49,651 nucleotides of DNA from Candidatus Zhuqueibacterota bacterium (GTDB lineage: Bacteria; Zhuqueibacterota; Zhuqueibacteria; Residuimicrobiales; Krinioviventaceae): NCBI GenBank assembly GCA_016934825.1, contig JAFGSB010000043.1:1-49651 (forward strand), written 5' to 3'. This document shows positions 1 to 49,651 of this stretch, in pieces; position 1 is the first letter of the stretch, and the number at the start of each line of letters is the position of its first letter. The notes below the pieces were generated by a model, which did no database searches, was not told where the DNA came from, and worked only from the letters and a program-made list of their open reading frames with translations. Made by a program: the position numbers and the translations under genes.

Positions 1-17
1 CTCCCCACTTTGCAACA

Positions 18-995
18 TCAATCCGGCACCGGGTCACAGATGAGCCCGGCGGGACATTGAATACTTTTGGACAAGATAAAATCATCAAACAGGATATACT
101 CATCCTTTACCGGCTTGTAACGTTCATCCCTGCCGCCGTAGAATGTTGAAAAGTACATACCGTTGACCAGCAGTTCATCGGCTTTACAGGTTTCATCCCT
201 GAACTCAAAGCCGCGAATATCCGCGACCAGTTTTCCATCGTACCATGCCTGCGCCAGTCCGTTTTTTTGGCCGATATCGTTGACCTTTAACCGCATCATA
301 ATATGGTGCCACTTGCCTTTTTCGATTTTTATATTTTCCTCTTCACGATGGGTTTCGCGGGTTTCGGAATCGACACGGGTGATGCCGGGATTTTCCCGGA
401 AATAAAAAACATCACCCCATTCTAACTTTTGGTCCTTGTGATAAATATACAATTTGATCAAATCGTCCGGTCCCCAGTGTACCCGACAACTCCATCCGTC
501 ATGACCGTTGGGTTTGTCGCCGCCGGTGTTGGCCTTGCCGCCGACCAGACCGTGTAATTTACCGCCATAACGAAATTCGAGAGAATCCGGAAACATGAGC
601 CAGTAGCTGAAAAACAGTTCCTGCCTGGGCTGAAACGGCTTCCAGTGCCATGACGCACCGGAGGAAAAAAAACGTACTTTACTTTCAGGGTAGCGGACCT
701 GCAGGACTTTATCATGCGGATCATCCGATTGGGCAATACGAACACGCCGGTATGGCCACCATGTACCCCATGACTTGAGCGTTCCAAAATCCCGTTTCAC
801 ATCAACATGCCCATACCATTGGCCGGCCGTATGATGATCAAAATTGACCCTGGCCAGTATATCAGGATCATCCGATGGATTTCTCATGACCTGATAGCTG
901 CACCCTAAATAAACAATAACACAGAAAAAAAACATCACCAAAATATACATACCGGTGTGATTAAACCGGTTATTCAAAACAGGATGAAAAGACAT
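18..995 (-). CDS. PL14-like polysaccharide lyase, probable lipoprotein
   Basis: 325 aa. The N-terminus has a hydrophobic segment (about residues 16-31) ending in LGC, so it is exported and possibly lipid-anchored at Cys32, although the lipobox is not canonical. The body resembles the jelly-roll fold of polysaccharide lyase family 14 and related alginate/glucuronan lyases: GGKLHGLVGG at 144-153, an RVHW strand near 171, a KLYIYH strand near 181, a KGKWHHI strand near 227, and YFSTFYGG at 281-288. A periplasmic or surface role in cleaving an acidic polysaccharide is inferred from these. The start is an ATG preceded by GAGGTGAAAAT. It lies downstream of the M14 peptidase on the same strand, but a terminator-like hairpin separates them. 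The family call rests on motif memory; a non-catalytic glycan-binding jelly roll is the alternative. Confidence 0.55.
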   Translation of the reverse strand: MSFHPVLNNRFNHTGMYILVMFFFCVIVYLGCSYQVMRNPSDDPDILARVNFDHHTAGQWYGHVDVKRDFGTLKSWGTWWPYRRVRIAQSDDPHDKVLQVRYPESKVRFFSSGASWHWKPFQPRQELFFSYWLMFPDSLEFRYGGKLHGLVGGKANTGGDKPNGHDGWSCRVHWGPDDLIKLYIYHKDQKLEWGDVFYFRENPGITRVDSETRETHREEENIKIEKGKWHHIMMRLKVNDIGQKNGLAQAWYDGKLVADIRGFEFRDETCKADELLVNGMYFSTFYGGRDERYKPVKDEYILFDDFILSKSIQCPAGLICDPVPD

Positions 996-1065
996 ATTTT
1001 CACCTCATTGCTGCTAAAAATGTACTGTAACCGAAGGGTTATACAATTCATAACATTTTAAAAAG

Positions 1066-1089
1066 CGAAAAAATTGCCGGACCGGCAGT
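1066..1089 (-). terminator. Probable rho-independent terminator after the M14 peptidase
   Basis: On the minus strand a GC palindrome TGCCGG-T-CCGGCA (1075-1087) is followed by AA and a run of six T. It lies about 75 bases past the stop of the peptidase gene and before the start of the lyase-like gene, so the two are probably separate transcripts. Confidence 0.4.
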
Positions 1090-1161
1090 TTAACTAATAA
1101 ATTATGATTTTGTTGTCATTGTCGAATATAGGAATACCGGTTCCGGGTACATGTAAAAAAA

Positions 1162-2376
1162 TCAATGATAATATTCGGCAATACTTTTCATCAAAACAAT
1201 TCCGGATTTTTTATTTTTTTCCACCGTATAAAATGTTGCAGCGCCTTCGCACAATACGGTTGTGATTCCGAATTGCGCATGAGGGCCGTGCGTCCAGTAT
1301 CCCGAATTGGCCATATCCAGTTCTTCCGTTTTGATCGGTTCGACCAGCAGTAATGGATCATTTTTTATGATAATTTCCCTGAATTCGGACAACGTTCCAA
1401 CCTGCGTGCCGATTTCCGGCCCGGGAATCATGATGGGTTCCACGGCACCCCGCCATGTGTGCATGATCCACAGATCAGTGACCGGATTTTCCGAAGCCAT
1501 AAGACTTTCCAGGTCCTTCTGACATATATACGCCTCATGGGCCTGTTCCGTCTCGCTTGAACCCAAATAACGGTATGACCGGTTCATATCGACACCCTCT
1601 CCGTTTACACGGTACCAGCCGTGCGAAGGCGCGTCCGGGCTCATCATAAAAATAAAATGATTGATGCTGCTTTTCAGATAATCTCTGCCCGCATCGCTCA
1701 ACAGCCATTCCAGCATACCGACCATGCGCCATTGTGCGTAATGCTCACCCGGATGCTGGTTGCTAAAGTGATGCACCCACTTTTTTGAGGATTCCGTACC
1801 CATATCCGTGACTTCAAGTCGGTAAATGTCCCGGCCTTCAATAGACTTGCCGATGATATTTACCTTAACATACGGACTTTTTTCCCATTCCGTAATAAAT
1901 TGCTGCAAATCTTCATATGCTATGGGCGCCTGGTGGCCGACATAAACCGTATTACCGGTAAATTCCGGGAAAACCATCACGTCGCTGTTACTATTGTTGA
2001 TATTAACCTGGTATCCCTTCCAGTGAACGGGATGCCAGGTTTTACCGTCACAGGACCAGGAGTAGGAATAATCATTAAAAGGATATTCAGAAGACTGATT
2101 AAATTCAACATCAAGCCGGAGAGCATTCCCTTTGGCGTGGTCCTTGATCCGGAACTGCAGCATATTGGGCCAATCGGGATGATTGGGCGCGTGTCCCGGG
2201 ATCACTTTGAAATGGTTCCGGGCAACCTTGGTTATGGTCGCGCCCTGTGAACCCAAAGGACCGTTAAAATCAAAATCATCTACCGATAATTCAACAGGGG
2301 ATTGGGATTGGCAAAAAATCAGAAATAAACAGCTACAAAGAAAAACAAACAATAAAAACTGAATTTTTATCCGCAT
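1162..2376 (-). CDS. Secreted M14-family zinc carboxypeptidase
   Basis: 404 aa with a signal sequence (residues 1-22, hydrophobic, ending FCQSQS). Residues 30-150 look like the beta-sandwich domain that precedes the catalytic domain in the cytosolic-carboxypeptidase-like branch of M14. The catalytic domain follows: zinc ligands His208 and Glu211 in QHPGEH, Asn265-Arg266 (substrate carboxylate binding) in DMNRSY, third zinc ligand His306 in MHTW, and a likely general base Glu377 in LCEGA. It should remove C-terminal residues from peptides, or act on peptidoglycan peptides, outside the cytoplasm. The start is an ATG at the head of the signal sequence; the upstream stretch carries GGAGAAAG. Subfamily and substrate cannot be told from sequence alone. 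Confidence 0.85.
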   Translation of the reverse strand: MRIKIQFLLFVFLCSCLFLIFCQSQSPVELSVDDFDFNGPLGSQGATITKVARNHFKVIPGHAPNHPDWPNMLQFRIKDHAKGNALRLDVEFNQSSEYPFNDYSYSWSCDGKTWHPVHWKGYQVNINNSNSDVMVFPEFTGNTVYVGHQAPIAYEDLQQFITEWEKSPYVKVNIIGKSIEGRDIYRLEVTDMGTESSKKWVHHFSNQHPGEHYAQWRMVGMLEWLLSDAGRDYLKSSINHFIFMMSPDAPSHGWYRVNGEGVDMNRSYRYLGSSETEQAHEAYICQKDLESLMASENPVTDLWIMHTWRGAVEPIMIPGPEIGTQVGTLSEFREIIIKNDPLLLVEPIKTEELDMANSGYWTHGPHAQFGITTVLCEGAATFYTVEKNKKSGIVLMKSIAEYYH

Positions 2377-2532
2377 TTTTCTTTCTCCTTGAACGAGTCA
2401 TATGTAATTTTAAAAAATTTAGATTTAATATGTATCGAACGCAAATTATCAGCGTATCCGTGATCCGGAGACATGAATTATAAAGTTCTTTTGTTCAGAA
2501 AGAGCAGAGGAATTTTACGATTTGCAGCAACA

Positions 2533-2679
2533 TTACTGTTTTTTTCTGGACACCGCGATCAACGCAATGCCGACAACGGCCAACCCAATACCCACCGGCA
2601 CCGGGGAATCCATGAACAGGAAAATTATCGCCGCAAGAACCAGCAAAACAATACCGCCTATAAAACGTGCTTTTTTCAT
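2533..2679 (-). CDS. Small 48-aa membrane protein
   Basis: A 48-codon frame starting MKKARFIGGI and ending VSRKKQ. It has a positive N-terminus, a hydrophobic helix (about residues 7-22), a short MDSPVPVG turn, a second hydrophobic helix (about 29-43) and a basic C-terminus: a two-helix hairpin in the inner membrane with both ends likely cytoplasmic. The start is supported by GGGAGAAAAT directly before the ATG. The codon pattern and amphipathic layout are convincing, whereas the longer frame on the opposite strand has no protein-like composition. Function unknown. It stands alone between the M14 gene and the phosphatase. Confidence 0.7.
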   Translation of the reverse strand: MKKARFIGGIVLLVLAAIIFLFMDSPVPVGIGLAVVGIALIAVSRKKQ

Positions 2680-2751
2680 ATTTTCTCCCGGCAGGTTGTA
2701 GGGTTGAATTCAGGTTTGTTTACTTAATATATAAACAATGATTATATTATA

Positions 2752-2952
2752 CTACCAAAATTTTATAAATTGGTTTAGGATCAGGAGCCCGGCGATCAGC
2801 AAAAAAGGAACGGAAATCACATATGGACGGCCGGTATGTTTCGCATAAAGGCGAAACACTCCCAATATTTTATTAACCAGGTCAATTATGGAAGGCAAAG
2901 CCCTCCCTGTTTTACCCACCGTGTAGAACCACGGCGTGATCGAGTTTACCAA
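2752..2952 (-). CDS. Doubtful small membrane protein
   Basis: A 66-codon frame with only a TTG start and no Shine-Dalgarno site. The frame is open upstream to about 3012 without any ATG. The protein would be soluble for about 40 residues, followed by one hydrophobic helix (VISVPFLLIAGLLILNQF) and an aromatic end (IKFW). The C-terminal half looks like real protein. It may be a decayed gene, a gene with an unusual start, or chance. No family recognised. Confidence 0.25.
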   Translation of the reverse strand: MVNSITPWFYTVGKTGRALPSIIDLVNKILGVFRLYAKHTGRPYVISVPFLLIAGLLILNQFIKFW

Positions 2953-3057
2953 ATTTTGAACCAGGGAATTGGCACAAAAAAAATGTGAAATAACTGAAAC
3001 CTGAAACTTTATTTATCGTATTTATAAATTACCATAATTATGTTGAAAGAGGATTTT

Positions 3058-4071
3058 ATGGATACAGAAAAATTATTACAATTCCGTTCAAGTCTTGTTT
3101 GTCATCGGGACGCCCTGCTGGAATGGTTGAATTCCGGTACAAAGCATCACGATATTCGGTTGGGAAATGCCGAATTACAGGATGTCCTGCAGGTTGTAAC
3201 CGATATTAAAGACGCGCTGGTACGGATCGATAATGGACATTTCGGCCGATGTATCAAATGTAATGGTGAAGTTGAAACGGAATTCCTGGAAAGTGATTAT
3301 ACCAACCAGGTTTGTCTTGATCATTTTTCGCAACCGCAATTGCGACGTCTTGAGCGGGACCTGGAATTTGCCGCAAAAATCCAGTCGCATTTACTGCCCT
3401 GTTGTGTTCCGTCGTTACCGGGAATTGAAATTGCGGCGTATACGGAATCGGCGCAAATCGTCGGCGGGGATTATTATGATTTTTTTTCTTACCCGGATGG
3501 TTCTCAGGGTTTTGCAATAGGTGATGTAATGGGCAAAGGGCTTTCCGCAAGCATGCTAATGTCACATTTACAGGCGTCACTGCGTATACTGGGCCCGGAA
3601 AACAAAAATTTGCATGAGGTTGCCAACCGCCTGAACGAGTTGTTCCGGTATAATATGAAATTGATCAGTTTTATTTCCCTGATTTTAGCCCGACTCGATA
3701 TTGAGACCAGTATTTTTTATTATTGTAACGCCGGACATAATCCCCCTTTATGGTGGAACTCTGCAGCTAAAAGAATTAAGAGCTTGTATCCCACAGGCCC
3801 GGCCATTGGTCTGGCGAAAAACGCCAATTACCTGACAAATCAAATTCACTATCAACCGGGGGATATATTGATCATGTATACAGACGGTCTGACAGAAGCA
3901 GGAAACACAAAAGGGGAAGAATTTGGCATGGAACGTTTTGAAAATTATATGCTCAAACTCAATAAAGCATCAACTGTTCAGGAAATCATTTCCGGTTTAG
4001 TAAAAGAAGTCAAAGCATTCGCCGGAAAATTCAACGACGATGTGACGGTGCTGGCCTTCAGGTTTGAATAA
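3058..4071 (+). CDS. SpoIIE/PP2C-family serine phosphatase with N-terminal DksA/TraR zinc finger
   Basis: 337 aa. Residues 1-100 resemble the DksA/TraR family: a helical segment, then ALVRIDNGHFGRC with a four-ligand finger Cys65, Cys68, Cys86 and His89. After a short helical linker comes a RsbU/SpoIIE-type PP2C domain (about 105-337): GGDYYDFF with metal-binding Asp138, GDVMGKG with Asp156, NAGHNPP near 224, MYTDGLTEA with Asp276, and NDDVTVL near 326. Such phosphatases dephosphorylate anti-sigma-factor antagonists in partner-switching stress pathways; the finger could tie this to the transcription machinery (inference). An ATG 18 bases upstream is in frame, but AGAGGATTTT sits just before the internal ATG at 3058, so that start is chosen. 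No anti-sigma or STAS gene is adjacent. Confidence 0.88.
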   Translation: MDTEKLLQFRSSLVCHRDALLEWLNSGTKHHDIRLGNAELQDVLQVVTDIKDALVRIDNGHFGRCIKCNGEVETEFLESDYTNQVCLDHFSQPQLRRLERDLEFAAKIQSHLLPCCVPSLPGIEIAAYTESAQIVGGDYYDFFSYPDGSQGFAIGDVMGKGLSASMLMSHLQASLRILGPENKNLHEVANRLNELFRYNMKLISFISLILARLDIETSIFYYCNAGHNPPLWWNSAAKRIKSLYPTGPAIGLAKNANYLTNQIHYQPGDILIMYTDGLTEAGNTKGEEFGMERFENYMLKLNKASTVQEIISGLVKEVKAFAGKFNDDVTVLAFRFE

Positions 4072-4189
4072 TTTGAAAAACTGAGTGACTTTCCTTTATG
4101 GGCGGCGGGGAGAAAACCACGCATCGCATAATGGAAATGCACGCCAGAGCAAGCTACTCCTTGTTATATAACGAAAAAGTAGTCTTTCT

Positions 4190-4217
4190 ACAACAAGGGG
4201 CTGGAGCCCCTTGTTGT
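4190..4217. repeat. CAACAAGGGGC hairpin between convergent genes
   Basis: Perfect 12-bp inverted repeat ACAACAAGGGGC (4190-4201) and GCCCCTTGTTGT (4206-4217) with a 4-base loop. A CTTGTT copy about 40 bases upstream can also pair with the left arm. It sits between the convergent phosphatase and GEVED genes and may act as a bidirectional terminator, but a near-copy lies after hutH (16222-16249), so it is more likely a dispersed palindromic element. Confidence 0.65.
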
Positions 4218-4274
4218 AAGCATAACTTAGCAGGTGTCCCGGAACTGCTGGACGACCGGATTCTTTTTTATACC

Positions 4275-7200
4275 CTACTTTAACACGGCCATTTTTCGTG
4301 TCGCTTTAAAGTCGCCCATCGTGATGGAATAGAAGTAAATTCCCGACGCCAGTTTTGAGGCGTCAAATTTCACATTATACCGTCCGGGTTCATGCCGGGA
4401 TTGAACAAGTGTGTACAATTCACGTCCCAAAAGATCATACACTTTAAGAGTGACAAAACAGGCGGTTTTCACTTCAAAGCGGATATTTGTTTCGGGATTG
4501 AACGGATTCGGATAATTCTGATACAAAGCAAAGGACTGCGGCGGTGTAACCAAATCGGGATTTCCCTCAACAGCCAGCGGTTGCGCTGGTATGATATAAT
4601 CCTCCACTTCCCCGTCGGCAGCGGGTCCGGCGAAATACAATCCGCCGGTACTGTTAAACCTGAAACGGGCGCACAGTTTTTCCACGATGGTTATGGTATC
4701 GGGCACATTAAAACTCAGATCATTGTTGCCGCCATGTATTAATTTATCCAAAAATATCTGTTCGCCGGGATCGGTCCAGTCGCCGTCGCCGTTAAAATCA
4801 ATCCAGGCGTTGATATATCCGTTGTCCGATGCGATGATAGTCAGCGAAGCGGTTTTTCCAAGGATTAACGGGACATCGAACTTTACTCCGTCATCATCAT
4901 TCACGCCGTTACTATCGTCGCCTTTGGCGTCGGGATTTGGTAAACCGTCGGTTTCAGCATCAATGAGGCTGCCGAGGTAAAGTTTGGGATCAATAGCATG
5001 GAAAGCGCCGCTGTTCGCGTACAGCGTCGGATAAGCCGGGTCCGGGGCATCTCCGAAATCAAAATTTGCGCCGTCCGCAATAATCAGCACGCTGTAATCC
5101 TCCACCTCGCCGACCGGAGGCATTTTGTCCTGCTGCGGCAGTTCCGTAAAATGCGGGGGGCCGTTCGGGGCAAGCCCGCCCGTATCACTGAACCGGAACC
5201 GGGCAAATGTCACACCCAAAGCTGCTGATGCAGGAACCGGAAAGGTCAACTCATTCATTCCGCTCGTCAACTGCCTGTCGATGAAGATTTGTTCATCCGG
5301 CACGTTCCAGGTACTGTTGCGGTTAAAATCGATCCAGCCGCTCAGGATACCCGCCGCGGAAGCTTTAATCTTCACTACGGCTGTCTGTCCCGGTATCAGG
5401 GGCGCCGGGAAATAAACGCCGTCATCGTCATCGGATCCGTCATAATCGTCGCCGAAACCGCCGGCTTTGGGCTGACCGTCAGGATCGGTGTCCACGGTAT
5501 CACCCAGGAAAAATCCCCTCATGACGGTATGCAGGGCTCCGTTATTGCCGTGAAAAGTTCCATACGAGGCAAAAGGAATATCCCCAAAGTCAAAGTAATA
5601 CCGAAAATCCGATACATGTAGTAGGTAATCTTCCGATTCGCCGTCAAGATACGAGCCATGTCCCACCCAGGGTTCCGGAGTCGGCATGCTGGTTATCGAA
5701 AACCGGGCCCAGACGTACCCCGGATTGGAACCGATTTCAAACGGGGGCGGATCCAGCTCGGATAACATTCCATAAAACGGAGTTTCGCTGGCCGGAATGA
5801 GAAAATTTTGAACAGTGTACTCCCTTGTATGCCAAATACCATCCTGGTCCCAGTCAAACACTGCGTTGAAATAAGAATCCCCGGCATCCCGTTTTATCGC
5901 GATATAAAAATCCAGGTTCTCTCCCCAAACAATGGTTTGTTCCGCGCTGCCCAGGGACCGGTTCAGCTCCCCCTCCTCGCCTTCAGGGATAAAGGGCCAG
6001 ACGGATTCCCAACCGGGAGAACCGATAATTGTATAAGGTATAAGATTCCGGAGACCCGCATCCCGGAGACCGCTTATAATCAATTCATTATTAAATGTCT
6101 CATCCGCGTCATAAACCCAGGGTGTTATATAAGACATACCGGCGTTACCGCACCATTCATAATCCACGCAGTCGCCAAAATAACGCTGACCGACCGGATT
6201 ATGTTTTATGGCCCCGCCCGGTTCCAGATGATTATCAGTGCCGAACCGTCCGATGGTGCCCGCATCGGGATAAGCCAGGGCCTGCTGGGGCGCGTCGCCG
6301 AATTCAAAAAATCCATCCAAACTGATTGCCAGCAGACAATCCTCTGTCTCCCCGTCGCTGAAAATCCCTGAACCGTCCCATTCACCCTCGATCGGCTCGT
6401 CCGTGATCGTCCACCGCGACCAGAGATAGCCGGTAACGTCTTCCGGCAGAACAAATACGTCGGGATCAAGATCGCTGAGCCTGCCGTAACCGGTAAGACC
6501 CTCGCCATGCGGAATATGGAAATTTTGAATGATATGTTCGGGTGTATGAAAAGACGTCAGGCCGTTGTCCCAATCAAATACCCCGCCCCATGAACCGTCC
6601 CGGTTCCAGTCTATCAGCACGTTGAGATAGGCGCCATCCTCGGCAGTAACATGATAGACGACATCAAATCTATCATCACCCCAGCTAATGGATTCACCGG
6701 GTTGACCCATAACACCGCGGCCCCCGGTAACGCTGTAAGGCCAGTAATACTCCGAACCGGCATCTCCCCTGATCGTATAATTACACGGATCGGTCAGGCC
6801 AAGATCTGTATAAATGACAACATCCGCCCGGCGGTCATTTAATCCTTCATCCGTGTCCCAGGGATCGCCGGTGGGAGCGGCCGAGCCGGTATTGCCGTCC
6901 GTTTCATAGTCAACTTCATACCCAAGGTACATTTCACCGCGGGTGCCGTGACGAATAAATCCGGCGGGACCGTCATCCTTCAGGGTCGGGAAACTACCGA
7001 TAACGCCAATATCCGGATAAGCCATTATTCCCTCGGGGGCGTCGCCGTATTCGTAAGGGAAATCCAGCCGGTCAAAAACTTCCACAACGAGGTCTTCCAC
7101 TTCACCGATTTCAACGGGACCGTCATAACGGTCGAAAATCGTGTCGCTGTAACGAAACCGGGCATAAGTTGTACCCGGATCGGCATTTTCCGGAACGATG

Positions 7201-8153
7201 ATAGGCAATACATTCAGCCCCGGGGTGGTTTGAAAATTTGCAAAACGTTCGCCGGGATCATCCCAGTCGCCGTCCCTGTTAAAATCGAACCATGCATTCA
7301 AAATACCGGCGGCGGAGGCGGTCACATTGGCATAAGCCGTATCGCCTTTGATCAACGAACCCTTAATAACGACGCCATCCTCATCATCATTGCCGTCATT
7401 ATCATCGCCTGCCGCGTTTTCATCCGGTTTGCCGTCGTTATCGCTATCAATTTTGGCGCCCAGATAATACCCGGGATTAACGCTATGCCGGGCGCCGTTA
7501 TCACTTCTTAAAGTCGGATACGGAAGCGGCGCATCACCCCAGTCGTATGTGACTTCGGGAGTATCCTTCTCTATTTCCACACGGTAATCTTCCACCTCAC
7601 CGTTTGAGGCTGGTCCGGTAGAGGAAAGTCCCCCCAAAACAGAGAACCGGAAACGGGAAAAAGTGAATCCTATAAATGCGGAGGATGGAACATTAAAATT
7701 AAGTGTACTGGTACCCGGAGAAAGATTGGTATCGTTGAATATATGTTCGCCGGCATCGTCCCAGTCGCCGTCTTTGTTAAAATCGATCCAGGCATTCAGT
7801 TTTCCCGGCACCGACGCCGTAACAGCGACTTCCGCGGATTTTCCTGCTAAAATTGGGCTGGGAAATGACACGCCGTCCTCATCGTCGGTTCCGTCCTTAT
7901 CATCACCGGTGGCGTTACTGGTCGGTTGGCCGTCCGTTTCGGGATCGACAAGATTACCGAGATACACTTTCGGATCAATTGTATGATAAGCCCCGTTATT
8001 ATTATGCAAAGTCGGATATGGCGTATCGGGGGCGTCCCCGTAATCGTAACTCAGCTGGGCAGTGGTTTGTGTGTAAAAAAGGAATAAAAACATCCAAATA
8101 ATATAAAATACCTGCCAAAGTAATGAAACTTTTGTTAATCCTTTTGATTTCAT
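4275..8153 (-). CDS. Giant secreted protein with six GEVED-type modules and T9SS C-terminal domain
   Basis: 1292 aa. There is a signal sequence (hydrophobic core about 10-28, ending TTAQ), then six tandem modules that each open with a DxGDAP-type motif and close with GEVEDY or a variant: about 37-195, 203-360, 367-610, 616-850, 853-1025 and 1031-1188. Modules 1, 2, 5 and 6 carry an Asp-rich GDDxDGxDDEDG loop (likely calcium binding) and an AWIDFNxDGDW strand; modules 3 and 4 are longer and close with DGETED/DGESED. The C-terminus (about 1205-1292) is a T9SS sorting domain with YQNYPNPFNP and ending KMAVLK. It is therefore probably exported across the outer membrane and surface-attached or released. 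AAGGAG precedes the ATG. An adhesin or structural role is likely; no catalytic domain is visible. Confidence 0.88.
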   Translation of the reverse strand: MKSKGLTKVSLLWQVFYIIWMFLFLFYTQTTAQLSYDYGDAPDTPYPTLHNNNGAYHTIDPKVYLGNLVDPETDGQPTSNATGDDKDGTDDEDGVSFPSPILAGKSAEVAVTASVPGKLNAWIDFNKDGDWDDAGEHIFNDTNLSPGTSTLNFNVPSSAFIGFTFSRFRFSVLGGLSSTGPASNGEVEDYRVEIEKDTPEVTYDWGDAPLPYPTLRSDNGARHSVNPGYYLGAKIDSDNDGKPDENAAGDDNDGNDDEDGVVIKGSLIKGDTAYANVTASAAGILNAWFDFNRDGDWDDPGERFANFQTTPGLNVLPIIVPENADPGTTYARFRYSDTIFDRYDGPVEIGEVEDLVVEVFDRLDFPYEYGDAPEGIMAYPDIGVIGSFPTLKDDGPAGFIRHGTRGEMYLGYEVDYETDGNTGSAAPTGDPWDTDEGLNDRRADVVIYTDLGLTDPCNYTIRGDAGSEYYWPYSVTGGRGVMGQPGESISWGDDRFDVVYHVTAEDGAYLNVLIDWNRDGSWGGVFDWDNGLTSFHTPEHIIQNFHIPHGEGLTGYGRLSDLDPDVFVLPEDVTGYLWSRWTITDEPIEGEWDGSGIFSDGETEDCLLAISLDGFFEFGDAPQQALAYPDAGTIGRFGTDNHLEPGGAIKHNPVGQRYFGDCVDYEWCGNAGMSYITPWVYDADETFNNELIISGLRDAGLRNLIPYTIIGSPGWESVWPFIPEGEEGELNRSLGSAEQTIVWGENLDFYIAIKRDAGDSYFNAVFDWDQDGIWHTREYTVQNFLIPASETPFYGMLSELDPPPFEIGSNPGYVWARFSITSMPTPEPWVGHGSYLDGESEDYLLHVSDFRYYFDFGDIPFASYGTFHGNNGALHTVMRGFFLGDTVDTDPDGQPKAGGFGDDYDGSDDDDGVYFPAPLIPGQTAVVKIKASAAGILSGWIDFNRNSTWNVPDEQIFIDRQLTSGMNELTFPVPASAALGVTFARFRFSDTGGLAPNGPPHFTELPQQDKMPPVGEVEDYSVLIIADGANFDFGDAPDPAYPTLYANSGAFHAIDPKLYLGSLIDAETDGLPNPDAKGDDSNGVNDDDGVKFDVPLILGKTASLTIIASDNGYINAWIDFNGDGDWTDPGEQIFLDKLIHGGNNDLSFNVPDTITIVEKLCARFRFNSTGGLYFAGPAADGEVEDYIIPAQPLAVEGNPDLVTPPQSFALYQNYPNPFNPETNIRFEVKTACFVTLKVYDLLGRELYTLVQSRHEPGRYNVKFDASKLASGIYFYSITMGDFKATRKMAVLK

Positions 8154-9021
8154 ATCAAGCTCCTTTTAACAAAAATTCTTTAATCTGCCTGATTAATAAC
8201 ACTTTTGTCTAAAGCACCTGGTGAAAATCAGGATAAGGTTATAGTACGGTGAATATAAAACTACATTTATCCCTTTATCTATGTTGCCAAATCTGTGTCA
8301 GGGAAACACTTGTTCCTGAAAATCAGTATCATAAACGGACGAAAAGCAATCATTGATTCATCGTCAATTACATTGATTTGGAATTTGGAATCATGTATCA
8401 AAATAACAAAATCTTAACTACTTGTCAAGTGACATGTTTAGAAACAAACAAAATTACAAGTATTAACCAAACTTTCTGATTCAACAGGGCCCCTTACAGC
8501 TTTCCTAAACTTGAAGACGTATTGTTAAATATTTTTTGTAATTTCCATATCGATAATTACGGTTGTGGTTTAATTCTCTTCAATCACAATAATGTCATTT
8601 TTAACCGTGAAATTACATATGAACTCTCACTTTTTATATTTTATTTGTTCAAAATATAGAAGCACTCAATCAGCCCGGTTAATTTACACGCAGATAAGTT
8701 TTGTTTCCAGGTATACGTATTTTCCATCCGCGAAATCCGGAGTAAAAATCAGTCAAAGATTTCTTCCCGCAGTCGAAAAGACAGAGGTGGCGGGATTATT
8801 TTGTTCTGCGTCATCCGCGGATGACTTTTTCTATCCGCGTTTTTCAGTGTTTATCTGCGGTTGATTAAGCACTGTTACGTCATCGCAGGAACAAGTTAAT
8901 CCGCACCAGTGGTCGTCTCGATTTAGCCTGTCTCGCTGCGTTCGACAGCCTTACCCGACAACCTGTATTATTCAGCTCTCTTTTCATTATCGTACAGACA
9001 TGCCACGGGGTGTCGCCTCAA

Positions 9022-9190
9022 TCTGTCATTTCGATAAGCGAAGCGAAGAGAAATCTTGTAATAAATCCACGCCCCGGGGGGTCGTCTAAATGGACTATGC
9101 GTATATGAAAAAGTTATATCTCTTTAGGTGATACACCCCGGGGCGTTTTCAAAGAGTAAAGTTTTCTCTCTGCGATCGAAATGACAGAGG
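9022..9190. repeat. GTCATTTCGA inverted repeat interrupted by a second element
   Basis: Left arm TCTGTCATTTCGATAAGCGA... (9022-9057) and right arm ending GATCGAAATGACAGAGG (9163-9190) form one bipartite repeat of the family seen at 16278, 21938, 47884 and 48048. The spacer between the arms contains the CGCCCCGGGG element (9069-9145), which fits insertion of one element into another. Confidence 0.65.
9069..9145. repeat. 77-bp CGCCCCGGGG-ended palindromic element, copy A
   Basis: The left end ACGCCCCGGGG and right end CCCCGGGGCGT are inverted repeats. The interior shares an ATATGAAAA core and a TGATACACCCCGGGG right end with a second copy at 23004-23081; the stretch between left end and core is exactly 23 bases in both. 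Too short to encode a protein; a MITE-like or extragenic palindromic element. Confidence 0.7.
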
Positions 9191-9327
9191 CGGCGTTTTT
9201 TTGTTCTGCGTCATCCACGGTATCTGCGAGATACTTTTCCCGCGCCGGATTATGTCTCGATACGTCCCGCGCTCCCGTTTCACGGGACGGCGGGACTACT
9301 CGACGCCAATTTATCTCGCAAAATTCC

Positions 9328-9356
9328 TTGACTTTGCAGGTCATAGCAGTTAAATT
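9328..9356 (+). promoter_or_regulatory. Putative promoter of the hut operon
   Basis: TTGACT (9328-9333), a 17-base spacer and TAAATT (9351-9356), about 57 bases before the hutU start. It is a good sigma-70-like match, but promoter consensus in this lineage is unknown. Confidence 0.4.
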
Positions 9357-9412
9357 TAATGTCAGAAAACAGGGATTATCGTTATACACAAATATAAAAC
9401 GGGAGAAAAACG

Positions 9413-11458
9413 ATGATCAATAATAAAGACATTTCTTCAGCCATGACCATACATCTGGGACAACTTTTTCATCAACTGCCGGACAAACCGGAATTTGTTC
9501 CCAATATCCGCCGGGCGCCGAAACGGGCCTCCTCCCTGTCGGACAGCGACATCCGTCTGGCGCTGCGCAACGCCCTGCGTTATATACCGGAAAAATGGCA
9601 CGAGCAACTGGCCCCGGAATTTATGGACGAACTGCTCACCACCGGACGGATATACGGCTATCGCTTCCGTCCGCCGGGAAAGATCACCGGCAAATCCATC
9701 TATGAATACAGCGGCAACTGCACCGAGGGCAAAGCTTTTCAGGTGATGATCGATAACAACCTGAATTTTGACGTGGCGCTGTATCCCTACGAACTGGTCA
9801 CCTACGGCGAGACCGGCCAGGTGTGCCAGAACTGGATGCAGTATTTACTCATCAAAAAATATCTCGAAGCGCTGACACCCGAACAGACATTGGTCGTGGA
9901 ATCCGGACACCCTCTGGGCCTGTTCCGTTCTTCGCCGGGCGCGCCGCGGGTCGTCATCACCAACGGGCTGATGGTCGGCCTGTTCGACGATATAGACAAT
10001 TTCAACCGGGCCGCCGCCCTGGGCGCGGCCAATTACGGACAAATGACGGCCGGGGGCTGGATGTATATCGGCCCGCAGGGCATTGTGCACGGCACCTACA
10101 GCACCATCCTCAACGCCGCCCGCCTGAAACTGGGCATCGCCGAAAACGCGGACCTGTCCGGCGTGCTGTTTGTTTCTTCGGGTCTCGGCGGCATGAGCGG
10201 CGCGCAGGGTCGCGCCGTGGAGATCGCCAACGGCGTGGCGGTCATCGCCGAAGTGGATCCCTCACGGATTCAAACCCGGCATTCACAGGGCTGGGTCAGT
10301 CTGGTAACCGATAGTCCTGAAAAAGCTTTCAAAAACGCAAAACAACATCAGGACAAACGACAGGGCTGCGCCATCGCCTTTCACGGCAACGTAGTCGATT
10401 TGCTGGAATACGCGGTAAAGAATAACATCAAAATCGACCTGCTTTCCGACCAGACTTCCTGTCACGCCGTATACGACGGCGGTTATTGTCCCCAGGGTCT
10501 GACTTTTGAGGAGCGAACCTCCCTCCTGTTATCCGACAGGGAAACATTAAAAAAACATGTAAATAAAAGTTTAAAAGTTCATTTTGAACATATCAGGAGC
10601 CTGACCGACCGGGGCGTGTACTTTTTTGATTACGGCAACAGCTTTTTAAAGGCCGTGTTCGACGCCGGGGTGACGCAGGTGTGCAAAAACGGCAAGGATA
10701 CCAACGACGGTTTTATTTTCCCTTCCTATGTTGAGGACATCATGGGACCGATGCTGTTCGATTACGGCTACGGGCCGTTCCGCTGGGTTTGCCTGAGCGG
10801 CAAAAAAGCGGACCTGGAGAAAACCGACCGGGCCGCCATGTCCTGCATCGATCCGGAACGGCGGTTCCAGGATCGGGACAATTACACCTGGATCCGGGAC
10901 GCCATGAAAAACAAATTGGTCGTCGGTACACAGGCGCGTATCCTGTACCAGGACGCAAGTGGCCGGAAAAACATCGCCCTGAAATTCAACGAGCTGGTCC
11001 GCAACGGCGAGATCGGCCCGGTGATGATCGGCCGCGACCACCACGATACCGGCGGCACGGATTCGCCGTTCCGGGAGACCGCCAATATTAAGGACGGCAG
11101 CAATATCATGGCGGACATGGCCGTTCAGTGTTTCGCAGGCAACGCCGCTCGTGGCATGAGCCTTGTTGCCCTGCACAACGGCGGCGGCGTCGGTATCGGC
11201 AAGGCGGTCAACGGCGGTTTCGGGCTGGTACTGGACGGCAGTCAACGTGTGGACGAGGTTATCGAAAGGGCCCTCCCCTGGGATGTCATGGGCGGCGTGG
11301 CGAGACGCGCCTGGGCACGGAATCCCAATTCCATAACAACCGTCATGGACTATAACAAGCAACAAAAGGATAAGGACCATATTACCCTGCCGTTTCTGGC
11401 GGATGATAACCTGATTGAAGAAACAGTGAACAGGGCTTTGAACAGCAATAAAAAATAA
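9413..11458 (+). CDS. hutU: Urocanate hydratase
   Basis: 681 aa, the long form of the enzyme (the common bacterial form is about 555 aa). It converts urocanate to 4-imidazolone-5-propanoate in the cytoplasm with tightly bound NAD+, the second step of histidine breakdown. Typical urocanase blocks are visible: YEYSGNCTEGKAFQ near 97, the glycine-rich YGQMTAGGWMYIGPQG near 208-223, SSGLGGMSGAQGRA near 255, FRWVCLSG with the probable active-site cysteine in the C-terminal half, and RDHHDTGGTDSPFRET. GGGAG precedes the ATG. It is the first gene of a four-gene operon; ftcD begins 19 bases after its stop. The coding sequence is visibly richer in G+C than the flanking intergenic DNA. Confidence 0.96.
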   Translation: MINNKDISSAMTIHLGQLFHQLPDKPEFVPNIRRAPKRASSLSDSDIRLALRNALRYIPEKWHEQLAPEFMDELLTTGRIYGYRFRPPGKITGKSIYEYSGNCTEGKAFQVMIDNNLNFDVALYPYELVTYGETGQVCQNWMQYLLIKKYLEALTPEQTLVVESGHPLGLFRSSPGAPRVVITNGLMVGLFDDIDNFNRAAALGAANYGQMTAGGWMYIGPQGIVHGTYSTILNAARLKLGIAENADLSGVLFVSSGLGGMSGAQGRAVEIANGVAVIAEVDPSRIQTRHSQGWVSLVTDSPEKAFKNAKQHQDKRQGCAIAFHGNVVDLLEYAVKNNIKIDLLSDQTSCHAVYDGGYCPQGLTFEERTSLLLSDRETLKKHVNKSLKVHFEHIRSLTDRGVYFFDYGNSFLKAVFDAGVTQVCKNGKDTNDGFIFPSYVEDIMGPMLFDYGYGPFRWVCLSGKKADLEKTDRAAMSCIDPERRFQDRDNYTWIRDAMKNKLVVGTQARILYQDASGRKNIALKFNELVRNGEIGPVMIGRDHHDTGGTDSPFRETANIKDGSNIMADMAVQCFAGNAARGMSLVALHNGGGVGIGKAVNGGFGLVLDGSQRVDEVIERALPWDVMGGVARRAWARNPNSITTVMDYNKQQKDKDHITLPFLADDNLIEETVNRALNSNKK

Positions 11459-11477
11459 ATATCCAAAGGAGCAGATC

Positions 11478-13166
11478 GTGGCACAATTAATCGAATGCGT
11501 ACCGAATTTCAGCGAAGGCCGTGACATGTCGGTCATCAAACAGATCACCGACAGCATAGAATCCGTCGAAGGCGTAAAATTGTTGAATGTCGATCCGGGC
11601 AAATCGACCAACCGCACCGTCGTAACATTTGTCGGACCGCCGAATGAAGTATGTGAGGCGGCGTTTCTGGCGGCGCAAACAGCAACCAAAGTGATTGACA
11701 TGCGCAAACACAAAGGCGAGCACCCCCGTTTCGGCGCCATAGACGTTTGTCCGCTGATACCCATCTCCGGCATCACTATGGATGAAACGGTCGAATACGC
11801 CCGCAAACTGGGGAAACGGATCGGCGGGGAACTGGGTATTCACGTGTACTGTTACGAATACGCCGCCTTTCATGAAAAACGCCGTAACCTGGCTTACTGC
11901 CGCGCCGGTGAATATGAAGGGCTTGAAAATAAACTGAAAACAACGGAAGGCAAACCCGATTTCGGTCCGACTACTTTTAATGCCCGATCCGGGGCCGTTG
12001 CCGTCGGGGCCCGAGATTTCCTGGTGGCGTATAACGTTAACCTGAATACGACCTCGACACGGCGGGCCAATGCTATTGCATTTGACGTGCGCGAAAAAGG
12101 CCGGGTCAAACGTGAGGGCGATCCGTTGACCGGCAAGATTCTCAGGGATGAGAATGGTAACCCGGTAACACTTCCCGGTTCGCTGAAACACGTCAAAGCT
12201 ATCGGCTGGTACATTGAGGAATTCGGCATCGCGCAGATTTCCATGAACCTGACAAACATCAAAGAGACGCCCGTGCATGTCGCGTTTGATGAGGTGTCTG
12301 AAAAGACCGAAGCGCGGGGTATCCGGGTGACCGGTTCCGAACTGGTGGGGCTCATTCCTTTGCAGGCCATGCTGGACGCCGGGAAATATTTCCTGAAAAA
12401 GCAGCGGCGTTCCGCCGGGGTATCGGATAAAGAACTGATCAAAATCGCCGTCAAGTCAATGGGACTTGACGATCTGTACCCGTTCAAACCGGAGGAAAAA
12501 ATCATCGAGTACGCTATCGATAAGGACAATAAGGAGAAAAAACTGCCCGGTCTAAAACTGGCGGATTTCATTTTTCTCACCGCTTCCGAATCGCCCGCTC
12601 CGGGCGGCGGTTCCGTGGCCGCCTGTATGGGATCGCTGGGCGCGGCCCTGGGAACCATGGTCGCCAACCTGTCGTCGCATAAACGCGGCTGGGACGAGCG
12701 CTGGCAAGAGTTCTCGGACTGGGCCGAAAAAGGCAAAAACTGCTATGACGAACTGCTCCGGCTGATCGACGAAGACACACGGGCGTTCAATAATCTTATG
12801 GCGGCTTTTGCAATGCCCAAAACTACTGATAAGGAAAAAACAGAACGACAAAACGCCATTCAGCAGGCGACCCGCTGCGCCATCGATGTTCCTTTCCGGG
12901 TGATGACGATCGCGTACAAATCGATGGACATCATCAAAGCCATGGCGGAAACCGGCAACCCCAATTCCGTCTCCGACGCCGGCGTCGCGGCGTTGGCGGC
13001 CCGCTCCGCCGTGATGGGCGCTTTCCTGAACGTCAGGATCAACGCCTCCGGACTCGAGGACAAAGCATTCGTAACAGATATATTAAAACGCGGTGAGGAG
13101 ATTCAAAACAAAGCCATTGAACTGGAAAAAACGATTCTGGAGATCGTGAATGCCAAAATCGGTTAA
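11478..13166 (+). CDS. ftcD: Bifunctional glutamate formimidoyltransferase / formimidotetrahydrofolate cyclodeaminase
   Basis: 562 aa, full length for the fused enzyme. The N-terminal formiminotransferase halves (about 1-325) move the formimino group from N-formimino-glutamate to tetrahydrofolate; motifs ECVPNFSEGRD at the N-terminus and GEHPRFGAIDVCPLIP near 79. The C-terminal cyclodeaminase (about 350-560) then releases ammonia to give methenyl-tetrahydrofolate; motif SESPAPGGGSVAACMGSLGA. The product glutamate enters central metabolism. The start is GTG, with AAAGGAG about 8 bases upstream; no nearby ATG fits. The 3' end overlaps hutI by 17 bases. Its place here replaces HutG or HutE/HutF routes, so histidine carbon is recovered into the folate pool. 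Confidence 0.96.
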   Translation: MAQLIECVPNFSEGRDMSVIKQITDSIESVEGVKLLNVDPGKSTNRTVVTFVGPPNEVCEAAFLAAQTATKVIDMRKHKGEHPRFGAIDVCPLIPISGITMDETVEYARKLGKRIGGELGIHVYCYEYAAFHEKRRNLAYCRAGEYEGLENKLKTTEGKPDFGPTTFNARSGAVAVGARDFLVAYNVNLNTTSTRRANAIAFDVREKGRVKREGDPLTGKILRDENGNPVTLPGSLKHVKAIGWYIEEFGIAQISMNLTNIKETPVHVAFDEVSEKTEARGIRVTGSELVGLIPLQAMLDAGKYFLKKQRRSAGVSDKELIKIAVKSMGLDDLYPFKPEEKIIEYAIDKDNKEKKLPGLKLADFIFLTASESPAPGGGSVAACMGSLGAALGTMVANLSSHKRGWDERWQEFSDWAEKGKNCYDELLRLIDEDTRAFNNLMAAFAMPKTTDKEKTERQNAIQQATRCAIDVPFRVMTIAYKSMDIIKAMAETGNPNSVSDAGVAALAARSAVMGAFLNVRINASGLEDKAFVTDILKRGEEIQNKAIELEKTILEIVNAKIG

Positions 13167-14430
13167 ATACTCAGACTCATTAATTATCAAAAATGCTGCA
13201 CAAATCGTGTCCCCGAAGCCGGGAATACTGCGCGGCGAAGGATTGAAAGAATTAACCGTTTTACATGACGCGTCAATATATATCAAAGAAAACGTGATCC
13301 AGGCCGTCGGTCTGCCGGAGCAGGTAAAAGATCACATCGACGATTCTCCCCGTATCATCGACGCCGCCGGCAAAACAGTCTTGCCGGGATTTGTAGATTC
13401 GCACACGCACCTTGTGTTCGGGGGCAGACGGGAGGCCGAGTTTGCCAGGCGCTGCGCCGGCGTTTCCTATGAAGAGATTGCCCGGCAGGGGGGCGGTATT
13501 TTGAGTACAGTACGCGCCACCCGGCAGATGAGCGAAGAGCAGCTTATCGAACAGGGTTTATATTATCTGCGTAAAGCCGTCCGGCATGGCACCACGACAA
13601 TGGAGATCAAAAGCGGTTACGGTCTGAATGAGGAAACCGAGCTCAAAATGCTCAGCGTAATACAGAAATTGAACAAAATCCAGCCGGTGGAACTGACCGC
13701 CACCTTTTTGGCCGCACACGCGGTGCCGCCGGATACGACGAAACAACAATATATCGAGCAAATCAAAAGCATGCTGCCAAAAGCGGCCGAACTGGCGGAT
13801 TACTGCGACGTGTTCTGCGAGTTGGGCTATTTTGACGCGGATGAAACACGGAATATATTAACGATGGCTTTGAAACATGGCCTGAAACCACGTGTACACA
13901 GCAACCAGTTCCACAGCATTGGCGGTATTCAGGCCGCTATTGATGTCGGCGCGGTATCGGTCGATCATCTGGAGAACATTACAGATGCCGAGATCGAACT
14001 GCTGGCCAAAACGGACATTTGCGCGGCTATGCTGCCGGGGGTGTCGTTGTTTTTGAACATCCCCTACGCGCCGGGACGAAAAATACTGGACGCCGGGTGT
14101 ATACCCGTGCTGGCAACGGATTTTAACCCCGGAAGCTGTATGACCCTGTCCATGCCGCTGATCCTGACACTCGCCTGCACGCAAATGGGATTTTCCATAG
14201 AAGAGGCCGTCTGCGCCGTCACGCAGAACGGCGCTTTCGCGCTCGGCCGGGAAAAACTTGGCTGTTTGGAACCGGGCCGGCAGGCTGATCTGATTATACT
14301 GGACACGGATAATTATCAAAACCTGGTGTATTTTTTCGGCGAACAGCATATCGAACAGGTGTTCAAAAAAGGCAGGATCATCTTTGACCGTAACGAGTCG
14401 TGGGATGTAAATTTTGATGCGGGAGATTAA
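13150..14430 (+). CDS. hutI: Imidazolonepropionase
   Basis: 426 aa amidohydrolase that opens 4-imidazolone-5-propanoate to N-formimino-L-glutamate, the substrate of FtcD. Metal-binding HTH at His85 and His87 (in VDSHTHLVFGGRR), AAHAVPPD in the middle, HSNQFHSIGG with a further ligand histidine, VDHLENI, and ATDFNPGS with the catalytic aspartate region are all present. The ATG lies inside the end of ftcD in another frame, with GGAG about 7 bases upstream, so translation is probably coupled. hutH begins 4 bases after the stop. Confidence 0.96.
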   Translation: MPKSVKYSDSLIIKNAAQIVSPKPGILRGEGLKELTVLHDASIYIKENVIQAVGLPEQVKDHIDDSPRIIDAAGKTVLPGFVDSHTHLVFGGRREAEFARRCAGVSYEEIARQGGGILSTVRATRQMSEEQLIEQGLYYLRKAVRHGTTTMEIKSGYGLNEETELKMLSVIQKLNKIQPVELTATFLAAHAVPPDTTKQQYIEQIKSMLPKAAELADYCDVFCELGYFDADETRNILTMALKHGLKPRVHSNQFHSIGGIQAAIDVGAVSVDHLENITDAEIELLAKTDICAAMLPGVSLFLNIPYAPGRKILDAGCIPVLATDFNPGSCMTLSMPLILTLACTQMGFSIEEAVCAVTQNGAFALGREKLGCLEPGRQADLIILDTDNYQNLVYFFGEQHIEQVFKKGRIIFDRNESWDVNFDAGD

Positions 14431-14434
14431 AATT

Positions 14435-16192
14435 ATGGCATCATCCAAAAATTCTTCAATAATATATATAAATCACCTGCAGGACATCAACCTAAAGCAC
14501 ATCGCCGCCGCGGCCGACGGGCACGTCAGGTTCGAATTATCGGAGCAGACGCATGAACTGTTGGCTGAGCGACGCAGGCAGGTTGAGGATTACCTGCGCG
14601 GACAAAAGTACCCCGCTTACGGATTCAACCGCGGATTCGGACACAATGTCGATCTGGCGGTCGGGGACAAACACCTGTCCGAATTGCAGGAAAACCTGAT
14701 CATCTCCCACTGCGTCGGCGTCGGTGATCCCGCGCCGGACGAGATCGTACGGACAACCATGCTGCTGCGAGCCCAATCGCTGGCGCGGGGTTACAGCGGT
14801 ATTCGTCCATGTGTTATCGGGCAGTTGCTGGACATGCTCAATCACGACATTCTGCCGGTGGTACCGGAACTGGGTTCCGTCGGCGCCAGCGGCGACTTGG
14901 CGCCCCTCTCCCACATCGCGCTCGGGATGCTCGGCAAGGGCCGGGTGAAATACAAAGGTGTGGAAATGGACGCGGCCGACGCTTTACAACAGGCCGGGAT
15001 AAAACCGTTAAAACTGCAAATGAAAGAAGGACTGGCGCTGAACAACGGTGTTCAGTATATGACGGCCATCGGGCTGTTTTGCTGCCGGCAGATGCAGGTG
15101 CTGCTGAAAACCGCGGCCGTGTTGACCGCCATGACGGCCCAGGTGATGCTGGCGCCGGAAACGCCTTTCCGCAGGGACCTGCACGAGTTACGTCCCCATC
15201 CCGGGGCGATCAAGGTTGCGGGCTGGATCTATGAATTGATGAAAGATTCGCCGCTGCGGGAATCGCACCGGGACTATCGCATCGACGGCGAAATCCAGGA
15301 CCCCTATAACATCCGCTGCGCCGCGCAGATATTGGGAAGCTGCGCCGAACTGATCGACGAGTGCGAAGCGGCGCTGTTACGGGAGGCCAACAGCGTCACC
15401 GATAATCCCCTGTTGCTGCCGGCCTCAAAAGAATACGGCTGGAAGCCGGACGATCCATTTTACGGCAAGTATGTGGACATTGTCTCCGGCGGTCAGTTTC
15501 ACGGCATGCCGGTGGCGGTGCGGATTTACAACCTGTTCCAGGCCATGGGCATCATGGCGGGACTGGTCAACCGGCGCTGCGCCCGTTATGTGGACGCCAA
15601 CCAGAACAAAGGGCTGGGCCGCGATCTCAAGTGGCCGGACCTGTCCGAAAAGCAGCGGGCCGTCTCCAGCGGCATGATGATGCTGGAGTACACCTCGGCG
15701 GCGCTGGCCAATTCCATCTGGGGCGAGGCCATGCCGAACCATTTGTTCAACATTTCCACCAACACGGGACAGGAAGACCATGTCAGTATGGGCGCCGACC
15801 CGGCGGTCCGGGTTTTAAAAACCCTGCCGAAAATGGCGCAACTGCTGGCGATCGAACTGGCGTACATCAGTCAGGCCGCCGCCATCCGCAAAAAGCTGCC
15901 GCATATTCCATCCAAAGTGCCGGTTTATAAAGAGATAAAGCAAAAACTGGACGGTATACAAAAGGAACTGCAGTCCAGCGAGACCCGCTTTGACCTAGAG
16001 ATCCAGTTGCTGGAACACTATCCCATTACGCCGGAGCAGCGCCGACTCAACCCGGTGTGCGAAAAAATATTATCACGGGTCGCGGAAATATTCCCGCCGG
16101 TCACCAAAGACCGGCCGTTTTCCGATGAATTAGGGGAATTGTCGCGTTTCATCAGCGAGGGGCATATTGTGGAGATGGTGAAGGGGTTGTGA
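14435..16192 (+). CDS. hutH: Histidine ammonia-lyase (divergent)
   Basis: 585 aa, longer than the usual ~510. It deaminates histidine to urocanate, step one of the pathway. The MIO prosthetic group forms from Ala-Ser-Gly at 151-153 (in GSVGASGDLAPLSH). Other family blocks are NSVTDNPLLLP and GQEDHVSMG. It is unusual in having YGFNRGFGHN where typical enzymes have YGxNTGFG, and LALNNGVQYM where they have LALINGTQ; phenylalanine or tyrosine lyase activity cannot be excluded from sequence, but the operon context argues for histidine. In-frame starts lie further upstream (TTG 14414, ATG 14417), but GGGAG sits 9 bases before the ATG at 14435, which is preferred and leaves 4 bases after hutI. Confidence 0.9.
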   Translation: MASSKNSSIIYINHLQDINLKHIAAAADGHVRFELSEQTHELLAERRRQVEDYLRGQKYPAYGFNRGFGHNVDLAVGDKHLSELQENLIISHCVGVGDPAPDEIVRTTMLLRAQSLARGYSGIRPCVIGQLLDMLNHDILPVVPELGSVGASGDLAPLSHIALGMLGKGRVKYKGVEMDAADALQQAGIKPLKLQMKEGLALNNGVQYMTAIGLFCCRQMQVLLKTAAVLTAMTAQVMLAPETPFRRDLHELRPHPGAIKVAGWIYELMKDSPLRESHRDYRIDGEIQDPYNIRCAAQILGSCAELIDECEAALLREANSVTDNPLLLPASKEYGWKPDDPFYGKYVDIVSGGQFHGMPVAVRIYNLFQAMGIMAGLVNRRCARYVDANQNKGLGRDLKWPDLSEKQRAVSSGMMMLEYTSAALANSIWGEAMPNHLFNISTNTGQEDHVSMGADPAVRVLKTLPKMAQLLAIELAYISQAAAIRKKLPHIPSKVPVYKEIKQKLDGIQKELQSSETRFDLEIQLLEHYPITPEQRRLNPVCEKILSRVAEIFPPVTKDRPFSDELGELSRFISEGHIVEMVKGL

Positions 16193-16221
16193 GATTTGAT
16201 CTTATGATCAAACCCTTTTCC

Positions 16222-16249
16222 ACAACAAAGGGCAGATGCCCATTGTTGT
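16222..16249. repeat. CAACAAAGGGCA hairpin downstream of hutH
   Basis: ACAACAAAGGGCA (16222-16234) pairs with TGCCCATTGTTGT (16237-16249) with one mismatch and a 2-base loop. It is clearly related to the perfect hairpin at 4190-4217. Lying 30 bases past the hutH stop, it may also end the operon transcript, though no T-run follows. Confidence 0.6.
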
Positions 16250-16277
16250 ATTCACCCAATCCTGACAAAACGCAATC

Positions 16278-16383
16278 CTCTGTCATTTTGACCGCAGGGA
16301 GAAATCTTTGATTGTTTTGCGTGAACCATTACTATTAAAAGTATTAAGATTTCTCTTCGCTTCGCTCATCGAAATGACAGAGG
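16278..16383. repeat. GTCATTTCGA bipartite inverted repeat, complete copy
   Basis: Left arm CCTCTGTCATTTTGACCGCAGGGAGAAATCTT (16278-16309), a ~36-base spacer, and right arm beginning AAGATTTCTCTTCGCTTCG and ending CGAAATGACAGAGG (16346-16383). The outer and inner parts of the arms are complementary, the middle parts (GACCGCAGGG versus CGCTTCGCTCAT) are not, so it would fold into a stem with an internal bulge. The same layout occurs at several other sites in the window. Confidence 0.75.
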
Positions 16384-16610
16384 ATTTTGTATTGTTTTGA
16401 TGTATTGTTATGATTGGGAAAGAAGTTTTTTATTATCGCTGTGGAACCCATCCGTGTGGAACCCATCCGCGTCATTCAGTGTGTTTCGCGGTCGATTTTT
16501 TGACCGCTGAACACGCGGAAAAACAGGAATCCGGCCTCTCCCTCTTTCTCCGCGCCTGGCTGAAAGTCTGTCCCGGGAGGAATAAGAATCCCGGCGCGAT
16601 AAGTTAGGAA

Positions 16611-17432
16611 TCAATCCCCGGCTCTTGAGGTCAGAAAAAAGTACCCCGTCAGCACAAAACCCAGTTCAAAAGCGATATAGCTCAAATCCTGCAAATTTTC
16701 ATATTGTTTGGCTTTGTCACGATAAAATTCTTTTTGTAAATGATTTCCGGCGCGGGAAGAGTTGTTCAGGGCATCGTTTCTTTCGTTTCGAAAATGCACG
16801 CTCAACAGCCCCGAAACCGTGGTCAGTCCTATACTGGCAAACAATAAATTCCTTTTCTTTTTGATTTCTGACATTTTTATTTTTTCTTTTTCTTCTTTGG
16901 CCTGAAACCATTCCTGCTGTGGTTCCAGTGTGACCAGTAAAGAAAATTCGTACGCTTTGGTCAGGTCGGTTGTAAGGGAATGGTAACCCTCTTTCTCCAT
17001 CCTGATTTGTGTGCTGCCGTTCATTGTGATATACAGCGGGGTTTTTCCCAATAGTTCCCCGTTTTTATATACGTTCGTGTCAAACGGTATGGAATTGACA
17101 AGGATATTCCTGACAAATGCCGCATTGAATTGATACGTTCTACCCGGAAGCGCCACAAACGTATCCTGGAAATTCGGCTGGTTCCAGGACGGCCAATATG
17201 GAGACAACACCGTTATACGATGCGAACCCGTACCGACCAGGAAATTGTGTAACGGGGTCTTGCCGATTTTTTCCCCATCCAGAAAAATATCCAGACTGTC
17301 AAATTCGGAAAAGATGTTCACACAGGCAATACTGTCGTTTTCAACAACCGTCCCGCTGTTCAATATGAGCGCTTTCCCGTTGACGGAAAAAATAAAAATA
17401 ATGAATAGTGTTATCTTGAAATATCTTATCAC
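16611..17432 (-). CDS. PEGA-domain envelope protein
   Basis: 273 aa. A hydrophobic N-terminus (about 4-20) acts as signal or anchor. Two PEGA-type beta repeats follow: one around 40-110 with LDIFLDGEKIGKTPLHNF and one around 110-175 with TNVYKNGELLGKTPLYI. After a charged, Lys/Glu-rich helix come two hydrophobic segments near residues 194-212 and 252-267, suggesting C-terminal membrane insertion. PEGA domains are extracytoplasmic and are often found on surface or envelope proteins; no enzymatic part is seen. The start is GTG with TCGGGA upstream; no in-frame ATG lies nearby. It follows the PQQ-propeller gene, but a terminator lies between them, so it may have its own promoter. Confidence 0.75.
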   Translation of the reverse strand: MIRYFKITLFIIFIFSVNGKALILNSGTVVENDSIACVNIFSEFDSLDIFLDGEKIGKTPLHNFLVGTGSHRITVLSPYWPSWNQPNFQDTFVALPGRTYQFNAAFVRNILVNSIPFDTNVYKNGELLGKTPLYITMNGSTQIRMEKEGYHSLTTDLTKAYEFSLLVTLEPQQEWFQAKEEKEKIKMSEIKKKRNLLFASIGLTTVSGLLSVHFRNERNDALNNSSRAGNHLQKEFYRDKAKQYENLQDLSYIAFELGFVLTGYFFLTSRAGD

Positions 17433-17461
17433 GAATTTTCCCGACCTATTTACAAAACATG

Positions 17462-17500
17462 AAAAAAAAATTAATTAATTAACCGTGTATCTTACGGGTT
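17462..17500 (-). terminator. Rho-independent terminator after the PQQ-propeller gene
   Basis: On the minus strand an imperfect stem (AACCCGTAAGATACACGGTT, with one bulged base) is followed by AATTAATTAA and nine T in a row. It lies just past the stop of the PQQ-propeller gene. Confidence 0.6.
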
Positions 17501-17503
17501 ATT

Positions 17504-18640
17504 TTACTCTTGCGCAAAACAGTAAACCATGTTTCCTTCACTGGCAAAGACCAATTTGTCCCGGACGATAATGGGATGAGTCCGGATTCGTCCGCTTGCT
17601 TCAAAGGACCAGAGTTTTTCACCGCTGTTCAGGTCCAGGGCATACATAAAATTATCCAGACTACCAACAAAAACTGTTTTGCCGGTTATAAGCGGCGCCG
17701 TGCTGATCACACTGTTGGCTTTGAACGTCCATTTCTCGGTTCCGGTTTGTTTATCCAGGCAGTACACCCTGTGATCGGTAGCGCCAAAAATGACAGAGTG
17801 TGCATCTACCGCCGCGGGATGATAGATTTTACCGTTCGCCCTGAAACTCCATTTTTTCGTTCCGTCTTCCAGCCGGATCGCATAAAAATTGGAATTGGTC
17901 GAACCGATGTAAACCGTTTTTTCAGAGATCGCTGCCGCCGCGCGAAACGTACCCTGGCTGGAATATTTCCATACAATATGGGGGAAATTATCTATAGCGT
18001 AAACGTTACCCATATCGTCGCCGACAACAAATAATCCATTGCAGTAGGCCGGCGTCGTATGACTTTGCGCGTCCAGCTCAATGGACCATACCTCACTGCC
18101 GTCTTCAAGAGACATAGAAATCATTTTCCCGCCAGTATCTAATATAAAAGCGTGGTCGTTAACCAATAACGGTTCCTGCAGGATAATTTCTCCTTTTTTC
18201 TCCCAGATACTTTTGCCCCTGGTTAAATTATAAAACTCAAACGACGGCTGTCCGATACGACGGACAATAAATAAATTATCTTTATAAATCGCGATGGTTC
18301 TTTCCTCGGTTCCTCGAACAGCGATGAATCCTGAACTTTTACCGGTGTCTAAATCGATACCCTCGACATTACCCTTGTAGGTTCCAAACAACACAACGTT
18401 TTGTGCAGCAACTAGAGAAGCTCCTATCGCTGAAGACGTTTTATGATCCCATATCAGTTTAAACGGGGGAGTCATATTAACGGGGATATGATTGGTATGC
18501 TGCGGATTATGACCGAATTGCGGCCAGTCATATTTATTGACCGGTTCCTCCGGGTATTTTATGGCGATTTTGTGGCACGCAGCAGCCGAAATCAAAAAAA
18601 AGATGATCACCCCCAAGAAAATATATTTTAATCGATCCAT
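17504..18640 (-). CDS. PQQ-type beta-propeller lipoprotein (BamB-like fold)
   Basis: 378 aa from the chosen start. The N-terminus MDRLKYIFLGVIIFF... ends in SAAAC, a plausible lipobox with Cys22, so the protein is likely an outer- or inner-membrane lipoprotein. The rest consists of repeated PQQ-type blades: YAIDNF, YAIRLEDGTKKWSFRANG, YCLDKQTGTEKWTFKAN and YALDLNSGEKLWSFEASG. A longer reading frame begins 57 bases upstream inside the preceding gene, but the signal-peptide layout favours the ATG at 18640, 4 bases after the upstream stop. Co-transcription with an Omp85-type barrel gene recalls the BamA/BamB partnership, so a role in outer-membrane assembly or in coupling to the neighbour is possible but inferred. 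Confidence 0.8.
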   Translation of the reverse strand: MDRLKYIFLGVIIFFLISAAACHKIAIKYPEEPVNKYDWPQFGHNPQHTNHIPVNMTPPFKLIWDHKTSSAIGASLVAAQNVVLFGTYKGNVEGIDLDTGKSSGFIAVRGTEERTIAIYKDNLFIVRRIGQPSFEFYNLTRGKSIWEKKGEIILQEPLLVNDHAFILDTGGKMISMSLEDGSEVWSIELDAQSHTTPAYCNGLFVVGDDMGNVYAIDNFPHIVWKYSSQGTFRAAAAISEKTVYIGSTNSNFYAIRLEDGTKKWSFRANGKIYHPAAVDAHSVIFGATDHRVYCLDKQTGTEKWTFKANSVISTAPLITGKTVFVGSLDNFMYALDLNSGEKLWSFEASGRIRTHPIIVRDKLVFASEGNMVYCFAQE

Positions 18641-18644
18641 AAAC

Positions 18645-21563
18645 TCAAAAATCCCAGCCGAAAAAGAATTGTGTAAACCACTTTTTATCAAATTCATAGT
18701 TTGAACGATTAAAAAATTTCTCCGGATTATCTATACTAAATTTACGCCCGACATCAATCCGGATAACCATAATTCCCAACCGGAACCGTGTACCAAAGCC
18801 CATACTGCCGAGCATATGGTCAAGATCTTTGTCCCAGGCATTCCCCACATCGACAAACAGAGCTCCGCGCAAAGAACTGAAAGCGAGTCCCCCGAACGGA
18901 AAATTGACCACAAACTGGTCGATAAACGGGAAGCGCAGTTCGTTGCTCAAAAGAACAAGTTTGGTGCCCCAAACACGCCAGAAGCGGTAACCCCGCAAAT
19001 CCCAGCTTCCGCCCATAAAAAACGGCGTCGATTCCTTGCCGTAGTTAATTTTCGTCCAGAGACGAACGGCATGAGTGACCGAGGTACTCAGGCGGATGTA
19101 ACGGCGGTAATCCAGAATGGTTGTTGCAAAATTTACGTTGGAATGTGCAATGTCCGTCGTGTTGCCAAGTGTTATATTAATTCGTTCACCGTCGATAGGG
19201 CCGGTTGGTCCCCACAACGAATTGTCCTTGATATAAGTGACAAAATTCGATACCAGCAGCGCCTTTCGTCTGTAATTCTTTACATACCAGTCCTTATCCG
19301 AAAACCGGAAATTCAGACTGGCTTCAATGCGTTGAAATTTTGTTAACGGGTAACTGATCGCTCCGAAACCGCCGTATCTTCTTTCCCAGTACCAGAGATC
19401 ATAATAGTTATAGAAACGGCCCGAGAAATGGTACAATCCCGTAGCAAAATTAGTCCTGTGTGACAGATCAACCCTCGATACGGCAATGTTAAAACTTCCT
19501 AAAAATTCGCTTTGTGTTCGCGCCGTATTGTAAAGCAGAAAAAAGTATTGATAATTGCCAAGCATATCCGATACGGCAAGCTGAGCCCCGCCTGACGTCC
19601 CAAAAATCGGGTCCTGAGTGATTTGACTCTGTGCGATATCCAGACTGAATTTCGGTTTATATTTTTTCCCGGGACCGCTTTTTTCCCCTAAAAGTCTTTC
19701 AAATTCCCATGGTTGCATAGATGAGGCGATTTTATCATTTTCAATCGCAGCATTTTTATCGAATAACTGATTAATGTCCTCCAATAAATGGATCTGAAAG
19801 GAAAAATTTTCAAATGCCGAGAACAAAAGCCCGCCGTTGCCGGTCCATTCCGGATCAAAAGCTCCGGTTGTGAAATGGGTTATTTGCTTTAACGTGTAAT
19901 CGTTATTCTGCAGGGACGTCAACTTGTTATTCAAAAGTTGATCCTTATTTACCCGGAAATCCTTTTCGGCGCTCACGATCATGGGCTGTTTACCGTTAAC
20001 TTCGAGTATCCAAATATTCGGCGTTTCGCTGCGGTCAGAGGAAAAAGCAAGAAACCGCCCGTCCGTCGACCAGGATGGGGTGTCATCATTATACTCTCCA
20101 TGAGTCAGGTAAGAAATCCGGCCGGTGTTCAGATCAAACAGAAACAGATTGTAATAACCATTTTCACCGGCTACTCCGCGGTCGGTGCTGAATGCGATCA
20201 TGTTCCCGTCGGGCGACCAGGCCGGGTCTTTATCATCATAATAATCGTTTGTCAGTCGGGTCAATTTTTGCTGTGTAACATCATAAACGTACAGATCACT
20301 TTTACCGCTAAAAGCCAAACCCGAAAAAACGATTTTATTCTCCTTTGGCGACCAGGCAGGTGAAAAAAGAGAAACCAGGTTTTCGAAATTATGTTTTTCG
20401 ACAATTTGACCTGTTTTTATATCATAAATATACAGCTGGTCCCTTTCACCACTTTTCGAAACAAAAACCAGCCTGCCCGAACTGTTCACATCAATATTGC
20501 TGCTCAACAAATGAAAAGATTCAAAATCGGATGTTCGCCCGCCGGCAACCAGGACATGTGATTCGACATCCTCCTCCGCATCCGTTAAAGGTTTTAGATA
20601 AATATTTGCATATCCCGTTCGCGTTGAAATGAACACAATATTCTGTTCATTTTCCTTTTCATAATATGCGGGTTTTATATTAAAACCTTTTTTGGTCAAC
20701 TGGCGGGTGGTCATTCTGACGGATTCATTTTCTTCCAAAAGCGGATAAAACTGTTTTTTCAGTGCATATCCCCACTCTTTATCCATATCTTTATAGTTTT
20801 TACCTATGGTCAACCTTAAAACCTCGGAAAATTGTTTGCCCATCCAGAGGTTTTCCATTAACATTAGGAGTTTTTCCTCGCCGTATGTTTCGGCGATATA
20901 TTTAACCAGGGCCTGACCTTCCTTATACATCAGGAAGGAACCGGAAATCTGATACAACCTGCTGGGGAGAAAAACATAATTATTTAATACCGCATCACGC
21001 ATAAACATTTCTGTCTGTGAATCCCAATCGATGGACCAGTACTCGGCAATTCCTTCGGTAAACCAGAGCGGCAATCCGGCATGGTTAAATAAACCGTGAT
21101 CCCGGAAAACCTGGTTGACTTTACTATTGGTAAATACATGGACCAGCTCGTGTTGCAGTACATTTTTAAAATCCGATATCGATCCGTTGGCCGGGATCAC
21201 CACACGTCCTTTTAAAAATTCGAAAAAGCCGCCCACGTTCTCAGGGAGTAAATATGGTATCGTGTTGCTTTCCTGGAAATGGGCCTGGGTCGAATACAAA
21301 ATGAGGGGTATTTGTATGTTAATGTTGTGATTAAATTTATTTTCGAGCAGGGTATAGACTTTTTCGGCGTGCGCCGCCCCGATCTCGGCCAGCTCTCTCA
21401 TCTGCGGATAATAGTAAATATCAAAATGTTCCGTTTTAAGAATATGCCAGTCGAATTTATTATATTGTATTTTATTCTGTCCGAAATAATATTGCGCGTT
21501 TGTATCATGCGATACAATAAATAAAAATAAAATACCGAATATATATATAATTTTGCTTTTCAT
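18645..21563 (-). CDS. Fusion of MA-type metallopeptidase, TolB-like propeller and Omp85-type barrel
   Basis: 972 aa. Signal sequence about 1-23. Residues 25-270 form a gluzincin (peptidase MA-like) domain with HELVH (His138, Glu139, His142) and TEGIAEYW (Glu170) completing a zinc site. Residues about 300-600 carry WD40-like/PD40 repeats such as FSPAWSPKENKIVFSG, DPAWSPDGNMIAFSTDRG and DTPSWSTDGRFLAFSSDR, a TolB-like propeller. From about 650 on is an Omp85/surface-antigen beta-barrel: GGSWDLRGYRFW, NELRFPF, GALFVDVGNAW, and a terminal Phe as in outer-membrane barrels. It is thus an outer-membrane protein with a periplasmic peptidase-like and propeller part. The ATG has only a weak Shine-Dalgarno site. 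It heads an operon with the PQQ lipoprotein. Confidence 0.85.
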   Translation of the reverse strand: MKSKIIYIFGILFLFIVSHDTNAQYYFGQNKIQYNKFDWHILKTEHFDIYYYPQMRELAEIGAAHAEKVYTLLENKFNHNINIQIPLILYSTQAHFQESNTIPYLLPENVGGFFEFLKGRVVIPANGSISDFKNVLQHELVHVFTNSKVNQVFRDHGLFNHAGLPLWFTEGIAEYWSIDWDSQTEMFMRDAVLNNYVFLPSRLYQISGSFLMYKEGQALVKYIAETYGEEKLLMLMENLWMGKQFSEVLRLTIGKNYKDMDKEWGYALKKQFYPLLEENESVRMTTRQLTKKGFNIKPAYYEKENEQNIVFISTRTGYANIYLKPLTDAEEDVESHVLVAGGRTSDFESFHLLSSNIDVNSSGRLVFVSKSGERDQLYIYDIKTGQIVEKHNFENLVSLFSPAWSPKENKIVFSGLAFSGKSDLYVYDVTQQKLTRLTNDYYDDKDPAWSPDGNMIAFSTDRGVAGENGYYNLFLFDLNTGRISYLTHGEYNDDTPSWSTDGRFLAFSSDRSETPNIWILEVNGKQPMIVSAEKDFRVNKDQLLNNKLTSLQNNDYTLKQITHFTTGAFDPEWTGNGGLLFSAFENFSFQIHLLEDINQLFDKNAAIENDKIASSMQPWEFERLLGEKSGPGKKYKPKFSLDIAQSQITQDPIFGTSGGAQLAVSDMLGNYQYFFLLYNTARTQSEFLGSFNIAVSRVDLSHRTNFATGLYHFSGRFYNYYDLWYWERRYGGFGAISYPLTKFQRIEASLNFRFSDKDWYVKNYRRKALLVSNFVTYIKDNSLWGPTGPIDGERINITLGNTTDIAHSNVNFATTILDYRRYIRLSTSVTHAVRLWTKINYGKESTPFFMGGSWDLRGYRFWRVWGTKLVLLSNELRFPFIDQFVVNFPFGGLAFSSLRGALFVDVGNAWDKDLDHMLGSMGFGTRFRLGIMVIRIDVGRKFSIDNPEKFFNRSNYEFDKKWFTQFFFGWDF

Positions 21564-21789
21564 AATATATCTGATTTGAAACGCACCTATTATTATTTAA
21601 CCACAGAAATCCTTGAATCTATTTCCATAAAAATGAATTTATTATTTACAGTTTTAAATCACAAGAAAAATTCTTTTAGTTTTTTGAATATTTTACCGGG
21701 AACGGTGATTTAGCTTTAAATACGATTCTTTAAAATTAAAAAAGAGTAAATCCTGTTGCATAAAAACATGGTCGTAACCTGACGGAAAA

Positions 21790-21827
21790 AAGATTTCTCT
21801 TCGCTTCGGTTTTCGAAATGACAGAGG
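21790..21827. repeat. GTCATTTCGA repeat, single right arm
   Basis: AAGATTTCTCTTCGCTTCGG... ending CGAAATGACAGAGG, closely matching the right arm at 16346-16383. No left arm is adjacent; the next left arm begins at 21938. Confidence 0.65.
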
Positions 21828-21937
21828 ATGGGACATGGTTCGGGATTCGCTTAGCCGCGTCACCCGAAATGACTGAAAAAAGTTTTCGGTTTTCGGTATT
21901 CTCTTTTCCGTCCAACCACTCCTGATACAACGCAAAT

Positions 21938-22032
21938 TCTGTCATTTCGACCGCAGGGAGAAATCTTGTTATGTGGCCCGCAACTATTGCGATTTCAGGA
22001 TTTCTCGTCGCTATGCGACTCGAAATGACGGT
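21938..22032. repeat. GTCATTTCGA bipartite inverted repeat
   Basis: Left arm TCTGTCATTTCGACCGCAGGGAGAAATCTT and right arm GATTTCTCGTCGCTATGCGACTCGAAATGACGG with a spacer of about 30 bases; same layout as the copy at 16278-16383. Confidence 0.75.
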
Positions 22033-22239
22033 GAGACAGGTAGTTTTCAGTTAGTGTAATATTGGGAATTTTTTTTATCGAGGCAAGGGCTTTTCCATAC
22101 GTTTCCAGGTAGTCCGCGTTTTTAGGTATTAACAGCCAAACACGCGGAAAAACACGGGACGCGACTCCCGTTTTTTCCCTTTGTCAGGCAGAGATATAGC
22201 AATGTGATGTACAAAAATCCGGCGGGGGGAAAATATATT

Positions 22240-22689
22240 TCATGGTAAATAATCCAGATCAGTCAGGTCCTTTAACCTGCCGCTGGCCCTTTTGTTCTTT
22301 TTCAAACATTCCAGATCAATAATGTTAACAGGAACACCATCTATTGAATCGATTATTTTTTTCGCAAAACATTCATCAAAGTCAACCCCGTCAATATGTG
22401 ATAGAATTTCTATTCGGATCGGCGGGACACCCATGCGGACGATCTTTTTTTGTTCGGTAAATAAATTAACGGATAATTCAGGGACATCAAAACCAAAGAT
22501 CCGAAGAACATCCACAACTCTTTGGGCGTTCTTTTCATCGGTTGCCACCCACAAATCCAGGTCCACAGTGGCGCGTGGATAACCATGATAACCCACAGCG
22601 TATCCCCCGATCAATAAGTATTCAACGTTATTCTCGTTCAGCAATCTCAAAAACTCTTTGAAGTCTTGAGGCAGACTGGTCATAACCAT
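22240..22689 (-). CDS. MNT-type nucleotidyltransferase, toxin-like
   Basis: 149 aa. A minimal DNA polymerase-beta-fold nucleotidyltransferase: GG at 28-29 in YLLIGGYAVGYHG, the DxD pair Asp43/Asp45 in ATVDLDLWV, and a third acidic residue at Glu94 in RIEIL. It would transfer an NMP from NTP onto a protein or RNA target; many such stand-alone enzymes are toxins of type II or type VII toxin-antitoxin systems. GAGGG is well placed before the ATG at 22689. Its first 62 bases overlap the end of the small upstream gene, typical of co-translated pairs. Substrate and toxicity are inference. Confidence 0.8.
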   Translation of the reverse strand: MVMTSLPQDFKEFLRLLNENNVEYLLIGGYAVGYHGYPRATVDLDLWVATDEKNAQRVVDVLRIFGFDVPELSVNLFTEQKKIVRMGVPPIRIEILSHIDGVDFDECFAKKIIDSIDGVPVNIIDLECLKKNKRASGRLKDLTDLDYLP

Positions 22690-22825
22690 ATAAAATTTCC
22701 CTCATAATTTCCAATGCCAGTAGTCGTTGCTGTGGTGTTTTCGATAACCAATAGTTCTTATCATTCCCCTCATCGTTTAATTCACCGATAGAAAAAGCGG
22801 TCCTGTCTAATTTTTTATTGTGCAT
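22628..22825 (-). CDS. Small partner of the nucleotidyltransferase (putative antitoxin)
   Basis: 65 aa, highly charged and helical, containing DRTAFSIGELNDE and YWLSKTPQQRLLALE, then EILYGYD. Small proteins with this WLSKTP.ERL motif commonly precede minimal nucleotidyltransferase genes, so it is probably the cognate partner. No DNA-binding motif is obvious. The ATG lacks a clear Shine-Dalgarno site. It overlaps the next gene by 62 bases. Confidence 0.7.
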   Translation of the reverse strand: MHNKKLDRTAFSIGELNDEGNDKNYWLSKTPQQRLLALEIMREILYGYDQSASRLQRVFEIAERE

Positions 22826-23170
22826 ATATAAATCCGATTTTAATATAATTCATCTTAACGAAATTTTTAAAAAGGCGCAATAAAAAAATACACTTAAAAA
22901 TTCAATTCACAATCCTGTAAATCTTGCCACGTTTTTGTTTTTAACCACTGAACACCCGGAAAAAACAGAACCCGGGCTGTAATCCAAAAAAAGACAGCTT
23001 GCTGACGCCCCGGGGTGTTCTCAATCCGGATCACGGGCATATGAAAAGGTATAAATCTTCAAATGATACACCCCGGGGTGTGGAAATACCAGGGAGAGCA
23101 GGGTTGCTGTATACCGTGCCCGAATCCCGGATTCAGTTATAAAAAAATTCTGTCTTTTTTGTAACTTTTA
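22826..23170. other. Intergenic region with repeats
   Basis: No gene. The left part is AT-rich and upstream of the nucleotidyltransferase pair. It holds a degenerate TTAACCACTGAACACCCGGAAAAAACAG repeat (about 22939-22966), a short CCCGGGCTG tract, and copy B of the CGCCCCGGGG element. Confidence 0.6.
23004..23081. repeat. CGCCCCGGGG-ended palindromic element, copy B
   Basis: Left end ACGCCCCGGGGTGT and right end ACACCCCGGGGTGT bracket an interior with the same CATATGAAAA core and AATGATACA stretch as copy A at 9069-9145. The left end can pair with the right end over most of its length. Confidence 0.7.
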
Positions 23171-23199
23171 TTGATTCACATCCGTTGTATTAATATATT
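23171..23199 (+). promoter_or_regulatory. Putative promoter of the ABC exporter operon
   Basis: TTGATT (23171-23176), 17-base spacer, TATATT (23194-23199), about 120 bases before the first gene. Pattern match only. Confidence 0.35.
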
Positions 23200-23321
23200 T
23201 TAACCATAAAGAATTCGATTTTATATTAGGAGTGATAGTTTTGTTATCAAGTGTTTAAAAAATTCTGCAAAAGTCTCTGGTGCTTCCAATCCGTCAGACA
23301 ACAAAAAAGGAATACAAATAA

Positions 23322-24230
23322 ATGGATACGATCGTACTGGAACATGTCACCAAAACATTCGGTAAAACAGTCGCCGTAAATGACCTGTCGCTCAAAGTGC
23401 CGCAGGGCAGCGTATACGGATTCATCGGTCCGAACGGTTCCGGCAAAACCACAACGCTGCGAATGATCATGAACATTCTGTATCCGGATTCCGGGGAAAT
23501 AAAAATATTCGGGGACCATAACAAAATCAACACGGACAGGATCGGATATATGCCGGAGGAACGCGGCATTTACACCAGGATGAAAGTGCAGGAAGTGCTG
23601 CAGTTTTACGGGGAATTAAAAAGCGGCAGGAATGTCAAAAACGACGTAAAAATGTGGCTCGATAAGCTTGACCTGAGCGAATGGGCCAACAAAAAAGTGG
23701 AAACGCTCAGTAAAGGTATGAGCCAGAAAGTGCAGTTCATCGCCACAGTTGTGTCCCGGCCTGAAATTGTAATTCTTGATGAACCGTTCACGGGGTTTGA
23801 TCCGGTTAACACAGAAGCCATAAAGGATGCTGTTCTGGAATTGCAGGACCAGGGTACCACGGTCATATTCAGCACCCATGACATGAATGTCGCGGAAAAA
23901 ATGTGCGATTTTATTTTTATGATCTTTAAAGGTAAAAAGGTATTGGACGGTACGCTAAGTTCCATACAGGACAAGTACAGCAACGACACGATACGTATTA
24001 AAATCAATGGGGACGGTGATCTGCTGAAAAATCTAAAAGGTGTTGAAAAAGTGAATGATTTCGGGCAGATGCAGGAACTGCGGATGGCGCAGGATTGTAA
24101 TCCGCAGGAAGTGTTGTCTACAATTATGTCAAGAACCCATGTTTACAGTTTTGATATTGTAAAACCGTCATTGCACGATATATTTATCAGAATTGCGGGC
24201 CCGGAAGCAAGGGAGGTGCAGCATGCGTAA
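23322..24230 (+). CDS. ABC transporter ATP-binding protein (NatA-like)
   Basis: 302 aa cytoplasmic ATPase. Walker A GPNGSGKTT at 36-44, an ABC signature of the form LSKGMSQKV near 130, Walker B IVILDEP near 150, D-loop GFDP, and switch histidine in STHDM. The C-terminal ~80 residues after FKGKKVL form the extra domain typical of exporters of the NatA/CcmA group. AAGGA precedes the ATG. It overlaps the permease gene by 8 bases. Substrate unknown; Na+ or drug export is only suggested by family resemblance. Confidence 0.92.
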   Translation: MDTIVLEHVTKTFGKTVAVNDLSLKVPQGSVYGFIGPNGSGKTTTLRMIMNILYPDSGEIKIFGDHNKINTDRIGYMPEERGIYTRMKVQEVLQFYGELKSGRNVKNDVKMWLDKLDLSEWANKKVETLSKGMSQKVQFIATVVSRPEIVILDEPFTGFDPVNTEAIKDAVLELQDQGTTVIFSTHDMNVAEKMCDFIFMIFKGKKVLDGTLSSIQDKYSNDTIRIKINGDGDLLKNLKGVEKVNDFGQMQELRMAQDCNPQEVLSTIMSRTHVYSFDIVKPSLHDIFIRIAGPEAREVQHA

Positions 24231-25539
24231 AATATTCAAGATCACTTTGCGGGAATACAAGGTTTCCGTCAGGACAAAAGGATTTATAATCGGTCTGGTC
24301 CTGGCGCCAATCGTAATGGGTGGCAGCCTGATCGCATTTGCCCTGCTGAAGGACCGGGTTGACACTACGGATAAAAAAATCGTTATTCTGGACCGTTCGG
24401 GACAACTGGCAGATGCAATTATTCAAGCGGCGGATTATCATAATCAGAACGAAATATATGACAAGGAAACGGGCAAAAAAATTAGACCCTCCTATTTTTT
24501 CGAGGTGGTTGAACCCATGGAAAATGATCTGCCGGGACAACGATTGGGTATCTCGAATCGGATACGGAACGGGGACATTCACGCTTTTGTGGAAATCGGT
24601 CCGGAAGTTGTGCACCCCGGCGAGAACCGGGAAGCGTTTCGAATCGGTTATTACGCCCGTAACGCAGCTATGGACGAACTGCGCGGCTGGCTGACCTGGC
24701 CGATCAACGATCAACTGCGCAAACTTCGGCTGGCGGACGCGGGTATAGACGAATCGGAAGTAAAAGACCTGTTCGTCTGGATCAATATTGATGGTCTTGG
24801 ATTGGTTTCCGTTGATGAAATCACCGGCGATATCCAGGATGCCCGACAGGCCAGTGAAATCGAGGCCATCATTGTACCCATAATTATCATGATGCTGATG
24901 TTCCTGATGATTATGATGAGTGTCCCTGGCATGCTGCATTCAGTCATGGAGGAAAAAACACAGCGCATCGCCGAGGTTCTGCTGGGTTCGATCAGACCGT
25001 TCGAATTTATGATGGGAAAATTGCTGGGCGGCATCGCCGTCTCGCTGACCAGTTCGGCGGTTTATTTCATCGGCGGAATACTGGTCATCAGATACATGGG
25101 TTATGAACGCTTTATCCCCTACCATGTGCTGCCGTGGTTTTTTGTATATATGCTTTGCGCCATCATCATGATGGGAGCAATGGCCGCCGCGCTTGGCTCA
25201 ACGTGCAGCGAACCCAAAGATTCACAAAACCTGACATTTCCGACAATTCTACCAGCTATATTTCCTATGTTTATCTATTTTCCCGTTGTGAAGGAACCCA
25301 TGGGCAGCTTTGCGACCGTTACGTCGCTGATCCCCACTTTTACACCTTTGCTCATGCTGCTCAGGCAGACGACTCCGGCCGGAATTCCCATATGGCAGCC
25401 GATTGCCGGAATGCTGGGGGTACTTGTCTTTACCATATTTTGTGTCTGGGCGGGAGGACGAATTTTCCGTGTGGCTATACTATTACAGGGCACACCGCCA
25501 AAATTGTCGAATATTATTCGCTGGGCGTTTAAGGGGTAA
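24223..25539 (+). CDS. ABC-2 type permease (NatB-like)
   Basis: 438 aa. One transmembrane helix near residues 20-40 (starting GFIIGLVLAPIV), then a large extracytoplasmic domain of about 180 residues, then a cluster of about five hydrophobic helices from about 225 (beginning AIIVPIIIMMLMFLMIMM) to 425, the usual layout of NatB/ABC-2 permeases. GGGAGGTG lies just before the ATG at 24223; a frame-extending start 30 bases upstream has no such support. It is translationally coupled to the ATPase gene (ATG inside its last codons). Together they form a two-component exporter. Confidence 0.9.
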   Translation: MRKIFKITLREYKVSVRTKGFIIGLVLAPIVMGGSLIAFALLKDRVDTTDKKIVILDRSGQLADAIIQAADYHNQNEIYDKETGKKIRPSYFFEVVEPMENDLPGQRLGISNRIRNGDIHAFVEIGPEVVHPGENREAFRIGYYARNAAMDELRGWLTWPINDQLRKLRLADAGIDESEVKDLFVWINIDGLGLVSVDEITGDIQDARQASEIEAIIVPIIIMMLMFLMIMMSVPGMLHSVMEEKTQRIAEVLLGSIRPFEFMMGKLLGGIAVSLTSSAVYFIGGILVIRYMGYERFIPYHVLPWFFVYMLCAIIMMGAMAAALGSTCSEPKDSQNLTFPTILPAIFPMFIYFPVVKEPMGSFATVTSLIPTFTPLLMLLRQTTPAGIPIWQPIAGMLGVLVFTIFCVWAGGRIFRVAILLQGTPPKLSNIIRWAFKG

Positions 25540-25753
25540 GGTGATTTATTATACAGGTATTCGATGACGACCAAAACGATGAGGTATTAACGAATTACCC
25601 GCATCAGTTTTAAAAAATATTTTAAACATAAACAGCTTTTATTAGAAATGTCCGAACCAGGGATGGATACGTGGAATATTTTTATAATTCCGTCCCAAAA
25701 CATTTTATTACGATCCACAACATATTCGGAGATTGAATATATTTTGTATCCAG

Positions 25754-26320
25754 TTATATTTGTTTAAATGTTTTTCTGCCAAAAAAATACAGAAAAACCA
25801 CTCTCTTAAAACAACCATTTAACCTGAAACCGGATTTTTCAATACCTCTTATAGACGGGTAATTATTTGTCCTGGTGCTGATTAATATTTTTCTGTCTTT
25901 TTCGACCAATGCCAGACTATGTAGCATCAAACGTCCATAGTACCCTTTACCTCTCCAATCCGGATTGGTCCAATAAGGTCCCAATAACATAGCATCGGGC
26001 ACAAAATCACCGAAACTTTTTTTATAATAATGTTTACATAGCTGAATCCAGCCGAATGCAAACAGTTCTGTTTCATTGTGAATGGTCAATAATTTAACGG
26101 CCGGGTGTTTAAATCGATAAAACATCGGATTGATCAAAGGATAGGGCAATATAATTCTTCGAAACGATTTATCAAGTTCACTATACTTTGTAAATACGGT
26201 AACTTCCGGATCAATTTGTCCCTCCCCCTGTTTTACGGCATCATATTCATATATAAATACCGTCTTGGATTCATATATGGTTTTCTCTAAAGCTTTTTTT
26301 ATATATTCTCGAAAAGACAT
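25754..26320 (-). CDS. GNAT-family N-acetyltransferase
   Basis: 188 aa. The C-terminal half has the GNAT core: YWTNPDWRGKGYYGRLM (acetyl-CoA pyrophosphate loop, about residues 118-134), a helix LHSLALVEK, then STRTNNYPSIRGIEKSGF with the conserved Asn-to-KxGF pattern. The N-terminal part is not recognised. The start is the ATG at 26320, with GAGGAG 6 bases upstream; an in-frame TTG at 26338 is less likely. Substrate unknown. It stands as a single gene after the terminator of the DoxX/oxidoreductase operon. Confidence 0.8.
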   Translation of the reverse strand: MSFREYIKKALEKTIYESKTVFIYEYDAVKQGEGQIDPEVTVFTKYSELDKSFRRIILPYPLINPMFYRFKHPAVKLLTIHNETELFAFGWIQLCKHYYKKSFGDFVPDAMLLGPYWTNPDWRGKGYYGRLMLHSLALVEKDRKILISTRTNNYPSIRGIEKSGFRLNGCFKRVVFLYFFGRKTFKQI

Positions 26321-26460
26321 TATAGTCTCCTCAGACAAAAAAATTTAAACCGGCGAAATAGATAATAATATCACTATTCGGTGGGACCATATAATAAGAG
26401 ACCACATACAAGAAGGATTATTTGTTTGGAATAATTAATATTATAACTAAAATTAAAATC

Positions 26461-26493
26461 AGACCTTCAGAGAGTAAGATTCACTGAAGGTCT
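26461..26493 (-). terminator. Terminator of the oxidoreductase-DoxX operon (probably bidirectional)
   Basis: Perfect 10-bp stem AGACCTTCAG / CTGAAGGTCT with a 13-base loop. T-rich DNA follows on both strands (GATTTTAATTTTAG on minus; GTATTTTTATATTATTTTTT on plus). It lies 12 bases beyond the doxX-like stop. Confidence 0.75.
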
Positions 26494-26504
26494 GTATTTT
26501 TATA

Positions 26505-26987
26505 TTATTTTTTAAAAATTTTATTAATAATCCGGTCAAAACCCGCGTACTGTCCGCTGTTTGTGACCATAATGACAAACAGCGCCGCCAGTTCAACAAG
26601 GTTCTTGTTAACGATCATATAATTGCCTTCCATGGGAATAGAATAGTAATAGCCAACAAAAAGTGGGTTACAAAAGTAATAAAGCAGAATTAACAGCATA
26701 CCCGCGAGGCTGGCTAAACGTGTGAAACATCCTAACATCAGCCCCAGGCCGATGGCAATTAGCCCCCAGATATTCATCTGGTTCACGATGCTCAAAACAT
26801 CGGGGCTATTGGCTATCCACCTGAATATGCCTGAAAAAATCCCTCTGGCCTGTAACAGGTATCCGGCAGCGGACCAGTTCGGTTTCATTAATTTCGCGAC
26901 CCCTTCATATAAAAAATGCCATCCGATCATAACCCGCATAATCGTTAGAGCGATCATCTGTAAGTTGTTATATTTTTGATCTTTCAT
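26505..26987 (-). CDS. DoxX-family membrane protein
   Basis: 160 aa with about four transmembrane helices. The N-terminal LTIMRVMIGWHFLYEGVAKL is the DoxX hallmark, and GLGLMLGCFTRLASLAGMLLILLYY follows near 80-105; a charged loop and a final helix VELAALFVIMV complete the fold. DoxX proteins are small quinone- or redox-associated inner-membrane proteins, some paired with oxidoreductases. AAAGGA precedes the ATG. It follows the Gfo/Idh/MocA gene by 58 bases and probably shares its transcript. Confidence 0.88.
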   Translation of the reverse strand: MKDQKYNNLQMIALTIMRVMIGWHFLYEGVAKLMKPNWSAAGYLLQARGIFSGIFRWIANSPDVLSIVNQMNIWGLIAIGLGLMLGCFTRLASLAGMLLILLYYFCNPLFVGYYYSIPMEGNYMIVNKNLVELAALFVIMVTNSGQYAGFDRIINKIFKK

Positions 26988-27045
26988 TTATTTTATATTC
27001 CTTTCAATTTTTCCAGGACAAAAGATAATGTGTTATTTTGATCTT

Positions 27046-28473
27046 TTATACTTCGAATTCATTCGGATCAAAGGTCAGGGTCTTGCGGGCCTCAATGGCC
27101 TCATTCACTTTCAGTACCGTGACAGCGGTTTCATATCCAATTTCGGCAGGACAATTTAACTTTTCGGTGCCGCGAATAGAGTTAAAAAAGTTCTCCAGGT
27201 GCGGTTTGTGATAGGGATCGAGTAACTGTACCGGGACCTTGTGCTCATCCGGAGAAATGGTTTCGCGGACATCCAGAACAACATCGGGTTCGGAACCCGG
27301 CATGATTACCTTGGGGGCAGAAACATAACCTTTACGAACCCATTCGTCCCACGGGGGCGCGGAGGTTTCCCGATAAACCGAACCGCTGTAACCGGCTTCG
27401 GATTCGGAGACAACCAGGGTTCCCTGATCGCCCATAAAGTTTTCAAAGTAACCCTGACTGCTGTTGGTTGTCTGGGTTTTGTAATACGCGCGGGCAACCC
27501 CGTCTTTGGTCTCATATTCATAGATTGCCATAACGGTATCATACCACTCGTGTGTATTTTGGGGGTAATAATCTGTTCCACCGCTGGCCATAACCGACCG
27601 GGGTCTTGTTTCCAGGAACCAATTGTAAATATCTATCTGATGGGAACCCAAATCGACAATGGGTCCGCCGCCAAGGCCTTTATACCAGCGCCAGTTACGA
27701 AATTGTTCCATGGATTTGAAGCCATATTCTTTCAGTCGCGCATCCGGGATTGCGTATCTTCCCGGCCATCCGAGGTCCGGCGCCGCGGCCCGGTTCCACT
27801 GGCCGTTTACAGTGACTATCCGGCCAAGAATTTTGGCTTCCTGCAAAAGATGTTTATAACAGTGAATATAACGGGGATGACTCCGGCGCTGATGACCGAT
27901 TTGAAGCAGTTTGCCGGTCTCTCGCGCGGCCAGTACCATTTGTTTTGCACCTTCCAGTGTATTGGACATCTCTTTTTCCGAGTATACATTTATACCTGCT
28001 TTCAGACAGTCAACGGCATGCTGAGAGTGCCAGAAATCCGGTGTGGCGATAATCACTGCATCAAGGTCTTTTTCTTTATCCAGCATCTCCCGGTAGTCTT
28101 CGTATCCATTGACATCGAATTTATATTTTTTTAACAGGTTAACGGCTCTTCTCTGGTTATACTCTGTCCAGATATCACATACGGCCCGAAATCTCAGGTT
28201 CGGTATTTTTAACATGGCGTTAAGCAGAACTTCGCCCTGGGCTCCTACACCTAATAACGCAACATTAAGTTCCGAAAGTTTGGAAGCCGGCGCCGGGGTA
28301 CCCAGCTTGGCAGCTTTTTGGGCTTTCTGATAATCTGTTTCCTTTTTCAGCGCGTAACCAAAAACACCCAGTACAGGGACCGTTGCCAGGCCCTGCAAAA
28401 AATCCCGCCTGTCCAGTTTATTCCCGGTTTTCTTACCGGCAGTCTCCGCTGACTTTTTTTTCTCTTGACTCAT
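27046..28473 (-). CDS. Tat-exported Gfo/Idh/MocA-family oxidoreductase
   Basis: 475 aa. A twin-arginine signal DRRDFLQGLA (Arg22-Arg23) and hydrophobic stretch to about 40 predict export of a folded, cofactor-loaded enzyme. Next is a Rossmann NAD(P) motif LLGVGAQGEV near 73-82, ATPDFWHSQHAVDCLKAG, then SEKEMS in place of the classical EKP, and GGPIVDLGSHQIDIYNW with the usual catalytic Asp/His pair. Members act on sugars, inositols or sugar derivatives; exported ones are frequent in carbohydrate-degrading FCB and planctomycete bacteria. AAGGAG precedes the ATG. Exact substrate unknown. Confidence 0.9.
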   Translation of the reverse strand: MSQEKKKSAETAGKKTGNKLDRRDFLQGLATVPVLGVFGYALKKETDYQKAQKAAKLGTPAPASKLSELNVALLGVGAQGEVLLNAMLKIPNLRFRAVCDIWTEYNQRRAVNLLKKYKFDVNGYEDYREMLDKEKDLDAVIIATPDFWHSQHAVDCLKAGINVYSEKEMSNTLEGAKQMVLAARETGKLLQIGHQRRSHPRYIHCYKHLLQEAKILGRIVTVNGQWNRAAAPDLGWPGRYAIPDARLKEYGFKSMEQFRNWRWYKGLGGGPIVDLGSHQIDIYNWFLETRPRSVMASGGTDYYPQNTHEWYDTVMAIYEYETKDGVARAYYKTQTTNSSQGYFENFMGDQGTLVVSESEAGYSGSVYRETSAPPWDEWVRKGYVSAPKVIMPGSEPDVVLDVRETISPDEHKVPVQLLDPYHKPHLENFFNSIRGTEKLNCPAEIGYETAVTVLKVNEAIEARKTLTFDPNEFEV

Positions 28474-29077
28474 TATAAATGCTCCTTATAATATTTTGGT
28501 TATATGTAACAGTATTTTCATCATTCGTGAATACGATAAATAATTCAACCTGACTCCACGCCGATTTTTCCAGACAGTACATATTCAATATTCAGGATCA
28601 CTATTTATATCGCTTAAAAGTTACATTTACTCGGAAGTTCATATAATAAAAAATTTAATTTCTCATTCACTCCTTCTGGACTGTCCTCTTGATAATTTAA
28701 TTGTATCGGTAGACTAAAATACGTAACTACATGCTATCCTGTTAAATATATGCAGTTATCAGCCCGATTGGCTGATAAAATGAATGGATAGCAAAGCAAA
28801 CGGTCCGCAGGATATTTCAACCTGTCTAATTCAAAAGAATTAATTCATAAAAAGTAATTAAAGTAATGTTTCATAAATAAAATCATATTGTTATTGAAGA
28901 TTTTATTGTAATACAAAAAAAGTTTAAAATCAACCTTTTTTCACTAACGGGGCATTTTAAAATGTTTAGAACTCTAACGTTTAAATGTAATCCAACCTCG
29001 ACAACAGTAAAAAATCTAACGGGATTGGGTTTTATATCATATAAAAATGAATGGATAAAAGCGAACGGAAAGAGAAC
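28474..29077. other. AT-rich intergenic region upstream of the oxidoreductase operon
   Basis: No gene seen. Only one structured site stands out, the palindrome at 28756-28778. The rest is AT-rich and should contain the promoter of the oxidoreductase-DoxX operon and the 3' region of the KamA-like gene. Confidence 0.6.
28756..28778. promoter_or_regulatory. Perfect palindrome, operator candidate
   Basis: TTATCAGCC (28756-28764), 5-base spacer, GGCTGATAA (28770-28778). Nine perfectly complementary bases per arm with no T-run after it on either strand, so a regulator site is more likely than a terminator. Situated about 280 bases upstream of the oxidoreductase start. Confidence 0.35.
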
Positions 29078-31030
29078 TTAATAATAAAACCAGATGGTTC
29101 GATAATCACCCACTTTTTCACCCCTGGCGGCTATTTCCTCAAGATAATCGTAAATAGGTACGTCCACATAATTGTAAGGCGGTATTGGAGTTATATTTTT
29201 TTCCCAGGGATGAAATTCATAAACCCTGGATCCGTCCGGTAATATCATAACCAACCTATGATCCTGGCCGGCCCGGAGATGATTTTTCCCGAGTTTGGGC
29301 ACATTGAAAACCGGTTCGTCCGTTCGATCCAGACCCGGCAATAAACGCGCTTCCTCCTTCCTCTCCTGTAATATCCTCGCTATGGGAACCATGTAACGGC
29401 GTGTTTCCTCTTTACCCTTCATATTAAAAGTATAATACGGATCTACACCGATTGATTTGAGATCGAGACGCAATTTGACCAACTCGAATCGCCTGGAATT
29501 CTCAATGGTATAAACAACCTGGTTGTATACACTCATACCCGCTTTTCTTATCTTTTGAACGGCTTCGGTCGCCTCCGGTGTTATTTCATATGAATGTTCA
29601 AAGTGAGTTACAATCGCAATTTCACGTTTGGGCGGGTCGTGATATTTACTTAACAAGTTGATCAGGTCATCCGTCCATCGCATGGGCAATACGACGGGTG
29701 TACGTGTACCGAAACGAATTCTGTAGATATGTTTTTTGGCCGACAGGTTTTCCAGGAAATATTGCAATTGTTTGTCCTTTAAAACCATTGGATCGCCGCC
29801 GGTGATCAAAACATCGCCGATACTTTTATGATCGTCAAACCATGCCAGCGCCTTATTTATACGTTCTTTGGATGCAAGCGCCTTATGATCCAGAACACGA
29901 TCGATCTCCCAGTTCCGTTGACAATAAACGCATATTTGCGCGCAGGTATTAAAAGGCTTCAGGATGGCAATAACAGGATATCGTCGGGTCACCAGGTCGA
30001 TAGGCGACGTATCATGTTCGCCCATAAAATCAAACAATTCGTCGCGTTCGGCCCGGTGCTTGGTCATTTTCTCCACAAATTCTTTCGGCGGTAAAACCTG
30101 GGCTCGTGTTGCATGATCATAACCAATTGAAACCTGCGTATCCATCAGGCTTAAATAATAGGGTGTGATGCCGAAAGGTATCCGGTTTAACACTGCCTTT
30201 TTGATCGATTCCTTGTATTCGTCCGAAAGTTCAATCAGGTCCAACAGCGGTTTTGAATCACGAATAACATTTTGAAGATGCCAGATATAGTTTTCCCAGT
30301 CTTCCTGTTTTCCGCCAAAATAGTTTAGTATTTTCACGCGGTTTTCCCGGCGCCAGGTGACAACTTCATCCTCAAGACCGGAGGGATATTTTTTTAAATA
30401 CTTTTGAACTTTTAAACCCAGATCGTCGAGGGCCTCTGTACGGGCTGATCCGGCCTTTTTACCCTTCATTTTGAGAAAATCGGGTATACCTTTTTCGACA
30501 TACCGGTTTTCATGGTAAATATTTGATTGTCCAGTAACACCCTGAAACAAATTAATAAACTCAACCAGGAACCCAACGGAAACGTTTTCCAATTGTTCAA
30601 TCTTTTCTCCCTGCGCCAATTTCCAGAGAATCTCGAGGGCGGAAAATTGAGTGCGCATCTCGTTGACCGGCCCGATAATACTTTTAAAAACCCGGATACA
30701 TTCGCGTACGGTTGCTTTTTCCAAAATATGCAGGTTATTATCGAGGGCGAAGACGGTTCGTTCGGATTTCTCAAGGTAGGAATAAAGCGCATCACGGGCG
30801 GATTCAAGATCCGGTGAGATTTTTAACAGTTTATATATTTCAGGGTTTGCTTTCCACAAGCGCTGAAGGGTTGTTTCATAATCAACTTTAAAACGGGGTT
30901 TGAAAAGTGTTGTCTCATCGGTGAATATATCATCAATAATTTTCGTACTGATCCACTTTTGGCGGGTATCTCTGGACTTGTTGACGGATAACAATTCCTT
31001 ATTATTGTGGCTTTTGGGTTTAGCGCACAT
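29078..31030 (-). CDS. KamA-like radical SAM protein with long N-terminal extension
   Basis: 650 aa. The catalytic part (about 290-650) resembles lysine/glutamate 2,3-aminomutases: the CxxxCxxC iron-sulfur motif at Cys363, Cys367, Cys370 (CAQICVYC), GDVLITGGDPMVL, RFGTRTPVVLPMRWT, HFEHSYEIT, and near the end NVPKLGKNHLR where aminomutases hold the PLP lysine region. The first ~290 residues are a helical extension that classical KamA (about 420 aa) lacks. It probably performs radical SAM/PLP 1,2-amino migration on an unknown substrate, but the canonical PLP lysine cannot be assigned with certainty. No Shine-Dalgarno site is visible before the ATG. It is a single-gene unit divergent from the GntR gene. 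Confidence 0.8.
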   Translation of the reverse strand: MCAKPKSHNNKELLSVNKSRDTRQKWISTKIIDDIFTDETTLFKPRFKVDYETTLQRLWKANPEIYKLLKISPDLESARDALYSYLEKSERTVFALDNNLHILEKATVRECIRVFKSIIGPVNEMRTQFSALEILWKLAQGEKIEQLENVSVGFLVEFINLFQGVTGQSNIYHENRYVEKGIPDFLKMKGKKAGSARTEALDDLGLKVQKYLKKYPSGLEDEVVTWRRENRVKILNYFGGKQEDWENYIWHLQNVIRDSKPLLDLIELSDEYKESIKKAVLNRIPFGITPYYLSLMDTQVSIGYDHATRAQVLPPKEFVEKMTKHRAERDELFDFMGEHDTSPIDLVTRRYPVIAILKPFNTCAQICVYCQRNWEIDRVLDHKALASKERINKALAWFDDHKSIGDVLITGGDPMVLKDKQLQYFLENLSAKKHIYRIRFGTRTPVVLPMRWTDDLINLLSKYHDPPKREIAIVTHFEHSYEITPEATEAVQKIRKAGMSVYNQVVYTIENSRRFELVKLRLDLKSIGVDPYYTFNMKGKEETRRYMVPIARILQERKEEARLLPGLDRTDEPVFNVPKLGKNHLRAGQDHRLVMILPDGSRVYEFHPWEKNITPIPPYNYVDVPIYDYLEEIAARGEKVGDYRTIWFYY

Positions 31031-31535
31031 AAGTATAATATTTTAATAATACAAACAATTATACATTCCGGTCGTGCAGTCTCAAATAGCGTAGTACTTT
31101 ACCTATAAGAATTATAATCAACATGGTACAAAGAAGCAAGAAAAATCGTAACAAATTATAAATTTGACAGGGGGATTGAGTTCAAATAGTTGTCATGTAA
31201 AATGTACCGTAAACCGCTACAAACCGGATACATGTTCGTGAATATATCTGATGTTAAGGCACCGGTTATTACATCGTTACCTGTCCCGACTGGGAAAACC
31301 AATATAAGTTTTATTTCAATTGATTGTGTTGAATATATTAACAGGATCTGAAAAATTGTTAGCTAAAAAACGCGATGTTGGAAGGATATTTTATTTACAT
31401 GTAACATAAGCGATAACATTATGTTTATACTATAATTTCATCAATCGTCATTAAAAATATTTTTTCCCGGAAAGGTAATAGTTACAAATGTTCTCATTTC
31501 AACCCATTGAAATGTAAAAAAATGTAAAATTGTGC
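31031..31535. other. Divergent intergenic region between KamA-like and GntR genes
   Basis: About 500 bases, AT-rich, without a gene. It should hold the promoter of the KamA-like gene on the left; the GntR promoter and operator follow on the right. No repeat of the dispersed families was seen here. Confidence 0.55.
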
Positions 31536-31564
31536 TTGACTTTTTGAAAAATTTAACTTATATA
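31536..31564 (+). promoter_or_regulatory. Putative promoter of the GntR regulator gene
   Basis: TTGACT (31536-31541), 17-base spacer, TATATA (31559-31564), about 50 bases before the start codon and abutting the palindromic operator. Confidence 0.45.
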
Positions 31565-31578
31565 CTTGTGGAACAAGT
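31564..31578. promoter_or_regulatory. FadR-subfamily operator (autoregulatory site)
   Basis: ACTTGT-GGA-ACAAGT, a perfect palindrome matching the TNGTNNNACNA consensus of FadR-type GntR regulators. Outer flanks TTTAACTT (31552-31559) and AAGTTAAA (31575-31582) form a second perfect inverted repeat around it. It covers the expected transcription start, so the encoded regulator probably represses itself. Confidence 0.55.
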
Positions 31579-31614
31579 TAAAATGTAGGCAACTTGACAG
31601 GTTCAACTAAAGAT

Positions 31615-32367
31615 ATGAATAAAAAAGAAGATTCATATAATCTGCGAAAAGTGGATCGCCCTCAGAAGCTGAGTGTACAGATAGAAGCTCAATTGAATAA
31701 CGCAATCCACAAGCAGGTTTTCGGACCGGGAGAATTTCTGCCGAGTGAAAACGAACTGGCCAAGATTTTTGGTGTGAGCAGAAATGTCGCCCGCGAAGCT
31801 CTTTTAATGCTTTCGGCAAAAAATTTGATCGAAATTATTAAAGGAAAGGGGGCTTATGTTGTTGAACCTTCAATTAATCATGTATTAGATCCTTTTACCA
31901 AACTCGTCGATTTTAAATGTGGTAAAGAGTCCTTAGTACATATTTTAGCTATTCGACAGATAATTGAACCATCGGTTGCAGCTCTGGCAGCACAACACCG
32001 CACAGAAAATGACTCGAAAAAACTCGAAAAATGTTTGCAATCGATGGAAACAGCAAAGGGAAATAAAATAGAGTTTAGTCATCACGATATTAATTTTCAT
32101 AACGTGATATCTCGCTCTTGCTACAATCCTCTGGTACCAATCGTATTGGAACCGATCTTCCATGTCCTTGCGAAATTTCACCCGCCCATCTTTTACAATC
32201 CAAATGTGATTGATATCACGCTTGAATATCACACAAAAATTTATGATGCAATTCTGAACCAGCAAAGTGAAAATGCATTTATTGTCATGAAGGAGCACCT
32301 CAAACTAACAGAAGAACATAATAGTCAACTTTATGCAATAATAAATAAAGAATCCCATACAGAATAG
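31615..32367 (+). CDS. GntR-family regulator, FadR subfamily
   Basis: 250 aa. N-terminal winged helix: LSVQIEAQLNNAIHK, FLPSENELAKIFGVSRNVAREAL (recognition helix) and the wing IIKGKGAYV. The C-terminal FCD ligand domain follows, all-helical, with likely metal-binding Asp/His positions in HHDINFHNVI and the final H..I.......A...M..HL pattern (IVMKEHLKL). Such regulators sense small acids or sugar-derived metabolites. The first ATG is at 31615, with only a weak Shine-Dalgarno site (AAAG); a TTG at 31594 is less likely. It is encoded 219 bases before the TonB-receptor operon on the same strand and is its most plausible regulator (inference). Confidence 0.9.
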   Translation: MNKKEDSYNLRKVDRPQKLSVQIEAQLNNAIHKQVFGPGEFLPSENELAKIFGVSRNVAREALLMLSAKNLIEIIKGKGAYVVEPSINHVLDPFTKLVDFKCGKESLVHILAIRQIIEPSVAALAAQHRTENDSKKLEKCLQSMETAKGNKIEFSHHDINFHNVISRSCYNPLVPIVLEPIFHVLAKFHPPIFYNPNVIDITLEYHTKIYDAILNQQSENAFIVMKEHLKLTEEHNSQLYAIINKESHTE

Positions 32368-32406
32368 GGTTTTCTCCATCTCGGGTATATGGGATATGTA
32401 CTACTC

Positions 32407-32434
32407 TTGGAAAATTATTCCCAGGCAGTATATA
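32407..32434 (+). promoter_or_regulatory. Possible promoter of the TonB-receptor operon
   Basis: TTGGAA, 16-base spacer, TATATA, about 150 bases before the receptor start. Weak pattern match; no copy of the FadR-type operator was found in the 219-base gap. Confidence 0.22.
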
Positions 32435-32586
32435 TAAGCAAGTCGAAATTGTATTATATGTTTTAAATCATTTATCCATCTTTAATTAATCAAAAGGAGG
32501 GCAGGTCTTTCATTAAAAATCATTCATGTAGTAATAGTAACAAAACGTTTAACTATCCTAATTTTAACTAAAAAGGGAGGTAAAAC

Positions 32587-35500
32587 ATGAAGAGGTTACC
32601 TTTCTACTTGTTTTTTTTACTTTTGATTACGACGGGAGTGGTTTTTGCAGGTATAACAGGAAAGATATCCGGTAAGGTAACAGACGCGGATACAGGCGAA
32701 CCGCTGCCCGGAGCAAATGTTATTCTCACCGGTACGACACTTGGCGCAGCGACAGACGTGAACGGAAATTACTTTATCATTAATATCCGGCCTGGTACTT
32801 ATTCTGTAGAGGCCAGTATGATCGGGTATGAAAAAATTGTACAAACGGAAGCTAAAGTGTCTTCCGATCACACGACCACTGTTGATTTTGCATTAAAAAT
32901 AACCACTTTAGCGGGTGCGGAGGTCACTGTTGTTGCCGAAAGAGAAATAGTTAAAAAGGACGTTTCATCAAGCCAGATCGTATCAGATGTTGAACAGGTT
33001 GAAGCTGTACCGATGGTGCGTGATATCGAGCAATACATCAACATGCAGGCCGGAATTGAAAATGATCTCATCAGGGGCGGCGGCCTGGACCAAACCAGCT
33101 TTTTGGTTGACGGCCTGGTCGTTGTTGATAACCGGACGAATCAACCAATCATGTCGGTCAATCTCAGCACGATGCAGGAAATTTCCATCATTAAAGGTGG
33201 TTTTAATGCCGAATACGGCAATGTCCGTTCCGGTCTCATTAATGTTGTAACCAGGGATCCAGATCCGGACCGGTATCATGGATCACTGGATTTTCGAATA
33301 TCCCCCGCGCGCCAGAAACATTCCGGAGCATCGGTATTCAATTGGGATAATTTTTATATGCGTCCCTATTTGGACCCCGGAGTTATGTGGGTCGGTACGG
33401 CAAATGGGACCTGGAGTGAAGAGAAACAAAAATCGAATCTTGAATTTATGGGCTGGAATGCATATTCCGAAAAACTTTTGGCCGATGACGATCCCAAAAA
33501 TGACCGCACACCGGAACAATGTCGGGACCTTTTTCTTTGGAATCATCGCGCCGAAGGCAGCGCAGCCCTGGGACAAAAAGAAGGTGAATACGGTACACGA
33601 CCCGATTGGAATACGGATGTCAGTTTTACAGGCGGTGTTCCGGTCATAGGGGAAAAATTGGGTAATCTTGCTTTTATGGCGTCTCACAAGGAAAACTGGG
33701 AAGAATTTGCATTACCAACCAGCCGGGATTATTATAAAGAGAGAAATTCCTCGTTAAAATTAACATCCCGTCTGAGTCCATCCATGAAATTCTCATTGGA
33801 AGGCATTTATGGTGAAACCGAAACAGTAGCCAATAGACGGGAAGGCGGGACGGATAACGATTATGTAACCGACGGAATGGATATTCTCAATTCAGGTGCA
33901 ATGTTCAGCCCCGGCGGTTCGGGACACTATATTGAATACTGGCCCTCGGCGCTGGTTCATTTCGATATATACAGATCCATGGTCGGATTAACCTTTGATC
34001 ATGTTCTGAGTCCGAAAACATTCTACAATGTACGTATTTCCCAGGTCCATGTCAAAAATTTTGCCGGAGGCTGGGGAGCTGAGGATTACAGGGATACAAC
34101 AACGGTAAGATACTTTGGCAACACCCCGGTCGATGAAAGACCATATGGTTTCTGGATCGGTACCGGCCAGCCTATCGCACAACAGGACGGTTCATTTTCC
34201 AACGCCGATGGCGGCGGTCACAGGGATTATGGAGAGGTGAATTCTATTAATGTAAAATTTGATCTCACCAGCCAGATTGATACCTATAACCAGATTAAAA
34301 CCGGTATTGATTTTACTTATGATGATATTCATACCCATTTTGAACGAAACCGGTTCGAATCTTCATGGGAGGATTATAAGATCATCTGGGACCATTTCCC
34401 CTTTCGGTTGGGAGCTTATATTCAGGACAAGCTGGAGTTTGAGGGCATGATCGCCAATATCGGTTTAAGAATTGATTACAATCAGCCAAATACCAATTGG
34501 TACACATTCGATACCTACTCGCAATATTTCTCCAACAGATACAAGGATAAATTGACCTCGGAGGCTCCAACTGAAAAGGCCGAAGGGCATATAAAACTCA
34601 GTCCAAGAATTGGTATTTCACATCCGATCTCGGAAAATGTCAAATTATACTTTTCCTACGGTCATTTCTACTCGATGCCGAACACGACCGATATGTATGA
34701 AATTTACTGGGGCCGTGCATCCGATCCAATAGTCAGGTTGGGCAATCCTGAAGCCGACCTGCCGAGGACTGTCGCTTATGAATTAGGTGTTGAGTACAAC
34801 ATTGCCAACATGTTCCTGCTGCATTTGGCCGGTTTTTATAAAGACGTTACCAATCAGCTCAACGAGATTACTTATACGAACTATTCCGGAAGTGTCGACT
34901 ATACAACATATGGTAATAATAATTATGAAGACATTCGCGGATTTGAATTACGGTTGGAAAGAACATTTGGAACGTGGATAACCGGATGGTTGAATTATCA
35001 TTACCAGGTGAGCACAAACGGATTCCTCGGCAGAAATGCTTACTATGAAGATCCGCGCCTGCAGTTGGTACAGGGTTTGGTTGATCCTAATATCGACAGA
35101 GTACAAATAAGGCCGTACGCGAGAGCAAATATCCAGGTACGAACACCATCCACATGGGGCCCGACAGTGGCCAACTTTAAACCTCTTGGCGATGTTATAA
35201 TCAGCCCTATACTCTTCTGGCATTCCGGTGAATATGAAACATGGAACCCATTATCAAAAACAGGACTTCAAAACAACATTCACTGGAAAGCGATCTGGTC
35301 TATCGATTTGAGAATCAGCAAACGGTTAAGATTTGCGGGTACTAATTTTGAATTGTTCGCCGACATTAATAATATTCTGGACAATAAATACATCAATGAC
35401 AAAGGATTCTTTGACGATCAGGACCGCAGAGATTATCTTGAATCACTCCACCTGCCAATGTACGCGGATAAAGAATTCGACGCCCTTCGTGATGAAGAAA

Positions 35501-35640
35501 ATGGTCTCTATATTGCCGGCGATGACAAACCCGGAGATATAAAAAGCGATGATAAACCGTATATCAACATGCCAAACAAAGAATTCCTGACCTATCGAGA
35601 TCTCCGCAGTGTATTTTTTGGCATTCGAATAGATTTTTAA
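32587..35640 (+). CDS. TonB-dependent outer-membrane receptor with carboxypeptidase-like N-terminal domain
   Basis: 1017 aa. Signal peptide 1-22 (ending VFAG). Residues about 24-115 form a carboxypeptidase-regulatory-like beta-sandwich: GKISGKVTDADTGEPLPGAN, then GTYSVEASMIGYE. A plug domain (about 125-235) includes IEQYINMQAGIE, FLVDGL and GGFNAEYGNVRSGLINVVTR. The remainder is a large barrel closing on a terminal Phe (FFGIRIDF). It should import a bulky ligand through the outer membrane using TonB energy. AAGGGAGG precedes the ATG. No SusD-like lipoprotein follows, unlike Bacteroidota Sus systems; instead a 712-aa T9SS-tailed protein and a PorV-like protein are next. Ligand unknown; a glycan is likely from context. 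Confidence 0.9.
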   Translation: MKRLPFYLFFLLLITTGVVFAGITGKISGKVTDADTGEPLPGANVILTGTTLGAATDVNGNYFIINIRPGTYSVEASMIGYEKIVQTEAKVSSDHTTTVDFALKITTLAGAEVTVVAEREIVKKDVSSSQIVSDVEQVEAVPMVRDIEQYINMQAGIENDLIRGGGLDQTSFLVDGLVVVDNRTNQPIMSVNLSTMQEISIIKGGFNAEYGNVRSGLINVVTRDPDPDRYHGSLDFRISPARQKHSGASVFNWDNFYMRPYLDPGVMWVGTANGTWSEEKQKSNLEFMGWNAYSEKLLADDDPKNDRTPEQCRDLFLWNHRAEGSAALGQKEGEYGTRPDWNTDVSFTGGVPVIGEKLGNLAFMASHKENWEEFALPTSRDYYKERNSSLKLTSRLSPSMKFSLEGIYGETETVANRREGGTDNDYVTDGMDILNSGAMFSPGGSGHYIEYWPSALVHFDIYRSMVGLTFDHVLSPKTFYNVRISQVHVKNFAGGWGAEDYRDTTTVRYFGNTPVDERPYGFWIGTGQPIAQQDGSFSNADGGGHRDYGEVNSINVKFDLTSQIDTYNQIKTGIDFTYDDIHTHFERNRFESSWEDYKIIWDHFPFRLGAYIQDKLEFEGMIANIGLRIDYNQPNTNWYTFDTYSQYFSNRYKDKLTSEAPTEKAEGHIKLSPRIGISHPISENVKLYFSYGHFYSMPNTTDMYEIYWGRASDPIVRLGNPEADLPRTVAYELGVEYNIANMFLLHLAGFYKDVTNQLNEITYTNYSGSVDYTTYGNNNYEDIRGFELRLERTFGTWITGWLNYHYQVSTNGFLGRNAYYEDPRLQLVQGLVDPNIDRVQIRPYARANIQVRTPSTWGPTVANFKPLGDVIISPILFWHSGEYETWNPLSKTGLQNNIHWKAIWSIDLRISKRLRFAGTNFELFADINNILDNKYINDKGFFDDQDRRDYLESLHLPMYADKEFDALRDEENGLYIAGDDKPGDIKSDDKPYINMPNKEFLTYRDLRSVFFGIRIDF

Positions 35641-35661
35641 TAAACATGGGAGAATAGGATT

Positions 35662-37800
35662 ATGAAAAAAACTTTTTTGATTGGAACCATATTCCTGATT
35701 ATCCTGTTTTTTACCGGCATGCCATTATACGCCGCAGGTGTTTACAAATGGGTCAACGTCGGTAAAATTTGGGCAAAAATATTCGATAACGGCCATCAGA
35801 GTGAAACCGAAGGTGGTAACGATGCCGTTAGATATGAATTTGATGGGCACCAGGATGTGAACCGCAGTTTTTCACGATTTTATTTCCGCAACAACGGCAC
35901 ACGGATTGGTGTTAAAAACTGGAAAGATGAAAACGGGACATTATATCCGGTACGGCTTTCAGGAGCACCATTCGGGACTTCTGATGCCGTTCAAATTATG
36001 TTTGTAGTACCGGATGAAAACGGAATCACAATTCACAGATATTTCAGATACAGACCACCCAAGATCAGTGTCGACGGTATGGTTTTAAACGATCCTTTCC
36101 CGTTTGATGACGGAGACCATGTCGCTCCGGAAAAAATTCCGGGAACGGCTGATATCATGATTGAATCCCGGATCCGCACCTGGATCGGATTAGATGTCCA
36201 TCAGCGTGTTTTAGGATGGAGCCAGAAAAACCACGACGACTATGCCATCTGGGACCTGGTATTCAAAAATACCGGTAATGTAGATCATGATGATGAGATT
36301 GAACTGCCAAATCAAACCCTTGAGGGGTTGTATATTCAGAGAGAAATCGGCTGCCAGCCGGCGAACAGCAGGGATAAAGAGTGGAGCAGCTGGTACGGAT
36401 GCAGACCCGGCGACTCCCTGCGGATCATGTATAATTACTCGTGCAGGACCCATAACGCGACAATCGATGATTTTGGAGCGCCGCGTGACGATCAAAATTC
36501 GCAAAGATTATATGGCCCGGGATACGGCGGCGAAGCGACGCTGTTTGTCAGCGCCGCAAACAATGATATGGTGAACGATGATCCCGCCCAGCCGCAAATG
36601 CATACCATTTGGAGCTATCGTCTTTTGTACCTTAAAGAGCATTCACTGAGGCACTCACCGGCGGAATGGGAACTGGCCTACGATGTGATGCAGCGGGGGT
36701 TGTGGCCGCAATACGGAGAACCGCTCATGGAAGGCACATATCCGAACACATATCACGAAGTTCCTGCCGATGAAAGAGGCATTAAAACTATTCGGGATTT
36801 CCCCGAATGGGGTTCGGCCTGGCACTCGATTGTTTTCAACTCGATCGGCCCCTACAACTTGGCCCCCGGCGATTCGATACGTCTTGTTTATGCTTTGGTC
36901 ATCGGCACGATTTCCAAACAAAAAGGCTTTGAAATTGCTAAAGCCTGGTACAACGGAACATGCACGTGGGACGGCGCCGATAACCTGCCGCCGCAGTATC
37001 AGGCTTTTCCCGAGCTCTACAATGATCAAAATGACTGGGCAAAGGACTGCTGGGTAGCTACCGGCAAAGATTCATTGTTCCGTAACGCCATGGCGGCGCA
37101 GTGGGCTCAAAAACAAAATTATGACATTCCGATACCGCCGCCGCCTCCGGATCTTACAGTCACATCTTTACCGGACAGGATCAGGCTCGAGTGGGACGGT
37201 ACACAATCAGAAACCGCTTCCGATTTAGCCGGATACCGGGTTTATCGCTGTACCGGAACATATCATGATTCTTCATTTTACCAAATATATGAATGCGGTA
37301 AAGATGTAAACAGCTATGACGACATTACAGCTGTTCGTGGAACATCTTATTATTATTATGTGGCCGCGTTCGACGACGGCGTTTCAAACAAACCGGATTT
37401 TCACGGCAAAGTTGAAGTTCTGGAGAGCGGCAAGTTTTCAAACATGACGACCCAGCCGGCGTTATTGGCCAGACCTCCGGGAAAATCGCTTGACGATATC
37501 GTCGTTGTTCCGAATCCATTTAGCCTCGAGGCCAGGGACATTCAATTCCCGGGCGATGTAAATAGAATTATCTTTTACAATATACCCCCTGTGTGCACGA
37601 TCAGGATTTTTTCCGAAAGCGGCGATCTGGTTAAAACCATTGAACATACATCCGGCTCCGGAGACGCGGCGTGGGGTATTCTGCAAAATGAACAGCAGAC
37701 GAGTAATACAGGGCAGATTCCTGTCAGCGGTATTTATATCGCAAATATCGAAACGCCCGAGGGCGAAAGTAAAAATGTAAAATTTCTGATAGTAAGATGA
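35662..37800 (+). CDS. 712-aa secreted protein with Fn3-like and T9SS C-terminal domains
   Basis: Signal peptide about 1-24 (ending PLYAAG). Residues 25-490 are an unrecognised, aromatic-rich extracellular region without transmembrane segments or an obvious catalytic motif. After a proline stretch (IPPPPPD) comes an Fn3-like module (about 495-590: VTSLPDRIRLEWDG, DLAGYRVYRC, YYYYVAAFD). The C-terminus (about 620-712) is T9SS-type: VVVPNPF, IRIFSESGDLVKT, GIYIANIETPEG and a final FLIVR. It sits 21 bases after the receptor gene and 56 bases before the PorV-like gene, so it may be a surface glycan-binding partner of the receptor (inference). AGGA lies close to the ATG. Confidence 0.75.
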   Translation: MKKTFLIGTIFLIILFFTGMPLYAAGVYKWVNVGKIWAKIFDNGHQSETEGGNDAVRYEFDGHQDVNRSFSRFYFRNNGTRIGVKNWKDENGTLYPVRLSGAPFGTSDAVQIMFVVPDENGITIHRYFRYRPPKISVDGMVLNDPFPFDDGDHVAPEKIPGTADIMIESRIRTWIGLDVHQRVLGWSQKNHDDYAIWDLVFKNTGNVDHDDEIELPNQTLEGLYIQREIGCQPANSRDKEWSSWYGCRPGDSLRIMYNYSCRTHNATIDDFGAPRDDQNSQRLYGPGYGGEATLFVSAANNDMVNDDPAQPQMHTIWSYRLLYLKEHSLRHSPAEWELAYDVMQRGLWPQYGEPLMEGTYPNTYHEVPADERGIKTIRDFPEWGSAWHSIVFNSIGPYNLAPGDSIRLVYALVIGTISKQKGFEIAKAWYNGTCTWDGADNLPPQYQAFPELYNDQNDWAKDCWVATGKDSLFRNAMAAQWAQKQNYDIPIPPPPPDLTVTSLPDRIRLEWDGTQSETASDLAGYRVYRCTGTYHDSSFYQIYECGKDVNSYDDITAVRGTSYYYYVAAFDDGVSNKPDFHGKVEVLESGKFSNMTTQPALLARPPGKSLDDIVVVPNPFSLEARDIQFPGDVNRIIFYNIPPVCTIRIFSESGDLVKTIEHTSGSGDAAWGILQNEQQTSNTGQIPVSGIYIANIETPEGESKNVKFLIVR

Positions 37801-37856
37801 TCCTGTCAAGCATAAATTGATCCATAAAATGTTTGACTGAAACGGAGGAATAATAA

Positions 37857-38846
37857 ATGAAAAAAATAAATTTAATCTTGATCGTAATATGTATCGGATT
37901 CATATGTATGACCCCTCTGTACTCTGCTATCAATAAAACCGCACAGACGGGTCTGCAATTCTTAAAAATTGATATGGGCGCACGCGCCGCTGCGATGGGA
38001 GGCAGTTATTTGATGATCGGAGATGACGCCTCGGCTATGTTTTACAATCCTGCCGGAATTGCAAATTTGCAGCACAGGTTCGATTTTTTCGCCACCCAGA
38101 CAAAATGGATCGCCGACATCAGTTATATCGCCGGCGGTCTGGCTGCAAACATTCAAAATATCGGTACATTTGGTGTCAGCTATGTCGCAGCCGATTATGG
38201 CGATGATATCGTCGGTACCCGGTATGATGCAACCACTGAACAGGGATATGTCCTGACCGGGAATCTTGATGTCGGCGCCTATGGGATTGGTTTATCGTAC
38301 GCCAAAAGCCTGACGAATAAATTCTCCATTGGCGGGCAGGTTAAATATGTCTTCCAACGTTTGGGCGAAAACCTGCTCAGTTCAGGGAAAACTGTTAAAA
38401 ACGAAGTGTCCGGTGTGGCTTATGATTTCGGTACAATTTTTTACCCAGGTTTTAAAAGTTTTCGTTTTGGTATGGCCATCCGTAACTTTTCACCGGAATT
38501 CAAATATGTGGAGGAGGGTTTTGAATTACCGTTAACTTTTATTATCGGCTTTGCCATGGATGTAATGGACTTTATGGGCGAACACCAGAATAATTTACTG
38601 ATCTCCCTGGACGCCACGCATCCACGGGATTATTCGGAAAGAATCCATTTGGGCGCCGAATACTTATTTATGGATATGATCTCCCTGCGCGGGGGTTACA
38701 AGTTTAATTACGATGTGGAAGGTTTAAGCGCGGGAGTCGGACTTCAAAAGGACATCGGTACCATGAAGGTGGATGTTGGTTATTCATACTCCGAATTTGA
38801 ATATTTCGATGCGGTGAACAGAATATCATTTGGATTCTCCTTTTAA
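37857..38846 (+). CDS. PorV/PorQ-family outer-membrane protein
   Basis: 329 aa. Signal peptide about 1-24. The N-terminal FLKIDMGARAAAMGGSYLM and DDASAMFYNPAGIANL are the hallmark of the PorV/UPF0164 group, followed by alternating beta-barrel strands (VSYVAADYGDD, GIGLSYAKSL, FGMAIRNFSPE, SLRGGYKFNYD) and a terminal aromatic SFGFSF. PorV shuttles T9SS cargo to the cell-surface attachment complex; a locus-specific paralogue might dedicate export of the neighbouring T9SS-tailed proteins (inference). GGAGG precedes the ATG. Last gene of the receptor operon. Confidence 0.85.
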   Translation: MKKINLILIVICIGFICMTPLYSAINKTAQTGLQFLKIDMGARAAAMGGSYLMIGDDASAMFYNPAGIANLQHRFDFFATQTKWIADISYIAGGLAANIQNIGTFGVSYVAADYGDDIVGTRYDATTEQGYVLTGNLDVGAYGIGLSYAKSLTNKFSIGGQVKYVFQRLGENLLSSGKTVKNEVSGVAYDFGTIFYPGFKSFRFGMAIRNFSPEFKYVEEGFELPLTFIIGFAMDVMDFMGEHQNNLLISLDATHPRDYSERIHLGAEYLFMDMISLRGGYKFNYDVEGLSAGVGLQKDIGTMKVDVGYSYSEFEYFDAVNRISFGFSF

Positions 38847-38943
38847 ATCCAAATGTTCCGATTCAGTATGGTAACGCTGATAAAGACGGCTTGACCTTAT
38901 TAAAAAGACCGTCGACTAAAAGTTAAGTAAAACATTTGGAAAC

Positions 38944-39009
38944 AAAAAAAACACAGCTCCCCATTTTATTTAATGGTATTATCCATTTAAAACAAAAATG
39001 GGGAGCTGT
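38944..39009 (-). terminator. Strong hairpin terminator between convergent operons
   Basis: A perfect 15-bp stem ACAGCTCCCCATTTT / AAAATGGGGAGCTGT (38953-38967 and 38995-39009) with a 27-base loop. On the minus strand it is followed by G and eight T, so it ends the GH5 transcript; it lies about 90 bases beyond that stop. On the plus strand no T-run follows, but it may still shield the receptor operon. Confidence 0.8.
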
Positions 39010-39101
39010 TAATAACACACCTGAAAACCAATTGAATCTACCTAATTCACCTGATACAAAAACGATATATCCGTTCCAAATTTAACACAGTACCTGAGAG
39101 A

Positions 39102-41051
39102 TTATCGCATTAAAATCATCTTTCGACTCTGCCGGTAAGCTTTTGCCTGCATTTTGTATATATATAAACCACCGGATACGGCCCTGCCTGAATTATCCAA
39201 TCCGTCCCAAACAATAGAGTACGTTCCGGCTGTTTGTTTTGCGTTAACCAGGGTACGCACTTTTTGTCCGGCCACATTATATACCGCAATATCGACATGT
39301 TGATACGCCGGCACATAATAAATGATCGTTGTCACGGGATTGAAAGGATTGGGATAATTGGGATACAGCCGGAAAGAATTCATAATTATTGGTTCATTCT
39401 CCAATCCGACCACTGCCGGATCGACAATGCGGATATTATCGAACTGAAAACTCACGCCTTCCAGATTACCGTGTTCAGAAACGATTTCAAAACGATCGAC
39501 GGCGGCCCAATCATAATCGCCAACCGGATTGTACCACCCGTTATCCCAGGAGCCGTGTTCGGTAAACTCATCCAGCGGGATTTGAATGTGATGCCATTTC
39601 CAGTTCCAGGCGGCCACCTTTTCATCAATAGTATAACGCATACGCCAGGGATGATCGTCGGGGTCCCCGGTTTTGGTGTCGATAAACCGAATATCGAAAC
39701 TTGTGCCGGGGGTATCCCCGCGCAGCCAGAAATCAATTGCGTATCCCTGTTTCAGCAGGGTTGTCAGATCTTTGTTCGGTTTGAAATCAAAACCGATGTG
39801 CTGGTACTGATCCACACCTGACCAGTGAATGCAATATTTGCCGATAACCGGTCCGTCTTCCGAATAAAAATCGATAATTCCCTGGCTTGCCCAGCTGGAT
39901 TCACTAATGTTCCGGCCGATATAATCCAGATACATGTCAAATCCCGTAGTGTCGGGTTGCAGGACAAATTCCTTTTGCGGAGGCACTGCCAGTCCCAGCG
40001 CTTCCACAAGCGAAATATTCAGATCGTAATCGAACATTTCATTGCTTCCCGCTTCGAACAAACCAAAACCGCCGGTATAATCCCATATTGTCCATGCGAT
40101 CCCTTTTTCTTCCAGGTAATTGCGCACGATTTCATACCAGTAAACGCGGTCATCATTATTGCTGTTCGGAATGTACACGCCAAATTCGCCGCACAACAGG
40201 GGCGCGTTGCGTATATTTTGAAAATCTACGGCAATATCAATCAACTCTTTGACTCGATTGATCGTCCCGTCGTTTTGGTAATATTTCAGACCGCTTTCGA
40301 TCCAGGTGCCCTTTAATTCCGGGGGACATTCGGGCATACGGGCGGCGTCATAGGGAAAAGGCACACCGGCAAGGGGTTCCATTGACGGATCGGTCCAGCT
40401 CGCGCCCTGGTGCGTGAACAAAAACGGATCATAAAAATGAAACGTATAAATCAGATTATCGTCATCGTATAGCGGCATGTACTTGAAATTGTTGTAACTG
40501 TTCCATCCCGCAGGTCCGATGATGATCGTATGTTTCTGATCGACAACTCTGATTGCTTCGACAACATTCTGCTGGATCTGGTTCCATTTTGAATCGGAAA
40601 TACCGTGCGGTTCGTTCAGCACCTCGTAATACAGGTAAGTGGATCGGCCCTTATAATGTTCCGCCATCTGGGTCCATACCGGCACCAGGATATCACCAAC
40701 ATTCGGGTCGGTGTTTTCCGCCGGATCAAACGTATGATTATCAAGGATCAAATGCAATTCCAGTTCCTCCGCGTAATCGACAATCTGATCCAAAAAGTAA
40801 TAAAACAGGGGATCAACAATATAATCCGGTGCTCCCCCCGTCATAAAATGCAGGTTTATGGGAAGCCGGATCACATCACAACCCAGACTTTTTATATTCT
40901 CAAAATCCCGTTTGGTGAATTTGGTGAACTGTATCTGCCGCGGTCCTGAAGTCTGCAGCCAGCCGGTCAGATTGACACCGCGCTTAAATTGCATATCAAC
41001 GCCACGTACAGTTGAAATCATGACTAAAAATACAATCATCGTTCTTTTCAT
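39102..41051 (-). CDS. Secreted GH5-family glycanase with carbohydrate-binding-like module and T9SS tail
   Basis: 649 aa. Short signal sequence (about 1-17). Residues 20-345 form a GH5 (cellulase A) barrel: RGVNLTGWL near 24, LILDNHTF near 101, acid/base Glu147 in YEVLNEPHG, FHFYDP near 204, and nucleophile Glu289 in LLCGEFGVY. About 370-555 is a beta-sandwich resembling CBM11/CIA30-type carbohydrate-binding modules (FDFKPNKDL, WHHIQIPLDEF, SFQFDNIRI). The C-terminus (about 563-649) has YPNYPNPFNP and ends KMILMR, a T9SS sorting domain. It should cleave a beta-glucan or mannan outside the cell. The start has only a weak Shine-Dalgarno site. It is convergent with the TonB-receptor operon. Confidence 0.88.
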   Translation of the reverse strand: MKRTMIVFLVMISTVRGVDMQFKRGVNLTGWLQTSGPRQIQFTKFTKRDFENIKSLGCDVIRLPINLHFMTGGAPDYIVDPLFYYFLDQIVDYAEELELHLILDNHTFDPAENTDPNVGDILVPVWTQMAEHYKGRSTYLYYEVLNEPHGISDSKWNQIQQNVVEAIRVVDQKHTIIIGPAGWNSYNNFKYMPLYDDDNLIYTFHFYDPFLFTHQGASWTDPSMEPLAGVPFPYDAARMPECPPELKGTWIESGLKYYQNDGTINRVKELIDIAVDFQNIRNAPLLCGEFGVYIPNSNNDDRVYWYEIVRNYLEEKGIAWTIWDYTGGFGLFEAGSNEMFDYDLNISLVEALGLAVPPQKEFVLQPDTTGFDMYLDYIGRNISESSWASQGIIDFYSEDGPVIGKYCIHWSGVDQYQHIGFDFKPNKDLTTLLKQGYAIDFWLRGDTPGTSFDIRFIDTKTGDPDDHPWRMRYTIDEKVAAWNWKWHHIQIPLDEFTEHGSWDNGWYNPVGDYDWAAVDRFEIVSEHGNLEGVSFQFDNIRIVDPAVVGLENEPIIMNSFRLYPNYPNPFNPVTTIIYYVPAYQHVDIAVYNVAGQKVRTLVNAKQTAGTYSIVWDGLDNSGRAVSGGLYIYKMQAKAYRQSRKMILMR

Positions 41052-41300
41052 AGTTCATGACCATAAATATTGGATTAACAGTATGTAACTTATTTTTCTT
41101 GTCTTTTATACAAACTTTTCCGTTAATAAAACATGAAATGATTTCGATTTTTTTATCCGCTTTACAAATTCAATCAATTTATAAATAAACTGATCTTATA
41201 CGTTATTCACTTTGTACCGACCAAGCCGGAGATCGTCCTCAACACACAGGGTTGATGACAAACCATACTCCCCCACCTTTTTCATTATACAAACCGGACT

Positions 41301-42593
41301 CTATTCCTCAACCCATTTTTTTCGGTACAGGGTCTTTTTAAAAAAAGCACTTGCATCAGGGCCAAGCTGCTTTTCAACCTCATCCAGAAATATAGCTGTC
41401 GTTACATTTTGTGTACCGGCAAAACGGGTATGCAGTGTTTTTAAAACTCCATCCAGTTGTTCGGAGCCGTAACGGCTTCGGGCCTCAATAAAAAGCAATG
41501 TTGTTTTTTCGTACCGGTTGACATAACGGTCCGGTGAAGAACTTACGGTTTCCGCAATAGCGGTTTCGGTTTCACTTGCCGCGGCATGTTCCCTGTACTC
41601 ACGTACAAGCAGATCGGCGAATTCCCGGCCGAAACAGGCTTCCGAAAGACGAAAACCGGAATACTCGGCCAGACCTTCATTGATCCAGTCGTCCGGGGTG
41701 TTCGTCGGTGCAATGCTCCACCAAAAATGGGCCATCTCATGAGCTGCGCCGTGAAAATCCCTGGCCTGTCCGAATTCCTCCTGCAGTAACGACAGCGCGT
41801 ATTCCTCCGAAACAACAAACAGGGGAATCCGAGAATAACCCCATCCGCTTCGGGGTGAATAAACATACCGCAAATGTCCCTTTACCCGCGGGGGGCCGTA
41901 AAATGTCGTGAATTGGGCCATTCCGCTGATCAGGCTGTCCTTTTTGGCCAAAATATAATCACGGGGTAATTTACTATAATAGATTTCCACATTTGTATTA
42001 TTTTGATTTTCACTCACCTGCCGCAAATGCGGGGATGCAAGCAGCACGATATCAAAACCGGGTTTGAATGAAACCCAGGCCGTCAGCATACGATTATCAT
42101 ATTGTCTTTTTTGTTGCAGGCGACCATTGGTGATGGTGATAAAGTCCGACGGAAGATCGGCGTTCAGCTCGAACTCGAACAGGGCGCCGCCTTCCAAAAT
42201 GGGAAACCAGGTGGCATACAGTGCAAGTTCCACCAGGTCGGGATTGACCATGTTCACGCCGGACATAACGTTATTCAGGAATCCGCTGTATTCTATTTGA
42301 AGATTATCGTGTTTTAATCCATCCATAACGACCTTTGAGGAGGATTCACGGCGAAAAGGAACTTCCTCCCCGCCGGCTTTTATTCTGTTGATTTGCAGGT
42401 CCCCGTCCAGGTAAAAGCAGGAATCCGGCGCCGGCCGGATGTTGACGTTACATTCTATCTTTCCGGAAGATGGTTCAACCCGAACGTCGAGCCGGTAAAA
42501 CGGTATCTGAATTTTCTTTTTCCCACAGGCTGGTAAAAGCATTATCAATACCGCGATTAACGGCAACCATAAACTCAATTTGTTTTTCTTCAT
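41301..42593 (-). CDS. M1-like zinc metallopeptidase lipoprotein
   Basis: 430 aa. N-terminal lipoprotein signal with lipobox LLPAC (Cys23). A beta-rich N-terminal domain (about 30-200) is followed by a thermolysin-like domain: HEMAH (His285, Glu286, His289) and NEGLAEY with Glu306 as third zinc ligand, a 16-residue gap from the second His where M1 enzymes usually have 18. The GAMEN exopeptidase motif of classical aminopeptidases is not seen, so substrate preference is uncertain. Located in the periplasm or at the outer membrane. GGAAG precedes the ATG. Apparently a single-gene unit. Confidence 0.8.
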   Translation of the reverse strand: MKKNKLSLWLPLIAVLIMLLPACGKKKIQIPFYRLDVRVEPSSGKIECNVNIRPAPDSCFYLDGDLQINRIKAGGEEVPFRRESSSKVVMDGLKHDNLQIEYSGFLNNVMSGVNMVNPDLVELALYATWFPILEGGALFEFELNADLPSDFITITNGRLQQKRQYDNRMLTAWVSFKPGFDIVLLASPHLRQVSENQNNTNVEIYYSKLPRDYILAKKDSLISGMAQFTTFYGPPRVKGHLRYVYSPRSGWGYSRIPLFVVSEEYALSLLQEEFGQARDFHGAAHEMAHFWWSIAPTNTPDDWINEGLAEYSGFRLSEACFGREFADLLVREYREHAAASETETAIAETVSSSPDRYVNRYEKTTLLFIEARSRYGSEQLDGVLKTLHTRFAGTQNVTTAIFLDEVEKQLGPDASAFFKKTLYRKKWVEE

Positions 42594-42745
42594 TATTCTT
42601 CCACTAAATTAATTTACCCGTTTCCGATTAAATCCGGACACGACACTCAATAATAATTATTATTTAGTTTTCGAAAATGATATGAATATTAATTTGTTAG
42701 AAATAAATTGTTAATCATTTATCTTGTTAGCCGTAACAGTTAATA

Positions 42746-42764
42746 GTGTCCGTCAATCGGACAC
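42746..42764 (-). terminator. Possible terminator after the YCII gene
   Basis: Perfect 7-bp stem GTGTCCG / CGGACAC with a 5-base loop, about 110 bases past the YCII stop. The following T-rich tract is poor, so function is uncertain. Confidence 0.3.
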
Positions 42765-42872
42765 CGGTAAAATTGATTAATAAATCTAACCAAATATTCC
42801 AAAACAGCCGGAATACTTAAAACACCTGCTACAGAACCGGGGGGAAAATTTCTATTTAAAGTTACGTTAAAA

Positions 42873-43175
42873 TCACTTATTACCCGTACAAAAAGGGGCA
42901 ACCTGCGCCCGGTTAATTTTAATTTCTCTCCACACATTTCCAGTGACATAGGGTTCAGTTTTCAGCCATGAATCAAGCTTTTTCCGGGACGGGAAATCAA
43001 AAATCATCATGGAGCCGGACAACCAGCCGCCATCATCATAAATGCCGGCCGCGTATAACAATTTCCCGCTTTCATACATTTTTTGCGCTGATTGCAGATG
43101 CGCATCGCGTACGGCCAACCTGCGCTGTAGTGCGCCTTCGTCCTTACCATCATAAGCAATAATTATGAACTGCAT
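42873..43175 (-). CDS. YCII-domain protein
   Basis: 100 aa, the usual size for the YciI/YCII family. It starts MQFIIIAYDGKDEGALQRRL, has the conserved RDAHL with a central His, then GKLLYAAGIYDDG and SGSMMIFDFPSRKKLDSWLKTEPY. These small dimeric alpha/beta ferredoxin-like proteins are thought to have an active-site His-Asp pair, but their substrates are mostly unknown. A strong AAGGAGG precedes the ATG. Monocistronic as far as can be seen. Confidence 0.88.
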   Translation of the reverse strand: MQFIIIAYDGKDEGALQRRLAVRDAHLQSAQKMYESGKLLYAAGIYDDGGWLSGSMMIFDFPSRKKLDSWLKTEPYVTGNVWREIKINRAQVAPFCTGNK

Positions 43176-43314
43176 TATGGCCTCCTTGTTGTTTTGCTTC
43201 TTTTATAAATATTACAAAATTTCATTTTGTTAATCAACGTTAAGGTATCACTCTAAAATTAATTAGCTTTAAATCGAAAACAGTTAAATGGTAATTTAGC
43301 CACAATAATGGACA

Positions 43315-43639
43315 CTAAAACTTAAAAATATAGCATAAAGATACAGGTGTTTTGAATTCAATTCGATCCTTTTTGATAAACCACTTGTGCGCCGTATACA
43401 CGAACAAACCGCCGAAACACAGGATTTGTGTAAATATCAATCCGGCAAAAGAGTGCCGGTATACCATCACCAGCCCATACAGAACGGTAAACAATAACGG
43501 GAAAATCAGCAACAGAAATCCGTTTTCGCCGCCGGGGGGGGTTGGACATAGCCCATTCTTTCCGGAAGGCGGTATCGATTCCCCGGTTTCTTAACAGCAC
43601 AGTGTAGAGCAGATTGAGCCGGAATAGCATATCTTCCAT
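43315..43639 (-). pseudogene. Small two-helix membrane protein, frameshifted at a G8 tract
   Basis: Reading from the ATG at 43639 (GGAG 9 bases upstream) gives MEDMLFRLNLLYTVLLRNRG... up to SNPP, after which the frame enters Arg-rich nonsense. A second frame continues with GGENGFLLLIF and two hydrophobic helices, ending YIFKF. The two meet at a run of eight G on the plus strand (43534-43541); seven would fuse them into a 107-aa protein. Either an assembly error, a true mutation, or a phase-variable tract. No family recognised; the helices suggest an inner-membrane protein. Confidence 0.65.
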
Positions 43640-43901
43640 ATCATTATACTCCACGGATGAATATGTATGGTATATTAAATAATATACATGAAAATGTAAT
43701 AAAATCAACCTTTTTCGGATAGCAATATAATACTCACATATGAAATTTAATTGAAAACCGGCCGTACATTTTAAAATTTTCATCACTTTCCGCTTGCATT
43801 TTACCGTCGGTATAATTATTATTTAAAGAACGATCCAGCAAATGTGCTCTCGCTTTCACATTTTTCATTATCCCGGTCGGGCATACGTTTTTTTATATTT
43901 T
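43640..43901. other. Intergenic region before carB
   Basis: AT-rich with no gene and no dispersed repeat. A promoter-like pair follows at 43902. No pyrimidine-responsive leader hairpin was recognised. Confidence 0.5.
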
Positions 43902-43930
43902 TTGACCGATTTGTCCTGCGGTTTTAAACA
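43902..43930 (+). promoter_or_regulatory. Putative promoter of carB
   Basis: TTGACC (43902-43907), 17-base spacer, TAAACA (43925-43930), about 85 bases before the start codon. Pattern match only. Confidence 0.33.
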
Positions 43931-44016
43931 GGAAAAGTGTATATCCTCCTGATTCATTCCGCAAAATAATGGAAATTTAATTTATCTTTAAATAATATTA
44001 CACAAAAGGAGTTAAA

Positions 44017-47000
44017 ATGCCGAAAATAGATGACATAAATAAAGTGATGATTATAGGTTCGGGACCGATCATAATCGGTCAGGCGTGCGAATTCGATTAT
44101 TCTGGAACCCAGGCATGCAAAGCCCTGCGGTCGTTGGGTTATAAAATAATTCTGGTCAATTCCAATCCCGCGACGATCATGACCGATCCCGGAATGGCCG
44201 ACATCACCTACATTGAGCCGCTCAATATCGATTATCTCGCCAAAATTATTGAAAAGGAACGTCCCGACGCGCTGCTGCCGAACCTGGGCGGTCAAACCGG
44301 ATTGAATATGTCATCGGAACTGGCAAAACGGGGTATTTTACAAAAATACGGCGTCAAAGTCATCGGCGTGAACATCGACGCCATCGAACGCGGCGAGGAC
44401 CGCACCGCTTTTAAAAACACCATGACCAAACTCGGCATCGAAACGCCCCGCAGTAAAGCGGTCAATTCGGTAGAGGAAGCGGAAAAAACAGCCGAAGAAT
44501 TGGGTTACCCGGTTGTCATCCGTCCGGCGTATACCATGGGCGGCACCGGCGGCGGACTGGTTTACAACGTTGAAGAATTACAGACTATTGCCGCGAGGGG
44601 ACTCTCTGCCAGCCTTGTCAACCAGGTGCTGATCGAAGAATCGGTGCTGGGCTGGGAAGAACTGGAACTGGAAGTTGTTCGCGACGCCAAAAACCAGATC
44701 ATCACCGTCTGTTTCATCGAAAACGTCGACGCAATGGGAATTCATACCGGCGATTCATACTGTACCGCGCCCATGCTGACCATCGATCCCGTACTGCAAA
44801 AACGGCTGCAAAAATATTCTTACGATATTGTTGAGGCCATCGAGGTGATCGGCGGCACCAACATCCAGTTTGCCCACGATCCCAAAACCGGCCGCGTTGT
44901 GGTAATAGAAATCAATCCGCGCACCTCGCGGTCGTCCGCGCTGGCATCCAAAGCCACCGGATTCCCGATTGCTTTTGTATCCTCCCTGCTGGCCGGGGGT
45001 ATGACCATGGACGAAATTCCCTACTGGCGCAAGGGGACACTGGAAAAGTACGAACCGTACGGCGATTATGTTGTCGTCAAATTCGCCCGCTGGGCCTTTG
45101 AAAAATTCGAGGGCGTCGAGGACAAACTGGGCACGCAGATGCGCGCCGTTGGCGAAGTGATGAGTATCGGCAAGAATTACAAGGAGGCCCTGCAAAAGGC
45201 CATCCGCTCTCTGGAAATCGGCCGCTACGGGCTGGGATTCGCCAAAGATTTTAACCGGAAATCCCTGGACGAATTATATAAAATGCTGAGTACGGCAACA
45301 AGCGAACGCCAGTTCATCATGTATGAGGCGTTACGCAAGGGCGCGGACACCCAAAAACTGTATCGGCTGACTCACATCAAACCCTGGTTCATCGAACAGA
45401 TGCGGGAACTGGTAAAACTGGAAACTGACATCCTGAAATACAAGGGCGGCCTGCCGCCGGACGACCTGCTCATTCGCGCCAAAAAGGACGGCTTTGCCGA
45501 TAAATACCTTGCCAAACTTTTGAATATTCCGGAAAAGGGTATTCGCGAAAAACGCCTGTCACTGGGAGCGGCGGAGGCGTGGGAGCCCGTACCGGTGAGC
45601 GGCGTGGAAAACGCGGACTATTACTATTCGACCTATAACGCGCCAGATAAAGTCAGCGTCAGCGATCAAAAAAAGATCATGGTGCTGGGCGGCGGCCCCA
45701 ACCGCATCGGCCAGGGCATAGAATTTGACTATTGCTGCGTGCACGCGGCGTTCGCGATCAGGGAATCGGGTTACGAGTCCATTATGATCAACTGCAACCC
45801 GGAAACCGTGTCCACGGATTACGACACATCCGACAAATTGTATTTCGAACCATTGACCGTGGAAGATGTGCTGAGCATTTACAACAAGGAAAAACCGGAA
45901 GGCGTTATCGTCCAGTTCGGCGGGCAGACGCCGCTGAACATTGCCGCCGAACTGGCCGATAACGGGGTTCACGTATTGGGCACCACGCCGGAAACCATCG
46001 ACCTGGCCGAGGACCGAGACCGGTTCCGCAAGATCATGCAAAAACTGGGCATCCCGCAACCGGATTCGGGCATGGCCAGCACCCTGCCGGAAGCGCTGGA
46101 GATCGCGAAAAAGATCGGCTACCCGTTAATGGTGCGTCCCTCCTACGTTCTGGGCGGCCGGGCCATGATGATTATACTGGACGAAAACATGCTGAAAAAA
46201 TACATCGAGGCGGCCGTTGACGTGTCCCCGGAACGGCCGATCCTGATCGACAAGTTTTTGGAGAACGCCATCGAAGTCGAAGCCGACGCCATTGCCGACG
46301 GCACTGACGCGTTTGTCCCGGCCATCATGGAGCATATCGAATACGCCGGCATCCATTCCGGGGACTCGGCGTGCGTCATCCCGACGGTGGGCATCAGGGA
46401 AGAACACCTGAAAACCATTTACCGTTACACCCGGCAGATCGCCACGGAACTGCATGTGGTCGGTTTGATGAACATTCAGTACGCCATCGCCGACGACGTG
46501 GTGTATATCCTCGAAGCCAATCCCCGCGCCTCACGGACCGTGCCGCTGGTGTCCAAGGTGTGCAATATCCCCATGGCCAAAATCGCGACGCAGATCATGA
46601 TGGGTAAAAAACTGGCTGATTTTGGTTTAAAGGACAGGAAATTCAAACATTTTGGCGTTAAGGAAGCGGTGTTCCCGTTCAACATGTTCCCGGAAGTCGA
46701 CCCGGTGCTGGGGCCGGAGATGCGCTCCACCGGCGAAGTGCTGGGTATGGCGGATTCGTTCGGACTGGCCGTATTCAAATCCCAGGAAGCCGCCGGCGGC
46801 GCACTGCCGACAAAAGGCGCGGTGCTGATCACCATTGCAGACCGGGACAAAGACGGCATTTTAGACGCGGCGAAACGGTTCAAAGACCTGGGATTTAAAA
46901 TCCTGGCGACCACCGGCACGCAAAAGTTCCTGGCGGAAAACGGCATTGAATCGCAGCGTGTGCAAAAGCTGGTCGAGGGCCGGCCGCACATCGCCGACGC

Positions 47001-47217
47001 CATCAAGAACGGCGAGATACAGTTGATCGTCAATACCCCCAAAGGCAAACTGAGCGAGATGGACGATTCCTACCTGCGCAAGGCGGCGATCAGTTACAAA
47101 ATACCCTATATCACCACCACCACCGCGGCTCGCGCCGCGGCCATCGGCATCGCCGCGGTGAAAAGCGGCAAAGCCGAAGTCAAATCGCTGCAGGAGTATC
47201 ATAAAGAGATTGAGTAG
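44017..47217 (+). CDS. carB: Carbamoyl-phosphate synthase large subunit
   Basis: 1066 aa, full length. It makes carbamoyl phosphate from bicarbonate, ammonia (delivered by CarA) and two ATP for pyrimidine and arginine synthesis. Two homologous halves are visible: the first begins KVMIIGSGPIIIGQACEFDYSG with ATP-grasp RPAYTMGGTGGG, the second begins KIMVLGGGPNRIGQGIEFDY with RPSYVLGGRAM; an oligomerisation region lies between (about 400-550). The last ~130 residues are the MGS-like allosteric domain (GAVLITIADRDK ... TTTAARAAAIG). AAAAGGAG lies just before the ATG. carA is not adjacent, so the subunits are encoded apart. G+C-rich codon use like the hut operon. Confidence 0.97.
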   Translation: MPKIDDINKVMIIGSGPIIIGQACEFDYSGTQACKALRSLGYKIILVNSNPATIMTDPGMADITYIEPLNIDYLAKIIEKERPDALLPNLGGQTGLNMSSELAKRGILQKYGVKVIGVNIDAIERGEDRTAFKNTMTKLGIETPRSKAVNSVEEAEKTAEELGYPVVIRPAYTMGGTGGGLVYNVEELQTIAARGLSASLVNQVLIEESVLGWEELELEVVRDAKNQIITVCFIENVDAMGIHTGDSYCTAPMLTIDPVLQKRLQKYSYDIVEAIEVIGGTNIQFAHDPKTGRVVVIEINPRTSRSSALASKATGFPIAFVSSLLAGGMTMDEIPYWRKGTLEKYEPYGDYVVVKFARWAFEKFEGVEDKLGTQMRAVGEVMSIGKNYKEALQKAIRSLEIGRYGLGFAKDFNRKSLDELYKMLSTATSERQFIMYEALRKGADTQKLYRLTHIKPWFIEQMRELVKLETDILKYKGGLPPDDLLIRAKKDGFADKYLAKLLNIPEKGIREKRLSLGAAEAWEPVPVSGVENADYYYSTYNAPDKVSVSDQKKIMVLGGGPNRIGQGIEFDYCCVHAAFAIRESGYESIMINCNPETVSTDYDTSDKLYFEPLTVEDVLSIYNKEKPEGVIVQFGGQTPLNIAAELADNGVHVLGTTPETIDLAEDRDRFRKIMQKLGIPQPDSGMASTLPEALEIAKKIGYPLMVRPSYVLGGRAMMIILDENMLKKYIEAAVDVSPERPILIDKFLENAIEVEADAIADGTDAFVPAIMEHIEYAGIHSGDSACVIPTVGIREEHLKTIYRYTRQIATELHVVGLMNIQYAIADDVVYILEANPRASRTVPLVSKVCNIPMAKIATQIMMGKKLADFGLKDRKFKHFGVKEAVFPFNMFPEVDPVLGPEMRSTGEVLGMADSFGLAVFKSQEAAGGALPTKGAVLITIADRDKDGILDAAKRFKDLGFKILATTGTQKFLAENGIESQRVQKLVEGRPHIADAIKNGEIQLIVNTPKGKLSEMDDSYLRKAAISYKIPYITTTTAARAAAIGIAAVKSGKAEVKSLQEYHKEIE

Positions 47218-47419
47218 GATGTTCGAGAGGGTTTTTCAGGTGCGACGCATTTGAAGTGCGGCGCACATATTTATATACGTGTTCATCTGTGTGGATCAGT
47301 GGCTGAAAATTTGTTTTTTTGCCACAGATGAAACACGGATCGAACACGGATTTTCAATTTACGTGCGACTTTTTTAATGAGTCATACATGACCAGCCTTA
47401 ATTAACATCAGGCTTTTAT
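47218..47419. other. Intergenic stretch after carB
   Basis: Holds a hairpin GTGCGACGCA / TGCGGCGCAC (47240-47249 and 47257-47266, one mismatch) that may mark the end of the carB transcript, and a GCCACAGATGAAACACGGAT...AACACGGAT sequence (about 47321-47352), a kind of low-complexity intergenic repeat. No gene. Confidence 0.5.
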
Positions 47420-47454
47420 GATTTCTCGTCGCTGCGCTCCTCGAAATGACAGAG
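47420..47454. repeat. GTCATTTCGA repeat, right arm only
   Basis: GATTTCTCGTCGCTGCGCTC... ending CGAAATGACAGAG, the same right arm as in the complete copies at 47884 and 48048. The next left arm starts at 47515. Confidence 0.7.
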
Positions 47455-47514
47455 TGGGTGTTGTTAGGATATGGTTTTTCACTACTGCGCTCCATATTTT
47501 CCTAAACGAAAGTA

Positions 47515-47546
47515 TCTGTCATTTCGACCGCAGGGAGAAATCCTGG
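47515..47546. repeat. GTCATTTCGA repeat, left arm overlapping the GIY-YIG gene end
   Basis: TCTGTCATTTCGACCGCAGGGAGAAATCCTGG. Read on the minus strand its GATTTCTCCCTGCGGTCGAAATGA encodes the last residues (DFSLRSK) and the stop of the GIY-YIG gene. Confidence 0.75.
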
Positions 47547-47839
47547 TACAAATCAGCTAACAGATCATTCCATCCCGGATTCATTGATTCAACCAGTTTA
47601 TTCTTTTTTTCTCTACGCCATTTTTTTAATTGTTTCTCTCTTGCTATGGCATCCCGGATGTCATCATATTCCTCAAAATATACCAATTTATTGACATTAT
47701 ACTTTGCTGTAAATCCATTTGTTATTTTATATTTGTGTTCAAAATATCTGCGTTCAAGACTGTTGGTTACCCCAATATACAGGACCCTGTTATTCCAGTT
47801 TGCCATAAAATATACATAATACAATTCTGTTTTGGACAT
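47519..47839 (-). CDS. GIY-YIG-domain nuclease, repeat-associated
   Basis: 106 aa single-domain protein. YYVYFM (residues 7-12) and LYIGVTNSLERR (about 20-31) give the GIY-YIG motif with its catalytic Arg, then a Tyr/His region (RYFEHKYK), and REKQLKKWRREKK near 68. Proteins of this UPF0213/UvrC-like group are small, stand-alone, and of uncertain substrate; several bind or cut branched or repeated DNA. The last seven residues and stop lie inside a GTCATTTCGA repeat arm, and further copies sit on both sides. The Shine-Dalgarno site is weak. A repeat-mobilising or repeat-processing role is possible but inferred. Confidence 0.85.
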   Translation of the reverse strand: MSKTELYYVYFMANWNNRVLYIGVTNSLERRYFEHKYKITNGFTAKYNVNKLVYFEEYDDIRDAIAREKQLKKWRREKKNKLVESMNPGWNDLLADLYQDFSLRSK

Positions 47840-47883
47840 AAGATTTCTTATTACTTTATTCCCGCCCTGCCAAAATACTCAAA

Positions 47884-47986
47884 TCTGTCATTTCGAACGC
47901 AGTGAGAAATCTTGAATTGTTTTGTGCGAATGGATATTTTAAAAGGTTTCAAGATTTCTCGTCGCTTCGCTCCTCGAAATGACAGA
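47884..47986. repeat. GTCATTTCGA bipartite inverted repeat upstream of the GIY-YIG gene
   Basis: Left arm TCTGTCATTTCGAACGCAGTGAGAAATCTTG and right arm CAAGATTTCTCGTCGCTTCG... ending CGAAATGACAGA with a spacer of about 36 bases; a complete copy 45 bases upstream of the nuclease start. Confidence 0.78.
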
Positions 47987-48047
47987 CTATGGGTGGCTGG
48001 AACCGCATTTGGCACATTTCGTTCTCAGCTCTCACTACGCGACAAGC

Positions 48048-48152
48048 TCTGTCATTTCGACCGGAGGGAGAAATCTTTGATTTGATTTGACGCGATACGT
48101 AACAATTAAAGGTTAAAAATTTCTCGTCGCTGCGCTCCTCGAAATGACAGAG
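48048..48152. repeat. GTCATTTCGA bipartite inverted repeat
   Basis: Left arm TCTGTCATTTCGACCGGAGGGAGAAATCTTTG, right arm AAATTTCTCGTCGCTGCGCTC... ending CGAAATGACAGAG. The fourth repeat unit in this 750-base cluster. Confidence 0.78.
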
Positions 48153-48219
48153 TATGGTTGTTGGAGCTTGAAATTACAGCTATGTTTGGATATAAAACGA
48201 AAATATTCCTGTAATGAAA

Positions 48220-49614
48220 TTACCTGACTAACATAATCTTACGCATATCACTAAAATCCGCAGTGATTAATTTTAAAAAATACACACCACTTGAAACCTG
48301 GGTGGAATAATCGTCAAGACCATTCCAGGTCATTTTATAATACCCGGCGACCGTAAACGAGTTCAGCAGAGTTTTCACAACTTTACCGTTTAGATTATAT
48401 ATCAACAATTTCACATCTGTATCTTTCGGGATATTAAATTCGATGGTCGTTTCCGGATTGAACGGATTCGGATAATTTTGCATCAGGGCAAAATCATCGG
48501 GTACCGGGTTAACGCCGGAAACAGAAATCGGCCCGTAAAATTCACTATTTCCATTTGTTGATATTTCTTCAATCTTGTACCAATATAAAATATTGTCCTT
48601 TACTTTACGGTCATTAAAAGAGTATTCCTGATGGGGTGTGCTGTTGCCCTGTGATGGAATGATTGTTTCGGATATTCTTTCATAACCAATATTTTCATCT
48701 GTACTTTTCCAGATGTGAAAACCTTGACAATCAATTTCGCTTTCAGTAGACCATGATATGATAACACCATATTCTTTACTTGAACCAGCACTAAAGTTTG
48801 ATAACTGTACGGGTAAAGAACCGTCATAATGAGCTTCAGCCACGTCACTTGGCTCCCAGCCAACTTTATATGCTTTTGCTTTGATTGTACAAGGATTGGT
48901 AATGTGAATTGGCCCTGTGTAAGGAATGTCACTTTCATCAGGGTCACTTTCATCTATTGTATAATAAATACTTACACCAGGAGTAGTACATTCGATGTAA
49001 ACATCTTGTGCTGTACTATATGTTCCTGCAGGTGGAACAAACGTTGGTGTAGCAATACTACCAGATTCTTGTAGTTGAAAATAAAACAAACAACTATCTT
49101 CAATTGTAGAGGTAACATTGTTTTTTAAATAAGCTATAAGTTTGTACAAACCGGAAATTTTATCATTCAATGAATATTGAATAGGATAAATTGATTCATC
49201 AATCAAACCATCAAGGTCATCGTCAATGCCATTACTAATATTACTTTCAGTATTATAAGGTATACTATAATAACTATTCCATTCCTGATATGTTGTTGCT
49301 ATGTTTCCTAATAGTGGAATAAATACATTAGAAGTATTGCTTTGTACCGTTATATTAACAGTTCTAATATTGTAGTTTTCATTTGTATCAACATTCTTTA
49401 ATTTTAATTCAATTTGTCCATTGTAATTTGTTGTACCACTATTTGAAACTAATAAAGAAAGTTGTACACTATCTATTGAAGTAACTGAATAACCAAAATC
49501 AACATTTGGTGTATAGTAAACAACACCTGCATCACAAAGTTGATATTTAATTCCATAATTTTTTGTGCCATCCCAAGAATATAATAAGCCAAATTTGTGA
49601 TAACTAGTGTTATG
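48220..49614 (-). CDS. Secreted T9SS-tailed protein with chitobiase-like module, 5' end interrupted
   Basis: The frame is open for 465 codons but the first in-frame candidate start is a TTG at 49206; codons upstream to 49614 still read as protein (YHKFGLLYSWDG, YYTPNVDFGYSV, SNGIDDDLDGLIDES with Asp-rich calcium-type loop) and are stopped by TGA at 49615-49617, near the window edge. The gene therefore begins further right and carries a frameshift or stop, or an assembly error. Downstream features: a CHB_HEX_C-like module (TPTFVPPAGTYSTAQDVYIE, YYTIDESDP, TIKAKAYKVGWEPSD), an Fn3-like stretch (VIISWSTESEIDCQGFHIW), and a T9SS tail with YPNPFNPETTIEF ending KIMLVR. More AT-rich than most of the window. 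Function not assignable. Confidence 0.7.
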   Translation of the reverse strand, partial: HNTSYHKFGLLYSWDGTKNYGIKYQLCDAGVVYYTPNVDFGYSVTSIDSVQLSLLVSNSGTTNYNGQIELKLKNVDTNENYNIRTVNITVQSNTSNVFIPLLGNIATTYQEWNSYYSIPYNTESNISNGIDDDLDGLIDESIYPIQYSLNDKISGLYKLIAYLKNNVTSTIEDSCLFYFQLQESGSIATPTFVPPAGTYSTAQDVYIECTTPGVSIYYTIDESDPDESDIPYTGPIHITNPCTIKAKAYKVGWEPSDVAEAHYDGSLPVQLSNFSAGSSKEYGVIISWSTESEIDCQGFHIWKSTDENIGYERISETIIPSQGNSTPHQEYSFNDRKVKDNILYWYKIEEISTNGNSEFYGPISVSGVNPVPDDFALMQNYPNPFNPETTIEFNIPKDTDVKLLIYNLNGKVVKTLLNSFTVAGYYKMTWNGLDDYSTQVSSGVYFLKLITADFSDMRKIMLVR

Positions 49615-49651
49615 TCAACTGGATAATGTTGGGTAAAATTATTGACTTTTA

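Follow-up and report, generated by a model that had tools for sequence, protein, structure and literature searches.

What stands in for SusD in a bacterium that keeps TonB-dependent receptors beside glycan-degrading enzymes but has no SusD? The question is raised by a 49,651-nucleotide stretch of DNA (the window) from a Candidatus Zhuqueibacterota bacterium, which belongs to a phylum whose records include some labeled KSB1. Five genes lie at 31564–41051. A sequence-only reading had described them as a regulator, a receptor, an unrecognized 712-residue protein, a PorV-like protein and a GH5 enzyme, and all five are where it placed them. It had also proposed that they form an analogue of a polysaccharide utilization locus (PUL) whose surface protein is delivered by the type IX secretion system (T9SS). 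Our own answer leans the same way, modestly: the genes at 32587–38846 are probably one copy of a repeated, SusD-less but SusCD-like uptake module, in which T9SS exports the partner protein with the help of a cognate PorV.

The locus and its proteins

The regulator (31594–32367, forward strand; TTG start, or an in-frame ATG at 31615) belongs to the FadR subfamily of GntR/FCD proteins, its GntR and FCD domains scoring 69 and 77 bits. Its nearest NCBIfam model is NanR, at a score below the NanR cut-off. Just 5' of the gene, at 31564–31578, is a perfect 6-bp inverted repeat, ACTTGT and ACAAGT either side of GGA (TNGTNNNACNA), which resembles FadR/FCD operators and is plausibly one candidate for such a site. 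It is a weak one, since the whole window holds six matches to the operator pattern where about ten would be expected by chance, and only position and symmetry favor this palindrome. Divergent from the regulator, at 29078–31030, is a gene for a KamA-family radical SAM protein with an N-terminal extension of about 230 residues.

The receptor (32587–35640, forward strand, 1017 residues) is a TonB-dependent receptor. It has a carboxypeptidase-regulatory-like N-domain (CarbopepD_reg_2, 73.7 bits), a plug (23.9 bits, right at the cut-off) and a predicted 22-strand-type barrel with long loops. The barrel comes from a low-confidence model (pLDDT 50.7), which VIA-align superimposes on solved receptors with Z up to 31.7; the structures listed for this model are ordinary receptors rather than SusC. 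A classical SusC identity is ruled out by score: the SusC/RagA model TIGR04056 has a cut-off of 368 bits and gives the receptor only 48, and no receptor anywhere in the genome exceeds that cut-off. Nor is there a match in the genome to any of the three SusD families PF07980, PF14322 and PF12771, which bears out the earlier claim that the locus lacks SusD. The sampled genomes of the phylum have SusD in 30 of 82 cases, and in 1 of 22 within the bacterium's own order. A SusD homologue and a SusC/RagA receptor having both been looked for here and not found, the locus falls outside the SusCD family, PUL-like though its working may be. The published survey of KSB1 (PMC9012183) does not refer to TonB, Sus or type IX, a paper on Caldithrix has no SusD, and our literature search, which covered sources other than subscription journals and preprints, found no paper describing a cassette of this kind.

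Next comes the 712-residue protein (35662–37800, forward strand). The N terminus is hydrophobic and reads as a signal peptide without a lipobox; a lipobox is absent from 95 of the 96 members of its family, in contrast to SusD proteins, which are lipoproteins. No Pfam family matches the protein, its N-domain included, and the T9SS tail model TIGR04183 scores 17.2 bits, under the cut-off of 23. The fibronectin type III (Fn3) domain and T9SS tail claimed from sequence thus lie below the Pfam and NCBIfam thresholds, but family profiles and a structure model agree on both. That model was built from a shallow set of 7 sequences (mean pLDDT 60.7). It is β-rich. Residues 24–489, where pLDDT is mostly 50–78, align with the N-terminal super-β-sandwich and linker helix of a GH94 cellobiose phosphorylase (3afj; Z 15.9, rmsd 3.6, 241 residues, 11% identity by VIA-align), followed in the same comparison by GH65, GH116 and GH161 enzymes and then a polysaccharide lyase. 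Residues 491–605 form an Fn3 domain. Residues 608–712 resemble the C-terminal domain of PorZ (Z 10.3, rmsd 2.7, 82 residues by VIA-align). An initial Foldseek search with the model returned Fn3-type matches only. The catalytic barrel of those carbohydrate enzymes is missing. The modeled protein reads as a barrel-less super-β-sandwich of GH94 type, with Fn3 next and a T9SS tail like that of PorZ at the end. Super-β-sandwiches are typical of carbohydrate-active proteins, though the fold alone shows no function. Such domains are not always sugar-binding, which counts against reading this one as a device for sugar capture. We also considered whether the protein could be a disguised SusD. The SusD fold is helical; the model here is β-rich, and the sequence matches nothing in Pfam or the PDB beyond the Fn3 and tail regions. 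The idea was rejected.

The fourth gene (37857–38846, forward strand) encodes an outer-membrane barrel of the PorV/PorQ family, a paralogue specific to the cassette and putatively the cognate T9SS shuttle or anchor of its neighbor. It scores 198.7 bits with the PorV family model NF033709 (cut-off 90) and 29.4 with Pfam PorV (cut-off 27), and Flavobacterium johnsoniae PorV matches it with E = 2.4e-7. With the equivalog model for true PorV, NF033710, it reaches 62.8 against a cut-off of 250; the closest to canonical PorV in the genome, on contig C32, reaches 231. T9SS machinery is present, with SprA (893 bits, viewed with its gene neighbors) and PorU (893 bits). At the window locus gaps of 21 bp between receptor and 712-residue gene and of 56 bp between the latter and PorV make a single operon likely.

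Convergent with these three genes is the GH5 gene (39102–41051, reverse strand), which encodes a secreted endoglucanase-like enzyme. Its Cellulase domain scores 146 bits and its T9SS tail 32.1 (cut-off 23), while a CBM30-like region at 24.5 bits lies below the cut-off of 27. Both catalytic glutamates are in their motifs, NEP (146) and GEFG (288), and the nearest solved structures are endoglucanases such as FnCel5A and CelC. T9SS-tailed proteins are also encoded elsewhere in the window, at 4275–8153, where the protein has four GEVED domains, and at 48220–49206.

A cassette inherited as a unit

A chance arrangement of genes is ruled out by recurrence, within the genome and throughout the phylum. 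The genome holds at least ten cassettes of receptor, T9SS-tailed protein and PorV (contigs C89, C81, C151, C13, C127 (twice), C49, C7, C76 and C95), and the paralogues of the 712-residue protein in it each have a PorV-family gene next. A family profile search covered 82 genomes of the phylum and found relatives of the protein in every one. Among 96 family genes from the fetched regions (one locus, L102/L042, counted twice, and L045 split by a frameshift; L042 and L045 are the same record stretches as G013 and G017), the receptor lies directly upstream on the same strand in 91. PorV lies directly downstream of 66 of 92, some cassettes being without an adjacent one. Median gaps across the family are 29 bp (receptor to 712-type gene) and 41 bp (712-type gene to PorV). 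Since the 712-residue protein alone was the search query, neither neighbor was selected for.

The three proteins have also diverged together. Across 50 triplets their pairwise distances correlate with r of 0.85–0.89, a level reached in none of 2000 permutations, and among eight paralogues within this genome r is 0.94, 0.80 and 0.81. Species history is no explanation for a correlation among paralogues of one genome. The co-divergence shows inheritance as a unit rather than contact; that receptor and 712-residue protein touch is inferred. The triplet of the sequence-only reading is borne out as a conserved, co-diverging unit. Two things that reading did not contain are the repetition of the cassette across the genome and a further gene after most distant cassettes. 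The latter, the usual fourth gene there (for example at L116, L118, L120, L122, L128, L129 and L162), encodes a lipoprotein of about 400 residues. It contains TIG as well as propeller-like regions, its lipobox cysteine is followed by a conserved S-(L/I/V)-(F/Y/W)-(D/N)-P motif, and in 44 of 79 cases it is found no more than four genes downstream. It resembles, and is placed like, the surface glycan-binding proteins of Bacteroidota.

Does the PorV paralogue belong to the T9SS-tailed protein, or could it be a FadL-like passive channel that admits small substrates and has nothing to do with shuttling? PorV is a member of the FadL-type barrel family (PMC9143113), and the window copy does fall under the PorV equivalog cut-off. 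We nonetheless regard the channel as very improbable. PorV-family genes lie directly 3' of a T9SS C-terminal-domain gene in 17 of 22 cases in this genome, receptor or not, a pattern that fits shuttle–cargo pairing; the tail profile behind this count included some members of the 712-residue family, while eight receptor-less pairs are mostly independent of it. At L058, L060–L062 and L064–L067, where there is no receptor, a PorV-family gene directly follows a gene for a T9SS-tailed protein of up to 2692 residues, which makes cargo–PorV pairing a general rule in this genome. In a tree, the ten cassette PorVs form a cluster that excludes the other twelve; its support is 81/94, and it recurs in 82% of bootstrap trees. 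In Flavobacterium all cargo of type A shares a single PorV. Type B cargo relies instead on cognate PorP/SprF shuttles (PMC12618676) that may double as anchors (PMC9143113). Cognate PorV paralogues would put this dedicated-shuttle logic to a new use.

Sugars, and other things a cassette might carry

The closest relatives of the window cassette sit among sugar genes. The nearest paralogue, on C81 (52% identical), has as neighbors GH109, DeoR, SIS, GatZ/KbaZ, PfkB and a keto-disaccharide hydrolase, which make up a GalNAc-type catabolic cluster. Related cassettes at separate loci adjoin GH106 and GH42; LacI and a GH36-like gene; GatZ, PfkB and DeoR; LacI with GH51, GH43 and GH127; PL9; or GH109 with galactokinase-like, ROK and GH20 genes. 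The sugar functions thus vary from one close relative to another, from GalNAc-type catabolism through arabinofuranosidases and pectate lyase to GH109/GH20, with LacI or DeoR regulators. In L044, L105 and L106 two GH51 genes adjoin the triplet, and these are 80–83% identical between loci. Upstream of another cassette, at L052:698–1492, lies a fragment of a LacI-type regulator missing its DNA-binding domain. Counted against a seed list, a sugar gene is present in 9 of 13 loci of the closest branch versus 2 of 20 control windows, and in 4 of 8 once the loci that donated seeds are removed (p = 0.04). T9SS tails are likewise enriched in the flanks (21 of 97 proteins against 3 of 97 in controls, p = 1e-4).

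Further out the tie loosens. Across the wider family 15 of 82 cassettes have a sugar gene, a lower bound set by the limited seed list, and many distant cassettes have no recognized one. The sequence-only reading had itself said that triplets recurring apart from carbohydrate genes would count against it, and in part that is what they do. It had also put the FCD regulator in the block and the GH5 enzyme opposite it; neither accompanies the triplet in the relatives that were sampled. The link between GH5 and triplet is one of neighborhood only. What stands of the PUL analogy is the absence of SusD, the presence of T9SS, the conserved triplet, the separate PorV group, the sugar neighbors and the β-rich fold. 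What does not is any constant sugar gene in the distant cassettes, or conservation of GH5 and FCD.

It is these distant cassettes that make room for a broader reading, which we think rather unlikely: that the cassette is a generic one for many ligands (peptides, muropeptides, cofactors), devoted to sugars in one branch only, with the window copy able to serve either use. In some distant flanks (alignment A3) the exo-N-acetylmuramidase NamZ, GHL10 and an amidase recur, pointing to peptidoglycan rather than sugar and hinting at muropeptide uptake; Fidelibacter, for comparison, lives on muropeptides (PMC11652737). That branch also has DUF4397 and the TIG lipoprotein and few sugar genes, and the solved RagAB structures are of SusCD-like pairs able to move peptides. 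However, sugar genes and sugar regulators surround the copy in the window and those closest to it (C81, L042, L044, L045, L047 and L104–L107). Quite improbable, to our minds, is that the 712-residue protein is an independent surface or secreted protein, an adhesin or a degenerate phosphorylase-like enzyme, merely co-regulated with the receptor. Fn3 domains and T9SS tails are common among this genome's secreted proteins, and PorVs pair with many receptor-less T9SS proteins as well. Yet the receptor's place upstream is nearly invariant, and receptor and 712-residue protein co-diverge inside one genome at r 0.94, though that bears on co-inheritance rather than contact. Cassette receptors are also bigger than the rest, at about 1020 residues against a median of 761 for the genome's others, giving space for partner-binding loops, as far as the poor receptor model allows.

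A proposed mechanism and its relatives

The reading we prefer, an uptake module with a T9SS-exported partner, would work as follows. The signal peptide would take the 712-residue protein to the periplasm, from where its C-terminal domain would direct it through the SprA translocon and across the outer membrane; the machinery for this is in the genome. The co-encoded PorV paralogue, rather than the housekeeping PorV, may then collect the protein and deliver or anchor it, by analogy with SprB–SprF and the type B/PorP pairs. At the surface, where the protein is predicted to reside, its super-β-sandwich/Fn3 body would sit at the long loops of the co-evolved receptor and capture an oligosaccharide, a role suggested by fold, fixed gene order and co-divergence. 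TonB-driven import through the receptor would follow. The glycan handled would differ between copies. At the window locus the secreted GH5 enzyme probably frees β-1,4-glucan-type oligosaccharides, and the FCD regulator may sense a breakdown product; β-glucan as the local substrate is suggested by one convergent gene. A bolder, tentative version, to which we give less than even credence, extends this to the phylum as an alternative to SusCD: KSB1 glycan receptors would each be capped by a T9SS-exported super-β-sandwich/Fn3 protein held by its own PorV, now a permanent subunit and often joined by the TIG lipoprotein, so that T9SS builds the uptake machine.

Glycan uptake can do without SusD: the CUT loci of Proteobacteria are a TonB-dependent receptor plus CAZymes. 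The KSB1 cassette is like them in this respect but adds a T9SS-exported partner and a PorV, which they lack. Its likeness to Bacteroidota PULs (SusCD; the levan utilisome) is in the receptor gene followed by a surface-partner gene, with CAZymes and a sugar-type regulator next to the pair (GH5 and FCD in the window, varied GH or PL with LacI or DeoR in close relatives), in the repetition within a genome, with hydrolases that differ between the many copies, and in the lipoprotein resembling a surface glycan-binding protein that many relatives have. Unlike those loci it lacks both SusD and any receptor above the SusC-family cut-off, and its partner is β-rich, T9SS-tailed and without a lipobox, each set having its own PorV paralogue. 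BtuB–BtuG of Bacteroides (solved complexes 8blw and 8p97) also joins a receptor to a surface partner other than SusD, but BtuG, a lipoprotein, handles vitamin B12, whereas the KSB1 partner combines a GH94-type sandwich with a T9SS tail. Like SprB–SprF and the type B CTD/PorP-like pairs (PMC12618676, PMC9143113), the cassette sets a T9SS cargo gene beside the gene for a dedicated FadL-type shuttle or anchor in the outer membrane; the differences are that this shuttle is of the PorV/PorQ family and that a nutrient receptor goes with the pair.

If all this is true, uncultured KSB1 bacteria gain a route for capturing large glycans that is invisible to PUL-finding based on SusC/SusD pairs, dedicated T9SS shuttles are no longer confined to the PorP/SprF family but include PorV relatives, and the triplet becomes an annotation marker for sugar uptake in SusD-poor lineages.

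Two further occurrences of the triplet deserve a mention. A record labeled WOR-3 (L046) carries one 69–78% identical to that of the window, which could mean a mislabeled record or a transfer of the locus. And at L117:6976–11418 and L121:6965–11371, two tandem 712-type genes lie between a single receptor and a single PorV.
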